A DNA stretch of 64,000 bases, from the NCBI RefSeq assembly GCF_018304765.1, contig NZ_CP072643.1, forward strand, positions 620,001 through 684,000. The letters are read 5' to 3'. Shown piece by piece: positions 1 to 64,000 of this stretch. Origin of the DNA: Chloracidobacterium sp. N (GTDB lineage: Bacteria; Acidobacteriota; Blastocatellia; Chloracidobacteriales; Chloracidobacteriaceae). Made by a program: the position numbers and the translations under genes. The first letter of the stretch is position 1. Each line of letters opens with the position of its first letter. The notes under the pieces were generated by a model. It was given only the letters and a program-made list of their open reading frames with translations. It was not told where the DNA came from and made no database searches.

Positions 1-423
1 GGGCCGACGCCACCCATCATCAGCAACTTCACGCCTCCGTCCGGCCCCGTTGGCACGGTGGTCAACATCTTTGGCGCCAACTTTGCCAACGTCACGAACG
101 TGCGCTTCAACGGCGTCAATGCCACGTTCACGGTCGCCAGCCCGACACAGATCACGGCGACCGTGCCGGCGGGCACCACCACCGGCCCGATTACCGTCAC
201 GACCACCGGCGGCACGGCCACGGCAACGCCCAACTTCATCGTCACCACGGGGCCGACGCCACCCATCATCAGCAACTTCACGCCTCCGTCCGGCCCCGTT
301 GGCACGGTGGTCAACATCTTTGGCGCCAACTTTGCCAACGTCACGAACGTGCGCTTCAACGGCGTCAATGCCACGTTCACGGTCGCCAGCCCGACACAGA
401 TCACGGCGACCGTGCCGGCGGGC
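1..423 (+). repeat. 249-bp tandem repeat encoding successive IPT/TIG domains
   Basis: Bases 1-174 are identical to 250-423, a period of 249 bp or 83 codons; the first mismatch is at 175 versus 424. The repeat is in frame and probably continues upstream of the window. Later IPT/TIG domains (from about 500) are clearly diverged, so only this pair reflects a recent duplication or gene conversion. Confidence 0.9.
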
Positions 424-2439
424 GCCACCACCGGCCCTATCAGCATCACCGGTCCCGGCGGCACCACCACCAGCAGCACGCCGTTCGTCGTCCTTGAAAC
501 GCCTACTCTCACCGGCTTTGCACCCACCTCCGGGCCCGTGGGTACAATCGTGACCATCTCCGGTAGCGGTTTCGTTCAGGTGTCCGAGGTCCGCTTTGGC
601 GGCGTTGCGGCAACCTTCACCGTCAACAGTCCCACGCAGATCACCGCCACCGTCCCGCCCGGCGCGGCCACTGGCCCCATCTCCATCGCGGCCGCCGGCG
701 TCATTGCCACCAGCCGCGAACCCTTCGTCGTCCTTGAGGCGCCCACCCTCACCAGCTTTTCACCCGCGTCCGGTCCCGTCGGCACGTCCGTCACCATCAC
801 CGGCACGAACTTCCTCAACGTCAGCAGCGTCACCTTTGGCGACCTGCCGGCGCCCTTCACCGTCACCAGCCCCACCCAACTCACCGCCACCGTCCCTGTC
901 GGCGCCGTGACCGCCCCCATCCGCGTCATCACCCCGGCCGGCAGCGCCACCAGCGCCACCAGCTTCACCGTCGTCCCACGTGTGCCACCCCAGACCATCG
1001 GCGTCTGGCGTCCCACCCAGGGCTTTCTCCTGCGCCAGTCCAACACCGCCGGTCCGCCCGACATTGCCGTTCCCTTGGGTCAGCCCGGCGACCAGCCCGT
1101 GGTCGGCGACTGGGACGGCGACGGCAAAACCACCGTCGCGTTGTTCCGCGCCGGGCAGTTTCTTCTGCGCAACGAGAACGCCGTCGGTGCGCCCGTCACC
1201 ACCGTGGCCTTTGGGCAGGCGGGCGATATACCCGTGGCAGGCGACTGGACGGGCAAGGGCTTTGACAGTGTTGGGGTCTTCCGGCGCGGCGTCTTCCTGC
1301 TGCGCAACACCAACACCTCTGGTGCGCCCGACATCATCATCAACTACGGACTGCCGACCGACCTGCCCGTGGTCGGCGACTGGGACGGCGACGGGCGGAC
1401 GACCATTGGCGCGTTTCGTCCGTCCACGGGCTTTTTCTTCCTGCGCAACGACAACAGCTCCGGCAACGCCGACCTGAGTTTCTTCTACGGTCTGGCGAAC
1501 GACCTGCCGGTGGCCGGCGACTGGGACGGCGACGGGGTGACGACGGTGGGCATTTTCCGGGCGGGGACGTTTTTCCTGCGCAACACCAACACGGCGGGCT
1601 TTGCCGATGTGGCGGTAGGTTTTGGGCAGGCGGGGGATGTGCCGCTGGCCGGGCGCTGGAAGACGCCGCCCGTCATCCCGCCGGGCGATTTTCAGACCGG
1701 GAACTCGACCGTGGTCTGGCGCAACCAGACGACGGGCGAAAGCGCCATCTGGGTGATGCAGGGGACGAGCTTTGTGCGCAGCGAGGCGTTGCCGTTTGTA
1801 GAGGACTGCTGGGTTGTGGGCGGAGTGGCGGATTTCACCGGCGACGGGGCGACCGACCTGCTGTGGCGCAATCAGGACATCACCGGCTTTGACGCGGTGT
1901 GGAGCTTTGCCGGGCTGCGTCCGGTGGCGGCGCTTCCCGTCACGCCCGAACAGACCGACCGCAACTGGTTCATCAGTTGCACGGGGGACTTCAACCGGGA
2001 CGGGCAGCCGGACATCGTACGGCGCAATCTGGCGACGGATGCCGTGGAGGTGTGGCTGATGAATGGGCGGACGCGGAGTGCCGTCATTCCGCTGGTCATC
2101 CCCGGTCTGACGGCGGACGAACGGATTGTGGGGAGCGGGGATTTTGAGGGCAACGGGCAGTTGGGGGTGCTGCTGCACCGGCAGGGGGCCGGGACGGCGC
2201 GGGTGGTGACGTTCATCGGGGCGACGGCGGTGGGGAGTCGTCCGCTGCCGGCGCTGGGGCCGGAGTGGCGGCTGGCGGCGGTGGGCGACTACAACCGCGA
2301 CGGGCAGCCGGACGTGGTGTGGCGCAACGAGCGTACGGGCCAGAACGTCATCTGGCTGCTGCGGAATCTGTCGCTGGTGCAGAGTGTGCCGCTGCCGGCG
2401 GTGCCTGACCAGCGGTGGCAGATTGTCGGTCCGCGCTAG
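1..2439 (+). CDS. IPT/TIG and FG-GAP repeat surface protein (5' partial)
   Basis: The frame is open from base 1, so the start lies upstream and only the last 812 residues are visible. Four IPT/TIG immunoglobulin-like domains of about 80 residues fill residues 1 to about 330. Five FG-GAP/VCBS-like repeats of about 50 residues follow, with the signature GDWDGDG...FLLRN (about 330-560), then a second set with GDFNRDG and WRN motifs (about 570-812). These modules are typical of large secreted or surface-attached adhesin-like proteins, and the Asp-rich loops often bind calcium in the family. No enzymatic motif is visible. The five-repeat block closely resembles the C-terminus of the kelch protein that ends at 30595. 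Function beyond surface adhesion or scaffolding is unknown. Confidence 0.85.
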   Translation, partial: GPTPPIISNFTPPSGPVGTVVNIFGANFANVTNVRFNGVNATFTVASPTQITATVPAGTTTGPITVTTTGGTATATPNFIVTTGPTPPIISNFTPPSGPVGTVVNIFGANFANVTNVRFNGVNATFTVASPTQITATVPAGATTGPISITGPGGTTTSSTPFVVLETPTLTGFAPTSGPVGTIVTISGSGFVQVSEVRFGGVAATFTVNSPTQITATVPPGAATGPISIAAAGVIATSREPFVVLEAPTLTSFSPASGPVGTSVTITGTNFLNVSSVTFGDLPAPFTVTSPTQLTATVPVGAVTAPIRVITPAGSATSATSFTVVPRVPPQTIGVWRPTQGFLLRQSNTAGPPDIAVPLGQPGDQPVVGDWDGDGKTTVALFRAGQFLLRNENAVGAPVTTVAFGQAGDIPVAGDWTGKGFDSVGVFRRGVFLLRNTNTSGAPDIIINYGLPTDLPVVGDWDGDGRTTIGAFRPSTGFFFLRNDNSSGNADLSFFYGLANDLPVAGDWDGDGVTTVGIFRAGTFFLRNTNTAGFADVAVGFGQAGDVPLAGRWKTPPVIPPGDFQTGNSTVVWRNQTTGESAIWVMQGTSFVRSEALPFVEDCWVVGGVADFTGDGATDLLWRNQDITGFDAVWSFAGLRPVAALPVTPEQTDRNWFISCTGDFNRDGQPDIVRRNLATDAVEVWLMNGRTRSAVIPLVIPGLTADERIVGSGDFEGNGQLGVLLHRQGAGTARVVTFIGATAVGSRPLPALGPEWRLAAVGDYNRDGQPDVVWRNERTGQNVIWLLRNLSLVQSVPLPAVPDQRWQIVGPR

Positions 2440-2516
2440 GGACCACGCCAGAAACCATACCAGAAACGGGCAGGACGGCTGCCGGTGACGCCCGCGGCGG
2501 TCCTGTCCTGTGGCTG

Positions 2517-3926
2517 TCACGCGCTGCGTTCGCGCAAAAAGGCTTCGTAACGACGGCGGTCGTCGCGGGGCATTTCCTTGATGTAGATGTACACCACCCA
2601 GTTGCGGCCGTCCGGGGCACGCTGGTAGCGCACGGCAAAACCGTGCATCCGCACGGTCCCATCCGGCAGGTCAACCTCGATGGCCAGCCGGTTTTTGAAG
2701 GCTACCGTGTGATCGCGAATGATGTTGAGCTGGCCGGTCTCAACCGTGCCGGTCAAAATCCGCATTCCCTGCGGTGAGGCTTCCTGTACCCGTCCTGGAA
2801 TGGTGCGGGAGCGATTGCCTTCGTCGTCAGCATCAATGATCGTCAGCCGCAACGGCAGGTCATAGGAAGCCGTCAGCGGCGGCGAAATGCCCGGCGCAGC
2901 ACTTGATGAAACCGAGGCCGCCGATGCTGGTGCTTCGGCCACAGTGCCGCCCCGTGGGGAAGGCGGTATGAAACTTTCGTTTCCCTCCTGACTTTGCAAC
3001 CAGCGCTGGCAGACATCCCCGACTTCCTGCATCGTCTGGGGACGCTCCGCCGGTTGCTTGGCCAGCATGCGCATCGTGAGCTGGACGAGCGCTTCGGGAA
3101 GCGACGGATTGATGAGTGAAAGAGGCTTGGGCGGCGTGTCCGTCTGCATCGCCAAAACCTGGCCCGGTGACTTGGCGTAAAATGGCGGACGACCAGCCAG
3201 CATCTCGTACAGGATGACACCTAGGCTGTAGATGTCCGTTCGCCAGTCCAGTGCCTCGCCGTGGCATGCCTCCGGTGAGGTGTAGTAGGGCAGACGCGCA
3301 ATTTCCGAACCCGTGTCATCCGTCACCGAGCCGGCCAGCCCTTCTTTCAGGCAGGCCAACCCCACATCGGCCACCTTCACCCGCAGCGCCTGGGTTTCGG
3401 CATCGGCAAACAGCAGGATGTTCTCCGGCTTGAGGTCGAGATGCGGAATGCCGACCGCATGGGCCGCAGCCATCCCCTGCGCAACCCCGGCAATAACCGT
3501 TGCCGCGCGACGGGGCGACAGTGGGCGGTGATCAGCCAGTTCCTCGCGTAGATCATGACCGACGACATACTCCGTCACCAGCGCCACATGCCCCTGCCCC
3601 ATCTCGATGACCGCCTGATAAGCCACCAGGTTGGGCACCTGCAACGTCGTCAGTCGGGTGAGATTCGCCGTGAACTGCTGACAACTCTCCGCATTGGAAA
3701 ACAGGTGGGCTGGCAGGGCCTTGATGAGAACGTGGTGGTTGGCAACGGCATCCGTAGCCAGATAGGCATCCCCCATCCGTCCGGTGGCCAGCAAACGCAA
3801 AAACCGGAAGCGGTCGCCGGGCAGCAGTGTCGGGCCGGGCAATCCGGTGAGCAACTGCGCGCCGTCGCGGACGCAAAACCGGGCGCGGTCCTCATAGCAG
3901 GTGTGACAGACGGGGCATAGCTTCAT
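2517..3926 (-). CDS. Zinc-ribbon, Ser/Thr kinase-like and PilZ-like protein
   Basis: A 469-residue protein. An N-terminal zinc ribbon has Cys4, Cys7, Cys10 and Cys18. A Hanks-type kinase fold spans about 38-315, and a C-terminal domain resembling PilZ spans about 355-469. Several kinase signatures are altered: the glycine loop reads ATGRMG with the first Gly replaced, HRD is HLD (162-164) and DFG is DVG (187-189), and the helix-C Glu is not evident. The VAIK-type Lys69, both catalytic Asp residues and the DLKPEN segment remain. It may be a weak kinase or a pseudokinase. No transmembrane segment is obvious, so it is probably cytoplasmic. PilZ domains in other proteins bind cyclic di-GMP, but the RxxxR signature is not clear here. 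It lies downstream of the histone-like gene on the same strand. Confidence 0.8.
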   Translation of the reverse strand: MKLCPVCHTCYEDRARFCVRDGAQLLTGLPGPTLLPGDRFRFLRLLATGRMGDAYLATDAVANHHVLIKALPAHLFSNAESCQQFTANLTRLTTLQVPNLVAYQAVIEMGQGHVALVTEYVVGHDLREELADHRPLSPRRAATVIAGVAQGMAAAHAVGIPHLDLKPENILLFADAETQALRVKVADVGLACLKEGLAGSVTDDTGSEIARLPYYTSPEACHGEALDWRTDIYSLGVILYEMLAGRPPFYAKSPGQVLAMQTDTPPKPLSLINPSLPEALVQLTMRMLAKQPAERPQTMQEVGDVCQRWLQSQEGNESFIPPSPRGGTVAEAPASAASVSSSAAPGISPPLTASYDLPLRLTIIDADDEGNRSRTIPGRVQEASPQGMRILTGTVETGQLNIIRDHTVAFKNRLAIEVDLPDGTVRMHGFAVRYQRAPDGRNWVVYIYIKEMPRDDRRRYEAFLRERSA

Positions 3927-4106
3927 GGCAACTCAAACGGCAGGCACGGGCGCAAGGCTTCGACTTGTACCATGCAACAGAGACAGGGACAGTCGTGCCG
4001 CGCCGGGCCAGGCAGGGAAATCCAGCCCCGGCATCATACCGATTCGTTCGGCCACACTTCCAGCCGGCAACTTCCTGGAAGGACCACTTCCAGTCAAAAT
4101 GGCCGA

Positions 4107-4607
4107 TTACTTGGCCTTTTTGGTTGCCTTTTTGGGCGTTTCAGCCTTGGCTTCGGCTTCCTTCTTTTTGGATTTCTTTGGCGCCGCCGCCGCTGGCTTG
4201 GGCGCTGCCGTCTTGGGCGCCTCCGCCTTCGCCGGAGCCTTCGTCTTCCCGGTGGCCGCCTTCTTCGGCGCTGGAGCGTCAGCCGTCACGGTCGAAGCCG
4301 GTTTGGCTTCCGCCACCGGCGCCGCCTTGGCTTTCGTCTTCTTTGTCGCTTCCGGCTTCGGAGCCGATGCGGCCTCTGAAGTCTTGGCCGGGGTTTTCGT
4401 CTTTTTCGGCGTGGCTTTGGCTGGCGCTTTTTCCACCTCGGCGGCCTTGGCCGTCTCCTTGGGCGGAGTGGCTTTTTTGGCCGTGGCCTTTTTGGCCGTC
4501 GGTGCTACGGCAGCTTCAACCGTGGCTTCTTTTTTCCTGGTCGTGCTCTTTTTGGCCGGCGCTTCGGGTGCCGGGCTGCTGGCTGCGGCTTTGCGTTTGG
4601 TTGCCAT
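4107..4607 (-). CDS. Lys/Ala-rich histone H1-like DNA-binding protein
   Basis: A 166-residue protein made almost wholly of Lys, Ala, Pro and Thr, with repeated AKK and PKK patterns like the C-terminal tail of eukaryotic histone H1 and bacterial Hc1/AlgP-like proteins. It lacks a recognisable globular domain. The start at 4607 is chosen because AGGAG (4615-4619) lies seven bases before this ATG; an upstream in-frame ATG at 4697 has no such site and falls in the promoter leader. The likely role is nonspecific DNA binding and nucleoid compaction. The Lys-rich antisense strand gives long hydrophobic shadow frames that are not genes. It has its own strong promoter. Confidence 0.85.
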   Translation of the reverse strand: MATKRKAAASSPAPEAPAKKSTTRKKEATVEAAVAPTAKKATAKKATPPKETAKAAEVEKAPAKATPKKTKTPAKTSEAASAPKPEATKKTKAKAAPVAEAKPASTVTADAPAPKKAATGKTKAPAKAEAPKTAAPKPAAAAPKKSKKKEAEAKAETPKKATKKAK

Positions 4608-4645
4608 GGAGAATCTCCTGATGTTGGGATGCTGAAGAAAGCCAA

Positions 4646-4709
4646 CCACAACCGGCTGTGGAGCGACTTTGATTGTGCTCAAGCCGTATATCTCCACAAC
4701 ATCTTGTGT
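4646..4709 (-). promoter_or_regulatory. Two palindromic operator-like sites in the histone-like gene leader
   Basis: Bases 4694-4709 (CCACAACATCTTGTGT) form a palindrome at the predicted transcription start and match the NrdR-box consensus acaCwAtATaTwGtgt at 13 of 16 positions. A second palindrome, CCACAACCGGCTGTGG, lies at 4646-4661, about 48 bp further into the leader. Both share CCACAAC and TGTG half-sites, so they look like binding sites for one dimeric repressor. The regulator is not proven. Confidence 0.4.
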
Positions 4710-4716
4710 GTGACTC

Positions 4717-4746
4717 TGTATAGGTAAGGATTCTCAGGTTTGTCAA
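4717..4746 (-). promoter_or_regulatory. Sigma70-type promoter of the histone-like gene
   Basis: Read on the minus strand there is a perfect TTGACA (4746-4741), an 18-base spacer and TATACA (4722-4717). Transcription would start near 4710, giving a leader of about 100 bases before the ATG at 4607. This is the closest match to a housekeeping promoter that I see in the window. Confidence 0.7.
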
Positions 4747-4881
4747 TCTTTTTTCCACCCGATGTCACCCGACTGGGAGAGCAGTCGTGAAATATCCGCC
4801 GCTGGCAACCGGATGCCGGGCAACTTGCGCCGGTGCCAAAACCCCGTAGTATTTCAGCGGGCAGAAACGGAGAGGCGCAGC

Positions 4882-5433
4882 GTGTTGTTCAAAGGAATGC
4901 CGACATACTGGGTGGGGATTGGGCTTCTGTTCCCAACCCTTCTGGAAACAACCGGACAGACGTGGGGGCGCATGGCGGTGACGACACCACTTGCTCCAAA
5001 GGCACAAACGCCCAGCGAACATTTGGAGGACATGAAAACGCGGCAGCAGATTGACCGCGAGGAACGTTCCCTGCGCGATCTGCGGGAAGCCGGCCGCGCC
5101 CTCGAAACGCTGACCCGCCGCCTGGCCAAACGCTTCGATGCCGTGCCCAAAGGGACGCGCCCGCAACTGTCCAAGCAGGACATCGAAGACCTCAAGCAGG
5201 TCGAGAAACTGGCCAAGCGCGTGCGCGACCTTCAGGGCGCCCGGGGGGAGGGCGAAGACGCCACGCCCCTGCCAGGTGATTTCAGCGAACAGATCGCGCT
5301 GCTGGCGCAACTGGGCACGGAAGTTCGGCAGCAATCCGAACAGGTTTCACGCCATACGGTCTCCGTCGGCATCCTCGCGCGAACGACGCGCCTCCTGCGT
5401 CTGTCGCGCGTGCTGCGCGCAACCGATCTCTGA
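4882..5433 (+). CDS. Secreted or membrane-anchored coiled-coil protein of unknown function
   Basis: About 183 residues from GTG 4882, chosen because GGAGAGG (4869-4875) sits six bases upstream. The N-terminus (FKGMPTYWVGIGLLFPTLL) is hydrophobic and could be a signal peptide or anchor. Residues about 50-150 are highly charged with heptad-like Leu spacing (DREERSLRDLREAGRALETL) and suggest a coiled coil. I do not recognise the family. It is followed 57 bases later on the same strand by the VWFA gene, so the two may be cotranscribed. Confidence 0.6.
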   Translation: MLFKGMPTYWVGIGLLFPTLLETTGQTWGRMAVTTPLAPKAQTPSEHLEDMKTRQQIDREERSLRDLREAGRALETLTRRLAKRFDAVPKGTRPQLSKQDIEDLKQVEKLAKRVRDLQGARGEGEDATPLPGDFSEQIALLAQLGTEVRQQSEQVSRHTVSVGILARTTRLLRLSRVLRATDL

Positions 5434-5490
5434 AGCCGGCCCGTTCGTCCCCGTACGTTCCAGCCCGTCCAAAGTCCAATGCAGTGAGGT

Positions 5491-6447
5491 GTGCAGGTGT
5501 CAAACGACCGTGGTCTCCGCTTCCCGGAACGTCGCCGCTGGCTGCAAACCTGGCTGGCTGCCTGCGGGGTTAGACTCGGTTGTGCCCTGGGCAGCCGCCC
5601 GCTTCTGGCGCAACGGCCCACATCCCCTGAAGAAGAAGACACCCTGCGCCTGACAACGGAGCTGGTTCTCGTCAACGTCACCGTCATGGACGACCAGGGG
5701 AAGTATGTGCGCGGACTGCGTGTGGAGGATTTCAGCCTTCTCCGGGATGGCGCTCCGCAGCGCATCGAGCATTTCAGCGCCGATGACGCTCCCTTCTGTG
5801 CCGCCGTGATGCTTGACACCAGCGACAGCATGCGCACGAAGCTGCGGAGAGCCTGCGCGGCAGCCGCGCATTTCCAGTCACTGGTTCGTACGGACGACGC
5901 CGTGGCCATTTATGCCTTTGGCAGCGACATCGAACGGCTCCAGGAATTTTCTTCGTCGCAGACCATCACCCCACGGGTGTGGCGCCTGCGCGCGCGTGGG
6001 AAAACCCGCCTTTACGACGGGCTGCGCGCCGTCATTGAGGCACTCGATGCCCGTCCCGAGCAGCGGCGGGCCATTCTGCTCATTTCCGACGGAGCCGACA
6101 CCGCCAGCGAAACCCGCGCACCGGCCGTCGTGCGCACGGCGGCTCAGGCGGACGTGCTGGTGTATGCCGTTGACCTCCAGAATGCCAACTTTCCGGGGCG
6201 GACTCCCGAACAGGCGCGACACGCGGAATGGCTGGCGGAACTGGCGGCGGCCACCGGAGGGCGCTACATCAGGTCTCCCGGCGGCGCGCACCTGGAAACC
6301 CGCTTTCAGGAAGTCGTCGAGGAACTCCGCGCCCAATATACGCTGGGCTTTTATCCGCCGCAGGGCTACGACGGGCAGCCACACACGATTCGCGTCATCG
6401 TGCGCCGCCCGCGCGTCACCTGGCGCGCGCGGACAAGTTACACCTGA
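5491..6447 (+). CDS. VWFA-domain protein of acidobacterial type
   Basis: About 318 residues. The N-terminus has a twin-arginine-like stretch (RRRWLQTW) and a hydrophobic segment ending near ALA/Q, so export is likely. A von Willebrand factor A domain follows, with an intact metal-ion-dependent adhesion site DTSDS (Asp109, Ser111, Ser113) and the expected later Thr and Asp residues. The segment LVNVTVMDDQGKYVRGLRVE before the domain is typical of the VWFA-related proteins abundant in Acidobacteria. GTG 5491 or GTG 5497 could be the start; TGAGGT at 5485-5490 fits the second better. It probably mediates protein-protein interaction at the cell envelope. Confidence 0.8.
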   Translation: MQVSNDRGLRFPERRRWLQTWLAACGVRLGCALGSRPLLAQRPTSPEEEDTLRLTTELVLVNVTVMDDQGKYVRGLRVEDFSLLRDGAPQRIEHFSADDAPFCAAVMLDTSDSMRTKLRRACAAAAHFQSLVRTDDAVAIYAFGSDIERLQEFSSSQTITPRVWRLRARGKTRLYDGLRAVIEALDARPEQRRAILLISDGADTASETRAPAVVRTAAQADVLVYAVDLQNANFPGRTPEQARHAEWLAELAAATGGRYIRSPGGAHLETRFQEVVEELRAQYTLGFYPPQGYDGQPHTIRVIVRRPRVTWRARTSYT

Positions 6448-6470
6448 CCACGTTCCCCACCGTCACTCCC

Positions 6471-7451
6471 GTGCAGCACCTGCTTTTTACGCACACCGGC
6501 ACGAATGTTGAGTTTCTCCTGGCACTACCGGCAATGCAGGCCGCCCGGCGACACTTCGACGGGACGCAGATTTGGCTGGCGGCGCCGGACCGGGCCTGTG
6601 AACTGGCGCATCTGGCGGATTGTGCCGACACGACCCTGGCGCTGGGTCCAGCGCTTTCCACTATCGCTCAACCGTCGGTCTTCAAGGGACTGCGCGCCAT
6701 CGCAGCCCTGCGCGAGCAGACTTTTGACGCAGTAGTGAGCCTCACCGGGACGTTTCTGGAAAACGCCAGCGCCATGCTGTTGCGCGCCCGGCGGCGGCTC
6801 GTGCTTCAGGCCGGTAACGCGCGCCCCCGTCGCCACTTCACCGATGCGGCGGCGGAGCTTGTTGCCCGGCTTGGCGTTCCCAAAACGGCACCAGTTCCGC
6901 ATCTGCGGCTCCCGCCAGCCGTGCGCGCCACCGAACAGCAAAAACTCGCCCGGCTCGGCTGGCGCGACGACCGGCTCACCATTGCCCTGCACCCGACCGT
7001 CGGCTTTGCTCCCCAGGTCTGGCCCAGCGAACAGTTCCTGCCTCTGGCCGTCCGTCTCGCCGCCGAGTATGACGCGCAACTGCTGGTCATCGAGACCGAA
7101 GAGGAAACCGGGCTGACCGAGCGGCAACGCGCCGCCTGGAAACAGCACCGGCTTGCGCCCCTCTTTCTGTGCCGTCCCAGCCTGGCGTTACTCGCTGTCG
7201 CTTTGGCGCAAGCCTCAGTGATTGTGGGGAGCAATCGGCTGCCGGTTCACCTGGCCGCCGCCGTTCAAACGCCCGGCGTGGTCATCATGGATGGCACGTC
7301 AGATTCCGGCTGGCTGGCTCCCCGCCACCGGCACAGCCGGTTGCTCTATGCCCAACCATCGCGTCCGGCCACGGTGGATGACGTGTTTGGACTCGTGTGC
7401 CAAGTGATGGCGGCCAGTCGGACCGCCGCGTTGTTCACTTCGGACGACTGA
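6471..7451 (+). CDS. Glycosyltransferase family 9 (heptosyltransferase-like)
   Basis: About 326 residues if started at GTG 6471, the first plausible start after the VWFA stop; the frame is open further upstream but that part only shadows the preceding gene. The pattern fits ADP-heptose:LPS heptosyltransferases: N-terminal HTGTNVEFLLALPAMQAAR, a central strand ITIALHPTVGFAPQVWP, and a C-terminal IVGSNRLPVHLAAAVQTPGV equal to the donor-binding DSGxxHLAAA motif. The usual DTGP-type Asp is Asn here, which may affect activity. A role in cell-surface glycan assembly on the cytoplasmic side is likely. The ribosome-binding site is weak, so the start is uncertain. Confidence 0.72.
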   Translation: MQHLLFTHTGTNVEFLLALPAMQAARRHFDGTQIWLAAPDRACELAHLADCADTTLALGPALSTIAQPSVFKGLRAIAALREQTFDAVVSLTGTFLENASAMLLRARRRLVLQAGNARPRRHFTDAAAELVARLGVPKTAPVPHLRLPPAVRATEQQKLARLGWRDDRLTIALHPTVGFAPQVWPSEQFLPLAVRLAAEYDAQLLVIETEEETGLTERQRAAWKQHRLAPLFLCRPSLALLAVALAQASVIVGSNRLPVHLAAAVQTPGVVIMDGTSDSGWLAPRHRHSRLLYAQPSRPATVDDVFGLVCQVMAASRTAALFTSDD

Positions 7452-7513
7452 CCGCTTCACCATCGCGGGGACAGTTCAAAACCGGTGGACGTTGCTTTTT
7501 GCCGCGGCTGGCC

Positions 7514-8437
7514 TTACTTCAGCAGATTGACGAGTTCCTGCACGGCCGCGGCTGACTTTTTGAGCGCCGCCGCTTCGTCTTCCGTCAGCTTGATCTCAAT
7601 GATCTGCTCGACGCCACCACTGCCGAGCTTGACCGGAACACCGATAAAGAGGCCCTCGATGCCATACTCGCCCTGAAGCAGCGCCGCGCAGGGCAGGATT
7701 TTTTTCTTGTCCTTGATGATAGCCTCGACCATTTCGACCGTTGCCGAAGCGGGCGCATACCAGGCTGACGTTCCCAGCAGCTTGACGATTTCCGCCCCGC
7801 CATGGCGTGTCCGCTCGACTATCGCCGCAATGGTGTCTTCCGGGAGCAGTTCAGGAATGGGAATCCCGGCGCAGGTCGAGTAACGCGGCAGCGGCACCAT
7901 GGTGTCGCCGTGGCCGCCCAGCACAAAGGCCGTAATGTTTTCCACCGAAACCTGAAGCGCGTCGGCGAGAAAGTAGCGCATCCGGGCTGAATCCAGCACG
8001 CCAGCCATGCCCACGACGCGCTCCCGTGGAAACCCTGACACCCGATGCGCCACCGTGCACATGGCGTCCAGCGGGTTGGCGACGACGACCAGAATGGCGT
8101 TGGGTGAACGGGGCGCGACCTGTTCCGTCACACTGGCCACAATCTTCTGGTTGATCTCCACCAGGTCGTCGCGGCTCATACCGGGCTTGCGTGGCGCGCC
8201 GGAAGTGATGACGACCACATCGGAATCCTTGGTTTCATCGTAGCCATTGGTTCCGGTCACAAGTGCATCGTAGCCTTCAACCGGCGCCATTTCGTTCAAA
8301 TCCAACCCTTTCCCCTGGGGCAGCCCCTCGACGATGTCCACCAGAACAACATCCCCCAACTCCTTGAGTACAAGCAGTTCGGCAACCGTCGCGCCAACGT
8401 TGCCAGCCCCGACAACAGTGATCTTTTTGCGTCCCAT
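7514..8437 (-). CDS. mdh: Malate dehydrogenase
   Basis: A 307-residue NAD-dependent malate dehydrogenase of the LDH-like type, interconverting malate and oxaloacetate in the TCA cycle. The Rossmann loop GAGNVG is at residues 10-15. The substrate loop reads [12 protein letters not shown], where the Arg pair selects malate over lactate, and the catalytic His is in [11 protein letters not shown]. The start at 8437 is preceded by AGGAAGG; an upstream in-frame ATG at 8491 lacks a site and adds residues not seen in the family. The gene is convergent with the glycosyltransferase and divergent from the hydrolase gene. Confidence 0.95.
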
Positions 8438-8678
8438 GATGACCTTCCTCAGACCGGGAAAATGAATGTGGCGAGCCACAGCCCACCGCACGCCGAGCCT
8501 AGCGCAACTCCCGGCGGGTTTTCACGCGCTTTGTGCGTTGGCACACACTCACTCCAAAACACCGGAACCGGAAGCTGCGGCTGGACGAACCTTCCGCCCA
8601 TCCGTCATGCTCGGTTGCCGGTTGTGGTTCACCCCAGGGCGTGGCCACGCCATCTTCCCTGTCTGTTCACGATGTCTG

Positions 8679-9644
8679 ATGCTTGCTGAAGAATCCGTAC
8701 AACTGGAAAAGCACGCCGGGCTGGCCGTTGTGACGCTCAACCGGCCACAGGTCATCAACGTCCTGACGACGGACATGCTGCGGCGGCTCGATGCGTTCCT
8801 TGATGAAGTTGCTGCTGACGAACACCTCCACATCCTGGTACTCCGTGGGGCCGGCGCGCGCGGTTTCTGCGCCGGCGCTGATGTGAAATGGCTGCGGCAG
8901 TGCGTTCTGGAGGGTCAGCCGGAACGCGGAGATGAGTTCTTTGCTGTTGAATACGCCCTTGACCTGCGGTTGCACCGGTTTCCAAAACCCATCGTGGCGC
9001 TGATGGAAGGCGTCACGATGGGCGGCGGGCTGGGGCTAGCCATCGGGGCGCGCTACCGGATCGCCACGCCAACCACCCGCCTGGCCATGCCGGAAGTCCA
9101 CATCGGCTTTTTCCCGGATGTCGGAGCGAGCTGGTTTCTCAACCAACTCCCCGGCGCGTGGGGGCGGTATCTTGCCCTGACCGGCGAGAGCATTGACGGT
9201 GCAACGGCGCAGGCGGTTGGTCTGGCAACCCACTACCTGGACGGGCTGCCAACGGCTGAACTGGTGGAACGCCTGCCTGCCAATCCTGACTTATCCTGGC
9301 TGGATGCGCCCGGCCAGCCGGACCGGACGACGGTCGTCCATGACGACTGGGTGGCCACGCACTTCAGTCAACCTTCACTCGATGCCGTCCGGGCCTCGCT
9401 CGAAGCCGCCTCCGATGAACGTTCACAGAAAGCGGCCCAGGCACTGCGGGCGGCTTCACCCCATAGCCTGGCGCTCACTTGGCATCTGCTCTGCACGGCG
9501 CCGCCGACTTCGCTTGAGGAAGCCTTCCACCGGGAAGCCGACCTGGCCCGGCAGGCCATCCGGCACCCGGATTACGCCGAGGGCGTCCGGGCGCGGCTCG
9601 TGGACAAAGACTTCCGCCCCCGGTGGCAAGTCGGGAACACCTGA
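8679..9644 (+). CDS. Enoyl-CoA hydratase family, 3-hydroxyisobutyryl-CoA hydrolase-like
   Basis: About 321 residues of crotonase fold. Residues after GFCAGADVKWL and the block PKPIVALMEGVTMGGGLGL..MPEVHIGFFPDVGASWFL resemble 3-hydroxyisobutyryl-CoA hydrolase (valine degradation) more than a plain enoyl-CoA hydratase. The GGG oxyanion hole and the ExxIGFFPDVG segment carrying the hydrolase Glu/Asp are present. The ATG at 8679 begins at the first conserved strand; its ribosome-binding site is weak. A strong hairpin follows the stop. Confidence 0.8.
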   Translation: MLAEESVQLEKHAGLAVVTLNRPQVINVLTTDMLRRLDAFLDEVAADEHLHILVLRGAGARGFCAGADVKWLRQCVLEGQPERGDEFFAVEYALDLRLHRFPKPIVALMEGVTMGGGLGLAIGARYRIATPTTRLAMPEVHIGFFPDVGASWFLNQLPGAWGRYLALTGESIDGATAQAVGLATHYLDGLPTAELVERLPANPDLSWLDAPGQPDRTTVVHDDWVATHFSQPSLDAVRASLEAASDERSQKAAQALRAASPHSLALTWHLLCTAPPTSLEEAFHREADLARQAIRHPDYAEGVRARLVDKDFRPRWQVGNT

Positions 9645-9655
9645 ACAAAAGAAGA

Positions 9656-9688
9656 CCTCGCCTTTGGGACGAAGCCCAAGGGGCGAGG
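9656..9688. terminator. Strong hairpin between convergent genes
   Basis: CCTCGCC..TTTGGG pairs with CCCAAG..GGCGAGG across a short loop, starting 12 bases after the hydrolase stop and lying 90 bases before the ribA stop. It could terminate from both directions. There is no long T run. Confidence 0.55.
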
Positions 9689-9776
9689 GGCAGTTGTTGG
9701 GCGGGAACATGGAAAAGGTGAAACGGTACAGGGCCGCCGGGGGTCGGCCCATTCCCGTCCACACCAGCCGGCATCG

Positions 9777-10415
9777 TCAGACGACGCTCAGCAAGTGTCC
9801 CATTTTTTCCTTTTTCGTGCGGAGGTAGTTGACCGAAGGCGCCCGTGGCGTCAGTTCAATGGGCACGCGCTCGACGACCTCCAGCCCGGCATTCTGAAGC
9901 GCTGCCAGTTTGAGCGGGTTGTTTGACATCAGACGGATTTTCTTCAGCCCAAGCTCCTGCAAAATCTCGACGCACTGGGTGTAATCGCGGGCATCCACGT
10001 CAAAGCCCAACCGGACGTTGGCCTCAATGGTATCCGCGCCCTGATCCTGCAGGGCATAGGCCCGAATCTTGTTCAAAATCCCGATGCCACGCCCTTCCTG
10101 GTGCTGATAGACAATGACACCGAGACCTGCCGCTGCAATTTTTTCCATGGCGCGCTGCAACTGTGGGCCGCAGTCACACTTGATGGAATGAAAGACATCG
10201 CCCGTCAGGCATTGGGAGTGAATGCGGACCAGCGTTGGTACGTGTGGGGATGGCACCCCCTTGAGCAACACCACAAACTCCTCATCACTCGTCAGACTGC
10301 GGTAACCGATAATGCGAAACAGACCGAACTCCGTGGGAAGATTCGCTTCAGCCACCCGCTCAATCGTCCAGGCGGGATGACTTTCCTTCGCTCCTTCCCC
10401 TGATATGGCTTCCAT
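9777..10415 (-). CDS. ribA: GTP cyclohydrolase II
   Basis: About 212 residues. It converts GTP to 2,5-diamino-6-ribosylamino-4-pyrimidinone phosphate, formate and pyrophosphate, the first step of riboflavin synthesis. The zinc ligands are Cys69, Cys80 and Cys82 in [20 protein letters not shown]; the catalytic block [20 protein letters not shown] and [11 protein letters not shown] is intact. This is a stand-alone RibA without the DHBP synthase domain. An alternative GTG start lies at 10433; neither start has a strong ribosome-binding site. No other riboflavin genes are nearby. Confidence 0.93.
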
Positions 10416-10615
10416 GTGAATGACTGTCTCCACTTTCTATTTGTTGTCCCACCCCGGCAAAGCCCTGGTGGGCTGGCTCCGGCTTCGTGGGGCAAAAAGC
10501 CGGATGCGTTTTGCTTCATCGTAGAAAGAGCACCCAGCAACGGCAAGCGTGCTTTCCGCACTTGGGCAGCCTTTCTCCAACAAGGCTTACCCTGGCTGGA
10601 AAGCGCCGGGCCTGA

Positions 10616-13600
10616 TCAGGGGCGGCGGTCGAATGCTTCACGGGTCAGGGGTTCAATGACAGCCAGGTTCCGGGCCTTCAGTGCGGCATTGACCGGGGAC
10701 AACTCATCCGTCATGAGCTTCCTGAGCTGCGCTTCAGCCTGCTCGACGGCCTGCCGGTAAGGCACCACGAGCGCCAACTGCGAGGCCGACGGCCGCCCAC
10801 CGTAGTAGCTGATCTTGCCGTAGAGATCGGCCAGCTTTTCACGCAACTGCTCCTCGCCGGTAATACCGCCTTCACGGGTGGCCACGAGGGTCGCCCGCAG
10901 CGCCTGGCAACGGTCAGCAAAATCCGTAAGCTGCTTGCCCAGCGCGTCCTCAGCCGCCAGCCCCTTGGCGCGCGCCCGTGCAGCATCACGGGCTTCAGTA
11001 AGCGCTGCATCAACATAAGCCAGGCGCTCCAGCAGGGCATAGAGTTCGAGTTGGGTCTGCTGCTTCAGCGTGCGGTCGGACGGGCGATGCGGCGAAGTCG
11101 GGTCCGCTGCCAACGTGATCGCGCCGGTGTACACCTGCTTATCTTTGATGAGCTTGACCGTATAGGTCCCTTCCAGCACCGTCGGGCCCGGAAGTGGGAA
11201 CGGCGCAGCTTCCGAGCGCGGCACCCGGGGCGGTTTGAGCCGGGTTGACCACTCCACCCGGTTGATGCCTTTCCGTTTGCCGCCAGGCAGCGTCGAAATC
11301 AAGTCCCCGGCCGGGTTGTAGATTTCCACGCGGAAATCGCCCACCACATGCCGTTCCTTCAGGTAGTAGGTGATGATGGCGGCGTCCGGCAGTGGTGTGC
11401 CGCGAAACTCATCGTCGCCGGAGAAGCTCTGGGAAATGACCGGCGTCCGCAACAGGGACGGACGTGTTTCCAGGAAAGCCACTTCACGTCCGAGCACTTC
11501 CGGCGTCAACTGCCGCAGGGGGGAAATATCGTCCACGATGTAGATGCCCCGCCCGTGGGTCGCCAGAATCACATCGCCTTCGCGTGGGTGGACGCACAGA
11601 TCGTAGATCGGCAGCCCGTTCGGCAGCCCGCCGGTGAACTTCACCCACCGCTCGCCCCGGTCAATGGAGACGAAAAAACCCATTTCCGTACCAAGAAACA
11701 GCAGGTTGCGAACCATCGTGTCTTCCCGGATGACGTGCGCGTAGCCGGTCGCATCGCCCTGCGTCAGGCGTTGCCAGGTCTGGCCGAAGTCATCCGTCCG
11801 ATAGATGTATGTCGCCATATCCCCGGTGCGGTGGCCGTCAAACGTGGCGTAGGCCGTTCCAGCCGCAAACCGGGACGCCTCGACACAACTGCACCAGGTG
11901 TTGGGCGGCAGCCCCGGAACATTGCGCACGACATTCGTCCACGTCCGGCCGCCATCGCGGGTCACCTGCAGGTTGCCGTCGTCAGTGCCAACCCAGATGA
12001 CCTTCTCATCCAGCGGCGACTCGCTGATAGTGAAAATCGTGCAGTGATTCTCCGCCGTGGAGTTGTCCACGGTCAGCCCGCCGGAGGCTTCCTGTTTCTG
12101 CTTGTCGGGGTCATTGGTGGTAAGGTCGGGGGAAATCCGCGTCCAGGATTCACCCCTGTCGCGCGACAAAAACAGGTACTGCGCGCCGAAGTAGAGGTTG
12201 GCCGGATTTTTGCGCCCAACGGCAATGGGGCTGTTCCAGTTGAAACGGAGCCTTTCGCCAGGCACCTCCGGCGGCGCAATGAACTTCGTCTCATTGGTAC
12301 GCCGGTCCCACCGCGCCAGATTGCCGCCCTGCGATTCGAGATAGACCACGTTGGCATCGGTCGGGTCGGGCACTGCCCAGAAGCCGTCTCCAAACCCGAT
12401 GTTGCGCCAGTCGGCATTGGTGATGCCGCCCGGCTTGTGTGATGGACCCATCCAGGTGCCGTTGTCCTGCAAGCCGCCATAGACGTTGTACGGCCGCGCA
12501 TTGTCGGCCGTCACGTGGTAAAACTGCGCCACCGGCAGCGTGCGCAGCAGGCGGAACGTCCGGCCGCCGTTGAGCGATTCATACACGCCGCCATCCGTGC
12601 CAAGCAGCAGGTGGTCAGTATTGGCTGGATTGATCCAGAGGGCGTGGTGGTCGCTGTGTGTGCTGCCGGCAATGGTCTCGAAGGTCTTGCCGCCGTCCTG
12701 ACTGCGGGCCAGCGTGGTGGCCGGCTTGTACACCCGCCGGTAATCCTTCGGGTCAACCACCAGCAGGCTGAAATAAAACGGACGCGACTTGACGCTGGCA
12801 TTGGCATCATTGACCTTCGTCCAGCTTTCACCCAAATCCTGCGACATATACAGCGCCGTCTTGCGGCTTTCGACGTTGGCATAGACGACATTCGGACGTG
12901 ACGGCGCAACAGCGAGGGCGATCCGCCCCAGGTCGCCTTCGGGCAGGCCTGCGGTCAGCTTCTTCCAGGTCTTGCCGCCATCGGTGGATTTGTGGAGACC
13001 GCTTCCGGGGCCGCCGGAAGTGAACGTCCAGGGCTGCCGGCGGAACTGCCACATGGCGGCATAGACAATGTCCGGTTCCTGGGGATCGAGAGCAACGTCG
13101 GCGCAGCCCGTGTCGGCATTGACGTAGAGGACTTTCGTCCAGGTCTTGCCGCCGTCGGTGGTTTTGTACAGCCCGCGTTCCTCGCCGGAGGACCACAACG
13201 GCCCCAGCGCCGCCGCATAAACCGTGTCGGGACGGCGCGGGTCAATGACAATGCGGGCAATCCGTTCGGTTTTTTCCAGCCCCACGCGCGTCCAGGTTTC
13301 GCCGCCATCGGTCGTCTTATAGATGCCGTTGCCGACCGAGACCGAGTTGCGCGTCCAGCCTTCCCCGGTGCCCACCCAGACGGTTTCCGGGCGGCTCTGG
13401 TCAATGGTCAGCGCGCCGATGGACTGGGTGTGTTTGTCAAAGACCGGGCGGAAGGTCAGACCGCCGTCGGCTGATTTCCACACGCCGCCGCTGGCTGCGC
13501 CGACATAGATGGTTTTCGGGTTGGTGTTGACGACATCGAGGGCGGCAATCCGGCCGCTCATCGTTGCCGGGCCGATGGCCCGTGCGGTGAAAGCTCCGAG

Positions 13601-13738
13601 CATCGAGGCATCCAGCGCCACCGGGGCCGGGGCGGTGGCGGCTGGCGTCGGGTTGGAAGATTGCTGGGCCAGACTACCAGGCGAAAACAGGCAGCACAGG
13701 GCGAGCGCCGCCCTGAACAGTGGCTTGAGGGTGTACAT
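10616..13738 (-). CDS. Secreted BNR/sortilin-like beta-propeller protein
   Basis: A 1,040-residue protein with a signal peptide (about residues 1-24, ending SLAQQ). Many BNR/Asp-box motifs of the type TTDGGKTW or SxDxGxSWT recur from about residue 60 to 760, as in sortilin (VPS10) or xyloglucanase-like propellers, probably two propellers. The C-terminal 280 residues carry an immunoglobulin-like strand region (FRVEIYNPAGDLISTLPGG) and a helical tail. No glycosidase acid pair can be assigned, so it is probably a binding or sorting-type secreted protein. It is isolated, with about 180 bases without a gene on each side. Confidence 0.8.
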   Translation of the reverse strand: MYTLKPLFRAALALCCLFSPGSLAQQSSNPTPAATAPAPVALDASMLGAFTARAIGPATMSGRIAALDVVNTNPKTIYVGAASGGVWKSADGGLTFRPVFDKHTQSIGALTIDQSRPETVWVGTGEGWTRNSVSVGNGIYKTTDGGETWTRVGLEKTERIARIVIDPRRPDTVYAAALGPLWSSGEERGLYKTTDGGKTWTKVLYVNADTGCADVALDPQEPDIVYAAMWQFRRQPWTFTSGGPGSGLHKSTDGGKTWKKLTAGLPEGDLGRIALAVAPSRPNVVYANVESRKTALYMSQDLGESWTKVNDANASVKSRPFYFSLLVVDPKDYRRVYKPATTLARSQDGGKTFETIAGSTHSDHHALWINPANTDHLLLGTDGGVYESLNGGRTFRLLRTLPVAQFYHVTADNARPYNVYGGLQDNGTWMGPSHKPGGITNADWRNIGFGDGFWAVPDPTDANVVYLESQGGNLARWDRRTNETKFIAPPEVPGERLRFNWNSPIAVGRKNPANLYFGAQYLFLSRDRGESWTRISPDLTTNDPDKQKQEASGGLTVDNSTAENHCTIFTISESPLDEKVIWVGTDDGNLQVTRDGGRTWTNVVRNVPGLPPNTWCSCVEASRFAAGTAYATFDGHRTGDMATYIYRTDDFGQTWQRLTQGDATGYAHVIREDTMVRNLLFLGTEMGFFVSIDRGERWVKFTGGLPNGLPIYDLCVHPREGDVILATHGRGIYIVDDISPLRQLTPEVLGREVAFLETRPSLLRTPVISQSFSGDDEFRGTPLPDAAIITYYLKERHVVGDFRVEIYNPAGDLISTLPGGKRKGINRVEWSTRLKPPRVPRSEAAPFPLPGPTVLEGTYTVKLIKDKQVYTGAITLAADPTSPHRPSDRTLKQQTQLELYALLERLAYVDAALTEARDAARARAKGLAAEDALGKQLTDFADRCQALRATLVATREGGITGEEQLREKLADLYGKISYYGGRPSASQLALVVPYRQAVEQAEAQLRKLMTDELSPVNAALKARNLAVIEPLTREAFDRRP

Positions 13739-13830
13739 AGGCTTTGGAAAAAACAGCGTGCTGGAGTTGAACTGAAGGTGAAAGCTGCCCAGAAGAACGC
13801 CAGTCAGCAGAGTGCGTCGGCGTAACGACC

Positions 13831-13852
13831 GGGCCGGCCGGATGACCGGCCC
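13831..13852 (-). terminator. Hairpin downstream of LolA-like copy A
   Basis: GGGCCGG (13831-13837) pairs with CCGGCCC (13846-13852). It lies in the shared downstream segment, about 70 bases past the stop of the minus-strand gene, and has an equivalent after copy B. No T run follows, so a rho-independent role is tentative. Confidence 0.35.
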
Positions 13853-13923
13853 GATAACTGGTCAGTATTCTTCGTCGTAGTTGTATTCCACTTTGGGGGA
13901 CTCCTGACTCCGGGCCTCTCGAC

Positions 13924-14694
13924 TTAGGGAATCTTGAACAGACTATCATCAACCTCGACGTTGTGTTCCACCCGATCCAACACAATCTGGACGACCTGTT
14001 GCCCGTCGACGAACCGGTCAATGGCATGGGCGGTCATGATCCCGTTGACTTCCTTGTAGTCGGAAAACAGCGTATCAATTTCAAACTCCCTGCTTCCAAA
14101 CCCTTCGCCCTGAATTTTTTCCTTGCTCCGAACCTTGAGAATGAGACCGCTCTCGGCATCCACGTAGTAAGTCTCAACCTTGCCACGCTTGTTGGTCACT
14201 TTGACGACGTGGACTGGCGTGCCGTTGAGTTTCTCATCCATCATTAACTCCAGGTTATAGCCTTTCTCGGCTGAATCCACAAAGGGGCCGTCGAAGTCGG
14301 GTGAACTGACCCAGAACAACGATTGAATCAATTCGCTGAGCTGATCTTTGGGTATAATTCTGGGGCTGAGAGAAGCACTAGAGGAGTCAATTAGCCAGAC
14401 AAACGTGCCGTCGCAGGCCTGCACTATCTTGGCTCCACGCAGACTCATTTCCTGGCGCATTTTGTTGGGACGCACCGCGAAATGGACCAGCTTCAGCATT
14501 TCCCCTTCCCTTCCTTTGAAGCGTACCAGTTTGCCACTCTTTTTGATGGATTTGATGGTTTTCAGCTTCTCTCCGCCTTGCGCCTCGACAATCTGGGCAA
14601 CGACGGATTCAAGGGTTGGCTTCCTGCAACCTAAAGCCAGTGCCAGAACACATGCCAACAACCCACATGTCAACAGCGAAGCGTGACGCAGCAT
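13924..14694 (-). CDS. LolA-like lipoprotein (duplicate copy A)
   Basis: A 256-residue protein with a lipoprotein signal and lipobox LALGC (Cys23), so it should be anchored in a membrane by its N-terminal lipid. The rest fits the LolA/LppX-type lipoprotein-binding fold seen in outer-membrane lipoprotein-sorting proteins: IVEAQGGEKLKTIKSIKKSGKL, then MRQEMSLRGAKIVQACDGTFVW and a late VYYVD-like strand VETYYVDAESGLILKV. It is the paralogue of the gene at 15087-15836. The frame stops after SLFKIP, but in the +1 frame the next bases encode ESPKVEYNYDEEY and a stop, so a C-terminal frameshift is possible. Confidence 0.75.
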   Translation of the reverse strand: MLRHASLLTCGLLACVLALALGCRKPTLESVVAQIVEAQGGEKLKTIKSIKKSGKLVRFKGREGEMLKLVHFAVRPNKMRQEMSLRGAKIVQACDGTFVWLIDSSSASLSPRIIPKDQLSELIQSLFWVSSPDFDGPFVDSAEKGYNLELMMDEKLNGTPVHVVKVTNKRGKVETYYVDAESGLILKVRSKEKIQGEGFGSREFEIDTLFSDYKEVNGIMTAHAIDRFVDGQQVVQIVLDRVEHNVEVDDSLFKIP

Positions 14695-14825
14695 GCAAAA
14701 GCTCCTTTTGAAGGAAGAAGGGTTGGGAACTCAGGGTGTGCACGGATCACTGCACAGTGTGGCCACGCCCGCCGCAAGGTTCTCAGGTGATTTCCTTCAG
14801 AAGTTGTCGTGGACGACACGGGCAG

Positions 14826-14990
14826 TTCATCGGACGGTTTTGCCTCCGGTGCGCTGCCCCCCCAACAACTCCCTTAGACGCGAACACTTCGGCAACGTGG
14901 CAGAAACATGGCCGATGGCTTTGAATTCCATTTGAATTCCAGATGCTTTTGAATTCCAGATGCTTGCCTGCCGGGTCGCAGGAAAACATC
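14826..14990 (-). pseudogene. Remnant of a VOC/glyoxalase gene 3' end
   Basis: On the minus strand this reads MFSCDPAGKHLEFKS and then degenerates, matching [15 protein letters not shown] at the end of the intact VOC gene at 15956-16429. The homology continues at base level to the former stop region near 14826. Three copies of a TTTGAATTCCAGATGC-like unit (about 14921-14967) disrupt it. It is the truncated edge of the segmental duplication. The rest of 14695-15086 is leader sequence of copy A and shared repeat; no gene is seen. Confidence 0.75.
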
Positions 14991-15045
14991 GTCAGGTGCA
15001 GGTCCGCCCGGAAGAACGCCAGTCAGCAGAGTGCGTCGGCGTAAC

Positions 15046-15075
15046 GACCGGGCTGGCCGGATGACCGGCCCGGTC
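15046..15075 (-). terminator. Hairpin downstream of LolA-like copy B
   Basis: GACCGGGCTGG pairs with CCGGCCCGGTC with one mismatch, 12 bases after the stop of the minus-strand gene. It is the counterpart of the hairpin at 13831-13852. No clear T run follows. Confidence 0.45.
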
Positions 15076-15086
15076 AACCGGTCAGG

Positions 15087-15836
15087 TTATTCTTCGGGCA
15101 TCTTGAACAGACTGTCCTCAACCTCGACGTTGTGTTCCACCCGCTCGAACACAATCTGGATGAACGGTTGCCCTCCGATGAACCGGTCAATGGCATGGGC
15201 GGTCATGATCCCGTTGACTTCCTTGTAGTTGGAAAGCAGCGTCTCGACTTCAACCTCATTGCCCTGGATTTTTTCCTTGCCCCGGACCTTAAGAATGAGA
15301 CCGCTCCCGGCATCCACGTAGTAGGTTTCAACCTTGCCGCGCTTGTTAGTCACTTTGACGACGTGTACCGGCGTCCCGTCGAGTTCCTCATCCGCCGCCA
15401 GCTCCAGCTTGTAGCCCTTCCTGGCCGAATCCACGAAGGGGCCGTCCATGTCGGCGGCATCCATCAAAACACTGGCCTCATCTTCAGCCATTTTTTCGGG
15501 TTTGGAAGAGCCGGTAAAGGGATTGATTTGCCAGGCCGTCGTACCATCGTAGGCCTGCACGAGTTTGGCCCCACCCAGACTGATTTCCTGGCGTACTTTG
15601 CCGGGACGCGCCACGAAACCGACCAGCGGCCCCTCGGCCTGCCCACCGCCGAAGACCAGCTTGCCGGTTGTCTTGATGGATTTGATGGTTTTCAGTTTTT
15701 CTCCGCCTTGCGCCTTGACAATCTGGGCAACGACGGCTTCAAGCGTCGGTTCATCGGCAGCCCGGACGCTGCCAAAAGCCAGTGCCAGAACACATACCAA
15801 AAGCCCACAGGACAACAGCGAGGTGCGACGCAGCAT
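15087..15836 (-). CDS. LolA-like secreted protein (duplicate copy B)
   Basis: A 249-residue paralogue of the lipoprotein at 13924-14694, sharing most of the LolA-like domain (GTPVHVVKVTNKRGKVETYY is identical). The start at 15836 aligns with copy A. In place of the lipobox Cys it reads FGSVRAADEP, which looks like an ordinary signal-peptidase I site, so this copy would be periplasmic and soluble rather than lipid-anchored. It ends in FKMPEE. It lies downstream of the VOC gene on the same strand, about 120 bases apart. The bound ligand is unknown. Confidence 0.75.
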   Translation of the reverse strand: MLRRTSLLSCGLLVCVLALAFGSVRAADEPTLEAVVAQIVKAQGGEKLKTIKSIKTTGKLVFGGGQAEGPLVGFVARPGKVRQEISLGGAKLVQAYDGTTAWQINPFTGSSKPEKMAEDEASVLMDAADMDGPFVDSARKGYKLELAADEELDGTPVHVVKVTNKRGKVETYYVDAGSGLILKVRGKEKIQGNEVEVETLLSNYKEVNGIMTAHAIDRFIGGQPFIQIVFERVEHNVEVEDSLFKMPEE

Positions 15837-15955
15837 GCAAAAGCTCCTTTGAAAGAAGAATGGTTGGAAAGTTAGGGTGTGTATGGTCATGGCGCGGTAA
15901 CGCCCACAGCAGCCGTAAAGTTCTCAGGGAGTTTTCCCGGACAACACACAACAGT

Positions 15956-16429
15956 TTATCGGATGGTTTCACCCCCAGTGCGCTGCCCCCCGGCAGCCCC
16001 CTGGGGCGCGAACAGTTCGGCGGCATGGCGGAAGGCTTTGAATTCCAGATGGTTGCCGGCCGGATCGCAGAAAAACATCGTTGCCTGCTCACCGACCTGC
16101 CCGGCAAAGCGGATGTATGGCGGGACGACGAACGTCACGCCCGCTTGAGTGAGTCGTTCTGCCAGCGCATGAAAGGTCTCCCAGTCAAGCACTACACCAA
16201 AGTGCGGCACGGGGATGGCTTTGCCGTCCACCGGATTGTGACCTGCCACCAGGGCGCTGCCGCCAGTGATGCGATGGGCCGTGATCTGGTGTCCCCAGAA
16301 GTCAAAGTCAATCCAGTCGTCGCTTTCACGTCCCACCCGACAGCCCAGCAACTCGACGTAAAAGCGCCGGGCCGCCGCCAGGTCTGTGACCGGAAAAGCC
16401 AGATGAAAGGGATACAATGTCGCTTGCAT
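15956..16429 (-). CDS. VOC family (glyoxalase/bleomycin-resistance/dioxygenase) protein
   Basis: A 157-residue protein of the vicinal-oxygen-chelate fold: [20 protein letters not shown] with metal ligand His9, a central [12 protein letters not shown] strand, and [15 protein letters not shown] with the metal-ligand Glu. The reaction cannot be assigned; glyoxalase-like, dioxygenase-like and resistance roles are all possible. GGAAGG precedes the ATG at a suitable distance. Its 3' end was duplicated (remnant at 14826-14990). An inverted-repeat element separates it from ctaA. Confidence 0.8.
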
Positions 16430-16440
16430 GGCGTGCCTTC

Positions 16441-16587
16441 CCCTGGGAGCGCGGGCGTCCCGCCCGCAGAGTGGTCATGTAATGTAATAGCGGGCTGGAA
16501 GTCCGCGCTCCCAGGCACTGCCAATCATCTTTCAGATTCCTGTTGCAGCGTAATCATCCTGCGGGCGGGACGCCCGCGCTCCCAGGG
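16441..16587. repeat. 147-bp element with perfect 29-bp inverted ends (REP/MITE-like)
   Basis: Bases 16441-16469 and 16559-16587 are perfect reverse complements (29 bp, core GCGGGCGTCCCGCCCGC). A related partial copy lies inside at about 16488-16516. The element sits between the VOC gene and ctaA, and its right arm forms the last codons of ctaA. It looks like paired REP-type palindromes or a small non-autonomous element. Confidence 0.75.
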
Positions 16588-17542
16588 TAGCGGGTGTCAC
16601 CGGCTCGGCATCCTGACCAAGCGCCGCCGCAGCCAGCAGCACCAACGCCACCCACAGGGCATCGGCAAAAAACAGGTGAATAAGCTGCATCCAGATAGGC
16701 GCCAGCAACCAGACGTTGATGATTCCCAGTACGAATTGCGCGCCCACGATGGCGATGACGACCGCAGACATCCGCGCCGTGGCGGGGCCCGTGCGCAGCC
16801 GGGCGGCCGCCATGACGATGACGGCGCTCGCCAGCACGGCCGCCACCGGATGGAGCCAGCGGAGTTTGACCGTGAAATGCGCCAGTCCCGAAAACTCTTC
16901 GGCAATCCCCTGCGCCAGTGAAGTGGCCGGAAACAGCGTGTCGCCCAGCGCCGCAATCGCGCCCGTGACGCCGACCACGAGCGCCGCCACGAAGGACGCC
17001 AACAGATGGCGGACGGTCCTTTCGTGGCCGGACAACCGCACCGGCGGAAAACCGCTGATCCAGTAGGCCGTCAGGGTCAGCGCGCCAAGCAGCAGAAACG
17101 TGTTCACCAGATGCACGGACATATAGACCGCCCGCGCCACCGAGCGGTTGTCGGCCACAAGTTCCAGCTTGACAAGTAACGCGCCAATGAGCGCCTCGAT
17201 GAGGATGAAGGCCAGGGACCAGCCGGCCGCCCGGCGGACGTGATGCCCGCGCGCAAAGCGCCGGAACGACCAGATCACCAGCGCCACCACACCCAGCAGG
17301 GCAATGCCGCTCGTGGCCCGGTGCATAAACTCCACGAACGTGGCGAACTGTCCCGCCGGCGGGACGACCTCGCCGTTGCACAGCGGCCAGTGACTGCCGC
17401 AGCCGTCGCCGGATTTTGACGCCCGGACGTAAGCCCCCCAGACGATCACCAGCACATTCCACCCGACCACGCCCCAGGCAAAACGGCGCAACCGGTCTTC
17501 AGCCGGTGCCCCGGCGGTCAATCCCTTACGTTCACCTGTCAT
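16532..17542 (-). CDS. ctaA: Heme A synthase (CtaA/COX15 family)
   Basis: A 336-residue integral membrane protein with about eight hydrophobic helices. It oxidises the C8 methyl group of heme O to make heme A for cytochrome oxidase. Family marks include RASKSGDGCGSHWPLC (the usual RxSGSGxxCPDWPLC loop), the heme-ligand His in EFMHR, and His residues in later helices (SVHLVNT, LRWLHPVAA, LIHLFFAD). The start overlaps the stop of the recombinase-like gene by ATGA, so translation is coupled. The last 15 or so residues ([16 protein letters not shown]) are encoded by a repeat element and are not a family feature. Confidence 0.88.
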   Translation of the reverse strand: MTGERKGLTAGAPAEDRLRRFAWGVVGWNVLVIVWGAYVRASKSGDGCGSHWPLCNGEVVPPAGQFATFVEFMHRATSGIALLGVVALVIWSFRRFARGHHVRRAAGWSLAFILIEALIGALLVKLELVADNRSVARAVYMSVHLVNTFLLLGALTLTAYWISGFPPVRLSGHERTVRHLLASFVAALVVGVTGAIAALGDTLFPATSLAQGIAEEFSGLAHFTVKLRWLHPVAAVLASAVIVMAAARLRTGPATARMSAVVIAIVGAQFVLGIINVWLLAPIWMQLIHLFFADALWVALVLLAAAALGQDAEPVTPATLGARASRPQDDYAATGI

Positions 17543-18369
17543 ACGTTTGTCACTAAACCTTCTTCCGGTGCTTTGGCACGCGCGGCCCGGCGTATCATCT
17601 GGGGGTTGAGTGCCGGATAGTCAAGCAGTTCACCGTACCGCCGCACGAGCTTGAAGATGAAACGGGGCGTCAGGGAACGCCCCCCGACCGGACGGTTGGC
17701 TGCCGTGCCCTGAATGAGCGCCGCCTCCGGCCCAAACCCTTTGGCCAACCGACGCAACGGCAGATCGCGCCGCAGATAATCATCCAGCGCCACCTTGACC
17801 GCCGGCGACAACCCCACGGTACGCGCCCAGCGGGTGCCCCGTCCCACCTGAAGCCCCAGGCCGGTTTCCACAGCGGGACAGCGCACCACATCCTGCTGCC
17901 GGAGCAGGCAGATTTCGGACACGCGCAAGCCCAGCTCCCCAAGCAGCCGCAGCACACAGGCATCGCGCAGCCCAACCAGTGTACGCTTGTCCGGCAGCGC
18001 CAGAAGCGCCGTCAGCATCGGCGCATCGCAAACTGTTGTCTCCCGGCGACCGCGCGTGGAGGGGCCCACAATCCGGGCCGGGTTACGCTCCACCAGATGG
18101 TGCGCGGCCAGCTCGGTGTAGAACTTCCGCAGTGCCGTCAGCCGGACGCCAACCGTCGGCGGGGATACCCGCGCCAGCAGAAACTGACAAAAGGCGTTGA
18201 CATCTTCCGGTGTGGCATCCAGCCAGCCCTTATCCTGCTCCCGGAGCCAGGCATCGAACTGCACCAGCGCCGCCGCATAGACCCGCCGGGTCGTCTCTGA
18301 CCCCAGACGGGCGAGAAATGCCCACCGGCAGGCATCCAGCCTGCCAGCCGCCAGCCGGAGGCCGGTCAT
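17539..18369 (-). CDS. Tyrosine recombinase (XerC/D-like), C-terminally truncated
   Basis: A 276-residue protein. Residues 1 to about 90 match the SAM-like core-binding domain (YAAALVQFDAWLREQDKGW) and about 100-260 the catalytic domain, with the first Arg in ELGLRVSEICLLRQQDV. The HxxR motif reads QMIRR, so His is Gln, and the protein ends about 14 residues later without the Tyr nucleophile. It should not cut DNA by the normal mechanism. ATG 18369 overlaps the stop of the upstream membrane-protein gene (ATGA), and its own stop overlaps the ctaA start (ATGA). Such tight coupling suggests maintained expression rather than simple decay. It may act in DNA binding or regulation, or be a relic. 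Confidence 0.75.
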   Translation of the reverse strand: MTGLRLAAGRLDACRWAFLARLGSETTRRVYAAALVQFDAWLREQDKGWLDATPEDVNAFCQFLLARVSPPTVGVRLTALRKFYTELAAHHLVERNPARIVGPSTRGRRETTVCDAPMLTALLALPDKRTLVGLRDACVLRLLGELGLRVSEICLLRQQDVVRCPAVETGLGLQVGRGTRWARTVGLSPAVKVALDDYLRRDLPLRRLAKGFGPEAALIQGTAANRPVGGRSLTPRFIFKLVRRYGELLDYPALNPQMIRRAARAKAPEEGLVTNV

Positions 18370-18764
18370 CCGGCGGCTTCCTGCGCGCGCTGCCGCCGCG
18401 CCTGCACGAATGAGTTGATGCACAGGGCAAGCATCTCGCCGCAGATCAGCAGCATGCCGATTTGCAGCGCCAGCGCCAGCAACCGCGCGCCAAACGTGCC
18501 ATTCACCAGACTCATGACGATGGGAACAAGCCCGCCAACCGTACCGAGCAGGGCCACGGCCGAAGCCGCGTGCATGGCGTGTTTGCGGAGCGATTCGCGC
18601 AGCGCCAGCACGCCACACAGCACAAGCAGCACGCCAAACGCACCCGGTATCAGTGCCGTCCTGCCGCTGTTGGCCGGGTCCTTGAGTACGTAACCAATCA
18701 CACTCAACGCCATCAGGGCAGCGCCGTTGGCAATCGAAAGCAATGGCATCGGTAGGGACTTCAT
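18366..18764 (-). CDS. Small four-helix membrane protein
   Basis: A 132-residue protein with about four hydrophobic segments (about 8-28, 37-55, 66-88, 94-116) and a basic C-terminus (QARRQRAQEA). KHAMHAASAVALLG between helices two and three resembles small TMEM14-like bacterial membrane proteins, but I am not certain of the family. It is the first gene of a coupled trio with the recombinase-like gene and ctaA. Function unknown; proximity to ctaA hints at a membrane or respiratory role. Confidence 0.65.
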   Translation of the reverse strand: MKSLPMPLLSIANGAALMALSVIGYVLKDPANSGRTALIPGAFGVLLVLCGVLALRESLRKHAMHAASAVALLGTVGGLVPIVMSLVNGTFGARLLALALQIGMLLICGEMLALCINSFVQARRQRAQEAAG

Positions 18765-18824
18765 GGTTTCTCATCCTTCACGGGCCCTGCATCCAGGGCG
18801 CAACTTGAGCGCCATTCAAAAGAT

Positions 18825-18851
18825 GAGCGCCGCACCCATCGTACGGCGCTC
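18825..18851 (-). terminator. Rho-independent terminator after the C25 peptidase gene
   Basis: GAGCGCCG (18825-18832) pairs perfectly with CGGCGCTC (18844-18851). On the minus strand the stem is followed by ATCTTTTG. It lies about 45 bases past the stop of the peptidase gene and should end the RiPP-like operon. Confidence 0.65.
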
Positions 18852-18896
18852 ACCAGCGTCAATCAAGCAACGGAAGCCTTGCCACAGCCGGTCGTG

Positions 18897-21800
18897 CTAC
18901 CGCCGGGGTACCTCCCGCACGCGCAGCGTCGGGTCGCCCAACAGCGTCCACGACCGCCGGACTTCCAGGCTGTTCGTCCCCAGCTTCGCACGCCGGATGG
19001 CATCGCCCAGACGCGCGGCCGGCTCCAGCCCGTACAGGGCATCGAGCAGCCCCACATTCGCCCCGTGCTGCTCTGTGCTGCCCGTCAGCGACGACGACGT
19101 CCACGTCGCCACCGCCCCGCCCGGCGCCAGCACCAGCGCCTTGCCCAGGCTGGTCGTGTACAGGTCGTGGTGAAAACCGTTCAGGCAGGTCATCCCGACG
19201 ACAATCGCCGGCTGCCCCGTGTTCATCAGCCCGGCCGCATCGGCGCTGGTCAGAAGGTTCTCGGCCGCCCAGTTCTGGGTTGAACCGTGCCCAACGTAGT
19301 TGACCAGCCCCGCTCCGCTGTTGAAGCCCGCCAGCACGGCCGCCCGCGCCCCGGCCGCACCCAGCACACTCAGCCGGATGGGCGTCACCTGCGCCGGATC
19401 GGGCGCCAGACCGATGATGTCTGTCGCCGCCTGGTCAAAATCGCCGCCGTCGTCAGGATTGTCCGCCACGACCACCACCCGCTGCTTCCAGTCGGCCGCG
19501 CCGGCCCGCTCATAGGTCAGTATCTTGCCGATGACAATCTCCGCTTCGGCCGGCGTCCTGACCGGCAACCGCCCAATGGCTAGCTGTGCCAGTCCCGTCC
19601 CGCCAAAGTCGCCAAACCAGTCGTCCACGGCCGTTTCCAGCGTGCCGACCGCCAGCAGCTTCGTCGGAATGAAGTGCCCGCCAAAGCCCAGATAGTCGCG
19701 CGGGTCAAAGGTCGCATTCCCCATCAGCAGCACATACCGCGCCGGCCGCGCCCAGCGCAAAGCCGCCGTCTCCAGAAACGCCCGCACGGCGGCCGTGGAG
19801 GGCGCGCCATAGCCCCACTCGTCATAGACATCCGTGATGTCCACGACGACCGTCCGCAGCCCTTCCGCCTGCCGCGTCCGGGCCAGCCGTTCGGCAGCCG
19901 GGCGGAAAGCGCCGTGGGTCAAAATGACGAAATCGGCCGCCATGTCCGTGCGGTGCCAGGCTGAAGGCGTGTTGGCTTCGACCTGCGGCGACCACATCGC
20001 CCCCGTTGTCGTCAGCAGGATGTCCCGCCCTGCCGCGGCCCCCAGCATCGCCGTCTGCCCCATCATCCGCACCGGAAGCTGCACCGGCGCCTCCGGCTGC
20101 GTGATGTCAAAGGCAACAGCCGGAGCCGTAAAGCCTGTCACCTGCAGCGTGTGCCGCCCGCCCGTGCGTGGTACGTGAACCAGCAACCGGTCATCCGCCG
20201 CCTGAAGCTGCCGGGCATACTCGACCGTCAGCGTCTTGACCAGGTTGACATCCCCGGCTTCCGTCGCCTGAAGCGTCACGGTATTCGCACCGTTGATGAC
20301 CTGTTCGGCCGGCACGGTCCACGTCGCCTGCCCCACACTCCGCCCGGTGTACGTCACCGCGCCAAGCGGCTGCCCGTTCCACAAGACGTTCACCGTGTGC
20401 GCGCCGAGCGAGACGCCCTGCAGCTCGACGCTCACCTGCGCCGGCTCGCCGCTCGCCGTCGCCGGATCACGTACCACGATGTCCTGCGCTACGGGGCTGT
20501 TGGTGACGACACTGCCGAAGAAGTTGTCCTCGTCGCCGTTGAGCAGCGCCGCAAAGTAGATGGTCTTGTCGGCGCGCGTCACCCGCGAGCGGAAGTGCTG
20601 CAATGTCGGGCGCAGCATGGGCGCGCCAGCGCCCGGCCCCACCCGGTTGCCCGGTGTCCGTCCCTCGACGAGCCAATAGACCCGCTCGCCGCTATCCGGC
20701 GTGTCGTCGGCCACGCCGTAAAACTCGATGCCCTCAGCCGTCACCCGCAGCGGCACCTGCCGCCCGTGGGCATACAGTTGCAGCCGCTCCCGATCAGCCG
20801 TCGGCGACAGCCCCGCCGCCGTCAGCGCCCCAAACGTCACCCGCTGCCACCCCGTCCGCGTCACCCGCAGCTTGACCGCCGGCTGCGCCGCCAGCCACTG
20901 CTGCGTCTCCAAATCGCCCGGCTGCTCCGGCCCGACGCCAGCCCCGGCCTTGTACCGGGAAGCCTCCTTGCTGCCGGTCAGTTCGGCACCCGCCGGTGCG
21001 GCATCATCCTCAATCTGCCGCCCCAGCCGGGACGTGCTGTGTCCCAGCAACGGCGAGTTCTTCAGCAACGCCAGCGGCACAGCCTCGCGCGTCTGGCGCA
21101 GGGTGACAGGGCCGTACCACTGCCGCGAACCATCCAGATCGTAGGCTTCCAGCCAGTAGATGGCGCTGCCCTTTACCAGCCGCGCCGTTTCATCGCGCCA
21201 CGTGTAGCGTTGCCCGGCCGTCAGGGCATCACTGGTCAGCAGGGCGCTGCCGGCAATGAGTTCCGGCGTCAGGCGTTCGCGCCGCCCATCGCGTTCGCGC
21301 CAGAGGTGAAAGCCCAAATGCGCGCTTTCGTAACCGGTCGCCCACTGCACCAGCACATCACCCGTCGCGTAGCGCGTTGCCTCAAAGTCGGTCAGGTCAA
21401 CCTTTGTGGGCACCGGCTGGGGACTGCCTCCGCACTCAGTGCAGCCAGCCCGGTTTACAGCCAGCTCGCAGAGCGGGCCGAAGGTGTAGGTCGCCCGCTC
21501 CTGGGTCGTGTTGCCGGTCTCGTCCCGCCAGACGGCGGTCGTGCCTTCCGGCGTCCCGCCCGGCGTCCCCGTGACATTCATCACACAGGGTGAGCCTGTG
21601 GTTGGTGAAACCCGGATGACGTAGAACAGCGAAGCGGCGCTGTTGGCGGCAATTGTGCCGGGCGTCCAGGTGATGCTCCCCGAAGTGGCGTCGTCGGCCG
21701 GCTGGGTAAACGTCCCCTGGGTTGCCTGCGCCCCGCCGTAGGTGGACTCATTGGCGTAGAAAACTCCTGTCACGGTGGGGATGTTTGCCACCACGCGCCG

Positions 21801-23105
21801 CGTCCGCGTGCCGATGGTCGTGCCGTCCAGCACGATGTCATGATCGGTCGGGTTGACGATGTCCACCCGCACCCGGTAGAAGGTCGTCTGACCGTTACAC
21901 GGTGGGTTCGGGCCATTCGTCGGATTGCCAATGTGAAACAGGCGCTGCGTCATATAGGGCTTCACCGGCGCAGTCGTCGCCCCCGCATCCCCCGGAAAGT
22001 AAACCCGGAACTTGTCCCCCTGCCGCCAGTTGGCAAGAGTGATGTTGTTGCCGGAAGTGTTTGGCACGGCGGCAGCGTGGTTGCCGATGTAGTAGGTGAT
22101 GTGGTTAGCGCTGCCGCCGTTGATAGTGATGTTGTTACTCCAGATACCGTAGTCCACAGCGCTGACGCCGGTCGTCCACGGACCAACCACAAAGCTCCTC
22201 CACTCCCCATTTGGAGACAATGTTTCAGTACCAGTAGGAATGTTGCGGGTGTAGCCCCCGGTCCGACTCACGAAGGTGATTGCGCCAGTGCCACTGGAGG
22301 CGTCCCAGTCAAACTCGTTGGCGCGGCACGTACAACCGCTGGTGATGTAGGGGTAGTAGTTCCACGTAATGGGAGGTTGGCGCTCAGTATTCTGCGGACC
22401 AAGATGGATGCCCGGATCGAAGTACATGTTCAGCCCGCGACCGGTCGTGGGACCACCCAGGTTCTGATCCCGGTTGGCCCCGGGATCAAGCGTGTGCGCC
22501 GCCACCCCGAAGGGATTGACGCCGCTATTACCTCCACCAGGCTGAATGATGCGCAGCTCCCAGTGACCGGCCGCCGGATTTTCCCTCGTGAAGAAGTTCT
22601 TCCACTGGTTGTTGGCGGCTCTGGTGTCGGGGCCGTTCGTGCCCACGGCCGAGTTGTCACCCTGGGTGAAGTTCAGCCCTGTATCGCTCAGGGAAGTATT
22701 GAGAGAGATGGATGTACCGGCGGGATCAAACAGGGAGTAGTTTGTTGTTATGTTCCCCACCCGGTTGTCAAAACGGTTCACCCCGGACGGCCCGCCTGTC
22801 GAACCGTAGTCAGCGTCGTAAATGTCAATCGTCAGCCGCGAAGTGCCGCTCGGCACCTCGATGAACACCGAGTAGTACGTGTTGAGACCCGGCGAAGCCG
22901 AACAACCCACAAAATCACCATTTCCCAGGGGTGCGTTGCTGTCGCGGACGGTGATCATCTGCGCGTTGAGCGGGGTTTTGGCGGCCCGCACTTCCGGCCG
23001 CCTGACCACCGGCGGCACCACCCCTGCCAGTAACCCAACCAGCACCAGCACGTAAAGCGGTCTGACTGTGGCCCAAAAACGAGTCCTATTCATCTGCGGT
23101 TTCAT
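18897..23105 (-). CDS. Gingipain-type C25 family cysteine protease, secreted
   Basis: A 1,402-residue protein from ATG 23105, which has GGAGAAG upstream and overlaps the S26-like gene stop (ATGA). A signal peptide or anchor covers about residues 10-45. The N-terminal 600 residues are beta-rich, with DUF11-like strands. A middle part contains FATRYATGDVLVQWATGYESAHLGFHLWRERDG, and the last 400 residues hold the peptidase_C25 domain with catalytic His1273 (NYVGHGST) and Cys1307 (VGMTCLNG). A T9SS-type C-terminal sorting domain is not seen. As the last gene of the radical-SAM/PqqD operon it may process or accompany the candidate peptide. This link is inferred from overlap only. Confidence 0.82.
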   Translation of the reverse strand: MKPQMNRTRFWATVRPLYVLVLVGLLAGVVPPVVRRPEVRAAKTPLNAQMITVRDSNAPLGNGDFVGCSASPGLNTYYSVFIEVPSGTSRLTIDIYDADYGSTGGPSGVNRFDNRVGNITTNYSLFDPAGTSISLNTSLSDTGLNFTQGDNSAVGTNGPDTRAANNQWKNFFTRENPAAGHWELRIIQPGGGNSGVNPFGVAAHTLDPGANRDQNLGGPTTGRGLNMYFDPGIHLGPQNTERQPPITWNYYPYITSGCTCRANEFDWDASSGTGAITFVSRTGGYTRNIPTGTETLSPNGEWRSFVVGPWTTGVSAVDYGIWSNNITINGGSANHITYYIGNHAAAVPNTSGNNITLANWRQGDKFRVYFPGDAGATTAPVKPYMTQRLFHIGNPTNGPNPPCNGQTTFYRVRVDIVNPTDHDIVLDGTTIGTRTRRVVANIPTVTGVFYANESTYGGAQATQGTFTQPADDATSGSITWTPGTIAANSAASLFYVIRVSPTTGSPCVMNVTGTPGGTPEGTTAVWRDETGNTTQERATYTFGPLCELAVNRAGCTECGGSPQPVPTKVDLTDFEATRYATGDVLVQWATGYESAHLGFHLWRERDGRRERLTPELIAGSALLTSDALTAGQRYTWRDETARLVKGSAIYWLEAYDLDGSRQWYGPVTLRQTREAVPLALLKNSPLLGHSTSRLGRQIEDDAAPAGAELTGSKEASRYKAGAGVGPEQPGDLETQQWLAAQPAVKLRVTRTGWQRVTFGALTAAGLSPTADRERLQLYAHGRQVPLRVTAEGIEFYGVADDTPDSGERVYWLVEGRTPGNRVGPGAGAPMLRPTLQHFRSRVTRADKTIYFAALLNGDEDNFFGSVVTNSPVAQDIVVRDPATASGEPAQVSVELQGVSLGAHTVNVLWNGQPLGAVTYTGRSVGQATWTVPAEQVINGANTVTLQATEAGDVNLVKTLTVEYARQLQAADDRLLVHVPRTGGRHTLQVTGFTAPAVAFDITQPEAPVQLPVRMMGQTAMLGAAAGRDILLTTTGAMWSPQVEANTPSAWHRTDMAADFVILTHGAFRPAAERLARTRQAEGLRTVVVDITDVYDEWGYGAPSTAAVRAFLETAALRWARPARYVLLMGNATFDPRDYLGFGGHFIPTKLLAVGTLETAVDDWFGDFGGTGLAQLAIGRLPVRTPAEAEIVIGKILTYERAGAADWKQRVVVVADNPDDGGDFDQAATDIIGLAPDPAQVTPIRLSVLGAAGARAAVLAGFNSGAGLVNYVGHGSTQNWAAENLLTSADAAGLMNTGQPAIVVGMTCLNGFHHDLYTTSLGKALVLAPGGAVATWTSSSLTGSTEQHGANVGLLDALYGLEPAARLGDAIRRAKLGTNSLEVRRSWTLLGDPTLRVREVPRR

Positions 23106-23527
23106 GGCGTCTTCTCCAATACAGGCTTCAAAAAAGGTTTCCACCGCGCACAACGCTGCCCGAACCGCCGGACGGCCCCGGCCAGCCGTGCGCGGCAGGA
23201 ACGTGGCGGCAACAGCACGCGCCCCAGAATCGCCCGGCGCGGCACAACATCGGTTGCCTGCCCCTGGGCGTCGCCGCGCAGTACAAACCACGTGTCATCA
23301 GCAGCGGAACGAACTGCGATGATGCGATGCGCAATCAGCCGGCCGTCCACCTGCGCCAGAACGATTTCCCCACGCCCCGGCTGCTCATCGGCGCCCAGCG
23401 GCCGGACGGTAATCGTCTCGCCGTCGGCAATGGTCGGCGCCATGCTGCGCCCCGGCGCAGTGAACCGCACCGGACAGCCCTGCGCCAGAAGACTTCGGAC
23501 CAGCGTCGTCCAGCAGACATCGGTCAT
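23102..23527 (-). CDS. S26/S24-like signal-peptidase-type serine protease without membrane anchor
   Basis: A 141-residue protein. GRSMAPTIADGE carries the nucleophile Ser28, and DGRLIAHRIIAV carries His67 where bacterial type I signal peptidases have Lys, so it resembles the SipW/ER type. FVLRGDAQGQATDVVP is the usual next box (RGD). There is no N-terminal transmembrane helix, unlike true signal peptidases. Its ATG overlaps the kinase-like gene stop and its stop overlaps the C25 protease start, so all three are translationally coupled. A leader-peptidase role for the nearby candidate peptide is plausible but unproven. Confidence 0.8.
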   Translation of the reverse strand: MTDVCWTTLVRSLLAQGCPVRFTAPGRSMAPTIADGETITVRPLGADEQPGRGEIVLAQVDGRLIAHRIIAVRSAADDTWFVLRGDAQGQATDVVPRRAILGRVLLPPRSCRARLAGAVRRFGQRCARWKPFLKPVLEKTP

Positions 23528-24390
23528 GGCTGCATCCTCCGTACGTAGTCCACAACAGCCGGCGTCGGACGAAACACGAGTCCGTAACAGGGAACGGCCG
23601 TCACGAGCCGTTCCAGAAAACCAGCCGTGAAATCGAGCGCCGCCGCGTCATAAAAAGGCGGAAAAGCACGGGCAAACAGCCGGGCCGCCGCCAGCCCCGG
23701 CGGTAGCGGGCGGGCCGCGTCTTCGGCGCCCTTGCACAAAATGAACAGGGCGTTGAGAGGCGTGGCAGCCGGCGCGGCAAACTCGCCTTCCCCGTGCCAC
23801 GGCGTGCCAAACATCAGCCACTGCCCATCGCACTGGCGGACGATGACCCGGTCATCGCTAAGTACCGTCGCCCCGGCCCGCGTCCAGAGCCGGGCGGTCG
23901 TCGTTTTGCCGTCGCCGGACTGCCCGACAAAGAGGAACCCGCGCCCGTCCGTATCCACCACGGCGCAGGCATGGAGTTCGACGCCCCGCCCACGCGCCAG
24001 CAGGTTCGTCACCAGCAGCTCATCCACGGGATATTCCAGCGGCGACTGCATGGCGGCGATGACGGCCGGCAGGCGGCGATACCAGACGCAGCCGGTCTGG
24101 TAGGTCGGGGCAAACCAGGCAATGCGGTAGGGTTCAGGGCCAAAAACCGGTGAGGCAATGTCGTAGCGATAACCACCGGCGGCCCGGTACAGCGTCCACA
24201 TCCCGCCGGAGGCAAAGACCAGTTCCGTCGGCTCCGGCGGCGGCACGGCTTCGTCCAGCCAGCCAACGCGGATCGTGGCGTCTGCCGGCGCGTCCTCCCA
24301 CGGTGCAACGAAGCGAGCGGCCGGGCCGTTGATTTGCAGGGGCAAGCCGAGGCCGGTGGCGTCCACGGCCAGCCGCAGCCCGCCAATCAT
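23524..24390 (-). CDS. HPr kinase-like P-loop protein
   Basis: About 288 residues. A Walker A motif GQSGDGKTT (156-164) sits in the context LHACAVVDTDGRGFLFVGQSGDGKTT..LLSDDRV, the HPr Ser kinase C-terminal fold often found with PqqD and radical SAM genes in RiPP-like loci. ATG 24390 is preferred because the longer frame to 24504 overlaps the candidate precursor gene; no strong ribosome-binding site decides it. In related clusters such proteins are thought to phosphorylate or bind the peptide; the substrate here is unknown. Downstream overlap with the S26-like gene is ATGA. Confidence 0.75.
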   Translation of the reverse strand: MIGGLRLAVDATGLGLPLQINGPAARFVAPWEDAPADATIRVGWLDEAVPPPEPTELVFASGGMWTLYRAAGGYRYDIASPVFGPEPYRIAWFAPTYQTGCVWYRRLPAVIAAMQSPLEYPVDELLVTNLLARGRGVELHACAVVDTDGRGFLFVGQSGDGKTTTARLWTRAGATVLSDDRVIVRQCDGQWLMFGTPWHGEGEFAAPAATPLNALFILCKGAEDAARPLPPGLAAARLFARAFPPFYDAAALDFTAGFLERLVTAVPCYGLVFRPTPAVVDYVRRMQP

Positions 24391-24418
24391 CAACCGGGTT
24401 TGCCGGGAACAGAGACGT

Positions 24419-24625
24419 TCAGGAAGCAATGGAGAAACACGGACCAAGAAATGAACATGAACTAGGGTTGCTTGGCCCACTGGTGCTGGCAGTCTTGCAG
24501 GCACCTAGCACGGCTTCCTCAGCCCGCAACTCAACCCGGACGATGGATGGTTTGGTGTATGGACGCCGCGCCAGCTTTTCCTGCGGCTCCGGCGCCGATG
24601 CGGATGATGAATACGGTTCGGTCAT
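24419..24625 (-). CDS. Candidate RiPP precursor peptide
   Basis: A 68-residue peptide. The N-terminal half is leader-like: RRPYTKPSIVRVELRAEEAV. The C-terminal part, LGACKTASTSGPSNPSS then CSFLGPCFSIAS, is rich in Ser, Gly, Pro and has three Cys (ACK, SSC, GPC). A YxKPxIxxVxLxxEEAVLxxCK pattern is what I expect of short putative precursors beside PqqD, radical SAM and HPr-kinase-like genes, but I cannot confirm this by search. It lies between the radical SAM gene and the kinase-like gene, on the same strand. A weak GAAGAAG precedes the ATG. It is not part of another gene. Confidence 0.6.
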   Translation of the reverse strand: MTEPYSSSASAPEPQEKLARRPYTKPSIVRVELRAEEAVLGACKTASTSGPSNPSSCSFLGPCFSIAS

Positions 24626-24730
24626 GGCTTCTTCAAAAGTGTGATTCAGAAGGCTAAATGTTGCGGGGTCTGGATAGAGCGGGGGCTGGACACATACACG
24701 TGAACGCGGTGAACAACAGAAGGCTGAACG

Positions 24731-25984
24731 TTACAGTGTCTGGGATGCCGCCGTCGGGTGTCCCTGAAGCACTGGCAAGGTCCGGCGGGGCTTGAACGAC
24801 AGGTCAACACCGAGTTCCCGCGCCCGGGCGCGCAAGGCCGCTACAGAAGCCTGGATGTCCTCGTAACGCTCGCTTCCCGGACGGTACTCGCACAGCGGGT
24901 TGGGCTTGAGGTCAAGCCCAAGCAGATAGGCACGCAGATGATTTGTCCGGCAGAAGAAATCCACGGCGGCTTCCTTGTCGCCGTTTTCCAGTTCGTTGAC
25001 GGCCGCGCAGCTTGTGCACATCGGGCGGATTTCACAGCTTGTACACTTGGCCGGACGGGTTCGGGGCTGCATGCGCACCCGCCGCAGAAACTGCTCCCAG
25101 CCCTCGCGGAAACTGCCATGGCGCAGGTCGTAGGTGTCCACCTGCGACAGCACGCAGATGGACATCTCGCCGTATGGGTTTACGGCAAAGGAACTGACAC
25201 CGCCGCCGCAGTCATAGACGGTGTTGGAGACATAGGGGGCCATGGCAGCCGTCCGGTAGCGGTCGTTGAGCGCGCGCCACTCGGCCATGCGGCGCGGATC
25301 GCGCAGGTCCAGCTCGACGACTTCTTCCGGCGTCAGGCGCACTTCCAGCGGCGACTGCGAACAGTCAACCCGTGGATTGATCATGCTGTCGAACTTGAAC
25401 GGCACACCCAGACTCTCGGCAAAGTCGCGCATGGCGAAGATTTCATCCTTGTTGATGGTCGTGCCGACGGTCTTGAGCTTGAGCGGCAGCCGGCGTTCAA
25501 GCAGCAGGCGGATGCCCTGGTGACAGCGGTCGTAGGAGCCGGGCACGCGGGTCAGCCGCTCATAGGTTTCGCGGGTGTGGCCGTAGAGCGTGATCTCGAT
25601 GGCAAAGGGACGCCATTCAGCCAGATAGTCGGCAATGCGCGGCGTCAGCAGCGTGCCGTTGGTGAACAGCGTGATGATAAAACCCCGGCGCCTGGCTTCG
25701 GTGTAGATGTCCAGAAAGTCCCGGCGCGCAAAAATTTCCCCGCCGGTAAAGAGCACCCACAGCGTTCCGGCTTCGGCAATTTCGTCGAAAATCCGCCGGT
25801 ATTCATCCAGCGAAAGCTCGCGCCGCCGGGCGGCGTGGTCGTTCATTGGCAGGTTGTTGTAGCAGTGCTGGCACACCAGCGGACAGCGGCGGCTCACCTC
25901 AAAGGTGGCTTCCAGCGGGATACGCCCGGCCAGCAGCCGCCCGTGCAACCGGCGGCTCAGTTCCGCGTAAGAGACGCTTTCCAT
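24731..25984 (-). CDS. Radical SAM/SPASM peptide-modifying enzyme
   Basis: A 417-residue protein from ATG 25984, which has GAGAGGGAAG upstream; longer in-frame starts run into the PqqD gene. The radical SAM cluster motif CPLVCQHC uses Cys34, Cys38 and Cys41; TGGEIFARRDFLDIY is the SAM-binding GGE segment. A C-terminal SPASM region has DCGGGVSSFAVNPYGEMSIC and CTSCEIRPMCTSC..FFC, enough Cys for auxiliary clusters. This architecture (PqqE/AlbA/anSME group) makes crosslinks or other changes on peptides. A PqqD-like gene sits 10 bases upstream, and a small Cys-containing peptide gene follows. Confidence 0.88.
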   Translation of the reverse strand: MESVSYAELSRRLHGRLLAGRIPLEATFEVSRRCPLVCQHCYNNLPMNDHAARRRELSLDEYRRIFDEIAEAGTLWVLFTGGEIFARRDFLDIYTEARRRGFIITLFTNGTLLTPRIADYLAEWRPFAIEITLYGHTRETYERLTRVPGSYDRCHQGIRLLLERRLPLKLKTVGTTINKDEIFAMRDFAESLGVPFKFDSMINPRVDCSQSPLEVRLTPEEVVELDLRDPRRMAEWRALNDRYRTAAMAPYVSNTVYDCGGGVSSFAVNPYGEMSICVLSQVDTYDLRHGSFREGWEQFLRRVRMQPRTRPAKCTSCEIRPMCTSCAAVNELENGDKEAAVDFFCRTNHLRAYLLGLDLKPNPLCEYRPGSERYEDIQASVAALRARARELGVDLSFKPRRTLPVLQGHPTAASQTL

Positions 25985-25994
25985 GGCTTCCCTC

Positions 25995-26294
25995 TCAGGC
26001 AGCCGAGCTGGCCGCGCAAGGAACCTCAATGATCCCGCTTTCCTCAAGTGCGGCCAGAAATTCAGCGACATCCTGCGCGGCCTGTTCCGGTGACACCTCG
26101 AAAGCCTCACAGAGCACCGCGCCGAGCGCAGCTACGTCTCCGGTTGTATCGAGCTGTGACCAGAGCAAGGCGGCCGTGTCGTTCAGGACGTAGATGGCAT
26201 CCAGATCAGCCGCCTGCCCGCGAATCGGGATCAATAGGGTTTCGTCGGCAATGCGGCGCGTCACACATGGAAGTTTTTTGACAAGGTTGCTCAT
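25995..26294 (-). CDS. PqqD-like peptide-binding chaperone
   Basis: A 99-residue protein. VTRRIADETLLIPI..DLDAIYVLNDTAALLWSQLDT matches the RiPP recognition element of PqqD, which holds the leader peptide for the radical SAM partner. The C-terminal helix region (SPEQAAQDVAEFLAALEESG) is typical. ATG 26294 is chosen for the fit to the domain start; the longer frame to 26399 adds sequence without family match. It is the first gene of the minus-strand operon and is separated from the radical SAM gene by 10 bases. Confidence 0.85.
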   Translation of the reverse strand: MSNLVKKLPCVTRRIADETLLIPIRGQAADLDAIYVLNDTAALLWSQLDTTGDVAALGAVLCEAFEVSPEQAAQDVAEFLAALEESGIIEVPCAASSAA

Positions 26295-26638
26295 AAGATT
26301 TTTCCAGCTTTCGGGTTGTTTTTTTATGAGTCTCACTTCATACCCATAAAGAGTTGCAATTGTGTTGCACCAGCTTGTCAGTCCAGGACAGTCTCCCAAA
26401 AAAAGTTCTCACCTCACTCAGACGCTTCTATCGGCAGGGGCGTCACATGCCTTTCAAAATTTTTTGCCTTCGGGCTTGCGCAACGCCACCTGCCAGCGTC
26501 AGAAACGCCCTGCCCCAGGCGAAACCGGGCATGATGGCTTTTGACTTGGCTTTTCACTGGTGCTTGGTGAGAATGGGCGCTTGTTTTCGCGCGCCGCCAC
26601 GGCGAATGCTGGTGGGGGATCGCTTCCAAATACGTTGG
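26295..26638. other. Divergent intergenic region upstream of the RiPP-like operon
   Basis: Between the PqqD gene (minus) and the kelch gene (plus). The part near PqqD (26270-26360) is AT-rich with T runs and is the likely promoter area of the operon, but I cannot name -35/-10 boxes with confidence. Short open frames here lack ribosome-binding sites. No repeat or RNA is seen. Confidence 0.5.
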
Positions 26639-29600
26639 ATGACGCTCTTAAGGATGACCTTGTTGATGTCTTCACGCCTGTTGACCCGTCTCGGTCTGGT
26701 TCTGATGTTGTGCCTGCATCCGTTGCTGTTGTCTCTCCCGCCCACGCTGGCGTCCGGTGGAACACCACGGCCACTGCGCCCTTCCCAACCCCCAGCGCAC
26801 ACCAGAACGGCTCCGACAACCCTTGCCCTTCCGGGGGCTGCACAGTGGCGTACACTCACACTCGATGAGCGGGTGCGTTACCGCCGGGCGATTGAACAGG
26901 TCTATTGGAAACGGCGGCGCTGGGAGGCCACGACACCCAAGCCGGCTTTCGACCGTCTCTTTTCCCAGCCGCAACTCCGCGCCCTTGTCGCAGACGAACT
27001 GTGCCAGCAGCACGCACTGGACCTGCTCTGGCATCACGCGCCAACGCCCGCCGAACTCCACGCCGAAGTCAGCCGGATGATGCGCCACTCCAAACAACCG
27101 GAAGTGTTGCAGGAGCTGTTTGCGGCGCTGGACAACGACCCCATTGCCATTGCCGAATGCCTGGCGCGGCCGGTGCTGGTCAGACAGCGGTTGCAGGCGG
27201 ACTATGCCCGTGACCGGCGGTTTCACGGCCGGCTCGAAGCCCAGGTGCGCCAGGCGCTGGAAATCGCGCCCGCGGTTGAGACGCTCTCCCGGCTGGGCGC
27301 GGTCTGCACCGAAGTCGAGTTCATCCGCCGTGACCGGCCTGAAGCCTTCGCGGTTGCCGACCTACGCCGCCTGCCGGTGTCCGGCGCGGACTGGGAACAC
27401 GAAATGGCCCGGCTTGCAGAACGCTTCGGAAGCCACCCGGCCAAACTGGCGCCCGGTATGGTGACGCCCCTGTGTGAAGACGACGAGCGGTTTTTCATTC
27501 AGCAGCTTCAGGCGATTGAGAGCGACCGGGTGCGGCTTGTCACAGCCGAATGGCGCAAGGTGGACTTCGATACCTGGTGGGCGCAGGTCAGGGCCAACTA
27601 CAGCCCCGTCATCCCGACAGTCTCCGGGTCGTTTCCAGAACTCCGTGCGCCGGGCGCAGTGGAAAGCGGCTTTCCCGAGGCCATTGCCGGCAACGACAAC
27701 CGCTGGGCGCAGGATGCCGGCGATGGTGTCCCGTCCGCGCGTTTCCGCCATACGGCAGTCTGGACGGGCGTCGAAATGATTGTGTGGGGCGGTTTCCGGG
27801 GGACGTTCAGCGGCGGCAGCCCGCTCAACACCGGCGGGCGCTACAACCCGATTACCGACACCTGGACGCCGACGCGCGTTGCCCCCAGCGCCATCGGCGC
27901 CACCGACGCCGCGCCAGCGCCACGGGTCAACCATACGGCCGTGTGGACCGGCACGCGGATGATTGTCTGGGGCGGCGTCAGCGGCACGCCGGTCAACTCC
28001 GGCGCACTCTACGATCCGGTCGAAAACAAGTGGACAGCGACCCGCACCGACCCCAGTTCATCCACGGCCAACGACGGCGCACCGGCCGCCCGGTTCAGTC
28101 ACGTTGCTGTCTGGCTGGCGCAGGCCGGGCGGATGGTTGTCTGGGGCGGCAACCTCAACTTTGTCGGCAGCATTCCCATCCCAACCAATACCGGCGGCGT
28201 CTATAACCCCGAAACCAACGCCTGGAGCGCCACGGCCACGACGGGCGCACCACAGGCGCGGACCGACCACGTGGCGGTTTCGACCGGAACGGCGATGATT
28301 GTCTTCGGCGGCGTCAACGCCGACGGCGGCCGCCTCAACAGCGGCGGCATTTATACGCCCAGCAACAACACCTGGACGGCGACAAGCACGACCAATGCCC
28401 CCGGACTGTTCACCCCCAGCGCTGTGTGGACGGGAACGGAACTTCTCGTCTGGGGCAGCGTGGCCGGCGCGCCAGCGCCGACCGTGGCCGGTGCCCGTTA
28501 CAACCCGGGCAACAACACCTGGACAGCCATTGCCACGGCCGGCGCGCCAACGCCGCGCGTCAACCAGAGTACCGTCTGGACCGGCACGGAAATGATTGTC
28601 TGGGGCGGGGCGGCGCTCGACGTACGCTTCAACGACGGTGGACGCTACAACCCGGCGACGAACACCTGGACGCCGGTCACAACGGTCGGCGCTCCGTCGG
28701 GACGTGAAAACCACACGGCCATCTGGACGGATGCCTACGCCGAACCGAACCAGAACGCCACGAAGTACATGATTGTCTGGGGCGGACAGGGCGGCGACGC
28801 CACCGGCGGCCGCTACGATCCCCTCACGAACACCTGGCTTCCGACGGCGACCACGCCCGTTCCGATCGCCCGCGAAGGCCACACAGCGGTCAACACCGGC
28901 GTGGAAATGATCATCTGGGGCGGTGCATCAGCCGGTGTGCGGACGCTGACCGGCGGGCGCTACAACCTCGCCACGGCCCAGTGGCTGCCCACGTCCACCC
29001 AGGGCGCGCCCGGCGCGGCGATCAACCTGCCGCCCGTGGGCCACACCGCCGTGTGGACAGGCAGCGAAATGATCATCTGGGGCGGACAGACCAACGCCGG
29101 CGGGCGCTACAACCCCGTCACGAACACCTGGACGCCCACCTCGCTGACGAATGCCCCCTCGGCACGGGAAGAACACACCGCCGTGTGGACGGGCAGTGAA
29201 ATGATCGTCTGGGGCGGACGTTTCACGAATCCGTCCAACAATGAGACCAACTACTTTGACAACGGCGGGCGGTACAACCCCGCAACGGATACGTGGGCGG
29301 CGACGGCAGCGGATGGTCGCCCCGGGCCGCGCTCCCGGCACACGGCCGTCTGGACGGGCAGCGAAATGATCGTCTGGGGCGGCGTGACCTTTGCCGACAA
29401 CCGCTTTTCCGAACTGCGCACCGGCGGACGCTACAACCCGACGACGAACACCTGGACGCCCACGCGCACCGATCCGACCAGCTCCGGCGGGACGGACGGC
29501 GCGCCGGATGCCCGTTTTGACCACACGGCCATCTGGACGGGCGACCGGATGATCGTCTGGGGCGGGGCGACCACCGCCGCCCGGGCGTTCAACTCCGGGG

Positions 29601-30595
29601 CGCTGTACAACCCGGCTGCCGACACCTGGGCGGCCACCTCCGCCAACGGCGTACCGTCGGCGCGTTCCGGCCACACAGCCGTCTGGACGGGCCGCGAAAT
29701 GATCGTCTGGGGTGACGCCGGCGCCACCGGCGGACGCTACAACCCGACGTTCGACTTCTGGCGGCCGGTCGAAACCGAGGGCGCGCCGGATTTGACCGCC
29801 AGCCACACGGCGATCTGGGACGCCACCCGCCGGCAGATGGTCGTCTGGGGCGGACGTGGCAGCGGCGGTGTCTCCAATGCGCTGGGGGCTTACGGGGCCC
29901 GGGGTGAACAGGGCGACACCGTGGGCATCTTCCGCCGGGGGCAGTTTTTCCTGCGCAACTCGAACACGTCGGGCAACGCCGACCTGGCTTTCGCGTTTGG
30001 TGCGGACGGCGACGTGCCCCTGGCCGGTGACTGGAACGGCGACGGCATCACCACCGTCGGGGTCTTCCGCAACGGCACGTTCTTCCTGCGCAACAGCAAC
30101 GACAGCGGCGTGGCCGACATTGCCTTTGCCTACGGTGGCGCGGAGGACATCCCGCTGGCCGGCGACTGGGACGGCAACGGCACGACGACCATTGGCGTCT
30201 ATCGCCCGGCCGAACGGACGTTCTTTCTGCGCAACAGCAACACAGCCGGCAACCCGGACATCGTCGTGGTCTATGGCGAGGAAGGCGACCGCCCGATTGT
30301 CGGCGACTGGGACGGCAACGGCACGACGACGGTTGGCGTGGTGCGCGGCAACACCTTCCTGCTGCGCAATGCCAACACCGGCGGCGATGCCGATCTGGTG
30401 TTCAACTTTGGCAACCCCGATGACAAGGTTGTGGTCGGGGACTTCGACGGCGATGGCGTGGATACGGTCGGCGTCTATCGCGTGCTGACGTTCTTCCTGC
30501 GCAACACCAACCTGCCCGGCACGGCTGACTTCCTGCTGGTCTATGGTGCGGATGGCGACGTGCCGCTTGTCGGCAACTGGGACGGGCAGTTGTAG
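26639..30595 (+). CDS. Secreted kelch-repeat and FG-GAP repeat protein
   Basis: About 1,318 residues. The start is uncertain: ATG 26639, 26654 and 26666 all give a signal peptide (MTLLMSSRLLTRLGLVLMLC). A helical domain of about 280 residues follows, with RYRRAIEQVYWKRRRW and AIAECLARPVLVRQRL. Then come about 14 kelch-like units, each with HTAVWTGxEMIVWGG and GGRYNPxTNTWTPT, presumably forming two propellers. Five C-terminal FG-GAP-like repeats (GDWDGNGTTTIGV..FFLRN) end the protein. The repeats match those at the left edge of the window. Likely extracytoplasmic binding; no catalytic motif is seen. Confidence 0.85.
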   Translation: MTLLRMTLLMSSRLLTRLGLVLMLCLHPLLLSLPPTLASGGTPRPLRPSQPPAHTRTAPTTLALPGAAQWRTLTLDERVRYRRAIEQVYWKRRRWEATTPKPAFDRLFSQPQLRALVADELCQQHALDLLWHHAPTPAELHAEVSRMMRHSKQPEVLQELFAALDNDPIAIAECLARPVLVRQRLQADYARDRRFHGRLEAQVRQALEIAPAVETLSRLGAVCTEVEFIRRDRPEAFAVADLRRLPVSGADWEHEMARLAERFGSHPAKLAPGMVTPLCEDDERFFIQQLQAIESDRVRLVTAEWRKVDFDTWWAQVRANYSPVIPTVSGSFPELRAPGAVESGFPEAIAGNDNRWAQDAGDGVPSARFRHTAVWTGVEMIVWGGFRGTFSGGSPLNTGGRYNPITDTWTPTRVAPSAIGATDAAPAPRVNHTAVWTGTRMIVWGGVSGTPVNSGALYDPVENKWTATRTDPSSSTANDGAPAARFSHVAVWLAQAGRMVVWGGNLNFVGSIPIPTNTGGVYNPETNAWSATATTGAPQARTDHVAVSTGTAMIVFGGVNADGGRLNSGGIYTPSNNTWTATSTTNAPGLFTPSAVWTGTELLVWGSVAGAPAPTVAGARYNPGNNTWTAIATAGAPTPRVNQSTVWTGTEMIVWGGAALDVRFNDGGRYNPATNTWTPVTTVGAPSGRENHTAIWTDAYAEPNQNATKYMIVWGGQGGDATGGRYDPLTNTWLPTATTPVPIAREGHTAVNTGVEMIIWGGASAGVRTLTGGRYNLATAQWLPTSTQGAPGAAINLPPVGHTAVWTGSEMIIWGGQTNAGGRYNPVTNTWTPTSLTNAPSAREEHTAVWTGSEMIVWGGRFTNPSNNETNYFDNGGRYNPATDTWAATAADGRPGPRSRHTAVWTGSEMIVWGGVTFADNRFSELRTGGRYNPTTNTWTPTRTDPTSSGGTDGAPDARFDHTAIWTGDRMIVWGGATTAARAFNSGALYNPAADTWAATSANGVPSARSGHTAVWTGREMIVWGDAGATGGRYNPTFDFWRPVETEGAPDLTASHTAIWDATRRQMVVWGGRGSGGVSNALGAYGARGEQGDTVGIFRRGQFFLRNSNTSGNADLAFAFGADGDVPLAGDWNGDGITTVGVFRNGTFFLRNSNDSGVADIAFAYGGAEDIPLAGDWDGNGTTTIGVYRPAERTFFLRNSNTAGNPDIVVVYGEEGDRPIVGDWDGNGTTTVGVVRGNTFLLRNANTGGDADLVFNFGNPDDKVVVGDFDGDGVDTVGVYRVLTFFLRNTNLPGTADFLLVYGADGDVPLVGNWDGQL

Positions 30596-30644
30596 CGCGG
30601 AACACCTCGCGGATGCGGCCCGTCAACCGGGATGGGCCCGCCCT

Positions 30645-32288
30645 TCAGCTTTCGATGACGGCGGCAATCGGCACGCGCCGGCCGCGGCCAAACGCCTTGG
30701 GCGTCACCTTGATGCCGGGTGCGGCCTGCTGTCGCTTGTACTCGTTGCGGTTGATGAGTCTGGCGACATACTCGACCGTGGCCCGGTCAAATCCCTCGGC
30801 CACGATTTCATCCAGACTCTGGTACCGCTCGATGTACCGCTCCAGGATGGCATCGAGGATGTCATAGGGCGGGAGCGTGTCCTGGTCCGTCTGGTCGGGG
30901 CGCAGTTCGGCGGAAGGCGGTTTCGTGATGGTACGGGTCGGGATGACCACCCGATGCCGGTTGATGTAGGCCGCGAGGCGATAGACATCGGTTTTGGGTA
31001 CGTCGGAAATTGCGGCCAGGCCGCCGCACATGTCGCCATACAGCGTGCAGTACCCCACCGCCAGCTCCGACTTGTTGCCGGTCGTCAACACCAGCGCGCC
31101 CGACTGGTTGGAAAAGGCCATCAGGGTGACACCGCGCAGCCGGGCCTGGAGATTTTCCTCGGTCACGCCATGCGGGGGAAAGCCAAAGGCCGGCGTCAGC
31201 ATCTGCGTCATGGCGCTGACGGCTGGTTCGATGGGCACGACGTGGAAGCCGATGCCCAGGTTGCGGGCCAGTTCGGCGGCGTCTTCAAGGCTGTGGTCGG
31301 AAGAATACTTCGAGGGCATCGCCACTCCGGTGACGTTTTCCGGCCCGAGCGCCTGCACGGCCAGGGCTGCCGTCACGGCCGAGTCAATCCCGCCGCTGAG
31401 GCCCACCACGGCCTGGCGGAAACCGCACTTGCCCAGGTAATCCCGGATGCCCAGCACAAGCGCGTCATGGATGTCAGCGACTTCGTCGGTGATGCGGGGT
31501 GTGATGGGCGCCGGCAGATCAGCCAGATCAACGATGCGGAGGTCTTCCTGAAAGGCGTGGGCTTCGAGCACCAGTTCGCCCTGCGCATCGAGCACCAGAC
31601 TGCGTCCGTCGAACACCAGACTGTCATTGCCGCCAACCTGGTTGACCAGCACCACGGGCACCTTCAGGGTGCTGGCATGATGGGCCAGCATGGCCTGCCG
31701 GAGCGCCCCTTTGCCCCGGTGAAACGGTGAGGCGGAGACATTGATGATGACCTGCGCCCCCTGCTCGGCCAGTTCGCGGACGGGATCGATGTCGTACAGG
31801 TGGGTGTCCCAGAACTCGCGGCTGTTCCAGGCATCTTCACAGACGCAGACCCCCAGCCGATAACCGTTCCAGCGGATGATTTCCCGCCGCTCGGACGGCT
31901 CGAAATGCCGCGCTTCGTCAAAGACATCGTAGGTGGGCAGCAGCGTCTTGTAGCGGATGGCGCGCAGTTCGCCGCCTTCGAGCAGGGCAACGGCATTGTA
32001 GAGCGGCTTGCCGAAGTCATCGGGATTTTCCGCCACAAACCCCACCAGCAGGGCGGTGTCCACGGTGGCGGAGAAGCGCACAAGGTCATCCAGTGCAGCC
32101 AGGTTGCGCGCAATGAAAGCCGGGCGGTCGAGCAGGTCCAGCGGGGGGTATCCCGGAATCGTCAGTTCGGGAAAGACGACCAACCGGGCGCCCTGTAACG
32201 CGGCTCGCATGGCGTACTGGCGGACTTTGGCCGCATTGGCGACGAAAGCCCCGACCATGGTGTTGATTTGGGCAAGCGCAATTTTCAT
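30645..32288 (-). CDS. nadE: Glutamine-dependent NAD+ synthetase
   Basis: A 547-residue two-domain enzyme making NAD from deamido-NAD, ATP and glutamine. The N-terminal nitrilase-type glutaminase has the catalytic triad Glu41, Lys114 and Cys150 (VCEDAW). The C-terminal synthetase has the ATP pyrophosphatase loop GLSGGIDSAVT and the later SELAVGYCTLYGDMCGG. AGAGGA lies before the ATG at 32288. The gene is convergent with the kelch gene and divergent from the HU-like gene. Confidence 0.95.
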   Translation of the reverse strand: MKIALAQINTMVGAFVANAAKVRQYAMRAALQGARLVVFPELTIPGYPPLDLLDRPAFIARNLAALDDLVRFSATVDTALLVGFVAENPDDFGKPLYNAVALLEGGELRAIRYKTLLPTYDVFDEARHFEPSERREIIRWNGYRLGVCVCEDAWNSREFWDTHLYDIDPVRELAEQGAQVIINVSASPFHRGKGALRQAMLAHHASTLKVPVVLVNQVGGNDSLVFDGRSLVLDAQGELVLEAHAFQEDLRIVDLADLPAPITPRITDEVADIHDALVLGIRDYLGKCGFRQAVVGLSGGIDSAVTAALAVQALGPENVTGVAMPSKYSSDHSLEDAAELARNLGIGFHVVPIEPAVSAMTQMLTPAFGFPPHGVTEENLQARLRGVTLMAFSNQSGALVLTTGNKSELAVGYCTLYGDMCGGLAAISDVPKTDVYRLAAYINRHRVVIPTRTITKPPSAELRPDQTDQDTLPPYDILDAILERYIERYQSLDEIVAEGFDRATVEYVARLINRNEYKRQQAAPGIKVTPKAFGRGRRVPIAAVIES

Positions 32289-32572
32289 GGTTATCCTCTG
32301 GCTCGGACGGCGTGCAGGGGAAAAGCCTGAATTGTACACGCCGATATGCCGTTGTCACGGGGTTGATATTGTGGTGTCCCGGCCGCCGGCCACAAGGGAA
32401 CGGACACTACCGGTGGCAGATCAAGCCGCCCCAGGCACTATCAGTCGTAGAGGGCATCAAAAATCGCTTGATTTCATGCGGATGGCTGGCTAGTCTCGTG
32501 CAGAAATCCGCTTCACGACAAGGGTAAATCACATCATTTTGCGCATTCGCGCTAGCAGGAGGATTCACTGCC

Positions 32573-32965
32573 ATGGCGGCCAAAGCTCCAAAATCCACGG
32601 CAACCAAAGCCACCACCAAGGCCAAAGCCACAGCTCCCAAAGAGGAAGCGCCGGCCAAAAAGGCGCCGGCCAAGAAAGCGGCAGCCAAGCCGATGACCAA
32701 AACCGAAATTGTCAACCACTTCGCCGAAAAGTTCGGCTTCCCGAAACAGAAGGTGCGGGAATTTTTCGATGAACAGGCCCGGCTCGCCGCCGCACAGGCC
32801 AAAGTCGGCTTCACGATTCCAGGGGTCGGGAAACTGGTTGTCCGGGAATACAAGGCGCGGGAAGGGCGCAATCCACGCACCGGCGAAAAGATCAAAATCA
32901 AAGCCCGGAAACGGCTCAAGTTCGTCATTTCCGCCGCTGCCAAAAAAGCGGCCGGTTTCGAGTAG
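32573..32965 (+). CDS. HU-family DNA-binding protein with Lys/Ala-rich N-terminal tail
   Basis: A 130-residue protein. Residues about 41-130 are an HU fold: MTKTEIVNHFAEKFGF, then VGKLVVREYKAREGRNPRTG (the DNA-contacting arm) and FVISAAAKKA. Residues 1-40 are a Lys/Ala/Pro tail (KAPAKKAPAKKAAAKP) like that of the histone-like protein at 4107-4607, probably adding nonspecific DNA contacts. AGGAGG precedes the ATG. The 233 bases upstream hold no gene; I could not identify a convincing promoter there. Confidence 0.88.
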   Translation: MAAKAPKSTATKATTKAKATAPKEEAPAKKAPAKKAAAKPMTKTEIVNHFAEKFGFPKQKVREFFDEQARLAAAQAKVGFTIPGVGKLVVREYKAREGRNPRTGEKIKIKARKRLKFVISAAAKKAAGFE

Positions 32966-33091
32966 GCGGTCGAGCAGGCGGGAGCCGCACCCTCCAGCCG
33001 GGTTTGAATCTCCTGCCTGTGGCGTGCGGCCACAGGCATTTCGTCGTGGAGCGCACGCTCCCCGGATTGCTGTTCTGCGCTTGGGCGCAGT

Positions 33092-33984
33092 ATGCTCCCG
33101 GTGGTTTCCCAGGCGGCGCGTGCGTGTCGTCCAAGGGCAGCCGACGCGGTGCTGTTACCAGTCGGGGTTTCCGTGCGCTCCACGCCTACCTGTCCCATCC
33201 TGCCGGGCCGCTACCGACGCCACTATCTCCTGCACTGTGGACTGCTGGCCCTCATGTGCGGGCTGTTGCCTGGACTGGAGACGCCTGTCCGGGCCAGACC
33301 ACGCCAGCTTCCGACGACCTTCGTGCGTCTTTCAACCGGGCAGGGACTCTCACAGAGTACCGCCCAGTGCCTGGCCCAGGACGCCCAGGGATTCATCTGG
33401 GTGGGCACGCAGGATGGGCTCAACCGCTATGACGGTTACACCTTCCGGGTGTTTCGCACCGATCCGTCCCAACCGTCCAGCCTGAGTGACAACTACATCA
33501 CGGCGCTGTGTGCGGACCGCAGCGGATTGTGGGTCGGCACCCAGCACGGTCTCAACCGGTATGATCCGGCACGGGAGACCTTCACCCGTTTTCAACCCCG
33601 CGCCGGAGACGAGGCCGGCCTCGCACACGACCGCATCACGGCCCTGCACTGCGATGCCCGCGGTGTTTTGTGGATTGGCACGCCGCGCGGACTCCACCGG
33701 CTGGAGGGTGAGCGCCTGGTTCGCCTGGCCTCGCCCCCCGCCCCCGCGGAACAGACGGACAGCCTCAGCGTCATCCGCGCTATCGCCCATGACACAACGG
33801 GAAAGCTCTGGCTCGGCACGAACGGCGGGCTGTGGTGTTTCGACCCGGACACCGGGGCATCCACCGTGGTGCTCGGTGATCAGCCTGTCCTGGCGCTGCA
33901 TTTCGACCGTCAGGGGCGGCTCTGGCTGGCTGGCGCGGGATTGACCTGCTTTGAGCCGGCGCGCGGCCGGTTCACCCGGTTTCT
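33092..33984 (+). pseudogene. Propeller sensor-Ser/Thr kinase gene, 5' part (split by IS element)
   Basis: The first part of a large sensor gene interrupted after the codons for GRFTRF. It encodes a signal/anchor (LLHCGLLALMCGLLPGL) and at least five two-component-regulator propeller units (QGFIWVGTQDGLNRYD, SGLWVGTQHGLNRYD, GVLWIGTPRGLHRLE, GKLWLGTNGGLWCFD). GTG 33173 is an alternative start. After the insertion point the frame runs into the IS element and stops at 34141. Exact removal of 33985-36008 joins it in frame with 36009-39051 into a 1,311-residue protein. Confidence 0.82.
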
Positions 33985-34150
33985 GCTATCAAGAATGTGC
34001 GCAAAAGTGCGCACGGTTCTCTTCCTGCCCCGACGCGTCCTGTTGACCACCGTCGTATTTGACAGGCGTGACTTTCCCGACTGCGGCGGGGACCGTCCCC
34101 GCCGCAGCGCCGCCATTGCTGGACGGACTCGCCACGGGTAGGGCAGTTTC
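33985..34150 (-). ncRNA. Predicted omega-type (reRNA) guide RNA of TnpB
   Basis: TnpB proteins use an RNA derived from the 3' end of the tnpB gene and element end, with a guide copied from the flanking DNA. Here that region includes a perfect 12-bp stem (34081-34092 with 34096-34107) and a GTGCGC/GCGCAC hairpin (about 33997-34014) at the very end. The guide would be the minus-strand host sequence below 33985, AGAAACCGGGTGAACCGGCC. The 5' end of the RNA is unknown; this is a prediction from location and structure. Confidence 0.5.
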
Positions 34151-35323
34151 GGTTGCCAGCCGTTTCAGGTTCAGCGCCGCATTGAGGTCACGGTCATGGT
34201 GCGCACCACATTGAGCACACACCCATGTTCGATCTCTCAATGTCAGCGCCTCGTTCTTCCAGCCACAGTTGGAGCACAGTCGGCTGCTTGGATACCAGCG
34301 ATCAGCGATGGTAAGATGAGTACCGTAGCGCCGGGCCTTGTATTCCAACTGCGAGCGCAACATCCCAAAACCCACGTCAGAGATGGCGCGGGCGAGTTTC
34401 TCGTTCTGCAGCATCCCTTTGACGTTTAAATCCTCGATCACCAACGCTTGGTTTTCGCGGCAGAGTCGAGTCGTGAGCTTGTGGGTGAAATCCGCCCGGA
34501 TATTGGCAATACGGGCATAGAGCCTTGCCAATATCGCAGCGGACTTCTGCCGGTTGTTCGATACCGGCAGGCGCGTTCCTTCAGGCAGGCGGGCATGGCG
34601 TTCAAATCCTGCTGCCTTCCTGGCGGCTTCCAGCTTGCGGCTGAGACGTCGGCTACGGATTTCCAGACGGCGCAGCGCTGCTTTGAGCGGCTTGGGCGCC
34701 TCGATGACTTCACCGCTGGAGATCGTTGCGGCAGCCTTGATGCCCAGGTCGCTGCCGTTGACCTCGTGCGACGTGCGACGCCGATAGAATTGCGCATCAG
34801 GCACCTCGACCTGTATTGCCACAAACCAACGATCCGCGGTGCGGGAGACCGTTGCGCCCAGTATCTTTCCTTTGAATCGCAGTTCCTCGGTCATGGCGAC
34901 TTCGCCGATCCTGGGCAGACGGATCGTCTTGCCTTCCAGGGTGAACTTGTCGTTGGCAACATAAAAGCTGTCGCGGCAACGGCCCTTTTTCTTGAGCCGT
35001 GGCTCGTGCGCTTCTTTGCCCTCCTTGGCGAAGAACCGTCCCCATGCTTTGGCGAGATTCCTGAACGGCTGGGCGTGGGCATCCCGGTGAATGTCCTGCA
35101 ACCAAGGCCGACCGTTCTCATCGAGCCACTGCGGGTCGGTGTACTTGATGGCGTTGAACTGTTTTTTGAGCGCCATGGCGTTTGGCCTGCCGCCTGCTGC
35201 GTATTGCCTGTTCCACTCATTGAGCGCCCAGTTCCAAACACGCCGCGCCGTGCCGCAGGCGCGCCTGAAGTAGTCCACTTGCTCAGGAGTCGGACAAAGA
35301 GCGATCTTGTGGGTTAGTTGCAT
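33989..35323 (-). CDS. tnpB: TnpB RNA-guided endonuclease (IS607 accessory)
   Basis: A 444-residue TnpB. The RuvC-like active site is complete: Asp192 (GSDLGIK), Glu297 (VIEDLNVKGM) and Asp379 (DRDLNAA). The C4 zinc finger is Cys350, Cys353, Cys369 and Cys372. The N-terminal helix-turn-helix region begins LTHKIALCPTPEQ. The last 60 residues are low in conservation because the guide-RNA scaffold overlaps them. The start overlaps the end of tnpA by about 10 bases. By family knowledge it cleaves DNA matching its guide and helps keep the element at its site; activity here is inferred from intact residues. Confidence 0.92.
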   Translation of the reverse strand: MQLTHKIALCPTPEQVDYFRRACGTARRVWNWALNEWNRQYAAGGRPNAMALKKQFNAIKYTDPQWLDENGRPWLQDIHRDAHAQPFRNLAKAWGRFFAKEGKEAHEPRLKKKGRCRDSFYVANDKFTLEGKTIRLPRIGEVAMTEELRFKGKILGATVSRTADRWFVAIQVEVPDAQFYRRRTSHEVNGSDLGIKAAATISSGEVIEAPKPLKAALRRLEIRSRRLSRKLEAARKAAGFERHARLPEGTRLPVSNNRQKSAAILARLYARIANIRADFTHKLTTRLCRENQALVIEDLNVKGMLQNEKLARAISDVGFGMLRSQLEYKARRYGTHLTIADRWYPSSRLCSNCGWKNEALTLRDRTWVCAQCGAHHDRDLNAALNLKRLATETALPVASPSSNGGAAAGTVPAAVGKVTPVKYDGGQQDASGQEENRAHFCAHS

Positions 35324-35964
35324 TGTTGGGCCTTTTTGACGTCATTTACATCCTGTTTCAGCGCTTCATTCAACTTCTTTCGATAGTTCCTCAAACCGTA
35401 CAGCCGGGACGAAAAACAGTGCACGATGGTCATTAAGTCTTGCACCATTTCCTGTTCGGGAGACAGCCGTTCCTGGTTGAGTACCAGCACTTCGCAGCCA
35501 TGGGCTTGGGCGTAATGTTCGAACCACTCAAAGCCGAAACGGGTGAGGCGGTCCCGGTGAGCGAGGATCAGCATCTTGACTTCCCGTCGCCCGATCTCGT
35601 CCATAAGGGCCAGAAACCGCTTGCGCCTGAAGTTCAGCCCGCCGCCCACTTCCTCGATAAACTCGACCCCCGCCAATCCCTTCGCCACCACGAACTCTTC
35701 CAGCACTTTGCGCTGATTCGCCAGGTCCGGCTTCTGCGCCGCATTCGATACCCGACAGTAGGCGACAAGCTTGGTTGGCGCATGGTTGGCCTGCCGCAAA
35801 CCGATGAACTCACGGATCTGCGTCTCAGTGTAGAGGCGGCGGTTGCTGTCCGTTCGGGCCACCGGAATTAGCCTTCCTTCGCGTTCCCAACGCTGCAACG
35901 TCTTGACCGAGACACCAAGGAGTTTTGCCGCCTTGCCTGTGCTTATAGTGCTTTCCATGAGCAT
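35314..35964 (-). CDS. tnpA: IS607-family serine recombinase transposase
   Basis: A 216-residue protein. An N-terminal MerR-like helix-turn-helix (GKAAKLLGVSVKTLQRWERE) precedes a resolvase domain with catalytic Ser73 (YCRVSNAAQKPDL) and the Arg-containing block HRDRLTRFGFEWFEH. The DNA-binding domain before the catalytic domain is diagnostic of IS607 TnpA. An in-frame ATG two codons later (35958) is also possible. The gene lies near the right end of the element, with only 44 bases between its start and the inferred boundary. Confidence 0.92.
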   Translation of the reverse strand: MLMESTISTGKAAKLLGVSVKTLQRWEREGRLIPVARTDSNRRLYTETQIREFIGLRQANHAPTKLVAYCRVSNAAQKPDLANQRKVLEEFVVAKGLAGVEFIEEVGGGLNFRRKRFLALMDEIGRREVKMLILAHRDRLTRFGFEWFEHYAQAHGCEVLVLNQERLSPEQEMVQDLMTIVHCFSSRLYGLRNYRKKLNEALKQDVNDVKKAQQCN

Positions 35965-36008
35965 TATTATACACTATCGCGTACTATACGGCAAGCTAGA
36001 GTCCGGCT

Positions 36009-39000
36009 CCCGGACCGTCACCGGCCGGACAGCCTGGCGAGTGACCAGACACGCGCCCTGGCCGAGGACCACCAGGGCCGGCTCTGGGTGGGCACGTGGG
36101 GGGACGGACTCAGCCGCCTGGACGATGAACGGGAGGGCGGATACTTCACTCACTTCCGACACCATCCACGCCAGGCGGACACGCTGGGACACGACTTCAT
36201 CTGGCAGATGATGCGCGACCAGGCGGGAACGCTGTGGGTCGGAACCGACTTCGGGGGACTGAATCAGGTCGTCGAGCAGCGCTTCATCGTTCACGATGCC
36301 AACCCGGACCGCCCCGATCACCTCACCGATAGCCTCGTCTGGTCACTGGTGGAAGACCCGGCTGGCAACCTCTGGGTGGGCACCAACCAGGGGCTGAACC
36401 GGCTGGACGCACGCGAGCGCGTGACACGCTACCCGGCCGGCGCCCAGGCCGGCCAACTCCGCCATGGCATCGTAGGCGCGCTGCTCGCCACACAGGAGGG
36501 CACGCTCTGGGTCGGCACGGAACGGGGTGGACTCCATCGCCTCGCCGCGCCGTACCGTCGCTTCACCCGTCTGCGTCATCAGCCCGACCAGCCAACCAGC
36601 CTGAGTGATGACTGGGTTCACGCCCTCTGTGAAACACGCGACGGGACACTGTGGGTCGGGACGCAGCGCGGTCTCGACCGCATTGATCCGCACACTCAAA
36701 CCGTTCTGGAGCGGCTCCCACCGCATCCCGACGAACCCCGGCTGGATGCCATCTGGGCTATTCAGGAAGACCCCTCCGGCGCGCTCTGGCTGGGCACCGA
36801 ACAGGGCCTCCGCCGGTGGCACCCCGTCACCCACCAGGAAAACCGCTATCAGCACGATCCCAGCCGCGCCGACAGCCTGACCCACGACTGGGTGCTGACC
36901 CTGCACCTCGACCGCCAGGGAAGACTCTGGGCCGGCACGCCCGGCGGACTCAACCGTTTCCAGCCTGACCATGGAAACTTCGTCCGCTACACCACGGCTG
37001 ACGGACTCCCCAACAATGTCATCAACGCCATCCTGGAAGACGATGCCGGGCACCTCTGGCTGGGCACCAACCAGGGCCTCTGCCGGTTTGATCCCCAGAC
37101 CGGAGCCTGCCGTACGTTCGACACCCGGGACGGACTGCCGGCCAACGAAATCAGCACTGCCGCCCGGTGGCGCGACGCCGCCGGCTGGCTGCACTTTGGC
37201 ACGACCGCCGGTTTTTTCTCATTTCATCCCTCCCAGGTCGTGGACAACACCTTTCTCCCCCCGGTCGCCATCACCAGCTTTCGGATTTTTGACCGCCCCA
37301 TCACCAGCTTCGCCGCGACCCAGCGCCTGACGCTGACCCACCGTGAGAACTTCTTTGCCTTTGAGTTTGCCGCCCTGAATTTCATCACACCGGAGAAAAA
37401 CCGGTACGCCTACCGGCTGGAAGGCTTTGACCGGGACTGGGTGGACTGTGGAACCCGGCGCTACGCCGGTTATACGAATCTCGACCCCGGAGACTACGTC
37501 TTCCACGTTCGCGCTGCGAACAACGACGGCAAGTGGAACGAGCAGGGACTGCGCGTCCACCTGCGGGTGCTGCCGCCCCCCTGGCGGACGGGCTGGGCCT
37601 ATGCCCTTTATGCCCTCGCCGGACTGGGGCTGGTGACAGGACTGTACCGGGCGCGGGTGCGCCGCTGGCGTACCCAGGCGGCCTGGCGTGAAACGCAGCT
37701 CCAGATGCAGGCCGCAGAAGCCGCCGCCCAGGCGGCCCAGTCCGCCCGGGAGGCCGCCGATGCCCGCGCCCGGGCCGCGGAAGCCCAGGCGCAGGCCACC
37801 GAGGTTGAGGCGCGGGCCGCCCGCCAACTGGCCGCGCGCAACCGTGAACTGGAAGCCCGCAACGCGGAACTCATTGCCTCCCAGCGTCGGGCCGACCGCA
37901 TGTTTTCCGCCCTGGCGGACGCCCTTCCCGGAACGACCCTCGATGACAAATACCGGCTCGATGAGAAAATTGGCGCCGGCGGTTTTGGCGCCGTCTTCCG
38001 GGGAACGCACCTTGGGCTGGGTCACGCCATCGCCGTCAAGGTCTTCAAGCCTGTCGCCGGAAACGACAGTGCCGAGGCGCTGGAACGCTTCCACCGCGAA
38101 GGCGTCGCCATTTCACGCCTTGACCACCCCAACATCGTGCGCGTCCTGGACTCCGGGCTGTCCCACGACGGCATTGCCTATCTCGTCATGGAGCTGCTGA
38201 CGGGACGCCCGCTCAGCCACGAACTGCCCGGACGCCTGAGCCTGCTGCGGACCATCAGGCTGCTGATTCCCGTTTGTCGCGCCCTGGCTGAAGCCCACCG
38301 GCACGGCATCATCCACCGCGACATCAAGCCGGATAATGTCTTCCTGCACCGGACATCGCGGGGTGAAATGGTCAAGGTGGTGGATTTTGGCATTGCCAAG
38401 CTGGTCGGGGCCGAGGCCGGGGACGCTCACCTGACGGCCTCCGGCACGATTATCGGCACCCCCACCTACATGGCGCCGGAGCGGGTCGCCGGAAAGCCCC
38501 ACGACGGAAAAGCGGATGTCTATAGCGTGGGCGTGATGGCATATGAAATGCTGGCCGGCCGGCTTCCCTTCCCGGCTACGGAAAGCAACCCGTTTGCCGT
38601 GCTGCTGGCACACCTGAATGACGCGCCGCCACCCCTCGACCAGCTCGCGCCGCACCTCCCGGCAGACCTCACCCGCCTTGTTGCGCAGACACTCTCCAAG
38701 GACCCTGCCGAGCGCCCCTCGGCCGCTGACCTGGCCACGGCACTGACCGAACTTGCCCGGGGACTCCCCCCGGCCCGGCTCACGACGGCGGAACCTTACC
38801 GGCGCCAGGAGACACCCACCCGGAGCGGCGAACCGGCAACGCGGCTGCTCGCCGCCGACACGGGCGACCACGGGGCGGCCACCTGCCAGGACGTGACGGT
38901 GTCCCAGAGTCCGCTCATCACCCGTCCGGGCGCCGCGCCGGAGTCCACTCCGACCCTGATGGCCGATGAACCGGCGGAACAGGGACGCCAGCCACCACAG

Positions 39001-39051
39001 GACGGGCGTCCCCACCACGCCCCAGCCACGGACCTGCCCCCCCCAGCCTAA
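36009..39051 (+). pseudogene. Propeller sensor-Ser/Thr kinase gene, 3' part (split by IS element)
   Basis: The remainder of the split gene. It continues the propeller (RLWVGTWGDGLSRLD and about eight further units), then a Y_Y_Y domain (FEFAALNFITPEKNRYAYRLEGFD), one transmembrane helix (GWAYALYALAGLGLVTGLY), an Ala/Arg-rich coiled coil and a complete Ser/Thr kinase domain with IGAGGFGAVF, AVKVF, HRDIKPDN and DFG. A long Pro-rich tail follows. The usual partner of this sensor module is a histidine kinase, so the Ser/Thr kinase is unusual. GTG 36088 could start a truncated protein lacking the signal and the first blades. Its TAA overlaps the TAG of the convergent receptor gene. Confidence 0.85.
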
Positions 39052-42000
39052 AACAGCAGGCGCAACGAGAACTGAATCGAGCGCGGGCTGCCAAACTGGA
39101 AAAGCTGGTTGAAACCGTTGGACGGACTCGTCTGCCGGGTGGCCGTTGCGCCAACGCCCGCCAGCGCCCGCCCCAGCATACTCGACGCCTCTCCGTTGCC
39201 CACCAGGGTGCCGTTGGGCAGGCGCGTCGGGCTGGGCGGCGTGAAGTTCGCCTGGTTGAAGGCATTGAAGAAATCCGTCGCAAACTGCAACCGCAGGCGC
39301 TCGCCGAAGTTGAACGTACGGCGAACGGAAAGGTCCCACTGCGTCGCAGCCAGCCAGCGCAGGCTGTTGCGGCCCAGTGTCCCCTGCCGGTTGCGGGCCG
39401 GCTCGGCAAAGGCCGCCGGGTTCAGCCGCCGGCCACCCGGCGCATTCCGGTCGCTGATAAACACCGGCTGCCCCGGAACGCGGTCAACGCGGCGTGTCGT
39501 CCCGATGTTGAAGACATCAAAGGACTGGGAAATGACGTTGAGCGGCGCCCCGGAACGCGCCCGGAAAATGCCGTTGATGGACCACCCCCCGATGAGCGCC
39601 TTCACGAAGGGCTGCTGCGTCAGGGTCGGCAGGTCATAGGTTGCAGCCGCCGTAAAGGTGTGCCGGATGTCAAAACTTGACGGGCCGCGCTCCAGGCGCT
39701 GGTTGAAACCCTCCAGCGGAATACCCTGAAAGACCTCATCCGACACGTCATCAATGGACTTGGACCAGGTGTACGAAGCCAGCGCCTGAAGACCCCGTGA
39801 CAACCGCCGCCGGTATTGCATCTGCAGGGCGTTGTAGTTTGATGCCGTCGCATTGCGGGTGACACTAACCGGTGAGCCGGCGGCTGGCGAAGCCGAAGGC
39901 GCCGGGCCAAACACGGCCGGGTTGATGACAATCACCGGACGGTCCAACCCGAAGTTCTGCCGGGCAAAGGCTTCGTTGTAGTTCCGCAGTTGTTCGGCGC
40001 GCAACAGCCGCCGCGCCGCCGCGCCGACATACGAAATGGTGATGGCATTGTGGCGCCCGATGGCGCGTTCGAGCGTCACGTTCCAGTGGTGCGTATAGGG
40101 CAGGCGCAGGTTTCGGTCAAAGACGAAAAAGCTGGCGTTGATAGGCAGGTTGTTGGGATCAAGAAACGGCGGCGGCTGAAGGTCGGCTTCGTTGGCCGGA
40201 AAGCGGAGTTGGGCCGGGTTCGTAATCGTCCTGAAGGTATTGTAGGGAAAGCTGTTGAACCCACGCAGCGCCGTGCCGGTTCCGAGGTCGTAAAATATCC
40301 CGTAACCGCCGCGCAGAATCCAGCCGCCGAAGACCTGCTCCAGCGCCGAACCGGAACGTTCGGCAAACTGGTAGGCCACGCCCAGCCGGGGGGCAAAATC
40401 CGTGTAGCGCGTCCGCCACTGGCGCGCGCCGGCCGGAGCCAGCCTGGCCGTGAGCGGGTTTTCCAGCCCGTCAATGGAGAAGGGCAAACGCTCGCCGGCC
40501 AGCGGCGGATTGAGGTCATGACGCAACCCGAAAGTGAGCGTCAGACGCGGCCGGATGCGCCACGTATCCTGCACGAACGATGAAAAGTTGTGGATGCGGA
40601 AACCCGTGACCGGCGCAAACGCCTGAATGGAAATCGAGGTCGGGACGCCTGTGGCCCGGCTCGCCACAGTACCAAAGACATAGCTGATGGAAAGCGACCG
40701 CGTATCCTGAATGGGGCGCAGCAGCCGATAGTCCGCGCCGACCTTGATTTCGTGGTTGCCGACAATGTAGGTCACACTGCCCACCAGGTTGAACTGGCGC
40801 TGAAGCTGCCCCAGCGTGCGTCCCTGCGTGAGGTTGGCCGCCGAAACACCTGACACACCGGGAATGGTCTGGAGGCTTACGGCCGTTGTGGCGCGGGGCG
40901 CAAAAGACGGAAAGACGAGCGAATCCGGCGGCAGCACCGCGCCGTCGCGCTCGACGCCCCGAAAGTCGAAGTTGCCGCGTGAACGCCCGAAGTTGAGCCG
41001 CACATCCAGCACCAGATTGGGACGGATGGCCCAGGTCAGGCCGCCGGTCAGACTGCGGTTGTTGCGCTCGAAGGCGTTTTCCTGGCTCGGAAACGACCGG
41101 AAGCGGCTCCCGGAAGGCGAGTTCAGGAAGGTGAAAAACAGGTTGGCTGACTGCCCGAACTTCTGGTCGAAGCGCAGGTTGACCGTGTCAATTTCCGATG
41201 GATCGGAAATTCCGGTGATGTAGCGCGCCGCATCGGCCGGGTCGCCAGGTTCTGCCGGCGCATTCGGACGTGGAAAAGCATTGAGCACGGACCGGAACGG
41301 CTCCGGCGCGGACTGGCGGGCCGCCAGCGACGGCACGCGGGCCGCAAACACCGTCCCCGGCACAAGCAGCCGCAGCCCTTCGTACGTAGCAAAGAAAAAT
41401 GACCGGTTGCGTCCGTCATACAGCCCCGGAATCCGAATAGGGCCGCCAAAGGTCCCGCCAAACTGATTCAACCGCAGTGGCAACCGTGGGAGTCCGTTGC
41501 GGTTGTTGAACCAGTCGTTGGCATCGAGCTTTTCATTGCGGAAGTAATGAAACAGCGAGCCGGTGAAATCATTGCTACCGCTGCGGGTTGAGATGGAAAT
41601 CTGTCCGCCCGGCGTCCGGCCGTATTCAGCGGCAAAGCTGGAGGTCTGGACGCGGAATTCCTGCATGGCGTCGGCCGGGACGAGGCTGCTGGTGCTTCCC
41701 AGAATCGTCAGCGCCGGCTGCGTCCCGGCGCCCTGCTGGAAGGACTGCGCGGTGACGGCCGCCCCGAAATTGGCGCTGACGCCATCCACCATGAAGTAGT
41801 TGGCGTTGGTACGCTGTCCGTTGATGCTGAACTGCCCGGTCGAAAAAATGCTTGGCGTCGCCAGCACGACCCCCGGCGTCAGCTCGATGAGTGCCTGAAA
41901 ACTGCGTCCGTTGAGCGGCAGGTTTTCGACGAACTTGCGTTCAATCACCGTACCGACGGCGCCCGACTCGCGGTTGACCAGATCGCTGTCACTTTCGACC

Positions 42001-42383
42001 GTGATGGTTTCGCTGATCGCCCCGGCCACGAGCGTGAAGTCCTTGGCGACGATGGCCTCGACGTTGACGACCACCCGCGTTTCCACGGCCGTCTGAAAAC
42101 CGTCGCGTTTGACTTCCAGCCGGTAGTCGCCGGGCAGCAGTTCGGCAATGACGTAGCGCCCGGAGGCGTTGGTTATGGCCGTACGGGTGAAGTTGGTCGC
42201 CAGATTCGTGGCGGAGACTTCCGCGCCACTGATGAACGCGCCGCCGCTGTCCCGCACAACGCCGGTGATGGTGCCCGTCGGCCCGGCCAGTACGGTCAGG
42301 CTCCACAGGAAGCTGCACAGCCAGATCACGCCGGCCACGGCCCAGGGGCGCGGCCCAAACCAGACACGTACGCTTTCACGCAT
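39048..42383 (-). CDS. TonB-dependent receptor-like outer membrane protein (Oar-like)
   Basis: About 1,111 residues. A signal peptide (VIWLCSFLWSLTVLAG) is followed by a carboxypeptidase-regulatory-like domain (GTITGVVRDSGGAFISGAEVSATN to about residue 115), a plug region (NLPLNGRSFQALIELTPGV..FMVDGVSANFGA) and a long beta-barrel that ends in RSIQFSLRLLF, with the terminal aromatic residue typical of outer-membrane barrels. This layout is common in Acidobacteria. ATG 42383 has GAGGG upstream. The substrate is unknown; no siderophore or glycan gene is adjacent. Confidence 0.88.
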   Translation of the reverse strand: MRESVRVWFGPRPWAVAGVIWLCSFLWSLTVLAGPTGTITGVVRDSGGAFISGAEVSATNLATNFTRTAITNASGRYVIAELLPGDYRLEVKRDGFQTAVETRVVVNVEAIVAKDFTLVAGAISETITVESDSDLVNRESGAVGTVIERKFVENLPLNGRSFQALIELTPGVVLATPSIFSTGQFSINGQRTNANYFMVDGVSANFGAAVTAQSFQQGAGTQPALTILGSTSSLVPADAMQEFRVQTSSFAAEYGRTPGGQISISTRSGSNDFTGSLFHYFRNEKLDANDWFNNRNGLPRLPLRLNQFGGTFGGPIRIPGLYDGRNRSFFFATYEGLRLLVPGTVFAARVPSLAARQSAPEPFRSVLNAFPRPNAPAEPGDPADAARYITGISDPSEIDTVNLRFDQKFGQSANLFFTFLNSPSGSRFRSFPSQENAFERNNRSLTGGLTWAIRPNLVLDVRLNFGRSRGNFDFRGVERDGAVLPPDSLVFPSFAPRATTAVSLQTIPGVSGVSAANLTQGRTLGQLQRQFNLVGSVTYIVGNHEIKVGADYRLLRPIQDTRSLSISYVFGTVASRATGVPTSISIQAFAPVTGFRIHNFSSFVQDTWRIRPRLTLTFGLRHDLNPPLAGERLPFSIDGLENPLTARLAPAGARQWRTRYTDFAPRLGVAYQFAERSGSALEQVFGGWILRGGYGIFYDLGTGTALRGFNSFPYNTFRTITNPAQLRFPANEADLQPPPFLDPNNLPINASFFVFDRNLRLPYTHHWNVTLERAIGRHNAITISYVGAAARRLLRAEQLRNYNEAFARQNFGLDRPVIVINPAVFGPAPSASPAAGSPVSVTRNATASNYNALQMQYRRRLSRGLQALASYTWSKSIDDVSDEVFQGIPLEGFNQRLERGPSSFDIRHTFTAAATYDLPTLTQQPFVKALIGGWSINGIFRARSGAPLNVISQSFDVFNIGTTRRVDRVPGQPVFISDRNAPGGRRLNPAAFAEPARNRQGTLGRNSLRWLAATQWDLSVRRTFNFGERLRLQFATDFFNAFNQANFTPPSPTRLPNGTLVGNGEASSMLGRALAGVGATATRQTSPSNGFNQLFQFGSPRSIQFSLRLLF

Positions 42384-42507
42384 AGGAAAAGCCCTCGGAG
42401 AAGACAGACATATTTTCAAGACAATTCCTGTTTACTTGAATCAGCGTCCCGTTGTCCACCCGGTGCCGTGGGCCACGTCCAGTCAAAAACACTTTACCGT
42501 AGCCAAC

Positions 42508-42536
42508 TTGCGAACCTGACTCGCCTGAAGTAAATA
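42508..42536 (+). promoter_or_regulatory. Possible promoter of the FAD-binding protein gene
   Basis: TTGCGA (42508-42513), a 17-base spacer and TAAATA (42531-42536) lie about 50 bases before the ATG at 42585, in the divergent region with the receptor gene. The boxes match consensus only partly. Confidence 0.3.
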
Positions 42537-42584
42537 GTATTTTTACGAATCAGATCATCTTCAAAAGCAGGCTGGACAGAAACC

Positions 42585-43826
42585 ATGCTGGACTGGTTGG
42601 TGATAGGTGGGGGGATTCACGGCGCCCATGCCGCGCTGGTTCTGACGGCCCGGGCCGGAGTGGCGGCAGACCGGTTGCGCATCCTCGATCCGCAGCCCAC
42701 GCTGCTGGCGCGCTGGAATCAGTGCACAGGCAATGTTCAGATGCCGTTTCTGCGCTCTCCGCTGGTGCACCACCTTGGGCTGGGGGCGTTTGACCTCTTT
42801 GAGTTCTCACGCACTCCCGAAGGAAAACCGTTTGCCGCTTTTGCGCCGCCCTACGACCGCCCCGGTTATGCTCTTTTCCAGGCGCACTGCCGGCACTTGC
42901 TGGCGCAGCACCGCCTGACAGAGCTGCACCTTCAGGGCGGAGCCGTCGGCTTGCGGCGGCTGGGTGAACGTGGCTGGCAGGTCGAAACGCCAGACGGTGC
43001 TCTGGAAGCCCGCCGTGTCATTCTGGCGCTCGGTTTGAGTGACCGGCCGGCTTACCCTGACTGGGCGCGTCTCTGCCGGGCAGCCGGCGCACCGGTGCGT
43101 CATGTCTTCGACCGTGACGTTCATACAGCACAGTTACCGCTGTGGCGTCACGCCGTGGTGTTTGGTGGCGGGATTTCCGCGGCCCAACTGGCGTTGGCGC
43201 TGGCGGCCCGGCAACCGGGCACAGTGACGCTGCTGATGCCGCATCCGGTTCGGATTCACCAGTTCGACAGCGATCCAGGCTGGCTGGGGCCCAAGTACAT
43301 GCGCGCCTTCGAGGCCGAAACTTCACTGGAACGGCGGCGGCAGATGATTCGTGAGGCGCGCCACCGGGGTTCGATGCCCAAGGATGTCTATCACGACCTG
43401 CGGCGCGCGGCAGAGCATGGCGAGCTTTGTCTTCGGGAAGCCAACGTCACAGGAGCGACGCCCCAAGGTGATGGGCGGCTGCTGTTGTCACTGATGACCG
43501 GCGACACCCTGGAGACCGACAACCTGCTGCTGGCAACCGGTTTTGAACCACAGCGCCCCGGCGGGCCGTGGCTTGATGAGGCAATTGCGGCCTACGGGCT
43601 TCCGGTCGCTCCATGTGGTTATCCCGTGGTTTCCAAAGCTCTGCGGTGGGCGCGTGGGCTGTACGTCATGGGGCCGCTGGCCGAACTCGAACTTGGGCCG
43701 ACGGCGCGCAACATTGCCGGCGCACGCAAGGCGGCGGATCGTCTGGCGCACATTGTCGAGCGGGGGCAGGCCAACCGTTCGGTTGTGGGCGGGTTGCCAA
43801 TGGTAGGGACGGTTGGCCAAAGGTAA
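42585..43826 (+). CDS. FAD/NAD(P)-binding oxidoreductase
   Basis: A 413-residue flavoprotein-like enzyme. The FAD Rossmann loop is at the N-terminus (LVIGGGIHGAHAALVL), and a second dinucleotide loop, VVFGGGISAAQLALAL, lies near residue 190. NLLLATGFEP is the usual ATG box. The sequence around LARWNQCTGNVQMPFLRSPLVHHL resembles the N-hydroxylating or SidA-like monooxygenase group and other lone FAD/NAD(P)-binding proteins; the substrate cannot be assigned. The last 20 residues (VVGGLPMVGTVGQR) are encoded by a tandem repeat, so the original C-terminus may have been changed. Confidence 0.78.
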   Translation: MLDWLVIGGGIHGAHAALVLTARAGVAADRLRILDPQPTLLARWNQCTGNVQMPFLRSPLVHHLGLGAFDLFEFSRTPEGKPFAAFAPPYDRPGYALFQAHCRHLLAQHRLTELHLQGGAVGLRRLGERGWQVETPDGALEARRVILALGLSDRPAYPDWARLCRAAGAPVRHVFDRDVHTAQLPLWRHAVVFGGGISAAQLALALAARQPGTVTLLMPHPVRIHQFDSDPGWLGPKYMRAFEAETSLERRRQMIREARHRGSMPKDVYHDLRRAAEHGELCLREANVTGATPQGDGRLLLSLMTGDTLETDNLLLATGFEPQRPGGPWLDEAIAAYGLPVAPCGYPVVSKALRWARGLYVMGPLAELELGPTARNIAGARKAADRLAHIVERGQANRSVVGGLPMVGTVGQR

Positions 43827-43866
43827 GGGCGGTTGGACAACGGTGTGGGCGGTTGCCAACCGCCCC
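43788..43866. repeat. Four tandem GGGCGGTTG-type units
   Basis: About four units of 19-21 bases (GGGCGGTTGGCCAAAGGTA type), the last ending in a palindrome (GGGCGGTTGCCAACCGCCC). They overlap the 3' end of the FAD-protein gene. Related palindromes stand at 46083-46127 and 47159-47186, so this is a dispersed intergenic repeat family. Confidence 0.7.
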
Positions 43867-43966
43867 TCCTTCACCCCTGCCGTGGCGCGGTATAGACTTC
43901 AAATCCATAGGCCGAAAGGTTGTACGGCAGGATGCCCTGACAGCACGACGAGATGAGGACTCATCC

Positions 43967-45034
43967 ATGACCACGAGCACGAGTACGACACAGGCTCATC
44001 TGTTCTCCCAGTGGAAAGGGCAAGAACGGGAGCCGGTGATTGGTGACGTGTACACTCGCGGACAGGTCTCAATCCACTTTGATCACGCAGAGAACCTTTA
44101 CGCCACCTGGCCCACTCCGACATGCATCATTTCCGACGGACCCTATGGCGTGAGTGGATTTCCCGGCGACAACCATCGGGCTGAATCCCTTGCCGACTGG
44201 TACGAGCCGCACATCAAGGCATGGAGCCAATATGCCACGCCGCAGACAACCCTCTGGTTTTGGAATACCGAGGTGGGATGGGCCACCGTGCATCCCGTGC
44301 TCATCGCCAACGGATGGGAATACCGCTGCTGCAACATCTGGGACAAGGGACTCAGCCATGTCGCAGGTAACGCCAACACGCAGACGCTGCGCAAGTTTCC
44401 GGTGGTCACAGAAGTCTGCGTGCACTATGTCAGGACCGCCACTTTCAGAGTTGGCACGCAATTACTGACGATGCAGGAGTGGCTCCGCCACGAGTGGAAG
44501 CGGACAGGGTTGCCGTTTCGCGTGGCCAATGAAGCGTGTGGAGTTCTCAACGCAGCCACCCGAAAATACCTTACCGCCGATCACCTTTGGTACTACCCAC
44601 CCCCCGACGCCTTCGTAAGACTTGCCCAGTACGCCAATGAGCATGGCGACCCGGCGGGCAGGCCTTATTTCAGCCTTGATGGAAAAACCCCCATATCCGG
44701 CGGTGAATGGGCCAAACTGCGGGCGAAGTTCAAATGTGATCTCGGAATCACCAATGTGTGGCGTGAACCACAGGTCAGCGGAGCGGAACGAATCCAGGGA
44801 ACACGCAACGGGATGAGATACAAATTCAAAAGCCTTCACGGGAGCCAGAAGCCACTGAAGTTTATTGACCTGATCATCCAAGCCTCAACCGACCAGGGGG
44901 ATGTCGTTTGGGAACCTTTCGGCGGCCTCTGTCCGGGTGCTGTGGTTTCGCATGGCCTTGGCCGCGCTTACTGTGCGGCCGAGATTATCCCGGAGTTTTA
45001 TGCCGCAGCGGTGGAAAGGTTGGCTACGGCATGA
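43967..45034 (+). CDS. DNA methyltransferase (beta-class N6-adenine or N4-cytosine)
   Basis: A 355-residue enzyme. The catalytic motif IV reads SDGPYG (56-61), a DPPY-type box, near the N-terminus. The SAM-binding motif I, EPFGGLC (316-322), is near the C-terminus. This order (IV, target recognition region, I) marks beta-class amino-methyltransferases. ATG 43967 has GAGG nine bases upstream. The stop overlaps the start of the next gene by ATGA, making a restriction-modification pair. The recognition sequence cannot be read from the sequence. Confidence 0.85.
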   Translation: MTTSTSTTQAHLFSQWKGQEREPVIGDVYTRGQVSIHFDHAENLYATWPTPTCIISDGPYGVSGFPGDNHRAESLADWYEPHIKAWSQYATPQTTLWFWNTEVGWATVHPVLIANGWEYRCCNIWDKGLSHVAGNANTQTLRKFPVVTEVCVHYVRTATFRVGTQLLTMQEWLRHEWKRTGLPFRVANEACGVLNAATRKYLTADHLWYYPPPDAFVRLAQYANEHGDPAGRPYFSLDGKTPISGGEWAKLRAKFKCDLGITNVWREPQVSGAERIQGTRNGMRYKFKSLHGSQKPLKFIDLIIQASTDQGDVVWEPFGGLCPGAVVSHGLGRAYCAAEIIPEFYAAAVERLATA

Positions 45035-45957
45035 CAGAAGAAAACCGACCACCTGAGCCGACCAGAGAATCATTTTTGCCTGCACCCGGCGACGCCCATT
45101 ACCAGCTTTACATGAATGTGCGCGAAGCCATTTCGTCCCTTCCAATCTACTTCCGCACCGAGACCCATATTTCGGGCATTCTGGCCACGGACCTTCACAC
45201 ACTCAACAGCGTGCTTGGTGCGACAATTGAGGAGCAGGTGGTCCGTACCCTGAATCTCATTCGGAACACCTGGGATCCAAACGGGAGTTACGCCCTCTAC
45301 ACCTTCGTCAGACAGGCCCAAACATTCCCCGACGTTCTCCTGCGCAAGACCTCCACAGGTGAAATTCTCCTTGGGATTGAACTGAAGGGGTGGTATCTGC
45401 TTGCGAAAGAGGCCGAACCGAGTCTCAGGTTTCAGGTTACCTCGGCCGCCTGCGCACAGCGGGACTTGATTGTTGTCGTTCCATGGGTTCTCGGAAACGT
45501 ACTTAGCGGATCTCCGATTCTCTTTGAACCCTTCGTCGAATCGGCAAAGTACGCTGCCGAGTACCGCAACTACCACTGGCAACACATCAGGAAGACAAAG
45601 CAGGCTACCAGGATTGATATTCCCAAAGGGGCTAGTCCCTATCCACCGAAGACGGCTCAAATTCTCGACAAGCCCCACGCCGACGGCGGCGGCAACTTCG
45701 GACGTTTGGCGCGGACAGGACTGATGGACACCTACATGCAGAAGCTCAACAAAGTCCAACTATGTGGTATTGAGGTGGTCTATTGGCGGGAATTTCTGAA
45801 GACATTTCAGGAAAGCACAACGGAAACCAAAGCCCGTTCGGCTTTGGAGCAATTGAGGCAACGGGTGCAGCGCGCGAGCGACATCCCTTCACTGAAAGCA
45901 CAGGCAGCACTCGCCATCGTGGCAGAACTTGAACGTCTGCTTGAAAGCAGCACATGA
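45031..45957 (+). CDS. PD-(D/E)XK restriction endonuclease
   Basis: A 308-residue protein. The likely active site is FPDV (Asp101) followed by GIELKGW (Glu117, Lys119), a PD-(D/E)XK arrangement. It has no helicase or methylase domain. It overlaps the methyltransferase stop by four bases (ATGA) and has GGAAAGG upstream. By context it is the nuclease of a Type II-like system; I do not recognise the specific family. The slightly lower GC and the repeat palindromes on both sides of the pair fit horizontal transfer. Confidence 0.78.
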   Translation: MTEENRPPEPTRESFLPAPGDAHYQLYMNVREAISSLPIYFRTETHISGILATDLHTLNSVLGATIEEQVVRTLNLIRNTWDPNGSYALYTFVRQAQTFPDVLLRKTSTGEILLGIELKGWYLLAKEAEPSLRFQVTSAACAQRDLIVVVPWVLGNVLSGSPILFEPFVESAKYAAEYRNYHWQHIRKTKQATRIDIPKGASPYPPKTAQILDKPHADGGGNFGRLARTGLMDTYMQKLNKVQLCGIEVVYWREFLKTFQESTTETKARSALEQLRQRVQRASDIPSLKAQAALAIVAELERLLESST

Positions 45958-46082
45958 CGGGGATGCTGTATAAACAGCCCGGTTCAGCCAAAACACTCCC
46001 CTCAGGAGCGGGATATTCTCTTACCAGTACAGCTTTGGACGACATTGTGGGCGAAATTGAGAAACAGAGAAAAACGCCGTAA

Positions 46083-46127
46083 GGGCGGGTTGCCACCTGT
46101 GGGGGCGGTTGGCCCAACCGCCCCTGC
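46083..46127. repeat. Palindromic GGGGCGGTTG repeat
   Basis: GGGGCGGTTG (46103-46112) pairs perfectly with CAACCGCCCC (46116-46125). A partial unit, GGGCGGGTTGCCA, precedes it. It belongs to the same family as 43788-43866 and 47159-47186 and lies downstream of the endonuclease gene, where it may also end transcription. Confidence 0.6.
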
Positions 46128-46197
46128 TTGGTGGACGCCCCAGCAGCGGTATAAACTCCGCGGCCGCCAGCCCAAAATGCTCTGGAGACCTGCTCCG

Positions 46198-47145
46198 ATG
46201 ACCGACCTCCGCATTGTTTCCCTGCTGCCAAGCGCCACAGAAATCATCTGCGCGCTTGGCCTCGAAGCGCAGCTCGTCGGCGTAACGCACGAGTGCGACT
46301 ACCCGCCTTCTGTCCGGGACCTGCCCAAAGTCACCCACACGCTCATTCCGACCGACGCCACCAGCCAGGAAATAGACCACCTCGTACGCGAGCGGCTCCA
46401 GTCGGTACAGGCGCTTTACACCCTCAACCTGCCCGTCCTCGAAGCCTTGCAGCCGGACGTGATCGTGACGCAGGCGCTGTGTGATGTCTGCGCCGTCGCG
46501 GAAGAAGAAGTCAAAGCCGCCGCCTGCCGTCTGCCCGGCAGCCCACAGGTCATCAATCTCGAACCCCAAACCCTGGAGGAAGTCTTTGCCAGCCTGCATC
46601 AGGTGGCCGCCGCTACCGGGCGGCAGGCCGTTGCCGAGGAAGTCGTTGCCGGTTTGAAGGCACGTGTGGAAGCCGTTGTGCGCCGCAGCGCCACGGTTGA
46701 CCGGCGTCCACGGGTGGCCCTGCTGGAATGGCTCCATCCGCCGTTTTCCTGCGGGCACTGGAGTCCGGAGCTGGTACATCTGGCTGGTGGCGAAGAAGTG
46801 CTGGGACGGGCCGGCGTACCCTCCCGGACGCTCACTTGGGAAGAAGTCGCTGCCGCCCGTCCCGAAGTCGTGTTCGTGGCCTGCTGCGGCTTTTCGGTTG
46901 AGCGTACGCTGGAAGACCTCGACCTGCTGGCAGCACATCCCGTCTGGTCATCCCTGCCGGCCGTCCGGCAGGGGCAGGTCTATGTCACCGACGGCTCGCA
47001 TTACTTCAGCCGTCCGGGGCCGCGCCTGGTTGAAAGCCTGGAGATTCTGGCGCATGCGCTGCATCCGGCGCTGCACCCGCGGCCAGCCGTCGAGCCGGCT
47101 ATTGCCCATCGCCCGAAGCATCAGGGCGCGGCCGTTGGTGTGTGA
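46198..47145 (+). CDS. BtuF-like cobalamin/metal-chelate-binding protein
   Basis: A 315-residue protein of the helical-backbone metal-receptor superfamily: RIVSLLPSATEIICALGLEAQLVGVTHECDYP at the N-terminus, DVIVTQALCDVCAV, and PEVVFVACCGFSVERT near the C-terminus. Relatives are annotated as cobalamin-binding proteins. There is no signal peptide from ATG 46198, which has GGAG about 11 bases upstream, so it may be cytoplasmic or lipid-independent. The nearby B12-dependent ribonucleotide reductase makes a cobalamin link attractive but not shown. No ABC permease or ATPase gene is adjacent. Confidence 0.8.
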   Translation: MTDLRIVSLLPSATEIICALGLEAQLVGVTHECDYPPSVRDLPKVTHTLIPTDATSQEIDHLVRERLQSVQALYTLNLPVLEALQPDVIVTQALCDVCAVAEEEVKAAACRLPGSPQVINLEPQTLEEVFASLHQVAAATGRQAVAEEVVAGLKARVEAVVRRSATVDRRPRVALLEWLHPPFSCGHWSPELVHLAGGEEVLGRAGVPSRTLTWEEVAAARPEVVFVACCGFSVERTLEDLDLLAAHPVWSSLPAVRQGQVYVTDGSHYFSRPGPRLVESLEILAHALHPALHPRPAVEPAIAHRPKHQGAAVGV

Positions 47146-47158
47146 CGGACGTTTTCCT

Positions 47159-47186
47159 GTAGGGGCAATTGACCAATCGCCCCTAC
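47159..47186. terminator. Palindrome between convergent genes
   Basis: GTAGGGGCAATTG pairs with CAATCGCCCCTAC with one mismatch, 14 bases after the BtuF-like stop. The stop codon of the convergent LolA-like gene lies inside it (47183-47185). It may work as a bidirectional terminator and is related to the GGGGCGGTTG repeats. Confidence 0.55.
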
Positions 47187-48790
47187 GGTGTGGCGGGTGG
47201 GTTTTCGGTAACGTCTTTGGTTTCGGTCGAAAACTTCCGGTAATCGCTGTAGCGGTTCTCGACGCTGATGTTCAGGCCTGCCAACAGCAGGACCTTGATG
47301 CCGGCGTTGAAATCCTCGCGCAGCGGCAACCAGACGCCTTCCACATTGCGGGTCTGCTCAAAAACAAATGCCGCCCCCCGCTTGAGCGATGCCAGCAAGC
47401 CGCCGCCCACTTTGAAATCACTCGCAAAGCGTCCTTCAAGTCGCGTCACTTCCTCGTCTTCGGCGTCGAGCCAGACCGTGCCGACGAGCTTCTGGATGAT
47501 TTTCTCGGCGTCATTGGTCGGCTTGTAGCCGGGGCGTGGACGAAAATCGCAGACGATGACCTCCCGCCCCCGGAGGTTTTCCCGGCGCGGATTGTAGAAC
47601 TCACAGGCGCGCAGAAACTGCGAAATGGCAAGGCGTCGCCGTTGGGCTTCATCGTTCTCATCAGCCTTGCCGGACTGGCGCTTCTGCTGTCGTTCTTCGT
47701 TTTCCTCGATGAACTTCGTCACCCGGCGCTGTTCCTTTTCGGCTTCCGAAGGTGAAAGCGGTTTCCCATTGACCGCGACCAGCTTTCGGGCGCGCACACC
47801 ACCGGTCAGGGGATAGACTTCATAGACCTTGACTTCGGTTTCCTTGACCCGTCCATCACCGTCCAGCCGCCGAATGGTCTCCGTCAGCGTGTAGGTGTAC
47901 TGCGTCACGCGCTCATCCAGTGCCTTTTGGTTCTGCGCGATGCGCGTCAGCAGCGCCGGAACGTCCAGCGCCGGGTCGCCCGTGGGAATGTCGAAATGAT
48001 TGGCCGCGAAGCTGGTGACCGGTATCGCTTCCTGCACCGTCAGGGTCAGGGCCGGCCCGCCGGATGCTTCGAGGGTCAGGGTGTAAGGTTCACGCCGGCC
48101 GTTGACCAGACGGTAGTCCGCAAACTGAAAGACCTGGCGCGCGGCGCCTTCCCCACTTTCCAGACGGACGAGCAGACCGGAATCGACGGCAAAGTAGCCG
48201 GTGGCTGTGGCCCGTTCGCGTGACGTGAAGACGACGCGGTAGCAGGGCTGCCCGGCGAATTCCACAACCGGCAGCGAACGCAGGGCAATCCCCTGCTGTT
48301 TGGCGTCGAGCATGTGGCCGGCCAGCATCCAGCCTTCGAGCAGACGCTGCCGGCCGATGTCATCCACGAGCGTCGAAGCTCCGTCGCGGGTGGTCTGTAC
48401 CCAGGCTGAAGTACCGCTCGTGCCCAGGCACCGGCGGTCGTCCTCGAACGTGAGTTCCAGACGCAATTGGTTGGGGGCACGACGGTCGAGCGTAAAGCTG
48501 CCGGTTTCACTCGCCACCGTCTGCACGGTTCCGCGCAGCGTGGTGGCACCGGCTGCCCGCAGGGCTTTCTCGCCGCCCAAGGCCGCCCAGTACCGCGCCA
48601 CGACTTTCGGCGCCGGCAGGGATTTGACCGAACGCAGGGCCGGGGCTGAAGTTTGGACCGAAGCCTGGGCCGGGGCTTGTGCCGGAGACTGGGCAGGGGC
48701 TATGACCAGTCCCAGCAGGAAGCTGCCGAATATCCACAGCCAACACTGATGACCAAAACCAAAGCGACGCAATGACAGGCAGGGCAACAT
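47183..48790 (-). CDS. LolA-like exported protein with C-terminal extension
   Basis: About 535 residues from ATG 48790. An N-terminal signal segment (QCWLWIFGSFLLGLVIAPAQS) is followed by a short PAQ-rich repeat (SPAQAPAQASVQTSAPA). Residues about 55-260 resemble the LolA-like fold of the proteins at 13924 and 15087 (VARYWAALGGEKALRAAGATTLRG..YFAVDSGLLVRLES). The second half is charged (NEERQQKRQSGKADENDE) and ends in a domain with a DFKVGGGLLASLKRG core. The start is weakly supported. The function is unknown; envelope lipid or lipoprotein handling is a possibility. Confidence 0.7.
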   Translation of the reverse strand: MLPCLSLRRFGFGHQCWLWIFGSFLLGLVIAPAQSPAQAPAQASVQTSAPALRSVKSLPAPKVVARYWAALGGEKALRAAGATTLRGTVQTVASETGSFTLDRRAPNQLRLELTFEDDRRCLGTSGTSAWVQTTRDGASTLVDDIGRQRLLEGWMLAGHMLDAKQQGIALRSLPVVEFAGQPCYRVVFTSRERATATGYFAVDSGLLVRLESGEGAARQVFQFADYRLVNGRREPYTLTLEASGGPALTLTVQEAIPVTSFAANHFDIPTGDPALDVPALLTRIAQNQKALDERVTQYTYTLTETIRRLDGDGRVKETEVKVYEVYPLTGGVRARKLVAVNGKPLSPSEAEKEQRRVTKFIEENEERQQKRQSGKADENDEAQRRRLAISQFLRACEFYNPRRENLRGREVIVCDFRPRPGYKPTNDAEKIIQKLVGTVWLDAEDEEVTRLEGRFASDFKVGGGLLASLKRGAAFVFEQTRNVEGVWLPLREDFNAGIKVLLLAGLNISVENRYSDYRKFSTETKDVTENPPATP

Positions 48791-48910
48791 AGGTTCTTTC
48801 TGCAGCAGGGTACGTCCGGGGGAGCAGTCACAGGGGGTATCCACGCGACGTACGCAGCGCCTGGGCCGGCCGGGCCACCGGAACCGTCCGTCGGGGAACA
48901 AGATTGTGCA

Positions 48911-48953
48911 CCAGCCGGACGATTCCCATACGTTGGAAATCATGCCATTGAAG
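48911..48953. repeat. 43-base motif shared with the region before the chlorophyll synthase gene
   Basis: Contains CGATTCCCATACGTTGGAAA. Base by base it matches 54287-54327 at about 36 of 43 positions with two gaps. Between the LolA-like gene and nrdJ (48791-49050) I see no gene; this motif and a hairpin next to nrdJ are the only structures. Confidence 0.55.
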
Positions 48954-49031
48954 TACAGGTGGCTGTACGGCGTCTGTGCCCATCAGCCCGTCCGATGCCA
49001 CGCACGATGGAGGCCAGCGTTTCCGAGATCA

Positions 49032-49049
49032 GCGTTTCCTGAGAAACGC
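49032..49049 (-). terminator. Hairpin directly after nrdJ
   Basis: GCGTTTC (49032-49038) pairs with GAAACGC (49043-49049), a perfect 7-bp stem with a 4-base loop, one base past the nrdJ stop. No T run follows, so termination is tentative. Confidence 0.45.
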
Positions 49050-49050
49050 C

Positions 49051-52000
49051 CTAGCACTCGCTATACCCACAGGCGTGACACTTGCGACACCCTTCCCCAT
49101 TGAACAGCGCTGCATTCTGACATTCGGGACAAAGCTCGGCCGCCTCCAAAACCCCCGGCCCGGCGTCATGGTGCAGAAAGAAGTCTGATGCCTGTGAAGC
49201 GGCTTCGCCCGTGTGAGCCATATCCCCGTGGACAGTTTCGTCGTTGCTGTCACCAGTCCCGTTCCCACGGCCGTTCCTGACATAGTGCTCGAACAACACC
49301 TTACCGATGGCATCGGGGACGGAAAGGACGCGCGCCGGGCCAAAGCCGGCCGAACGCGAACCGCCAATGCCGCGAAGCTGCTCGGCAATGAGCTTCACCG
49401 GCACACCACAGCGCAGGGCCAGCGAAATCAACCGCCCGATGGCTTCGGTAAAGGCCGTCACATCACTCCCGGCCCGCCCGATGATGGCAAAGACTTCAAA
49501 CGGTTTCCCGTCCAGCTCGGTGACGAACAACCGCAGCTTGCCAAGCGGCGTCATCACCGGAAACGAGTGGCTGGGCAAGCCTTCGGCCGGGACCGGTCGT
49601 GGTTTCAGCTCGGCCGGGGTTGGTTCAGCCGACGGGGGGCTGGTGCTTTTGCCGGTGGAACCGGTGGAGAGCACCTGGTTGGCCCGTGAACCGTCGCGAT
49701 AGACGGTGATGCCCTTGCACCCCAGACGGAATGCCAGCTCGTAGGCTTCACGGACCTGATCGGCAGTCGCCTCGTGGGGGAAGTTGATCGTCTTCGAGAT
49801 GGCACTGTCGGTGTATTCCTGGAAGGCCGCCTGCATGCGCACATGCCACTCCGGCGCGATGTCGTGGGCCGTAACCCACACCCGCTGTACCTCGGCCGGC
49901 ACTTCCGGGTGATGGATGTGACCGGTATCGGCAATCCGTTCCATGAGTTCAGGGCTGTACCAGCCCTCCCGTCTCGCCTGGGCCACGAAATCCTGATTGA
50001 TGTCAAGCATCCGGCTATCGGCCTGGTAGCGCCAGAAGGCAATGGCAAAGAGCGGCTCGATGCCCGACGAACAGCCGGCAATCATGCTGATAGTGCCCGT
50101 GGGGGCCACGGTGGTGACATTACAGTTGCGCAGCCGGCGTGGCGGACGAATCCGCGCGCCGTCCGGGCGGCGGGCGCAGGTGGCGTCGGGACCCCAGATG
50201 CTGTGCTCCCATTCGGGGAATGCGCCACGCTCGCGGGCCAACTGCTCGGAAGCCACCTTCCCTTCCTCGTCAATAAAGTGCATGACCTTCCGCGCCAACT
50301 CGATGGCTTCATCCGAGTTGTACGGAACACCCAACCGCACCAGCATGTCCGCCCAGCCCATTACCCCCAGCCCAATCCGCCGGATACGCTGGCTCAGGTG
50401 CGCAATCTGTTCCAGCGGGTAGTGATTGGCATCAATCACGTTATCGAGAAAACGTGTGCTTTCGTGAACCACCTCGCGCAGGTGATTCCAGTCAACGGTT
50501 CGTTCGGGCGTGACAAACTTGCCCAGATTGATCGAGCCAAGATTGCAGACATCGTAGGGCAGCAACGGCTGCTCTCCGCAGTTGTGCACATAAAGTCCAT
50601 TGGCGTCGAAGGCGTTGACGCCCGGGATGGAGCAGTCGAAGACCTCAGCCTCACCAATGAGCGTCAACGACTCGACCTCGGCCACAAAGCACTCACGGTA
50701 GTGGCCGCGGGCAGAGCGAGCGGCGAGAGCGGAGCTGAGCGCCTGAGCCTTGGCCGGGTTGGTAAAACCTACCAGGGAAGCGAAGGTCAGCAGGTTGTCC
50801 TTCGAGATGCAGAGCTCGTGCTGAGCCTTCGTGGCATAGAGCTTCCCGCCGCCGCGGCCATCGGGCAGGACACGCTCGCCGGCCGGCCGGCGGTTGCGGT
50901 AGAGGCGGCTGGCAATGCCAAGGCGCAGCAGCATGCGCTGGACGCGCTCCAGAAGGGCGAGGTTCGACTGGGCAAGGCGAACCGACATGCCCTTCCCGCC
51001 ACCGTCCAGTACAGTGCCATCGGCGTCGAACAGGCCACGGAGCAGACCGCGGTAGAACAGGCTGGAGGCGCGCTCGGTGCTGTCTGTGAGGCTCTTGTTC
51101 TCAGGCGTGATGCCGAAAGCAGCAGCAAGGGCGGCCAGCGCACTGGAGCGCACGCGGAATTCGTTGCGCTCCTCGATCGGCTGGATGCCAGGGGCGAGTG
51201 GTGAGTGGCGAGTGGCGAGTGGATAATAATTACTACTCGCTACTCGCCATTCGCTACTCGCTTCCTTCCTACTCGCTACTTGCCATTCGCTACCCGCTTC
51301 CCTACTAATGGCACCCAATGCCTGCTGGGCCATATACTCAGCGTCCTGCCCCCAGAAGGAGAGGACGGCCCGGTTCTCACTGAACGTTCCATCACCGACG
51401 AGGAGACCCAGAAGCCAGCCCTGCTCCAGCGTGCCGGCGCCCTCCCACTGGGTGAACTCACGATGATTGTGAAGCTTCACCAAGTCGCCCGGCTGAAGGC
51501 GCTGAACCTCGACCCACTCGGTCTGCTCACCGTTGCGCTCCACGGCGTTCACGCGCATCACACGGTGATTACCAGTCAGCCGGAGCGAGTAACCGCTGGA
51601 AGTCTTCAGTTCATAGATTGGCTTGAGTCCGTTGGACCAGAAGCCACGGGCGTCGCTGCCATACGCCATTCCGTCAACAATGGCTGTAAACGGCATGCCG
51701 ACCAGTTCGGCGACCTGACGGGGGCCGTCGCTCGTCTGCACCCAGGCATCACGGGTGATGCACGGATTCGTGGCCTCGTACCCGCCCAGGGACGGCACCG
51801 GGTTGTACTCGTTGGCCCGGTCAATGAAAAACAGTCCCGGCTCGCCAGTGGCATGCGCGCACTGCACGATCAGGTCAAAGACCATCCGGGCGCGTAGGCG
51901 CATGAGTTGACCGGGCGGCACCAGTATCTCGCCGGTCAACGGATGTTTCAGTCCGTCGCGTGAAGCCATCTGTACGGCGCGGGTGCGCGGATTGATCAGT

Positions 52001-53745
52001 TCATAAGTTTCATCGCGCTCAACAGCGCGCATGAAGGCATCGGTGATAGCGACCGAGATGTTGAAGTTCGTGATTTTCGTCGTATCGCGCTTGCAGGTAA
52101 TAAACTCAAGAATATCGGGGTGATCGCAGCGCAAAATGCCCATATTCGCACCACGGCGCGTCCCTCCCTGCTTAATCGCCTCGGTCGAGTGGTTATACAC
52201 CTCCATAAAGCTGACCGGGCCGCTCGCTACGCCCATGGTGCTGCGCACCACGTCGTTGCGCGGGCGCAGCCGCGAAAAGCTGAAGCCAGTGCCCCCGCCG
52301 CTCTGATGAATCAGCGCCTGATGCTTGAGGGTGTCGTAAATGCTGTTGAGGGTATCTTCAATGGGGAGCACAAAGCAGTTATGCACCACCATCTGGTTGG
52401 CGACGTAGGTGTGATCCTCCTCGACCTCAAAGTTATAGACGATCGCCTCTTCATCAAGCGCGGCGACTTCAAGGACCCGATAGGCGCCGTCGCGGACCAT
52501 CCCGGCGTTGTACGTTTCGCCATAGGCCAGCGACCAAGGCTGCACGGTGCCGAGTGCTGGCAGCGAATCTGCCCGTAGCGTCGGGTAGTAGCCCAGGCTG
52601 TAGGCCAAGGTGAAGAGCTGGCGGACCAGCACCTCATTGCAGAGGGTGATCCGGGTCTGATGGCTGTTGACCGGGGTGCCGTCGCCGTCGGCGACACCCT
52701 GGAGCAGCGCCTGGCGAAGATCGGGCGACAGGCTCATGGCCCAGGCGGGCAGCCGCTTCTGGTCGAAGCCGGCGCCGAAATGCTCGACGAGCCACTGCGC
52801 AAGCAGCTTGCTCTGGAGGCGCACGGTCGTCCAGCCATCGCCCCGCCGGCCTTGCGGCTGGGTGCCTTTCTGCACACGGGCGGGCAGGCCGAGTTTACCC
52901 TCAAGGATCGCGGCGAGGCGTGCGGCGTGCTCATCCTCATCCCAGGAGAGCGTGAAGCGGATATCGTACCCGGCCGAGATGGACCCTTCCGCGAGGTAGA
53001 GGCCCAGCATCCAGGCGAGAGCCGCATCAATTGTGACGCCGTCGCGGATCGGAGCGACCTGGCGCGAGATCGCATCACGCTGGGCGTAGCGGCGCTGTGA
53101 GCGTGGGCTGGTGCCCTCAAGCCGGGCATGGACCCAGCCATCCTCAACGTGGCCGTCAAAATGCATCGTGACGGTTGCGCTCCCGATCTCTGGGCAGCCG
53201 ATCTTCACGAAGTGCTGTTTGGGCGCCAGATCCCTGACCTGCACCCAGCCATCGGTCGTGAGGAAGGGATGCTCGGCGGTGACATAAAGCGCCGGCAACT
53301 TATCAACCTTCACCCGGTAGAGGCAGCCGGTGCGGCGCATCGTCCCGGTGACGGGACGGTAGCGGCCGGCGTGGGTAAGCACAAGGGTGCCGACCTGCAC
53401 CTCCTCGATGGGCTGCGGCCCAGCGATCGTCTCGATCATCGTACCGGCGGCGAAGCACGCGCTGAGCTGTCCCAAGGGTCGCCCGGCGTTCATCAGGGTC
53501 GGGCTGTTCGGCTCAAACCAGCCCTGCGCCATCAGTTCGTAAAAACGTTCGGCACGTTCTGCAACCTGCCCGGCCGATGCCCCATAGTGGGCGTCAATGG
53601 CCGCGATGGTCCCGGCCACCCGCCAGAACATGGCTTCGGGGGTCTCAATCACCTCGCCCTGCTCGTTTTTGAGCAGATAGCGTTTCATCAGGACCGTACG
53701 GGCGATGTCGGTGAGACTGGCGGGGGCAGGTTCCTGTTTCATCAT
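49051..53745 (-). CDS. nrdJ: B12-dependent (class II) ribonucleotide reductase with two inteins
   Basis: A 1,564-residue precursor. Without its two inteins (residues 97-456 and 662-1055) the host protein is about 810 residues, the normal size for adenosylcobalamin-dependent reductases that make dNDPs. Host landmarks are PNSPTLMNAGRPLGQLSA, CFVLPIEDTLNSIYDT, EATNP/CGEQPLLPYDVCNLGSINL and VTTVAPTGTISMIAGCSSGIEP. The C-terminus carries a CPEC..CRKCHACGYSEC cluster. Both inteins sit directly before a catalytic Cys: Cys457 (redox Cys) and Cys1056 (NPCGE, the thiyl-radical Cys). GAGGAG precedes the ATG by about 11 bases. Candidate NrdR boxes lie upstream. Confidence 0.93.
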   Translation of the reverse strand: MMKQEPAPASLTDIARTVLMKRYLLKNEQGEVIETPEAMFWRVAGTIAAIDAHYGASAGQVAERAERFYELMAQGWFEPNSPTLMNAGRPLGQLSACFAAGTMIETIAGPQPIEEVQVGTLVLTHAGRYRPVTGTMRRTGCLYRVKVDKLPALYVTAEHPFLTTDGWVQVRDLAPKQHFVKIGCPEIGSATVTMHFDGHVEDGWVHARLEGTSPRSQRRYAQRDAISRQVAPIRDGVTIDAALAWMLGLYLAEGSISAGYDIRFTLSWDEDEHAARLAAILEGKLGLPARVQKGTQPQGRRGDGWTTVRLQSKLLAQWLVEHFGAGFDQKRLPAWAMSLSPDLRQALLQGVADGDGTPVNSHQTRITLCNEVLVRQLFTLAYSLGYYPTLRADSLPALGTVQPWSLAYGETYNAGMVRDGAYRVLEVAALDEEAIVYNFEVEEDHTYVANQMVVHNCFVLPIEDTLNSIYDTLKHQALIHQSGGGTGFSFSRLRPRNDVVRSTMGVASGPVSFMEVYNHSTEAIKQGGTRRGANMGILRCDHPDILEFITCKRDTTKITNFNISVAITDAFMRAVERDETYELINPRTRAVQMASRDGLKHPLTGEILVPPGQLMRLRARMVFDLIVQCAHATGEPGLFFIDRANEYNPVPSLGGYEATNPCITRDAWVQTSDGPRQVAELVGMPFTAIVDGMAYGSDARGFWSNGLKPIYELKTSSGYSLRLTGNHRVMRVNAVERNGEQTEWVEVQRLQPGDLVKLHNHREFTQWEGAGTLEQGWLLGLLVGDGTFSENRAVLSFWGQDAEYMAQQALGAISREAGSEWQVASRKEASSEWRVASSNYYPLATRHSPLAPGIQPIEERNEFRVRSSALAALAAAFGITPENKSLTDSTERASSLFYRGLLRGLFDADGTVLDGGGKGMSVRLAQSNLALLERVQRMLLRLGIASRLYRNRRPAGERVLPDGRGGGKLYATKAQHELCISKDNLLTFASLVGFTNPAKAQALSSALAARSARGHYRECFVAEVESLTLIGEAEVFDCSIPGVNAFDANGLYVHNCGEQPLLPYDVCNLGSINLGKFVTPERTVDWNHLREVVHESTRFLDNVIDANHYPLEQIAHLSQRIRRIGLGVMGWADMLVRLGVPYNSDEAIELARKVMHFIDEEGKVASEQLARERGAFPEWEHSIWGPDATCARRPDGARIRPPRRLRNCNVTTVAPTGTISMIAGCSSGIEPLFAIAFWRYQADSRMLDINQDFVAQARREGWYSPELMERIADTGHIHHPEVPAEVQRVWVTAHDIAPEWHVRMQAAFQEYTDSAISKTINFPHEATADQVREAYELAFRLGCKGITVYRDGSRANQVLSTGSTGKSTSPPSAEPTPAELKPRPVPAEGLPSHSFPVMTPLGKLRLFVTELDGKPFEVFAIIGRAGSDVTAFTEAIGRLISLALRCGVPVKLIAEQLRGIGGSRSAGFGPARVLSVPDAIGKVLFEHYVRNGRGNGTGDSNDETVHGDMAHTGEAASQASDFFLHHDAGPGVLEAAELCPECQNAALFNGEGCRKCHACGYSEC
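50581..51762 (-). other. Intein 2 of NrdJ (394 residues)
   Basis: Starts with Cys662 (CITRDAWVQTSDGP) and ends GLYVHN before Cys1056. Splicing blocks are present: block B TGNHRVMR, LAGLIDADG motifs LLGLLVGDGTF and LLRGLFDADGT, block F AEVFDCSIPGVNAF and the terminal His-Asn. The family mechanism predicts self-splicing. The endonuclease domain carries a repeat-derived insert at about residues 152-192 of the intein. Confidence 0.9.
51192..51306. repeat. Heptamer-rich repeat inserted in the intein
   Basis: Imperfect repeats of GCGAGTG on the left and TACTCGC on the right of an AT-rich centre (GGATAATAATTACTA) form a long inverted repeat of about 110 bases. They encode about 40 low-complexity residues (SEWQVASRKEASSEWRVASS) in frame inside intein 2. 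Confidence 0.85.
52378..53457 (-). other. Intein 1 of NrdJ (360 residues)
   Basis: Starts with Cys97 (CFAAGTMIETIAGP) and ends MVVHN before Cys457. Block B is TAEHPFLTTDGW. The LAGLIDADG motifs are LGLYLAEGSI and LLQGVADGDGT. Block F/G reads YNFEVEEDHTYVANQMVVHN. All splicing residues appear intact, so it should excise itself and may still encode an active homing endonuclease. Confidence 0.92.
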
Positions 53746-53823
53746 GGATCGTAAAACTCCTCGGCTGGACAGAGGGACAAAGCGTGCCGGTATGCACGGC
53801 TGGAAAGCGAAAATCAGACAGAA

Positions 53824-53871
53824 CCACTATATCTGGTAGTGACGCTGGTTGGTAGGGTACACATCTTGATT
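53824..53871 (-). promoter_or_regulatory. Pair of candidate NrdR boxes upstream of nrdJ
   Basis: Bases 53824-53839 (CCACTATATCTGGTAG) match all six strongly conserved positions of the NrdR box. A weaker second site lies at 53856-53871 (about GGTACACATCTTGATT), exactly 32 bp away, a whole number of helical turns as is usual for paired NrdR boxes. They are about 80-125 bases before the nrdJ start. The second box fits only its right half well. Confidence 0.42.
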
Positions 53872-54320
53872 CTGCGCGCGGCCCTGCCAGTGCCGCCCAA
53901 GGGCGGGCATCGCCTGCTTGCCCGCAGCTTTTCGCCGAAAAAGTATTCACCGGGTGTCTGTGGCTACGGTGCGCAGATAGGCTTTCTCAGGCAGGCAGCC
54001 TACGGTGCCACATCCACGTGCGGACAGGTTGGGTCATCATGAACCGTCCCGTCAGACTTACCCGTTCCTGCCCAATCAGGAACGTGAAGGACACCACACG
54101 CCGGACACGGCCACCGGCAACACCCGCCGCCCGGTTGAGGCTTTAACCGGCCGCGCTGACTCACGCGCGCCGCGCTGACCAGATTTCTCCACGCCGGGTA
54201 CATCCAGGGAACTATCAGGCAGCGTCCGAAGCAACCGGGCCAGCCACGCCGCCGGACACCAGCCATCGAGAAAATGGGTTTTGCATCCGCCGGGCGATTC
54301 CATAAGTTGGAAATAACGCC
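53872..54320. other. Intergenic region between nrdJ and the chlorophyll synthase gene
   Basis: About 450 bases without a convincing gene. It contains a G/C-rich hairpin-prone stretch near 53886-53930 and, at its right end (54287-54327), the motif shared with 48911-48953 that includes the start codon of the synthase gene. I looked for a cobalamin riboswitch and did not find its conserved B12 box. Small open frames here lack family features. Confidence 0.5.
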
Positions 54321-54327
54321 ATGGAAG
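54287..54327. repeat. Second copy of the 43-base shared motif
   Basis: Contains GCGATTCCATAAGTTGGAAA and includes the ATG of the synthase gene. See 48911-48953 for the first copy. Confidence 0.5.
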
Positions 54328-55280
54328 GGTTGAGGAAACGTCTGGCCGTGAAAGAAGGTATTGCACCATCATCGCTTCCGCTGTCACGGGCGACACCTCG
54401 CACCGCCAGTCCGGCGCGCCACAAGGTCTCGGCATGGGTCGAGTTGCTCAAGCCTGTCACCTGGATTCCCGTCATGTGCGCCTACGTCGCTGGCGCCCTG
54501 TGCAGCGCTGCGTTCACCGTGGCGAGCCTCGCCGACTGGCGGCTGTGGCTGGGACTGCTGATGAGCGGGCCGCTCATTTCCGGCACCTGCCAGGCCATGA
54601 ACGACTACTTCGACCGCGACGTGGATGCCATCAACGAACCCTACCGGCCCATTCCTTCAGGCCGGATTGGGCTGCGCGAAGCCACACTGGGCATCAGCCT
54701 GCTGTGCGCCCTCACCCTTCTGACGGCCTACCTCATCCATCCGTGGATTGTGGCGCTGGCGATCATCGGCATCGTCAACGCTCACCTTTACAGCGCCAAA
54801 CCCATCAAGCTGAAGCGCATTGTGTGGGTCGGCAATGCCACGGTTGCCGCTTCGTACATCCTGCTTCCCTGGATGTCGGGCGAGCTGGCCTTCAAGGGCC
54901 ACATCAGTTGGACGGCCACTGCCGTCGCCGTCTGCTACGTCATTGCCAGCATCGGCAGCATGACGACCAATGATTTCAAGTCACTTGAAGGCGATGCGCG
55001 GATGGGCATCCACACCCTGCCCCAGGTCTTTGGGGTGGCGCGGGGAGCCTGGCTGGGCATTTTCGTGCTGGACGCCGGACAACTCGCCGCCGCCGGACTG
55101 CTGGCACTGCTGGGTGAATGGCTGTGGGCAGCGCTGGTGGGCGCTACGGTACTGCCGCAGATGTGGTTTCAGCGCACATTTCTGGCCGATCCCATCCACA
55201 AGGCCATCTGGTACAACGCCCACGCCCAGGGCTTTCTCGTGCTGGGGATGTTCCTTGCCGCCTGGGCCGTCCGCGCCTGA
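54321..55280 (+). CDS. bchG/chlG: Chlorophyll/bacteriochlorophyll synthase (ChlG/BchG/BchK family)
   Basis: A 319-residue UbiA-type prenyltransferase with about eight hydrophobic helices. It attaches a prenyl (geranylgeranyl, phytyl or farnesyl) tail to a chlorophyllide. The family signature is ELLKPVTWIP..SGPLISGTCQAMNDYFDRDVDAINEPYRPIPSGR, with both Asp-rich sites (NDYFDRDVD and NDFKSLEGD). I cannot tell from sequence alone whether the acceptor is chlorophyllide a, bacteriochlorophyllide a or bacteriochlorophyllide c. The stop lies six bases from the stop of the convergent CYTH/CHAD gene. The start is weakly supported. Membrane protein. Confidence 0.9.
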   Translation: MEGLRKRLAVKEGIAPSSLPLSRATPRTASPARHKVSAWVELLKPVTWIPVMCAYVAGALCSAAFTVASLADWRLWLGLLMSGPLISGTCQAMNDYFDRDVDAINEPYRPIPSGRIGLREATLGISLLCALTLLTAYLIHPWIVALAIIGIVNAHLYSAKPIKLKRIVWVGNATVAASYILLPWMSGELAFKGHISWTATAVAVCYVIASIGSMTTNDFKSLEGDARMGIHTLPQVFGVARGAWLGIFVLDAGQLAAAGLLALLGEWLWAALVGATVLPQMWFQRTFLADPIHKAIWYNAHAQGFLVLGMFLAAWAVRA

Positions 55281-55286
55281 CAGCCG

Positions 55287-56852
55287 TCAGCCTTCTGCGT
55301 GAACATCCGCCGGAAGGGGAGGTTTGCCTTTTTTCCAGTAGGGCGGGATGTCGTGGAACTCGCGCCAGAGCTGCTCCAGCCTGGCCAAACGGTAGGCCTG
55401 CTCACAGGCCAGAAAGCCCATGACCAGGCCCACGGCTTCCCGGCTGGCAGCCTCGCCGGCCGGAGCAAGCTCGGACAGCAGGCGCGCCGTCACGGCGGCG
55501 TCATTGAGTACGCCCAGCACGTCCTGCAGGTCGGCCAAGTGCCGGATGAAGCGCCGGGCCGCCTTGGGATGCCAGACGGCAAAAAATTCCGCGCTGTAGC
55601 GGAGTTTTTTGGCCGCAATCCGCATGGCATGGCGTTCAGTGGCATCCAGCTCGTGCAACCGCGCACCCAGGCGTACCAACTGGCGCCGCCGGCGGCGCAG
55701 GGCCGCCCGCGACCAGTCGGCCGTCGTGGCCGGCGAGACGGGCAGCAGCGCCAACTCGCGCTCAACCTTCAGCCACAACGGTACCAGACGCGGCGATGTC
55801 ACCACTGCGCGCGCCCGGTCATTGGCCGCCCGGCGCTGCGCTTCGGCAGCTTCAAGCAGGACGGCCAGCCGTTCCGGTTGCGGAAGATGCGCCTGAATCC
55901 GGGGCAGGGTTTCCGTCACCAGCACGTCCCAGTCACGCGCTACGGACAGTTCGCCCATCAGCCACTTGAGTTCGCCAAGCCAGTCCGGCTTGGCATAGCC
56001 CATGAAGCGCAGCAGGCCGATGGCCGCCCGCATACGGCGCAGGGCAACCCGCATCTGGTGGATGAATTCGGGGTCGGGATCGGACGTGCTGAGCAGGCCC
56101 GGCAGATTGGCCTCAAACTGGCGCATGCAGCTCCGTACGATGTGTTGAAACGACACACTGGCCGGGGCATCGAGCAGCAGGAGCGGCGGGCTGGCCTTGA
56201 CCGGCGTACAGGGCAATGCACCCACGAGCTGGTAGCCACGCTGCGCTTTGCTGCGCGGTTCGAGCTGGAACGGCAGGTCGGCGGCCAGGCGTTCGGCGAT
56301 GTCGAACAACGGTGGCAGGTCGCCGCTCCTGAGTTCCAGTTCGACTTCGGCAACGGGGCAGACCCGTGTCCCGGCGCGTACTTCACCGCGATCCAGGGCG
56401 ACTTCAATGAGAGCGCCCTCGTGGTTGAGTTGCCAGGTGTCGCGCCAGACTTCTGTCTCGAAACAGGGTGCAAGGCTGGCGGCAGCCTCCGGCGGGAGCA
56501 GCGACCGGGCTTCAGCAGGCAGCAGGTCCAACTTCAGGCGTTTGCCGGAAACCGGCATCTCCCACTCCGGGCGTTCGGCAAGCAGCCCACTGCTGCCAGC
56601 CCCCGCCTTCAGGGTTTGCAGCCAGCGGCGTCCGCTGCGGCGCAGGCGCAGGGCGATACCCTGGCGGAGCAGGGCAACATCCGGGGTGTCCACATACAGG
56701 GTGTAGAGTTTGGCGCGTGACCGCGCCGCCTGGCGCAGCAGGGGATGCCGTCTGAAGCGGGGCATCAGCCTGGGTGACAACGCCAGTTTGATTTCGATTT
56801 CGACCGGAGCGGCCGCCGTGGCGACCTCCGGTGCATTGACTGACCTACCCAT
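55287..56852 (-). CDS. CYTH and CHAD domain protein (polyphosphate-related)
   Basis: About 521 residues. The N-terminal CYTH domain begins with EIEIKLAL, the ExExK motif of triphosphate tunnel enzymes. The C-terminal CHAD domain has FIHQMRVALRRMRAAI with the conserved His and Arg residues. CHAD proteins bind polyphosphate, and CYTH-CHAD fusions are often found near polyphosphate metabolism, though the reaction here is unknown. ATG 56891 (with GGAAG upstream) is an alternative start that would overlap the desaturase gene. It follows the desaturase and ispH genes on the same strand. Confidence 0.82.
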   Translation of the reverse strand: MGRSVNAPEVATAAAPVEIEIKLALSPRLMPRFRRHPLLRQAARSRAKLYTLYVDTPDVALLRQGIALRLRRSGRRWLQTLKAGAGSSGLLAERPEWEMPVSGKRLKLDLLPAEARSLLPPEAAASLAPCFETEVWRDTWQLNHEGALIEVALDRGEVRAGTRVCPVAEVELELRSGDLPPLFDIAERLAADLPFQLEPRSKAQRGYQLVGALPCTPVKASPPLLLLDAPASVSFQHIVRSCMRQFEANLPGLLSTSDPDPEFIHQMRVALRRMRAAIGLLRFMGYAKPDWLGELKWLMGELSVARDWDVLVTETLPRIQAHLPQPERLAVLLEAAEAQRRAANDRARAVVTSPRLVPLWLKVERELALLPVSPATTADWSRAALRRRRRQLVRLGARLHELDATERHAMRIAAKKLRYSAEFFAVWHPKAARRFIRHLADLQDVLGVLNDAAVTARLLSELAPAGEAASREAVGLVMGFLACEQAYRLARLEQLWREFHDIPPYWKKGKPPLPADVHAEG

Positions 56853-56862
56853 AAGCACGGCT

Positions 56863-57864
56863 TCACGCCGTCGGCCGGGCAGCCGGCGCATAAAACTTCC
56901 GCCACGTAGCACGCAGTGACGACGACACTTCAGCGTCGGCCAGCGCGCCGGCTTCCCGCAATGCCGCATGACAGGCCGGCAGCCGGTAGTGCGGCACGCT
57001 GGGATACAGGTGATGTTCGATGTGATAGTGCATCTGGTGCGGGAAAAGCCACCAGCGGATGTACCACGGCACAAGGTTCGTGCGCGCCGCGCGCAACGGC
57101 GTTGAAGTGTCCGCTACCGCGCCATGTTCACAGAGCGCGCGCAGCCGCAACAGCCACTGAAGCAGCGTCACCAGCGGCAAAAGCCATAAAACGACATAAC
57201 TCTGCCACCACCCACCAGCAACAGCCGCCACAAGCAGCGTCACATGGAAGACAATGACAAAACGCCGATCCCGACGGGCCGCCCGCCGCAGGTTCTCCGA
57301 AGTGTCATCCACTATGGACACATGTGCCGCCGGCTTTTCCGGCGCGGTGCGGCGCAGCGGCCGACCGAAAAAGTACAGGTAGTTTTTGACCGCCGTAATC
57401 CCCAGCAGGTCCCTGATGAACTTTTTGAGCAGGTGCCAGCGCCCACGGGGATACCCCGCCATCAGCGCCATGTCCGGGTCAATCGGGCTGTACAGGTGGT
57501 TGTGGTGAATCCGGTGAATGATGCGGTACGTGTGCATGGAAACCCCCAGCGGAGCAGCGCACAGCATGCCAACCGCATCGTTGAGCCATCGGGTTTCATA
57601 CATCCGGTAGTGCGCCGCCTGGTGGGCCAGAATGGCCAGCCCGTGCTGCGCCGCCGCGATACCCAAGGGTGCCAGGCACCACAACAGCGGATGGTTGAGC
57701 CAGACCGTTGCGGTGACAAGACCGACGATGATACCCCAGTCAAGAAGCAGCGAAGACGTTGCCCGCAGCGGCGAGAGCGCCGAAAGCTGCTTGACCACGG
57801 CTGGCGCCAGCAGTGGCCGCCGGCCGGTCTGCCGGAACTCTTCACCCCGTTCTCCCACAACCAT
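56863..57864 (-). CDS. Membrane fatty acid desaturase
   Basis: A 333-residue membrane enzyme with the three His boxes of the di-iron desaturase superfamily: HQAAH (81-85), HRIHHNH (117-123) and HIEHH (281-285). Hydrophobic helices lie around residues 40-75 and 215-255. It introduces a double bond into an acyl chain or hydroxylates/desaturates another lipid or carotenoid-like substrate; this cannot be decided. ATG 57864 has AGGG eight bases upstream. It lies 41 bases after ispH on the same strand, so the two are probably cotranscribed. Confidence 0.85.
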   Translation of the reverse strand: MVVGERGEEFRQTGRRPLLAPAVVKQLSALSPLRATSSLLLDWGIIVGLVTATVWLNHPLLWCLAPLGIAAAQHGLAILAHQAAHYRMYETRWLNDAVGMLCAAPLGVSMHTYRIIHRIHHNHLYSPIDPDMALMAGYPRGRWHLLKKFIRDLLGITAVKNYLYFFGRPLRRTAPEKPAAHVSIVDDTSENLRRAARRDRRFVIVFHVTLLVAAVAGGWWQSYVVLWLLPLVTLLQWLLRLRALCEHGAVADTSTPLRAARTNLVPWYIRWWLFPHQMHYHIEHHLYPSVPHYRLPACHAALREAGALADAEVSSSLRATWRKFYAPAARPTA

Positions 57865-57904
57865 CGTCAACCCTGCACTCCACACTGATCTGACCGGGGG
57901 ACGC

Positions 57905-59101
57905 TCAGCCCACGTCGGCCAGTGCCACAAGGCGTTCAATACAATCTCCGACGACCTTGTTGGGCGTCGAAGCCCCGGCCGTGATGCCAATGGTGACGGG
58001 TCCTTCCGGGAGCCAGTCCCACGAAGTCGTCTCTTCCTTGCTGAAGGCCGGCTTGTGGCGGATTTCCCTTGCCGATACCAGACACTCCGGCGCATTGATG
58101 TGGTAAGTCGGCAACCGCTCTGCGGCAATTTCACACAGGTGCTCGGTGTTGCTGCTGTTGTAGCCGCCCACCACGATGACCAGATCAAGCGGTTCTTCGA
58201 TGAGCTTCAGGATGGCATCCTGCCGTTCCTGGGTGGCGCTGCAGATGGTGTCAAACGAGCGAAAGCGCGCCCTGACCTCCTCGGCCCCATATCGCTCCTC
58301 AATGGCGTGCCGAATCATCTCCGCAATTTCCAGGGACTCACTCGAAAGCATCGTCGTCTGGTTGGCCAGCCCGACACGCTGCAAGTCGCGGTCCGGGTCA
58401 AACCCCGGCGTCGCCACGGCGGCATACCTGGCCAGGAAGGCTTCGCGGTGGCCGCGCCCAAGGATGTAATCACACACATCCTGCGCCTGTGCCCGGTCGC
58501 GCACGACGAGAAACTTGCCGTCGGGATAGAGCGTCGTCCGCGAGCGCGTGGCCTCGGTTTCCTCGTGGTCGTACTTGCCGTGAATGATGGCCGTAAAGCC
58601 TTCCCGCGCATACTTTTCAACCCGCTTCCAGACGTGCACCACCGAGCCGCAGGTTGTGTCCACCAGCAGGCAGCCGATGCTTTTGAGACGCTCCAGTTCG
58701 TGGGTCGGCGCACCAAAGGCCGGGATCAGGACAATGTCCTCCGCCGTCACCTCGTCGCCCGGCCGCAAAAAGCAGTAGCCCATCCGGGCCAACTGCTCAT
58801 TGACGGTGGGGTTGTGGATGATTTCCCCGGTCAGATACACCCGCCGGTCGGGAAACCGCACGTGGGTTTCGTAGGCCAGGTCAAGGGCATGGTCAACGCC
58901 ATAGCAGAAACCGAACTCCTGCGCGAGACGGAAGGTGAGACGGCCCGCCCGGTGCGTCCCACCGGAAGCCTTGATGCGCTGGACCAACGCACTGTCAAAG
59001 TCGTTTCGGATTTCATCGTGAACTTCAGCGCGCAGACCAAACCCGCTCCGGGAAGGATTTTGCCGTTTTGCCGGCGCAGCCGCATCATTCGCTATTGCCA
59101 T
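57905..59101 (-). CDS. ispH: 4-hydroxy-3-methylbut-2-enyl diphosphate reductase
   Basis: A 398-residue IspH (LytB), the last enzyme of the MEP pathway, reducing HMBPP to IPP and DMAPP with a [4Fe-4S] cluster. Cluster ligands are Cys66 (GFCYGVDHA), Cys151 (DTTCGS) and Cys287 (DTICSAT). EIIHNPTVN, HGKYDHEE and TSGAST-like ITAGASTPNKVV complete the pattern. The length and motifs resemble the long plant/cyanobacterial type rather than the short proteobacterial type. The gene is divergent from squalene-hopene cyclase, so both ends of isoprenoid supply sit together. Confidence 0.93.
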   Translation of the reverse strand: MAIANDAAAPAKRQNPSRSGFGLRAEVHDEIRNDFDSALVQRIKASGGTHRAGRLTFRLAQEFGFCYGVDHALDLAYETHVRFPDRRVYLTGEIIHNPTVNEQLARMGYCFLRPGDEVTAEDIVLIPAFGAPTHELERLKSIGCLLVDTTCGSVVHVWKRVEKYAREGFTAIIHGKYDHEETEATRSRTTLYPDGKFLVVRDRAQAQDVCDYILGRGHREAFLARYAAVATPGFDPDRDLQRVGLANQTTMLSSESLEIAEMIRHAIEERYGAEEVRARFRSFDTICSATQERQDAILKLIEEPLDLVIVVGGYNSSNTEHLCEIAAERLPTYHINAPECLVSAREIRHKPAFSKEETTSWDWLPEGPVTIGITAGASTPNKVVGDCIERLVALADVG

Positions 59102-59321
59102 GAGAAACACCTGTGTATTCCGGGAAGAGTCAACGACCTTAGCTGCAAGCTTACATCGCGCTGTAACCATTCGCCAAGCAACGCCGAAAGCACTCCAGCC
59201 AGTGACCTTCCCGCCCCCGGCAGGTGTAGCCTGGCTTCTGATTCTGAGATAGAGTCGCCGACTTCGCGCTGGCTGCCCGACAGCCGGCGTCCGTACCCTG
59301 CTTTTCCGAGGAACCACCGCT

Positions 59322-61301
59322 ATGCCCGGATTTGCGCCCCGCTTTGTACAACCTGTCGTCGAGTCACCACTGCCGCCCGCCTTCCGCCCGGCGCGGCCGG
59401 CGCCGGCCACAGCGGCCGCCGTCGAGGCAGCCATCCGCAAAGCGCAAGCGTATCTTCTTTCCAAGCAGTACCCGGAAGGCTACTGGTGGGCCGAACTCGA
59501 AGCCAACGTCACCCTGACGGCTGAGTACGTGTTTCTCCACAAGGTGCTCGGCACGGATGGCGAACGGACGCGGCAGTTTGAAAAAATCCGCACCTACCTG
59601 CGCCGCCAGCAGCGCGAACACGGCGGCTGGGAGCTGTACTACGGCGACGGCGGTGAACTCTCCACGAGCATCGAGGCCTACTTTGCCCTCAAACTGCTCG
59701 GCGACAGCCCCGACCTGCCGCACATGGCGCGCGCCCGGCAGTTCATTCTGGCGCGCGGCGGCATCACCAAAGCGCGGGTGTTCACCAAAATCCATCTGGC
59801 ACTGTTCGGCGCGTTTCCCTGGGAAGGCTGCCCGACGCTTCCGCCGTGGATTATGCTCCTGCCGGACTGGTTTCCCTTCACCATTTACGAACTCGCCAGT
59901 TGGGCGCGCAGCTCGACGGTTCCCCTGCTCCTTGTCAGCGACCGGAAACCCGTCGTGCGCGTACCGGGCGGCGATGCCGATGAGCTGTATGCCGAAGGCC
60001 GCGCCCAGGCCGACCTGTCCCTGCCCAATCCCGCCGGCCCCCTGTCGCTGGGAGGTGTGTTCATCGGCTTCGACCGGATGCTCAAACTCATGGAGCGGTT
60101 CGACCTCTCGCCACGTAGGGCGGAAGCCCTGGCGCGGGCCGAACAGTGGACGCTCGACCACCAGGACGACAGCGGCGACTGGGGCGGCATCATCCCGGCC
60201 ATGCTCAACTCGCTCCTGGGGCTGCACTGCCGGGGCTATGCGCCGACCCACCCGGCCATGCAGAAGGGTATCGCGGCCGTGGAGCGGTTCTGCATTGAGA
60301 CCGAAGATGAGTTCCACACGCAGCCCTGTGTTTCTCCCGTCTGGGACACGGGCCTGACCATCCTCGCCCTGCTCGATTCGGGGCTGCCCAACGATCATCC
60401 GGCGCTCGTCCGCGCCGGTGAGTGGCTGCTCTCCAAGCAGATTTTCCGGGACGGCGACTGGCGGTTCAAAAACCGGACCGGGCCGGCCGGCGGCTGGGCC
60501 TTCGAGTTCTGGAACGATTTTTTCCCCGATGTGGACGATACGGCCGTCGTCACCATGGCGCTGCACCGGCTCAAACTTCCCGACGAAGCCGAAAAACAGC
60601 GCCGCCTGAAACTCGCCATCGAGTGGACACTCTCGATGCAGAGCAAAAACGGTGGCTGGGGCGCTTTTGATGTGGACAACACCCTCGAAATCCTCAACGA
60701 CATCCCGTATGGCGACCTCAAAGCCATGATTGACCCGCCCACGGCCGATCTCACCGGCCATATCCTCGAAATGCTGGGCGTCACCGGCTATGCCGCGCCA
60801 CGGGAGAAGGTCGAACGGGCCATTGCCTTCATCAAAAGCAAACAGGAACCGGAAGGCTGTTGGTGGGGACGCTGGGGCGTCAACTACATCTACGGCACGC
60901 ACATGGTCATCTGCGGCCTGGTTGCTCTGGGGCTTGACCCCCGCGAAGCCTTCATCATGCGCGGTACGCAGTGGCTCAACTCCTGCCAGAACGAAGACGG
61001 CGGCTGGGGCGAGACCTGCGCCAGCTACGGCGACCGGACCCTGATGGGCGTCGGCAAAAGCACGCCTTCCCAGACAGCCTGGGCACTGCTCGGACTGGTG
61101 GCCGGTGGTGAAGGTAAGTCCGACTGCGCCCGCCGGGGTATCGAATACCTCGTCACCCACCAGAATGACGACGGAAGCTGGACGGAAGCCGAGTTTACCG
61201 GCACCGGCTTCCCCAACCACTTCTACATGAACTATCACTTCTACCGGAACTACTTCCCGCTTATGGCGCTGGGGCGCTACCGGGCTTTCGCCCGGGCCTA
61301 G
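59322..61301 (+). CDS. shc: Squalene-hopene cyclase
   Basis: A 659-residue cyclase that folds squalene to hopene for hopanoid membrane lipids. The protonating DXDD motif is DVDDTA (403-408). Many QW motifs follow (e.g. QSKNGGWGAFD, QNEDGGWGET, QNDDGSW), and YFPLMALGRYR at the end is typical. It works as a monotopic membrane enzyme. ATG 59322 begins the conserved N-terminus. The divergent region with ispH is about 220 bases. A hairpin follows the stop. Confidence 0.95.
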   Translation: MPGFAPRFVQPVVESPLPPAFRPARPAPATAAAVEAAIRKAQAYLLSKQYPEGYWWAELEANVTLTAEYVFLHKVLGTDGERTRQFEKIRTYLRRQQREHGGWELYYGDGGELSTSIEAYFALKLLGDSPDLPHMARARQFILARGGITKARVFTKIHLALFGAFPWEGCPTLPPWIMLLPDWFPFTIYELASWARSSTVPLLLVSDRKPVVRVPGGDADELYAEGRAQADLSLPNPAGPLSLGGVFIGFDRMLKLMERFDLSPRRAEALARAEQWTLDHQDDSGDWGGIIPAMLNSLLGLHCRGYAPTHPAMQKGIAAVERFCIETEDEFHTQPCVSPVWDTGLTILALLDSGLPNDHPALVRAGEWLLSKQIFRDGDWRFKNRTGPAGGWAFEFWNDFFPDVDDTAVVTMALHRLKLPDEAEKQRRLKLAIEWTLSMQSKNGGWGAFDVDNTLEILNDIPYGDLKAMIDPPTADLTGHILEMLGVTGYAAPREKVERAIAFIKSKQEPEGCWWGRWGVNYIYGTHMVICGLVALGLDPREAFIMRGTQWLNSCQNEDGGWGETCASYGDRTLMGVGKSTPSQTAWALLGLVAGGEGKSDCARRGIEYLVTHQNDDGSWTEAEFTGTGFPNHFYMNYHFYRNYFPLMALGRYRAFARA

Positions 61302-61322
61302 GCCGCCAAGCTAGAAAATTCG

Positions 61323-61340
61323 CTACACCTTCCGGTGTAG
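61323..61340. terminator. Hairpin after squalene-hopene cyclase
   Basis: CTACACC (61323-61329) and GGTGTAG (61334-61340) form a perfect 7-bp stem with loop TTCC. The flanks carry a direct repeat TAGAAAATTC on each side. It may end shc transcription or act in the leader of the downstream regulator gene. Confidence 0.5.
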
Positions 61341-61473
61341 AAAATTCTTGCCCTTCTGACTGGAACGGAGTACTGTCACTGCCGTTACTGGATTTTTCCA
61401 GTTTGCCATTCCACAGTGGCTTCCTGAAAAGCTTGTGATGTCGCATTGGGCGCGGCTGCCCAGGGAGGAAGTG

Positions 61474-62229
61474 ATGAGCACCTACACGAACGGTCATGTT
61501 CCAGATTACCGCGTCGCCGTCATAGATGAACTCAACCATGCGGCCAAGGCGGTCGAGAAATACGGGCTGCCGGTAACGGCGACCTATACGCTCGAAGAAG
61601 CCGGGACGCGACTTTCCGAACTGAGCAAGTACCAGATCATCATCGTCGGGGTGTCGCTGTTTCCCATCCGGCGGCGAATCGTGAATGAGCTGCGGCGGGT
61701 AGCGCCGGATGCCTGTCTCGTGTTCCTGCGGCGCGCCCACGAGTTTTCCAACGGGCAGTCGCCCCTGGAGGTCAAAAACACGGTCTCAGCGGACTTCATG
61801 CTGAGCGCCTCCTCGCCGGATGAAGTCTGGCTGGCAGCCCAGTCCCTGAAGCACATGTTTCCGCTGCCGACGACCGCCGACCTCGAACCGCCAGCCGAGG
61901 CGTTTCTCATGGACCGGGTGATGAAGGTGGTCGCCGCACACTATCAGGACCCGAACCTCAACCTGCGCGCGGTGGCAAGCCGGCTCAACCTTTCTTCGGG
62001 GCAGTTGTCGCGGCTGCTCAACCGTCACGCCGGAATGCGGTTCCGGCAGTTGCTCCAGCAGACCCGCCTCGAAGCCGCCAAGCAGTTGCTGATGACGGCC
62101 AACTGCACAACCATCAAGGAAGTGGCCTTCAAGGTCGGCTTTGCAGACAGCGACTACTTTTCGCGGGCCTTCAAGCGGTACACGGGCTGCTGCGCCACGG
62201 AGTACCGCGAAAACAGCGCCCTCCAGTAA
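61474..62229 (+). CDS. AraC-family transcriptional regulator with receiver-like N-terminus
   Basis: About 251 residues. The C-terminal 100 residues are an AraC/XylS double helix-turn-helix (LRAVASRLNLSSGQLSRLLNRHAG..IKEVAFKVGFADSDYFSRAFKRYTG). The N-terminal 140 residues fold like a response-regulator receiver (YRVAVIDELNHAAKAVEKYG..YQIIIVGVSLFP) but the phosphoacceptor Asp is replaced (IIIVGVS). It may sense by protein contact or ligand. ATG 61474 has GGAGG upstream. The target genes are not evident; the shc gene is upstream. Confidence 0.8.
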   Translation: MSTYTNGHVPDYRVAVIDELNHAAKAVEKYGLPVTATYTLEEAGTRLSELSKYQIIIVGVSLFPIRRRIVNELRRVAPDACLVFLRRAHEFSNGQSPLEVKNTVSADFMLSASSPDEVWLAAQSLKHMFPLPTTADLEPPAEAFLMDRVMKVVAAHYQDPNLNLRAVASRLNLSSGQLSRLLNRHAGMRFRQLLQQTRLEAAKQLLMTANCTTIKEVAFKVGFADSDYFSRAFKRYTGCCATEYRENSALQ

Positions 62230-62289
62230 GACCGCCAGTGTTGATGCGGGTGTGCCCCCAATGACAGGCAGGGATGACATTCCTGCCCG

Positions 62290-64000
62290 TCAGCGGGGGC
62301 GTTGCTTTCCGGCGTACCGCTGAAAGACCACGGCCGGCTGTTCGATGACCCGCCTGGCTTCGATGCACATCACGAGCCGCACGAACTGCGCCATGCTCCA
62401 GGCCAGAGGCGTGGCGCTGCCCGTGCCCTGACCTATCCGGTAGCGGGCGTCGGGCGGATAGGCCTGGTCCCAGACCTGTTCGGGAATCATCCCCGTTGGG
62501 CCGGCAAAGGCCAGCATGGTTTTCGCGTAGGGATTGGCATCGCCGCCGCTGGCAATGACGTATTCGCCGCGCTCGCCAGTCAGCAGCGGCCAGATACGCC
62601 CGATGCCTTTGTCCTGCCAGCCGCTGCCGTCAGCGCGTTCGCCATAGCCATCGTAGTTGTAGCGTCGCCACCCTGGCCCCATCGGCGTTTCAACCCGAAT
62701 CACCCGGTCAACCATCCGCAGTGAACGCACGATTTTGGGATCGTCGGGCGGTACGATGCCCAACCGTACGAGTTCCAGAAAACCCGCATCCACGATGGCG
62801 CGCTCGTCGTGCTGGCCGCCTCCGTTGTTGATGTCGAGCTTGAAACCGTCGTTTGGGTCGCGGTTGTTATTGATGCGCAGGTAGTACCCCCGTTCGGCTT
62901 CACCTTCGTCCCACGGGCCGGTCGTTGTGTAGCACCACTGCTGGACGCCTTCGGCCCAGCGGTCAGCCGTGCGCTCATAGCGTTCGGCGTCTTCAGCGCG
63001 GCCCAGCCGCCGGGCAATGTCTGCCGCGCAGATCAGACCGGCGATTTCGGCGGCTATCGTGGAAGGGGAATAGCCCTCTTCCTCCTCCCACCGCTCCTGT
63101 GGCGTGTAGGGGCCGTGGCGCAGGATGTATTCGGCGGCCGGCCGGACGTGCTGGGTGTAGGTCTCGCGGTCAAAGCGTTCGAGTTGCCAGGCCAGGATGA
63201 TGGGGTAGGCCACTTCGTCAAGCTGGACGCTCGGCCAGTAGGGACGCCCATCCAGCCAGCTATTCTGCGGAAAACTGCCGTCGGCGTTCTGCTGCACCTT
63301 GAAAAGGTAGTCCAGGGCGCGGCCGGCGGCGGCACGGTCGCCAAGGGCCAGCCAGGCGGTGGCGACGTGGTAGAGATCACGCGACCAGACAAGATGATAG
63401 CCACCGGAGGTCGGGCGGTCGGCATCAGCGGCTTCCCCCCAGGGAATGCTCAGGCTGGCGACGCCCGCGCCAGGGTAGGTTTTGTCCTCGTGGGCCAGCA
63501 GGGTCATGGCGGCCACGGCAAACTGGGCGCGGTATTCGGAAGCCACCCGTGGCAACCGCGCCGTAAAGGCCTGCCACTCGGCTTCGTAACGCCCGGCAAT
63601 GGCGGCAAAGCCCTCGGCCAGCGCCGCCGCGGCAACACTGGCCGCCGTTTCCGGGCGGTCGGCAAAGGCCAGCGCCAAAGTCGTCCGGGGCGCGGACAAC
63701 TGTCCAATCTGCACGACGTTGCCATCCACAGCGCGCTGTTCACGTCCGTCCAGCCGTCCGTCGGCAGCCAGATCGGTCCAGCCGTCGCTGACCCCGGCAA
63801 AGCCACTCGACACCACCTCAAAGGCCGGCTGTGCGGCGAACGCCATGGCAATGGTCTGGTTGGTTGTGGCATCGCGGTCGGAAGCGACGAGCGTCCGGCC
63901 GCGGTGTTCGCCCGTATCTCCCAGGCCACTGTTGGCCACGGCCGGGTCAAGCAGGGCAAAGACCTCGTAGTTGCCGCCGTCCAGCGCCGTGACTTCGACT
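62290..64000 (-). CDS. Glycoside hydrolase family 15 glucoamylase (5' partial)
   Basis: The frame is open to the right edge, so the true start lies outside the window and about 569 residues are seen. SGGYHLVWSRDLYHVATAWLALGD and ERWEEEEGYSPSTIAAEIAGL carry the substrate-binding and catalytic-acid regions of GH15 glucoamylases and glucodextranases. FKVQQNADGSFPQNSWLDG and GIGRIWPLLTGERGEY are further family boxes. It releases glucose from starch or alpha-glucans. The N-terminal beta-sandwich lies partly off the window (VEVTALDGGNYEVFALLDPA is at its start here). Confidence 0.88.
   Translation of the reverse strand, partial: VEVTALDGGNYEVFALLDPAVANSGLGDTGEHRGRTLVASDRDATTNQTIAMAFAAQPAFEVVSSGFAGVSDGWTDLAADGRLDGREQRAVDGNVVQIGQLSAPRTTLALAFADRPETAASVAAAALAEGFAAIAGRYEAEWQAFTARLPRVASEYRAQFAVAAMTLLAHEDKTYPGAGVASLSIPWGEAADADRPTSGGYHLVWSRDLYHVATAWLALGDRAAAGRALDYLFKVQQNADGSFPQNSWLDGRPYWPSVQLDEVAYPIILAWQLERFDRETYTQHVRPAAEYILRHGPYTPQERWEEEEGYSPSTIAAEIAGLICAADIARRLGRAEDAERYERTADRWAEGVQQWCYTTTGPWDEGEAERGYYLRINNNRDPNDGFKLDINNGGGQHDERAIVDAGFLELVRLGIVPPDDPKIVRSLRMVDRVIRVETPMGPGWRRYNYDGYGERADGSGWQDKGIGRIWPLLTGERGEYVIASGGDANPYAKTMLAFAGPTGMIPEQVWDQAYPPDARYRIGQGTGSATPLAWSMAQFVRLVMCIEARRVIEQPAVVFQRYAGKQRPR

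Follow-up and report, generated by a model that had tools for sequence, protein, structure and literature searches.

The locus raises the question of what a gingipain-type (C25) protease is doing beside genes of a peptide-modification type, and whether all of them form one maturation unit. The window analysed is a stretch of 64,000 nucleotides from the genome of Chloracidobacterium sp. N (3.7 Mb, two contigs), in which a first-pass annotation had placed six minus-strand genes: a PqqD-like protein, a radical SAM/SPASM enzyme, a short Cys-containing peptide, an HprK-like protein, an S26-like peptidase and a secreted C25 protease. All six open reading frames were confirmed, and every cluster feature given below lies on the minus strand. 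The gaps measure 10 bp (PqqD to radical SAM), 105 bp (radical SAM to peptide) and 28 bp (peptide to HprK-like), and the last two joints, HprK/S26 and S26/C25, are both ATGA overlaps, as annotated. The nearest named relative of the radical SAM gene belongs to a Chloracidobacterium MAG (locus L004, 85% identity). A 1413-aa Kelch-repeat protein (26354-30595) is transcribed away from the cluster; downstream (16532-18764) lie a 132-aa ORF, a phage-integrase-like protein and COX15-CtaA, and ORFs similar by eye to these also come after the cluster in L004.

The same gene order was sought in other genomes, a check that the annotation had proposed. Scanning a single genome for each species returned 13 loci: 12 close relatives (L004-L015; by name 11 Acidobacteria-type MAGs and one Myxococcales, L009) and the distant L016, which has no peptide and was left out of the 12. 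Radical SAM, peptide and HprK-like genes follow in the same order in 12/12 close relatives. PqqD was found in 11/12 (the exception is L011, where the radical SAM gene begins at the contig edge), S26 in 11/12, and a whole C25 domain in 10/12, with L006 stopping at a contig edge; mapping of the six families at L009 showed neither S26 nor C25. Even sampling of the phylum (396 genomes) gave a radical SAM match (E<=1e-90) in 26 and a peptide match (E<=1e-3) in 37, and 40 stretches around these matches were mapped for the six families. Because the order recurs in relatives, the set is more than chance; an assembly of chance neighbours was rejected on this recurring order and on a C25 linkage above expectation (below). 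Relatives that lacked the peptide, or genes never found together, would have spoken against the annotation; both were looked for, and the relatives carry the peptide within the recurring set. A conserved precursor with leader and core adjoins modifying enzymes here and in relatives, and the proposed modification set of PqqD, radical SAM and small peptide has the look of a RiPP unit with the peptide as a conserved precursor-like gene. Neither the HprK-like protein (E<=1e-5) nor the radical SAM enzyme (E<=1e-30) was matched in plasmid records. Three peptide loci (L084, L091, L100) occur in a single genome, G351, and the stretch fetched around L084 showed no member of the other five families.

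The PqqD-like protein (25995..26294, 99 aa), the proposed leader-binding RRE, matches Pfam PF05402 with 60 bits (cut-off 23.4, E=2.8e-16), and its best NCBIfam matches are the lasso and PQQ PqqD models, none above cut-off. The radical SAM enzyme (24731..25984, 417 aa) matches PF04055 (69.1 bits, E=6.9e-19) and scores 13.7 bits against Pfam SPASM, below the cut-off of 21.5. Though this cut-off is missed, we assign a SPASM domain because its Cys positions are invariant: both the CxxxCxxC motif (C34, C38, C41) and C259, C277, C314, C317, C323, C326 and C345 are kept in 12/12 sequences, and the window enzyme thus has the two Cys signatures of a radical SAM/SPASM maturase. It reaches no NCBIfam cut-off, and its best-scoring solved structure is PqqE. 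A plain PQQ locus was rejected, as the equivalog cut-offs were missed for both PqqD (27.3 of 46 bits) and PqqE (71.9 of 381.35 bits). A Cys/Gly-rich C-terminal tail of the form GGCxSGGCGSC is seen in the radical SAM enzymes of L006-L013, L015, L077, L079, L081, L083, L085 and L087, and is absent from those of the window, L004, L005, L075 and L076.

Alignment of the small peptides, also proposed at first pass, revealed 17 invariant columns across 13 sequences. In the numbering of the window peptide (24419..24625, 68 aa) they include Y23, P26, L33, R34, E37-A38-V39-L40-G41, C43-K44, G50-P51, C57, C63 and S68. The leader motif YTKPSI (Y23-I28; 24542..24559) has the form [Y/W]xxPx[I/L/V], present in 50/51 peptides and of the same type as described RRE-binding motifs (PMC13381572, PMC12710340); L097, cut at a contig end, is left out of all 51-peptide counts. 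From the Tyr or Trp to the first core Cys there are 20 residues in 46/52 peptides and 21 in 6/52, and three Cys are found from the first core Cys onward in 46/51. Glu stands at Y+14 in 49/52 and Ala at Y+15 in 38/52. The C-terminal residue is Ser in 49/51 and Thr in 2/51; of 206 other proteins taken from these loci as a control, some of whose ORFs run off an end, 15 have a terminal Ser and 3 a terminal Thr. Both Thr-ending peptides come from one genome (G383): L103 has an HprK match and L083 has none, and the Ser-ending peptides of L084, L107, L110, L112 and L114 likewise show no HprK match in the fetched stretch. At L107 (3816-3992) and L112 (12085-12261) the peptides are of a divergent W-type (WxxP...CK...S) and adjoin histidine-kinase/response-regulator genes, with the other five families not found in the stretch.

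Since the cores have three Cys and few aromatics, we favour sulfur chemistry for the radical SAM enzyme, which would act on the Cys-containing core, most likely by forming Cys thioethers. The three core Cys allow, rather than indicate, thioether bonds of the sactipeptide or ranthipeptide kind. Aromatic cross-links are unlikely as the general reaction, since 21/51 cores lack Tyr, Trp and Phe altogether beyond the first Cys.

The HprK-like protein (23524..24390, 288 aa, with a GTG start also present upstream) scores 20.6 bits against Pfam Hpr_kinase_C, below the cut-off of 33.3; its assignment is supported by the fold, as the structure model (mean pLDDT 95.6) matches PEPCK and HprK structures. 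P-loop Lys162 and Asp179 are kept in 46/47 homologues. HprK-like kinases acting on RiPP precursors have been described for lasso peptides (PMC8498205) and for the linear polyphosphorylated peptides (LPP) known from the lpp cluster of Paenibacillus alginolyticus (Popov et al. 2026, PMC13381572). The reported targets differ: lasso peptides of the paeninodin type receive the phosphate on their C-terminal Ser (PMC8498205), whereas the LPP kinase acts at core Ser3 instead (PMC13381572), with the Bsf kinase likewise reported to target core Ser3. Given a cut after Ala38, position 3 of the cores studied here is Gly in 28/52 and Ser in 2/52, while a terminal hydroxyl is kept in 51/51; for this reason we predict from the alignment that the kinase phosphorylates the C-terminal Ser68 (codon 24422..24424).

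The S26/S24-like peptidase (23102..23527, 141 aa) passes the Pfam Peptidase_S24 cut-off (25.2 against 23.3 bits), its model resembles signal peptidase I and LexA folds, and its catalytic residues are conserved (Ser28 in 36/37, His67 and Asp86 in 37/37 homologues). In the LPP system, leader cleavage by the SipW-type peptidase LppS is reported to require the RRE in the assay and to be abolished by S29A, H68A and D93A, and the leader YxxPxVLxHQxIxFET to be cut after its final T, at Tyr+15 and with Glu just before (PMC13381572). As Glu at Y+14 and Ala at Y+15 match this offset, we place the cut by analogy after Ala38, the most likely site at which the window peptidase would remove the leader, leaving a predicted core of residues 39-68 (24422..24511). 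In eight relatives (L004, L007, L008, L011-L015) S26 and C25 are encoded in one ORF, and all eight fusions carry a hydrophobic, signal-peptide-like segment between the S26 domain and the remainder. A domain ahead of such a segment would stay on the cytosolic side, where leader removal would be its natural job, and we infer from this arrangement that the S26 domain is a cytosolic leader peptidase. An ordinary signal peptidase was rejected on the position of the domain in the eight fused forms, and also because the near-identical L075 protein has nothing hydrophobic after the domain. S26 likewise precedes a signal-peptide-like segment in seven loci of family f24 (L089, L090, L092-L095, L098); in L092, the f24 locus that was scanned, it is fused to a polysaccharide-export protein (Poly_export/SLBB). 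A response regulator adjoins HprK in L092.

The secreted C25 peptidase (18897..23105, 1402 aa, signal peptide assigned by eye) matches PF01364 with 243 bits (E=6.8e-72). Its catalytic domain (aa 1059-1396; 18918..19931) holds the His-Cys pair of the family, with the His kept in 27/27 homologues and the Cys in 26/27, the Cys of L088 lying beyond the fetched stretch. The closest solved chain is PorU (6za2, E=1.2e-22), and aa 809-1396 match positions 112-732 of the 1095-position PorU model with 233.9 bits, against a cut-off of 420. The position aligned with what we take to be the S1 Asp of RgpB is not conserved, and gingipain-style cutting after the invariant Arg34 or Lys44 was dropped because this position varies.

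That the protease belongs to the same translational unit, as the annotation claimed, is borne out by the ATGA overlap; many relatives, too, have C25 in the unit. Thirty-six genomes with a radical SAM or peptide match hold 44 C25 matches, of which 17 have a peptide match no more than 12 kb away against 0.26 expected under uniform placement (the genomes are related and not independent) and 27 are unlinked. The window's genus is represented by three genomes, and the sole C25 gene of each is the one in the cluster. C25 is linked in 23 of the 39 loci with a radical SAM match at E<1e-90; six end at a contig edge and 10 have no C25 match, so the protease is not needed everywhere. Two of these ten (L098, L100) have less than 5 kb left downstream and seven belong to f24 by our own tally. 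C25 lies 10.8 kb off on the opposite strand in L081, across the chromosome numbering start (as L115) in L076, before PqqD in L099 and L109, and before S26 in L104. Relatedness of the genes was compared between loci (L016, L101, L102, L105, L106 and L111 excluded): over 25 loci, C25 distances correlate with those of the radical SAM enzyme (r=0.90), HprK (0.93) and the peptide (0.83), and further pairs give 0.66 (radical SAM with S26, 22 loci) and 0.61 (PqqD with radical SAM, 24 loci). For each pair 0/2000 permutations were as high, with the species tree not removed. C25 is common in the phylum (136/396 genomes). As a counter-sample, 39 additional C25 neighbourhoods were taken, almost none of which had a linked peptide match; a radical SAM gene was nearby in 10, nine of these with PqqD, and absent in 29. 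This sample includes L130, chosen in the knowledge of an adjacent weak peptide match (9/38 without it), and excludes the wrongly placed stretch L139. C25 is thus a member of the unit, and many C25 genes do something else.

The closest published counterpart is the LPP cluster, described as comprising a discrete RRE, an HprK-like kinase, a SipW-type peptidase (LppS), an NTP transferase and an MsbA-like transporter, and as restricted to Bacillota (PMC13381572). The window shares the discrete RRE, the [Y/W]xxP leader, the HprK-like kinase and a SipW-type Ser-His-Asp peptidase; the core trio of RRE, HprK-like and SipW-type proteins is present by family resemblance, not by likeness to the LppB, LppK and LppS sequences. 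An NTP-transferase gene (PF14907) stands beside the related loci L089 and L100, that of L089 (NTP_transf_5) adjoining PqqD. The full LPP leader YxxPxVLxHQxIxFETxxS is not matched: YxxPx[I/L/V] and the Glu at Y+14 are found, but the H, Q, F, T and Ser3 are not. Since neither this motif nor the NTP-transferase and MsbA-like transporter genes occur among the six, and the window gave no ABC match, we do not class this cluster with the LPPs, although by analogy it may work like one with an added radical SAM step and C25 protease. LPP C-termini are also reported to vary, the transporter belongs to the LPP core set, and the main text of the LPP report does not contain "radical", "SPASM", "gingipain" or "Acidobacter" (PMC13381572). 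Relative to LPP, three things are new: the presence of a radical SAM/SPASM enzyme, that of a C25 peptidase resembling PorU, and the phylum.

The annotation had called both the HprK-like and the gingipain-type additions unusual, and this stands for C25 only, because RRE, HprK-like kinase and SipW-type peptidase form a published RiPP core (PMC13381572); neither the HprK-like nor the S26-like protein is the odd part, and what is unusual, besides C25, is to find a radical SAM/SPASM enzyme inside that core. Its suggestion of a distinct export route found no support, as a tblastn search of the window with three queries (an ABC, an HlyD-like and a TolC-like protein) detected no exporter gene. Elsewhere, an ABC exporter gene adjoins C25 at L078 (5682-7328), and another lies near the cluster with HlyD-like and TolC-like genes at L086 (1-6157; named by eye). 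Phosphorylated lasso peptides of the paeninodin and ThcoK/SyanK type share a PqqD-like B1, a YxxPxL-type leader, an HprK homologue and a C-terminal Ser (PMC8498205, PMC10368454), but the window has a radical SAM/SPASM enzyme instead, and a lasso cluster was rejected because no macrolactam cyclase (C) or B2 leader peptidase occurs among the six genes. PQQ and other radical SAM/SPASM RiPPs (sactipeptides, ranthipeptides) share the PqqD-like protein, the SPASM Cys pattern and the Cys-containing peptide; in contrast, the window adds a kinase, S26 and C25 and reaches no NCBIfam equivalog cut-off. With PorU and gingipains it shares the C25 domain with its His-Cys pair and, from aa 809, a PorU-like flank, and differs in that C25 is linked to a RiPP set and fused to S26 in the eight relatives. 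No cluster pairing C25 or gingipain with a RiPP was found among the literature matches listed, nor any work joining radical SAM, HPr kinase and PqqD, subscription journals being thinly covered in both searches; the main text of a review of RiPP leader proteases names no C25, gingipain, signal peptidase or S26 (PMC10885120).

Gene set, conservation, linkage, catalytic residues, leader motif and C-terminal hydroxyl can be read directly from the sequences, and from them we infer a scheme in its chemical steps, step order, export and C25 substrate. The PqqD-like RRE would grip the precursor through the YxxPxI motif, the radical SAM/SPASM enzyme would modify the core, most likely to Cys thioethers, the HprK-like kinase would phosphorylate the terminal Ser, and the cytosolic S26-like Ser-His-Asp peptidase would take off the leader, of which Ala38 is most likely the last residue. 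The product would leave through an exporter encoded elsewhere, and the translationally coupled C25 would be the final trimming protease outside the cell. We give this reading of the six genes as one RiPP-type maturation unit about an even chance. It is favoured by the set and order in relatives, the C25 linkage, the sole C25 of the genus lying in the cluster, the correlated distances, the S26-C25 fusions, a radical SAM-HprK ORF in L016, the leader motif (50/51), the C-terminal Ser/Thr (51/51), the described action of HprK-like kinases on RiPP precursors and the LPP precedent of RRE-dependent cleavage by a peptidase whose three catalytic residues are of the types seen here (PMC13381572). Counted against it are the 10/39 radical SAM loci without C25, the 27/44 unlinked C25 genes, the 29/39 neighbourhoods without radical SAM, the Ser3 target of the LPP and Bsf kinases, the lack of an exporter in the window, and the peptide and C25 locus L083, which has no PqqD, HprK or S26 match in the fetched stretch. 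The ORF in L016 (9955-11934, 659 aa, from an Omnitrophica MAG) contains both matches and adjoins two further radical SAM genes and a separate HprK-like gene.

Foremost among the other readings, and in itself unlikely, is that C25 acts as a surface transpeptidase like PorU and would join the modified phosphopeptide to an outer-surface partner, making the peptide a surface tag. PorU, described as a transpeptidase (PMC8545088), is the closest solved structure and its model covers aa 809-1396, and the S26 domain in L092 is fused to a polysaccharide-export protein; yet the PorU cut-off is missed, the type IX marker SprA_N was found in 0/18 genomes (no positive control scored), and such a transfer has no known acceptor. 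An improbable elaboration would make the locus a new Acidobacteriota RiPP class, a radical SAM-modified, C-terminally phosphorylated three-Cys peptide whose phosphate end is a handle and which is joined by a PorU-like C25 transpeptidase to a surface partner. If it held, some of the C25 peptidases in the phylum would count as RiPP enzymes.

The tight linkage and translational coupling of C25 would also fit a peptide that, made by PqqD, radical SAM, HprK-like and S26 proteins, regulates or inhibits C25 as the effector, and the core is conserved across the phylum beyond expectation for a diversifying antibiotic; the residue of C25 at the substrate-pocket site that determines RgpB specificity is variable, however, and we regard this reading as quite improbable. 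The same low standing falls to a PQQ-like cofactor or signal with a housekeeping role for C25 in release: PqqD, radical SAM/SPASM and a small peptide follow PQQ logic, PqqE is the best-scoring structure, and all three genomes of the genus carry the cluster in one copy, but its occurrence is patchy (peptide in 37/396 genomes), G351 has three peptide loci, and PQQ synthesis is not known to involve kinase or signal-peptidase-like genes. Least probable of all is that the unit ends with S26, and that C25 next to it serves some unrelated function. Its frequency in the phylum (136/396) and the ten radical SAM loci without it would agree with this, whereas the ATGA coupling, the single S26-C25 ORFs in eight relatives, the linkage in other gene orders (L099, L104, L109) and the 17/44 linked genes against 0.26 expected argue the opposite.

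The reading as one maturation unit would join two RiPP logics known separately, the radical SAM/SPASM route and the route of RRE, HprK-like kinase and signal-peptidase-like enzyme, and would add a protease family that the main text of the leader-protease review does not name (PMC10885120). Conservation of a C-terminal Ser/Thr, the spacing within the leader and the fusion of S26 to C25 make it sharply and cheaply testable, and C25 linkage offers a handle for more such clusters, as in the 10/39 further C25 neighbourhoods with radical SAM. The C25-linked radical SAM clusters L123, L142 and L151 have another peptide type, with short ORFs that by eye read YxxPx[I/V] ... EA[R/K]A ... two Cys and a C-terminal Ser; an HprK match occurs in L123 and L151.
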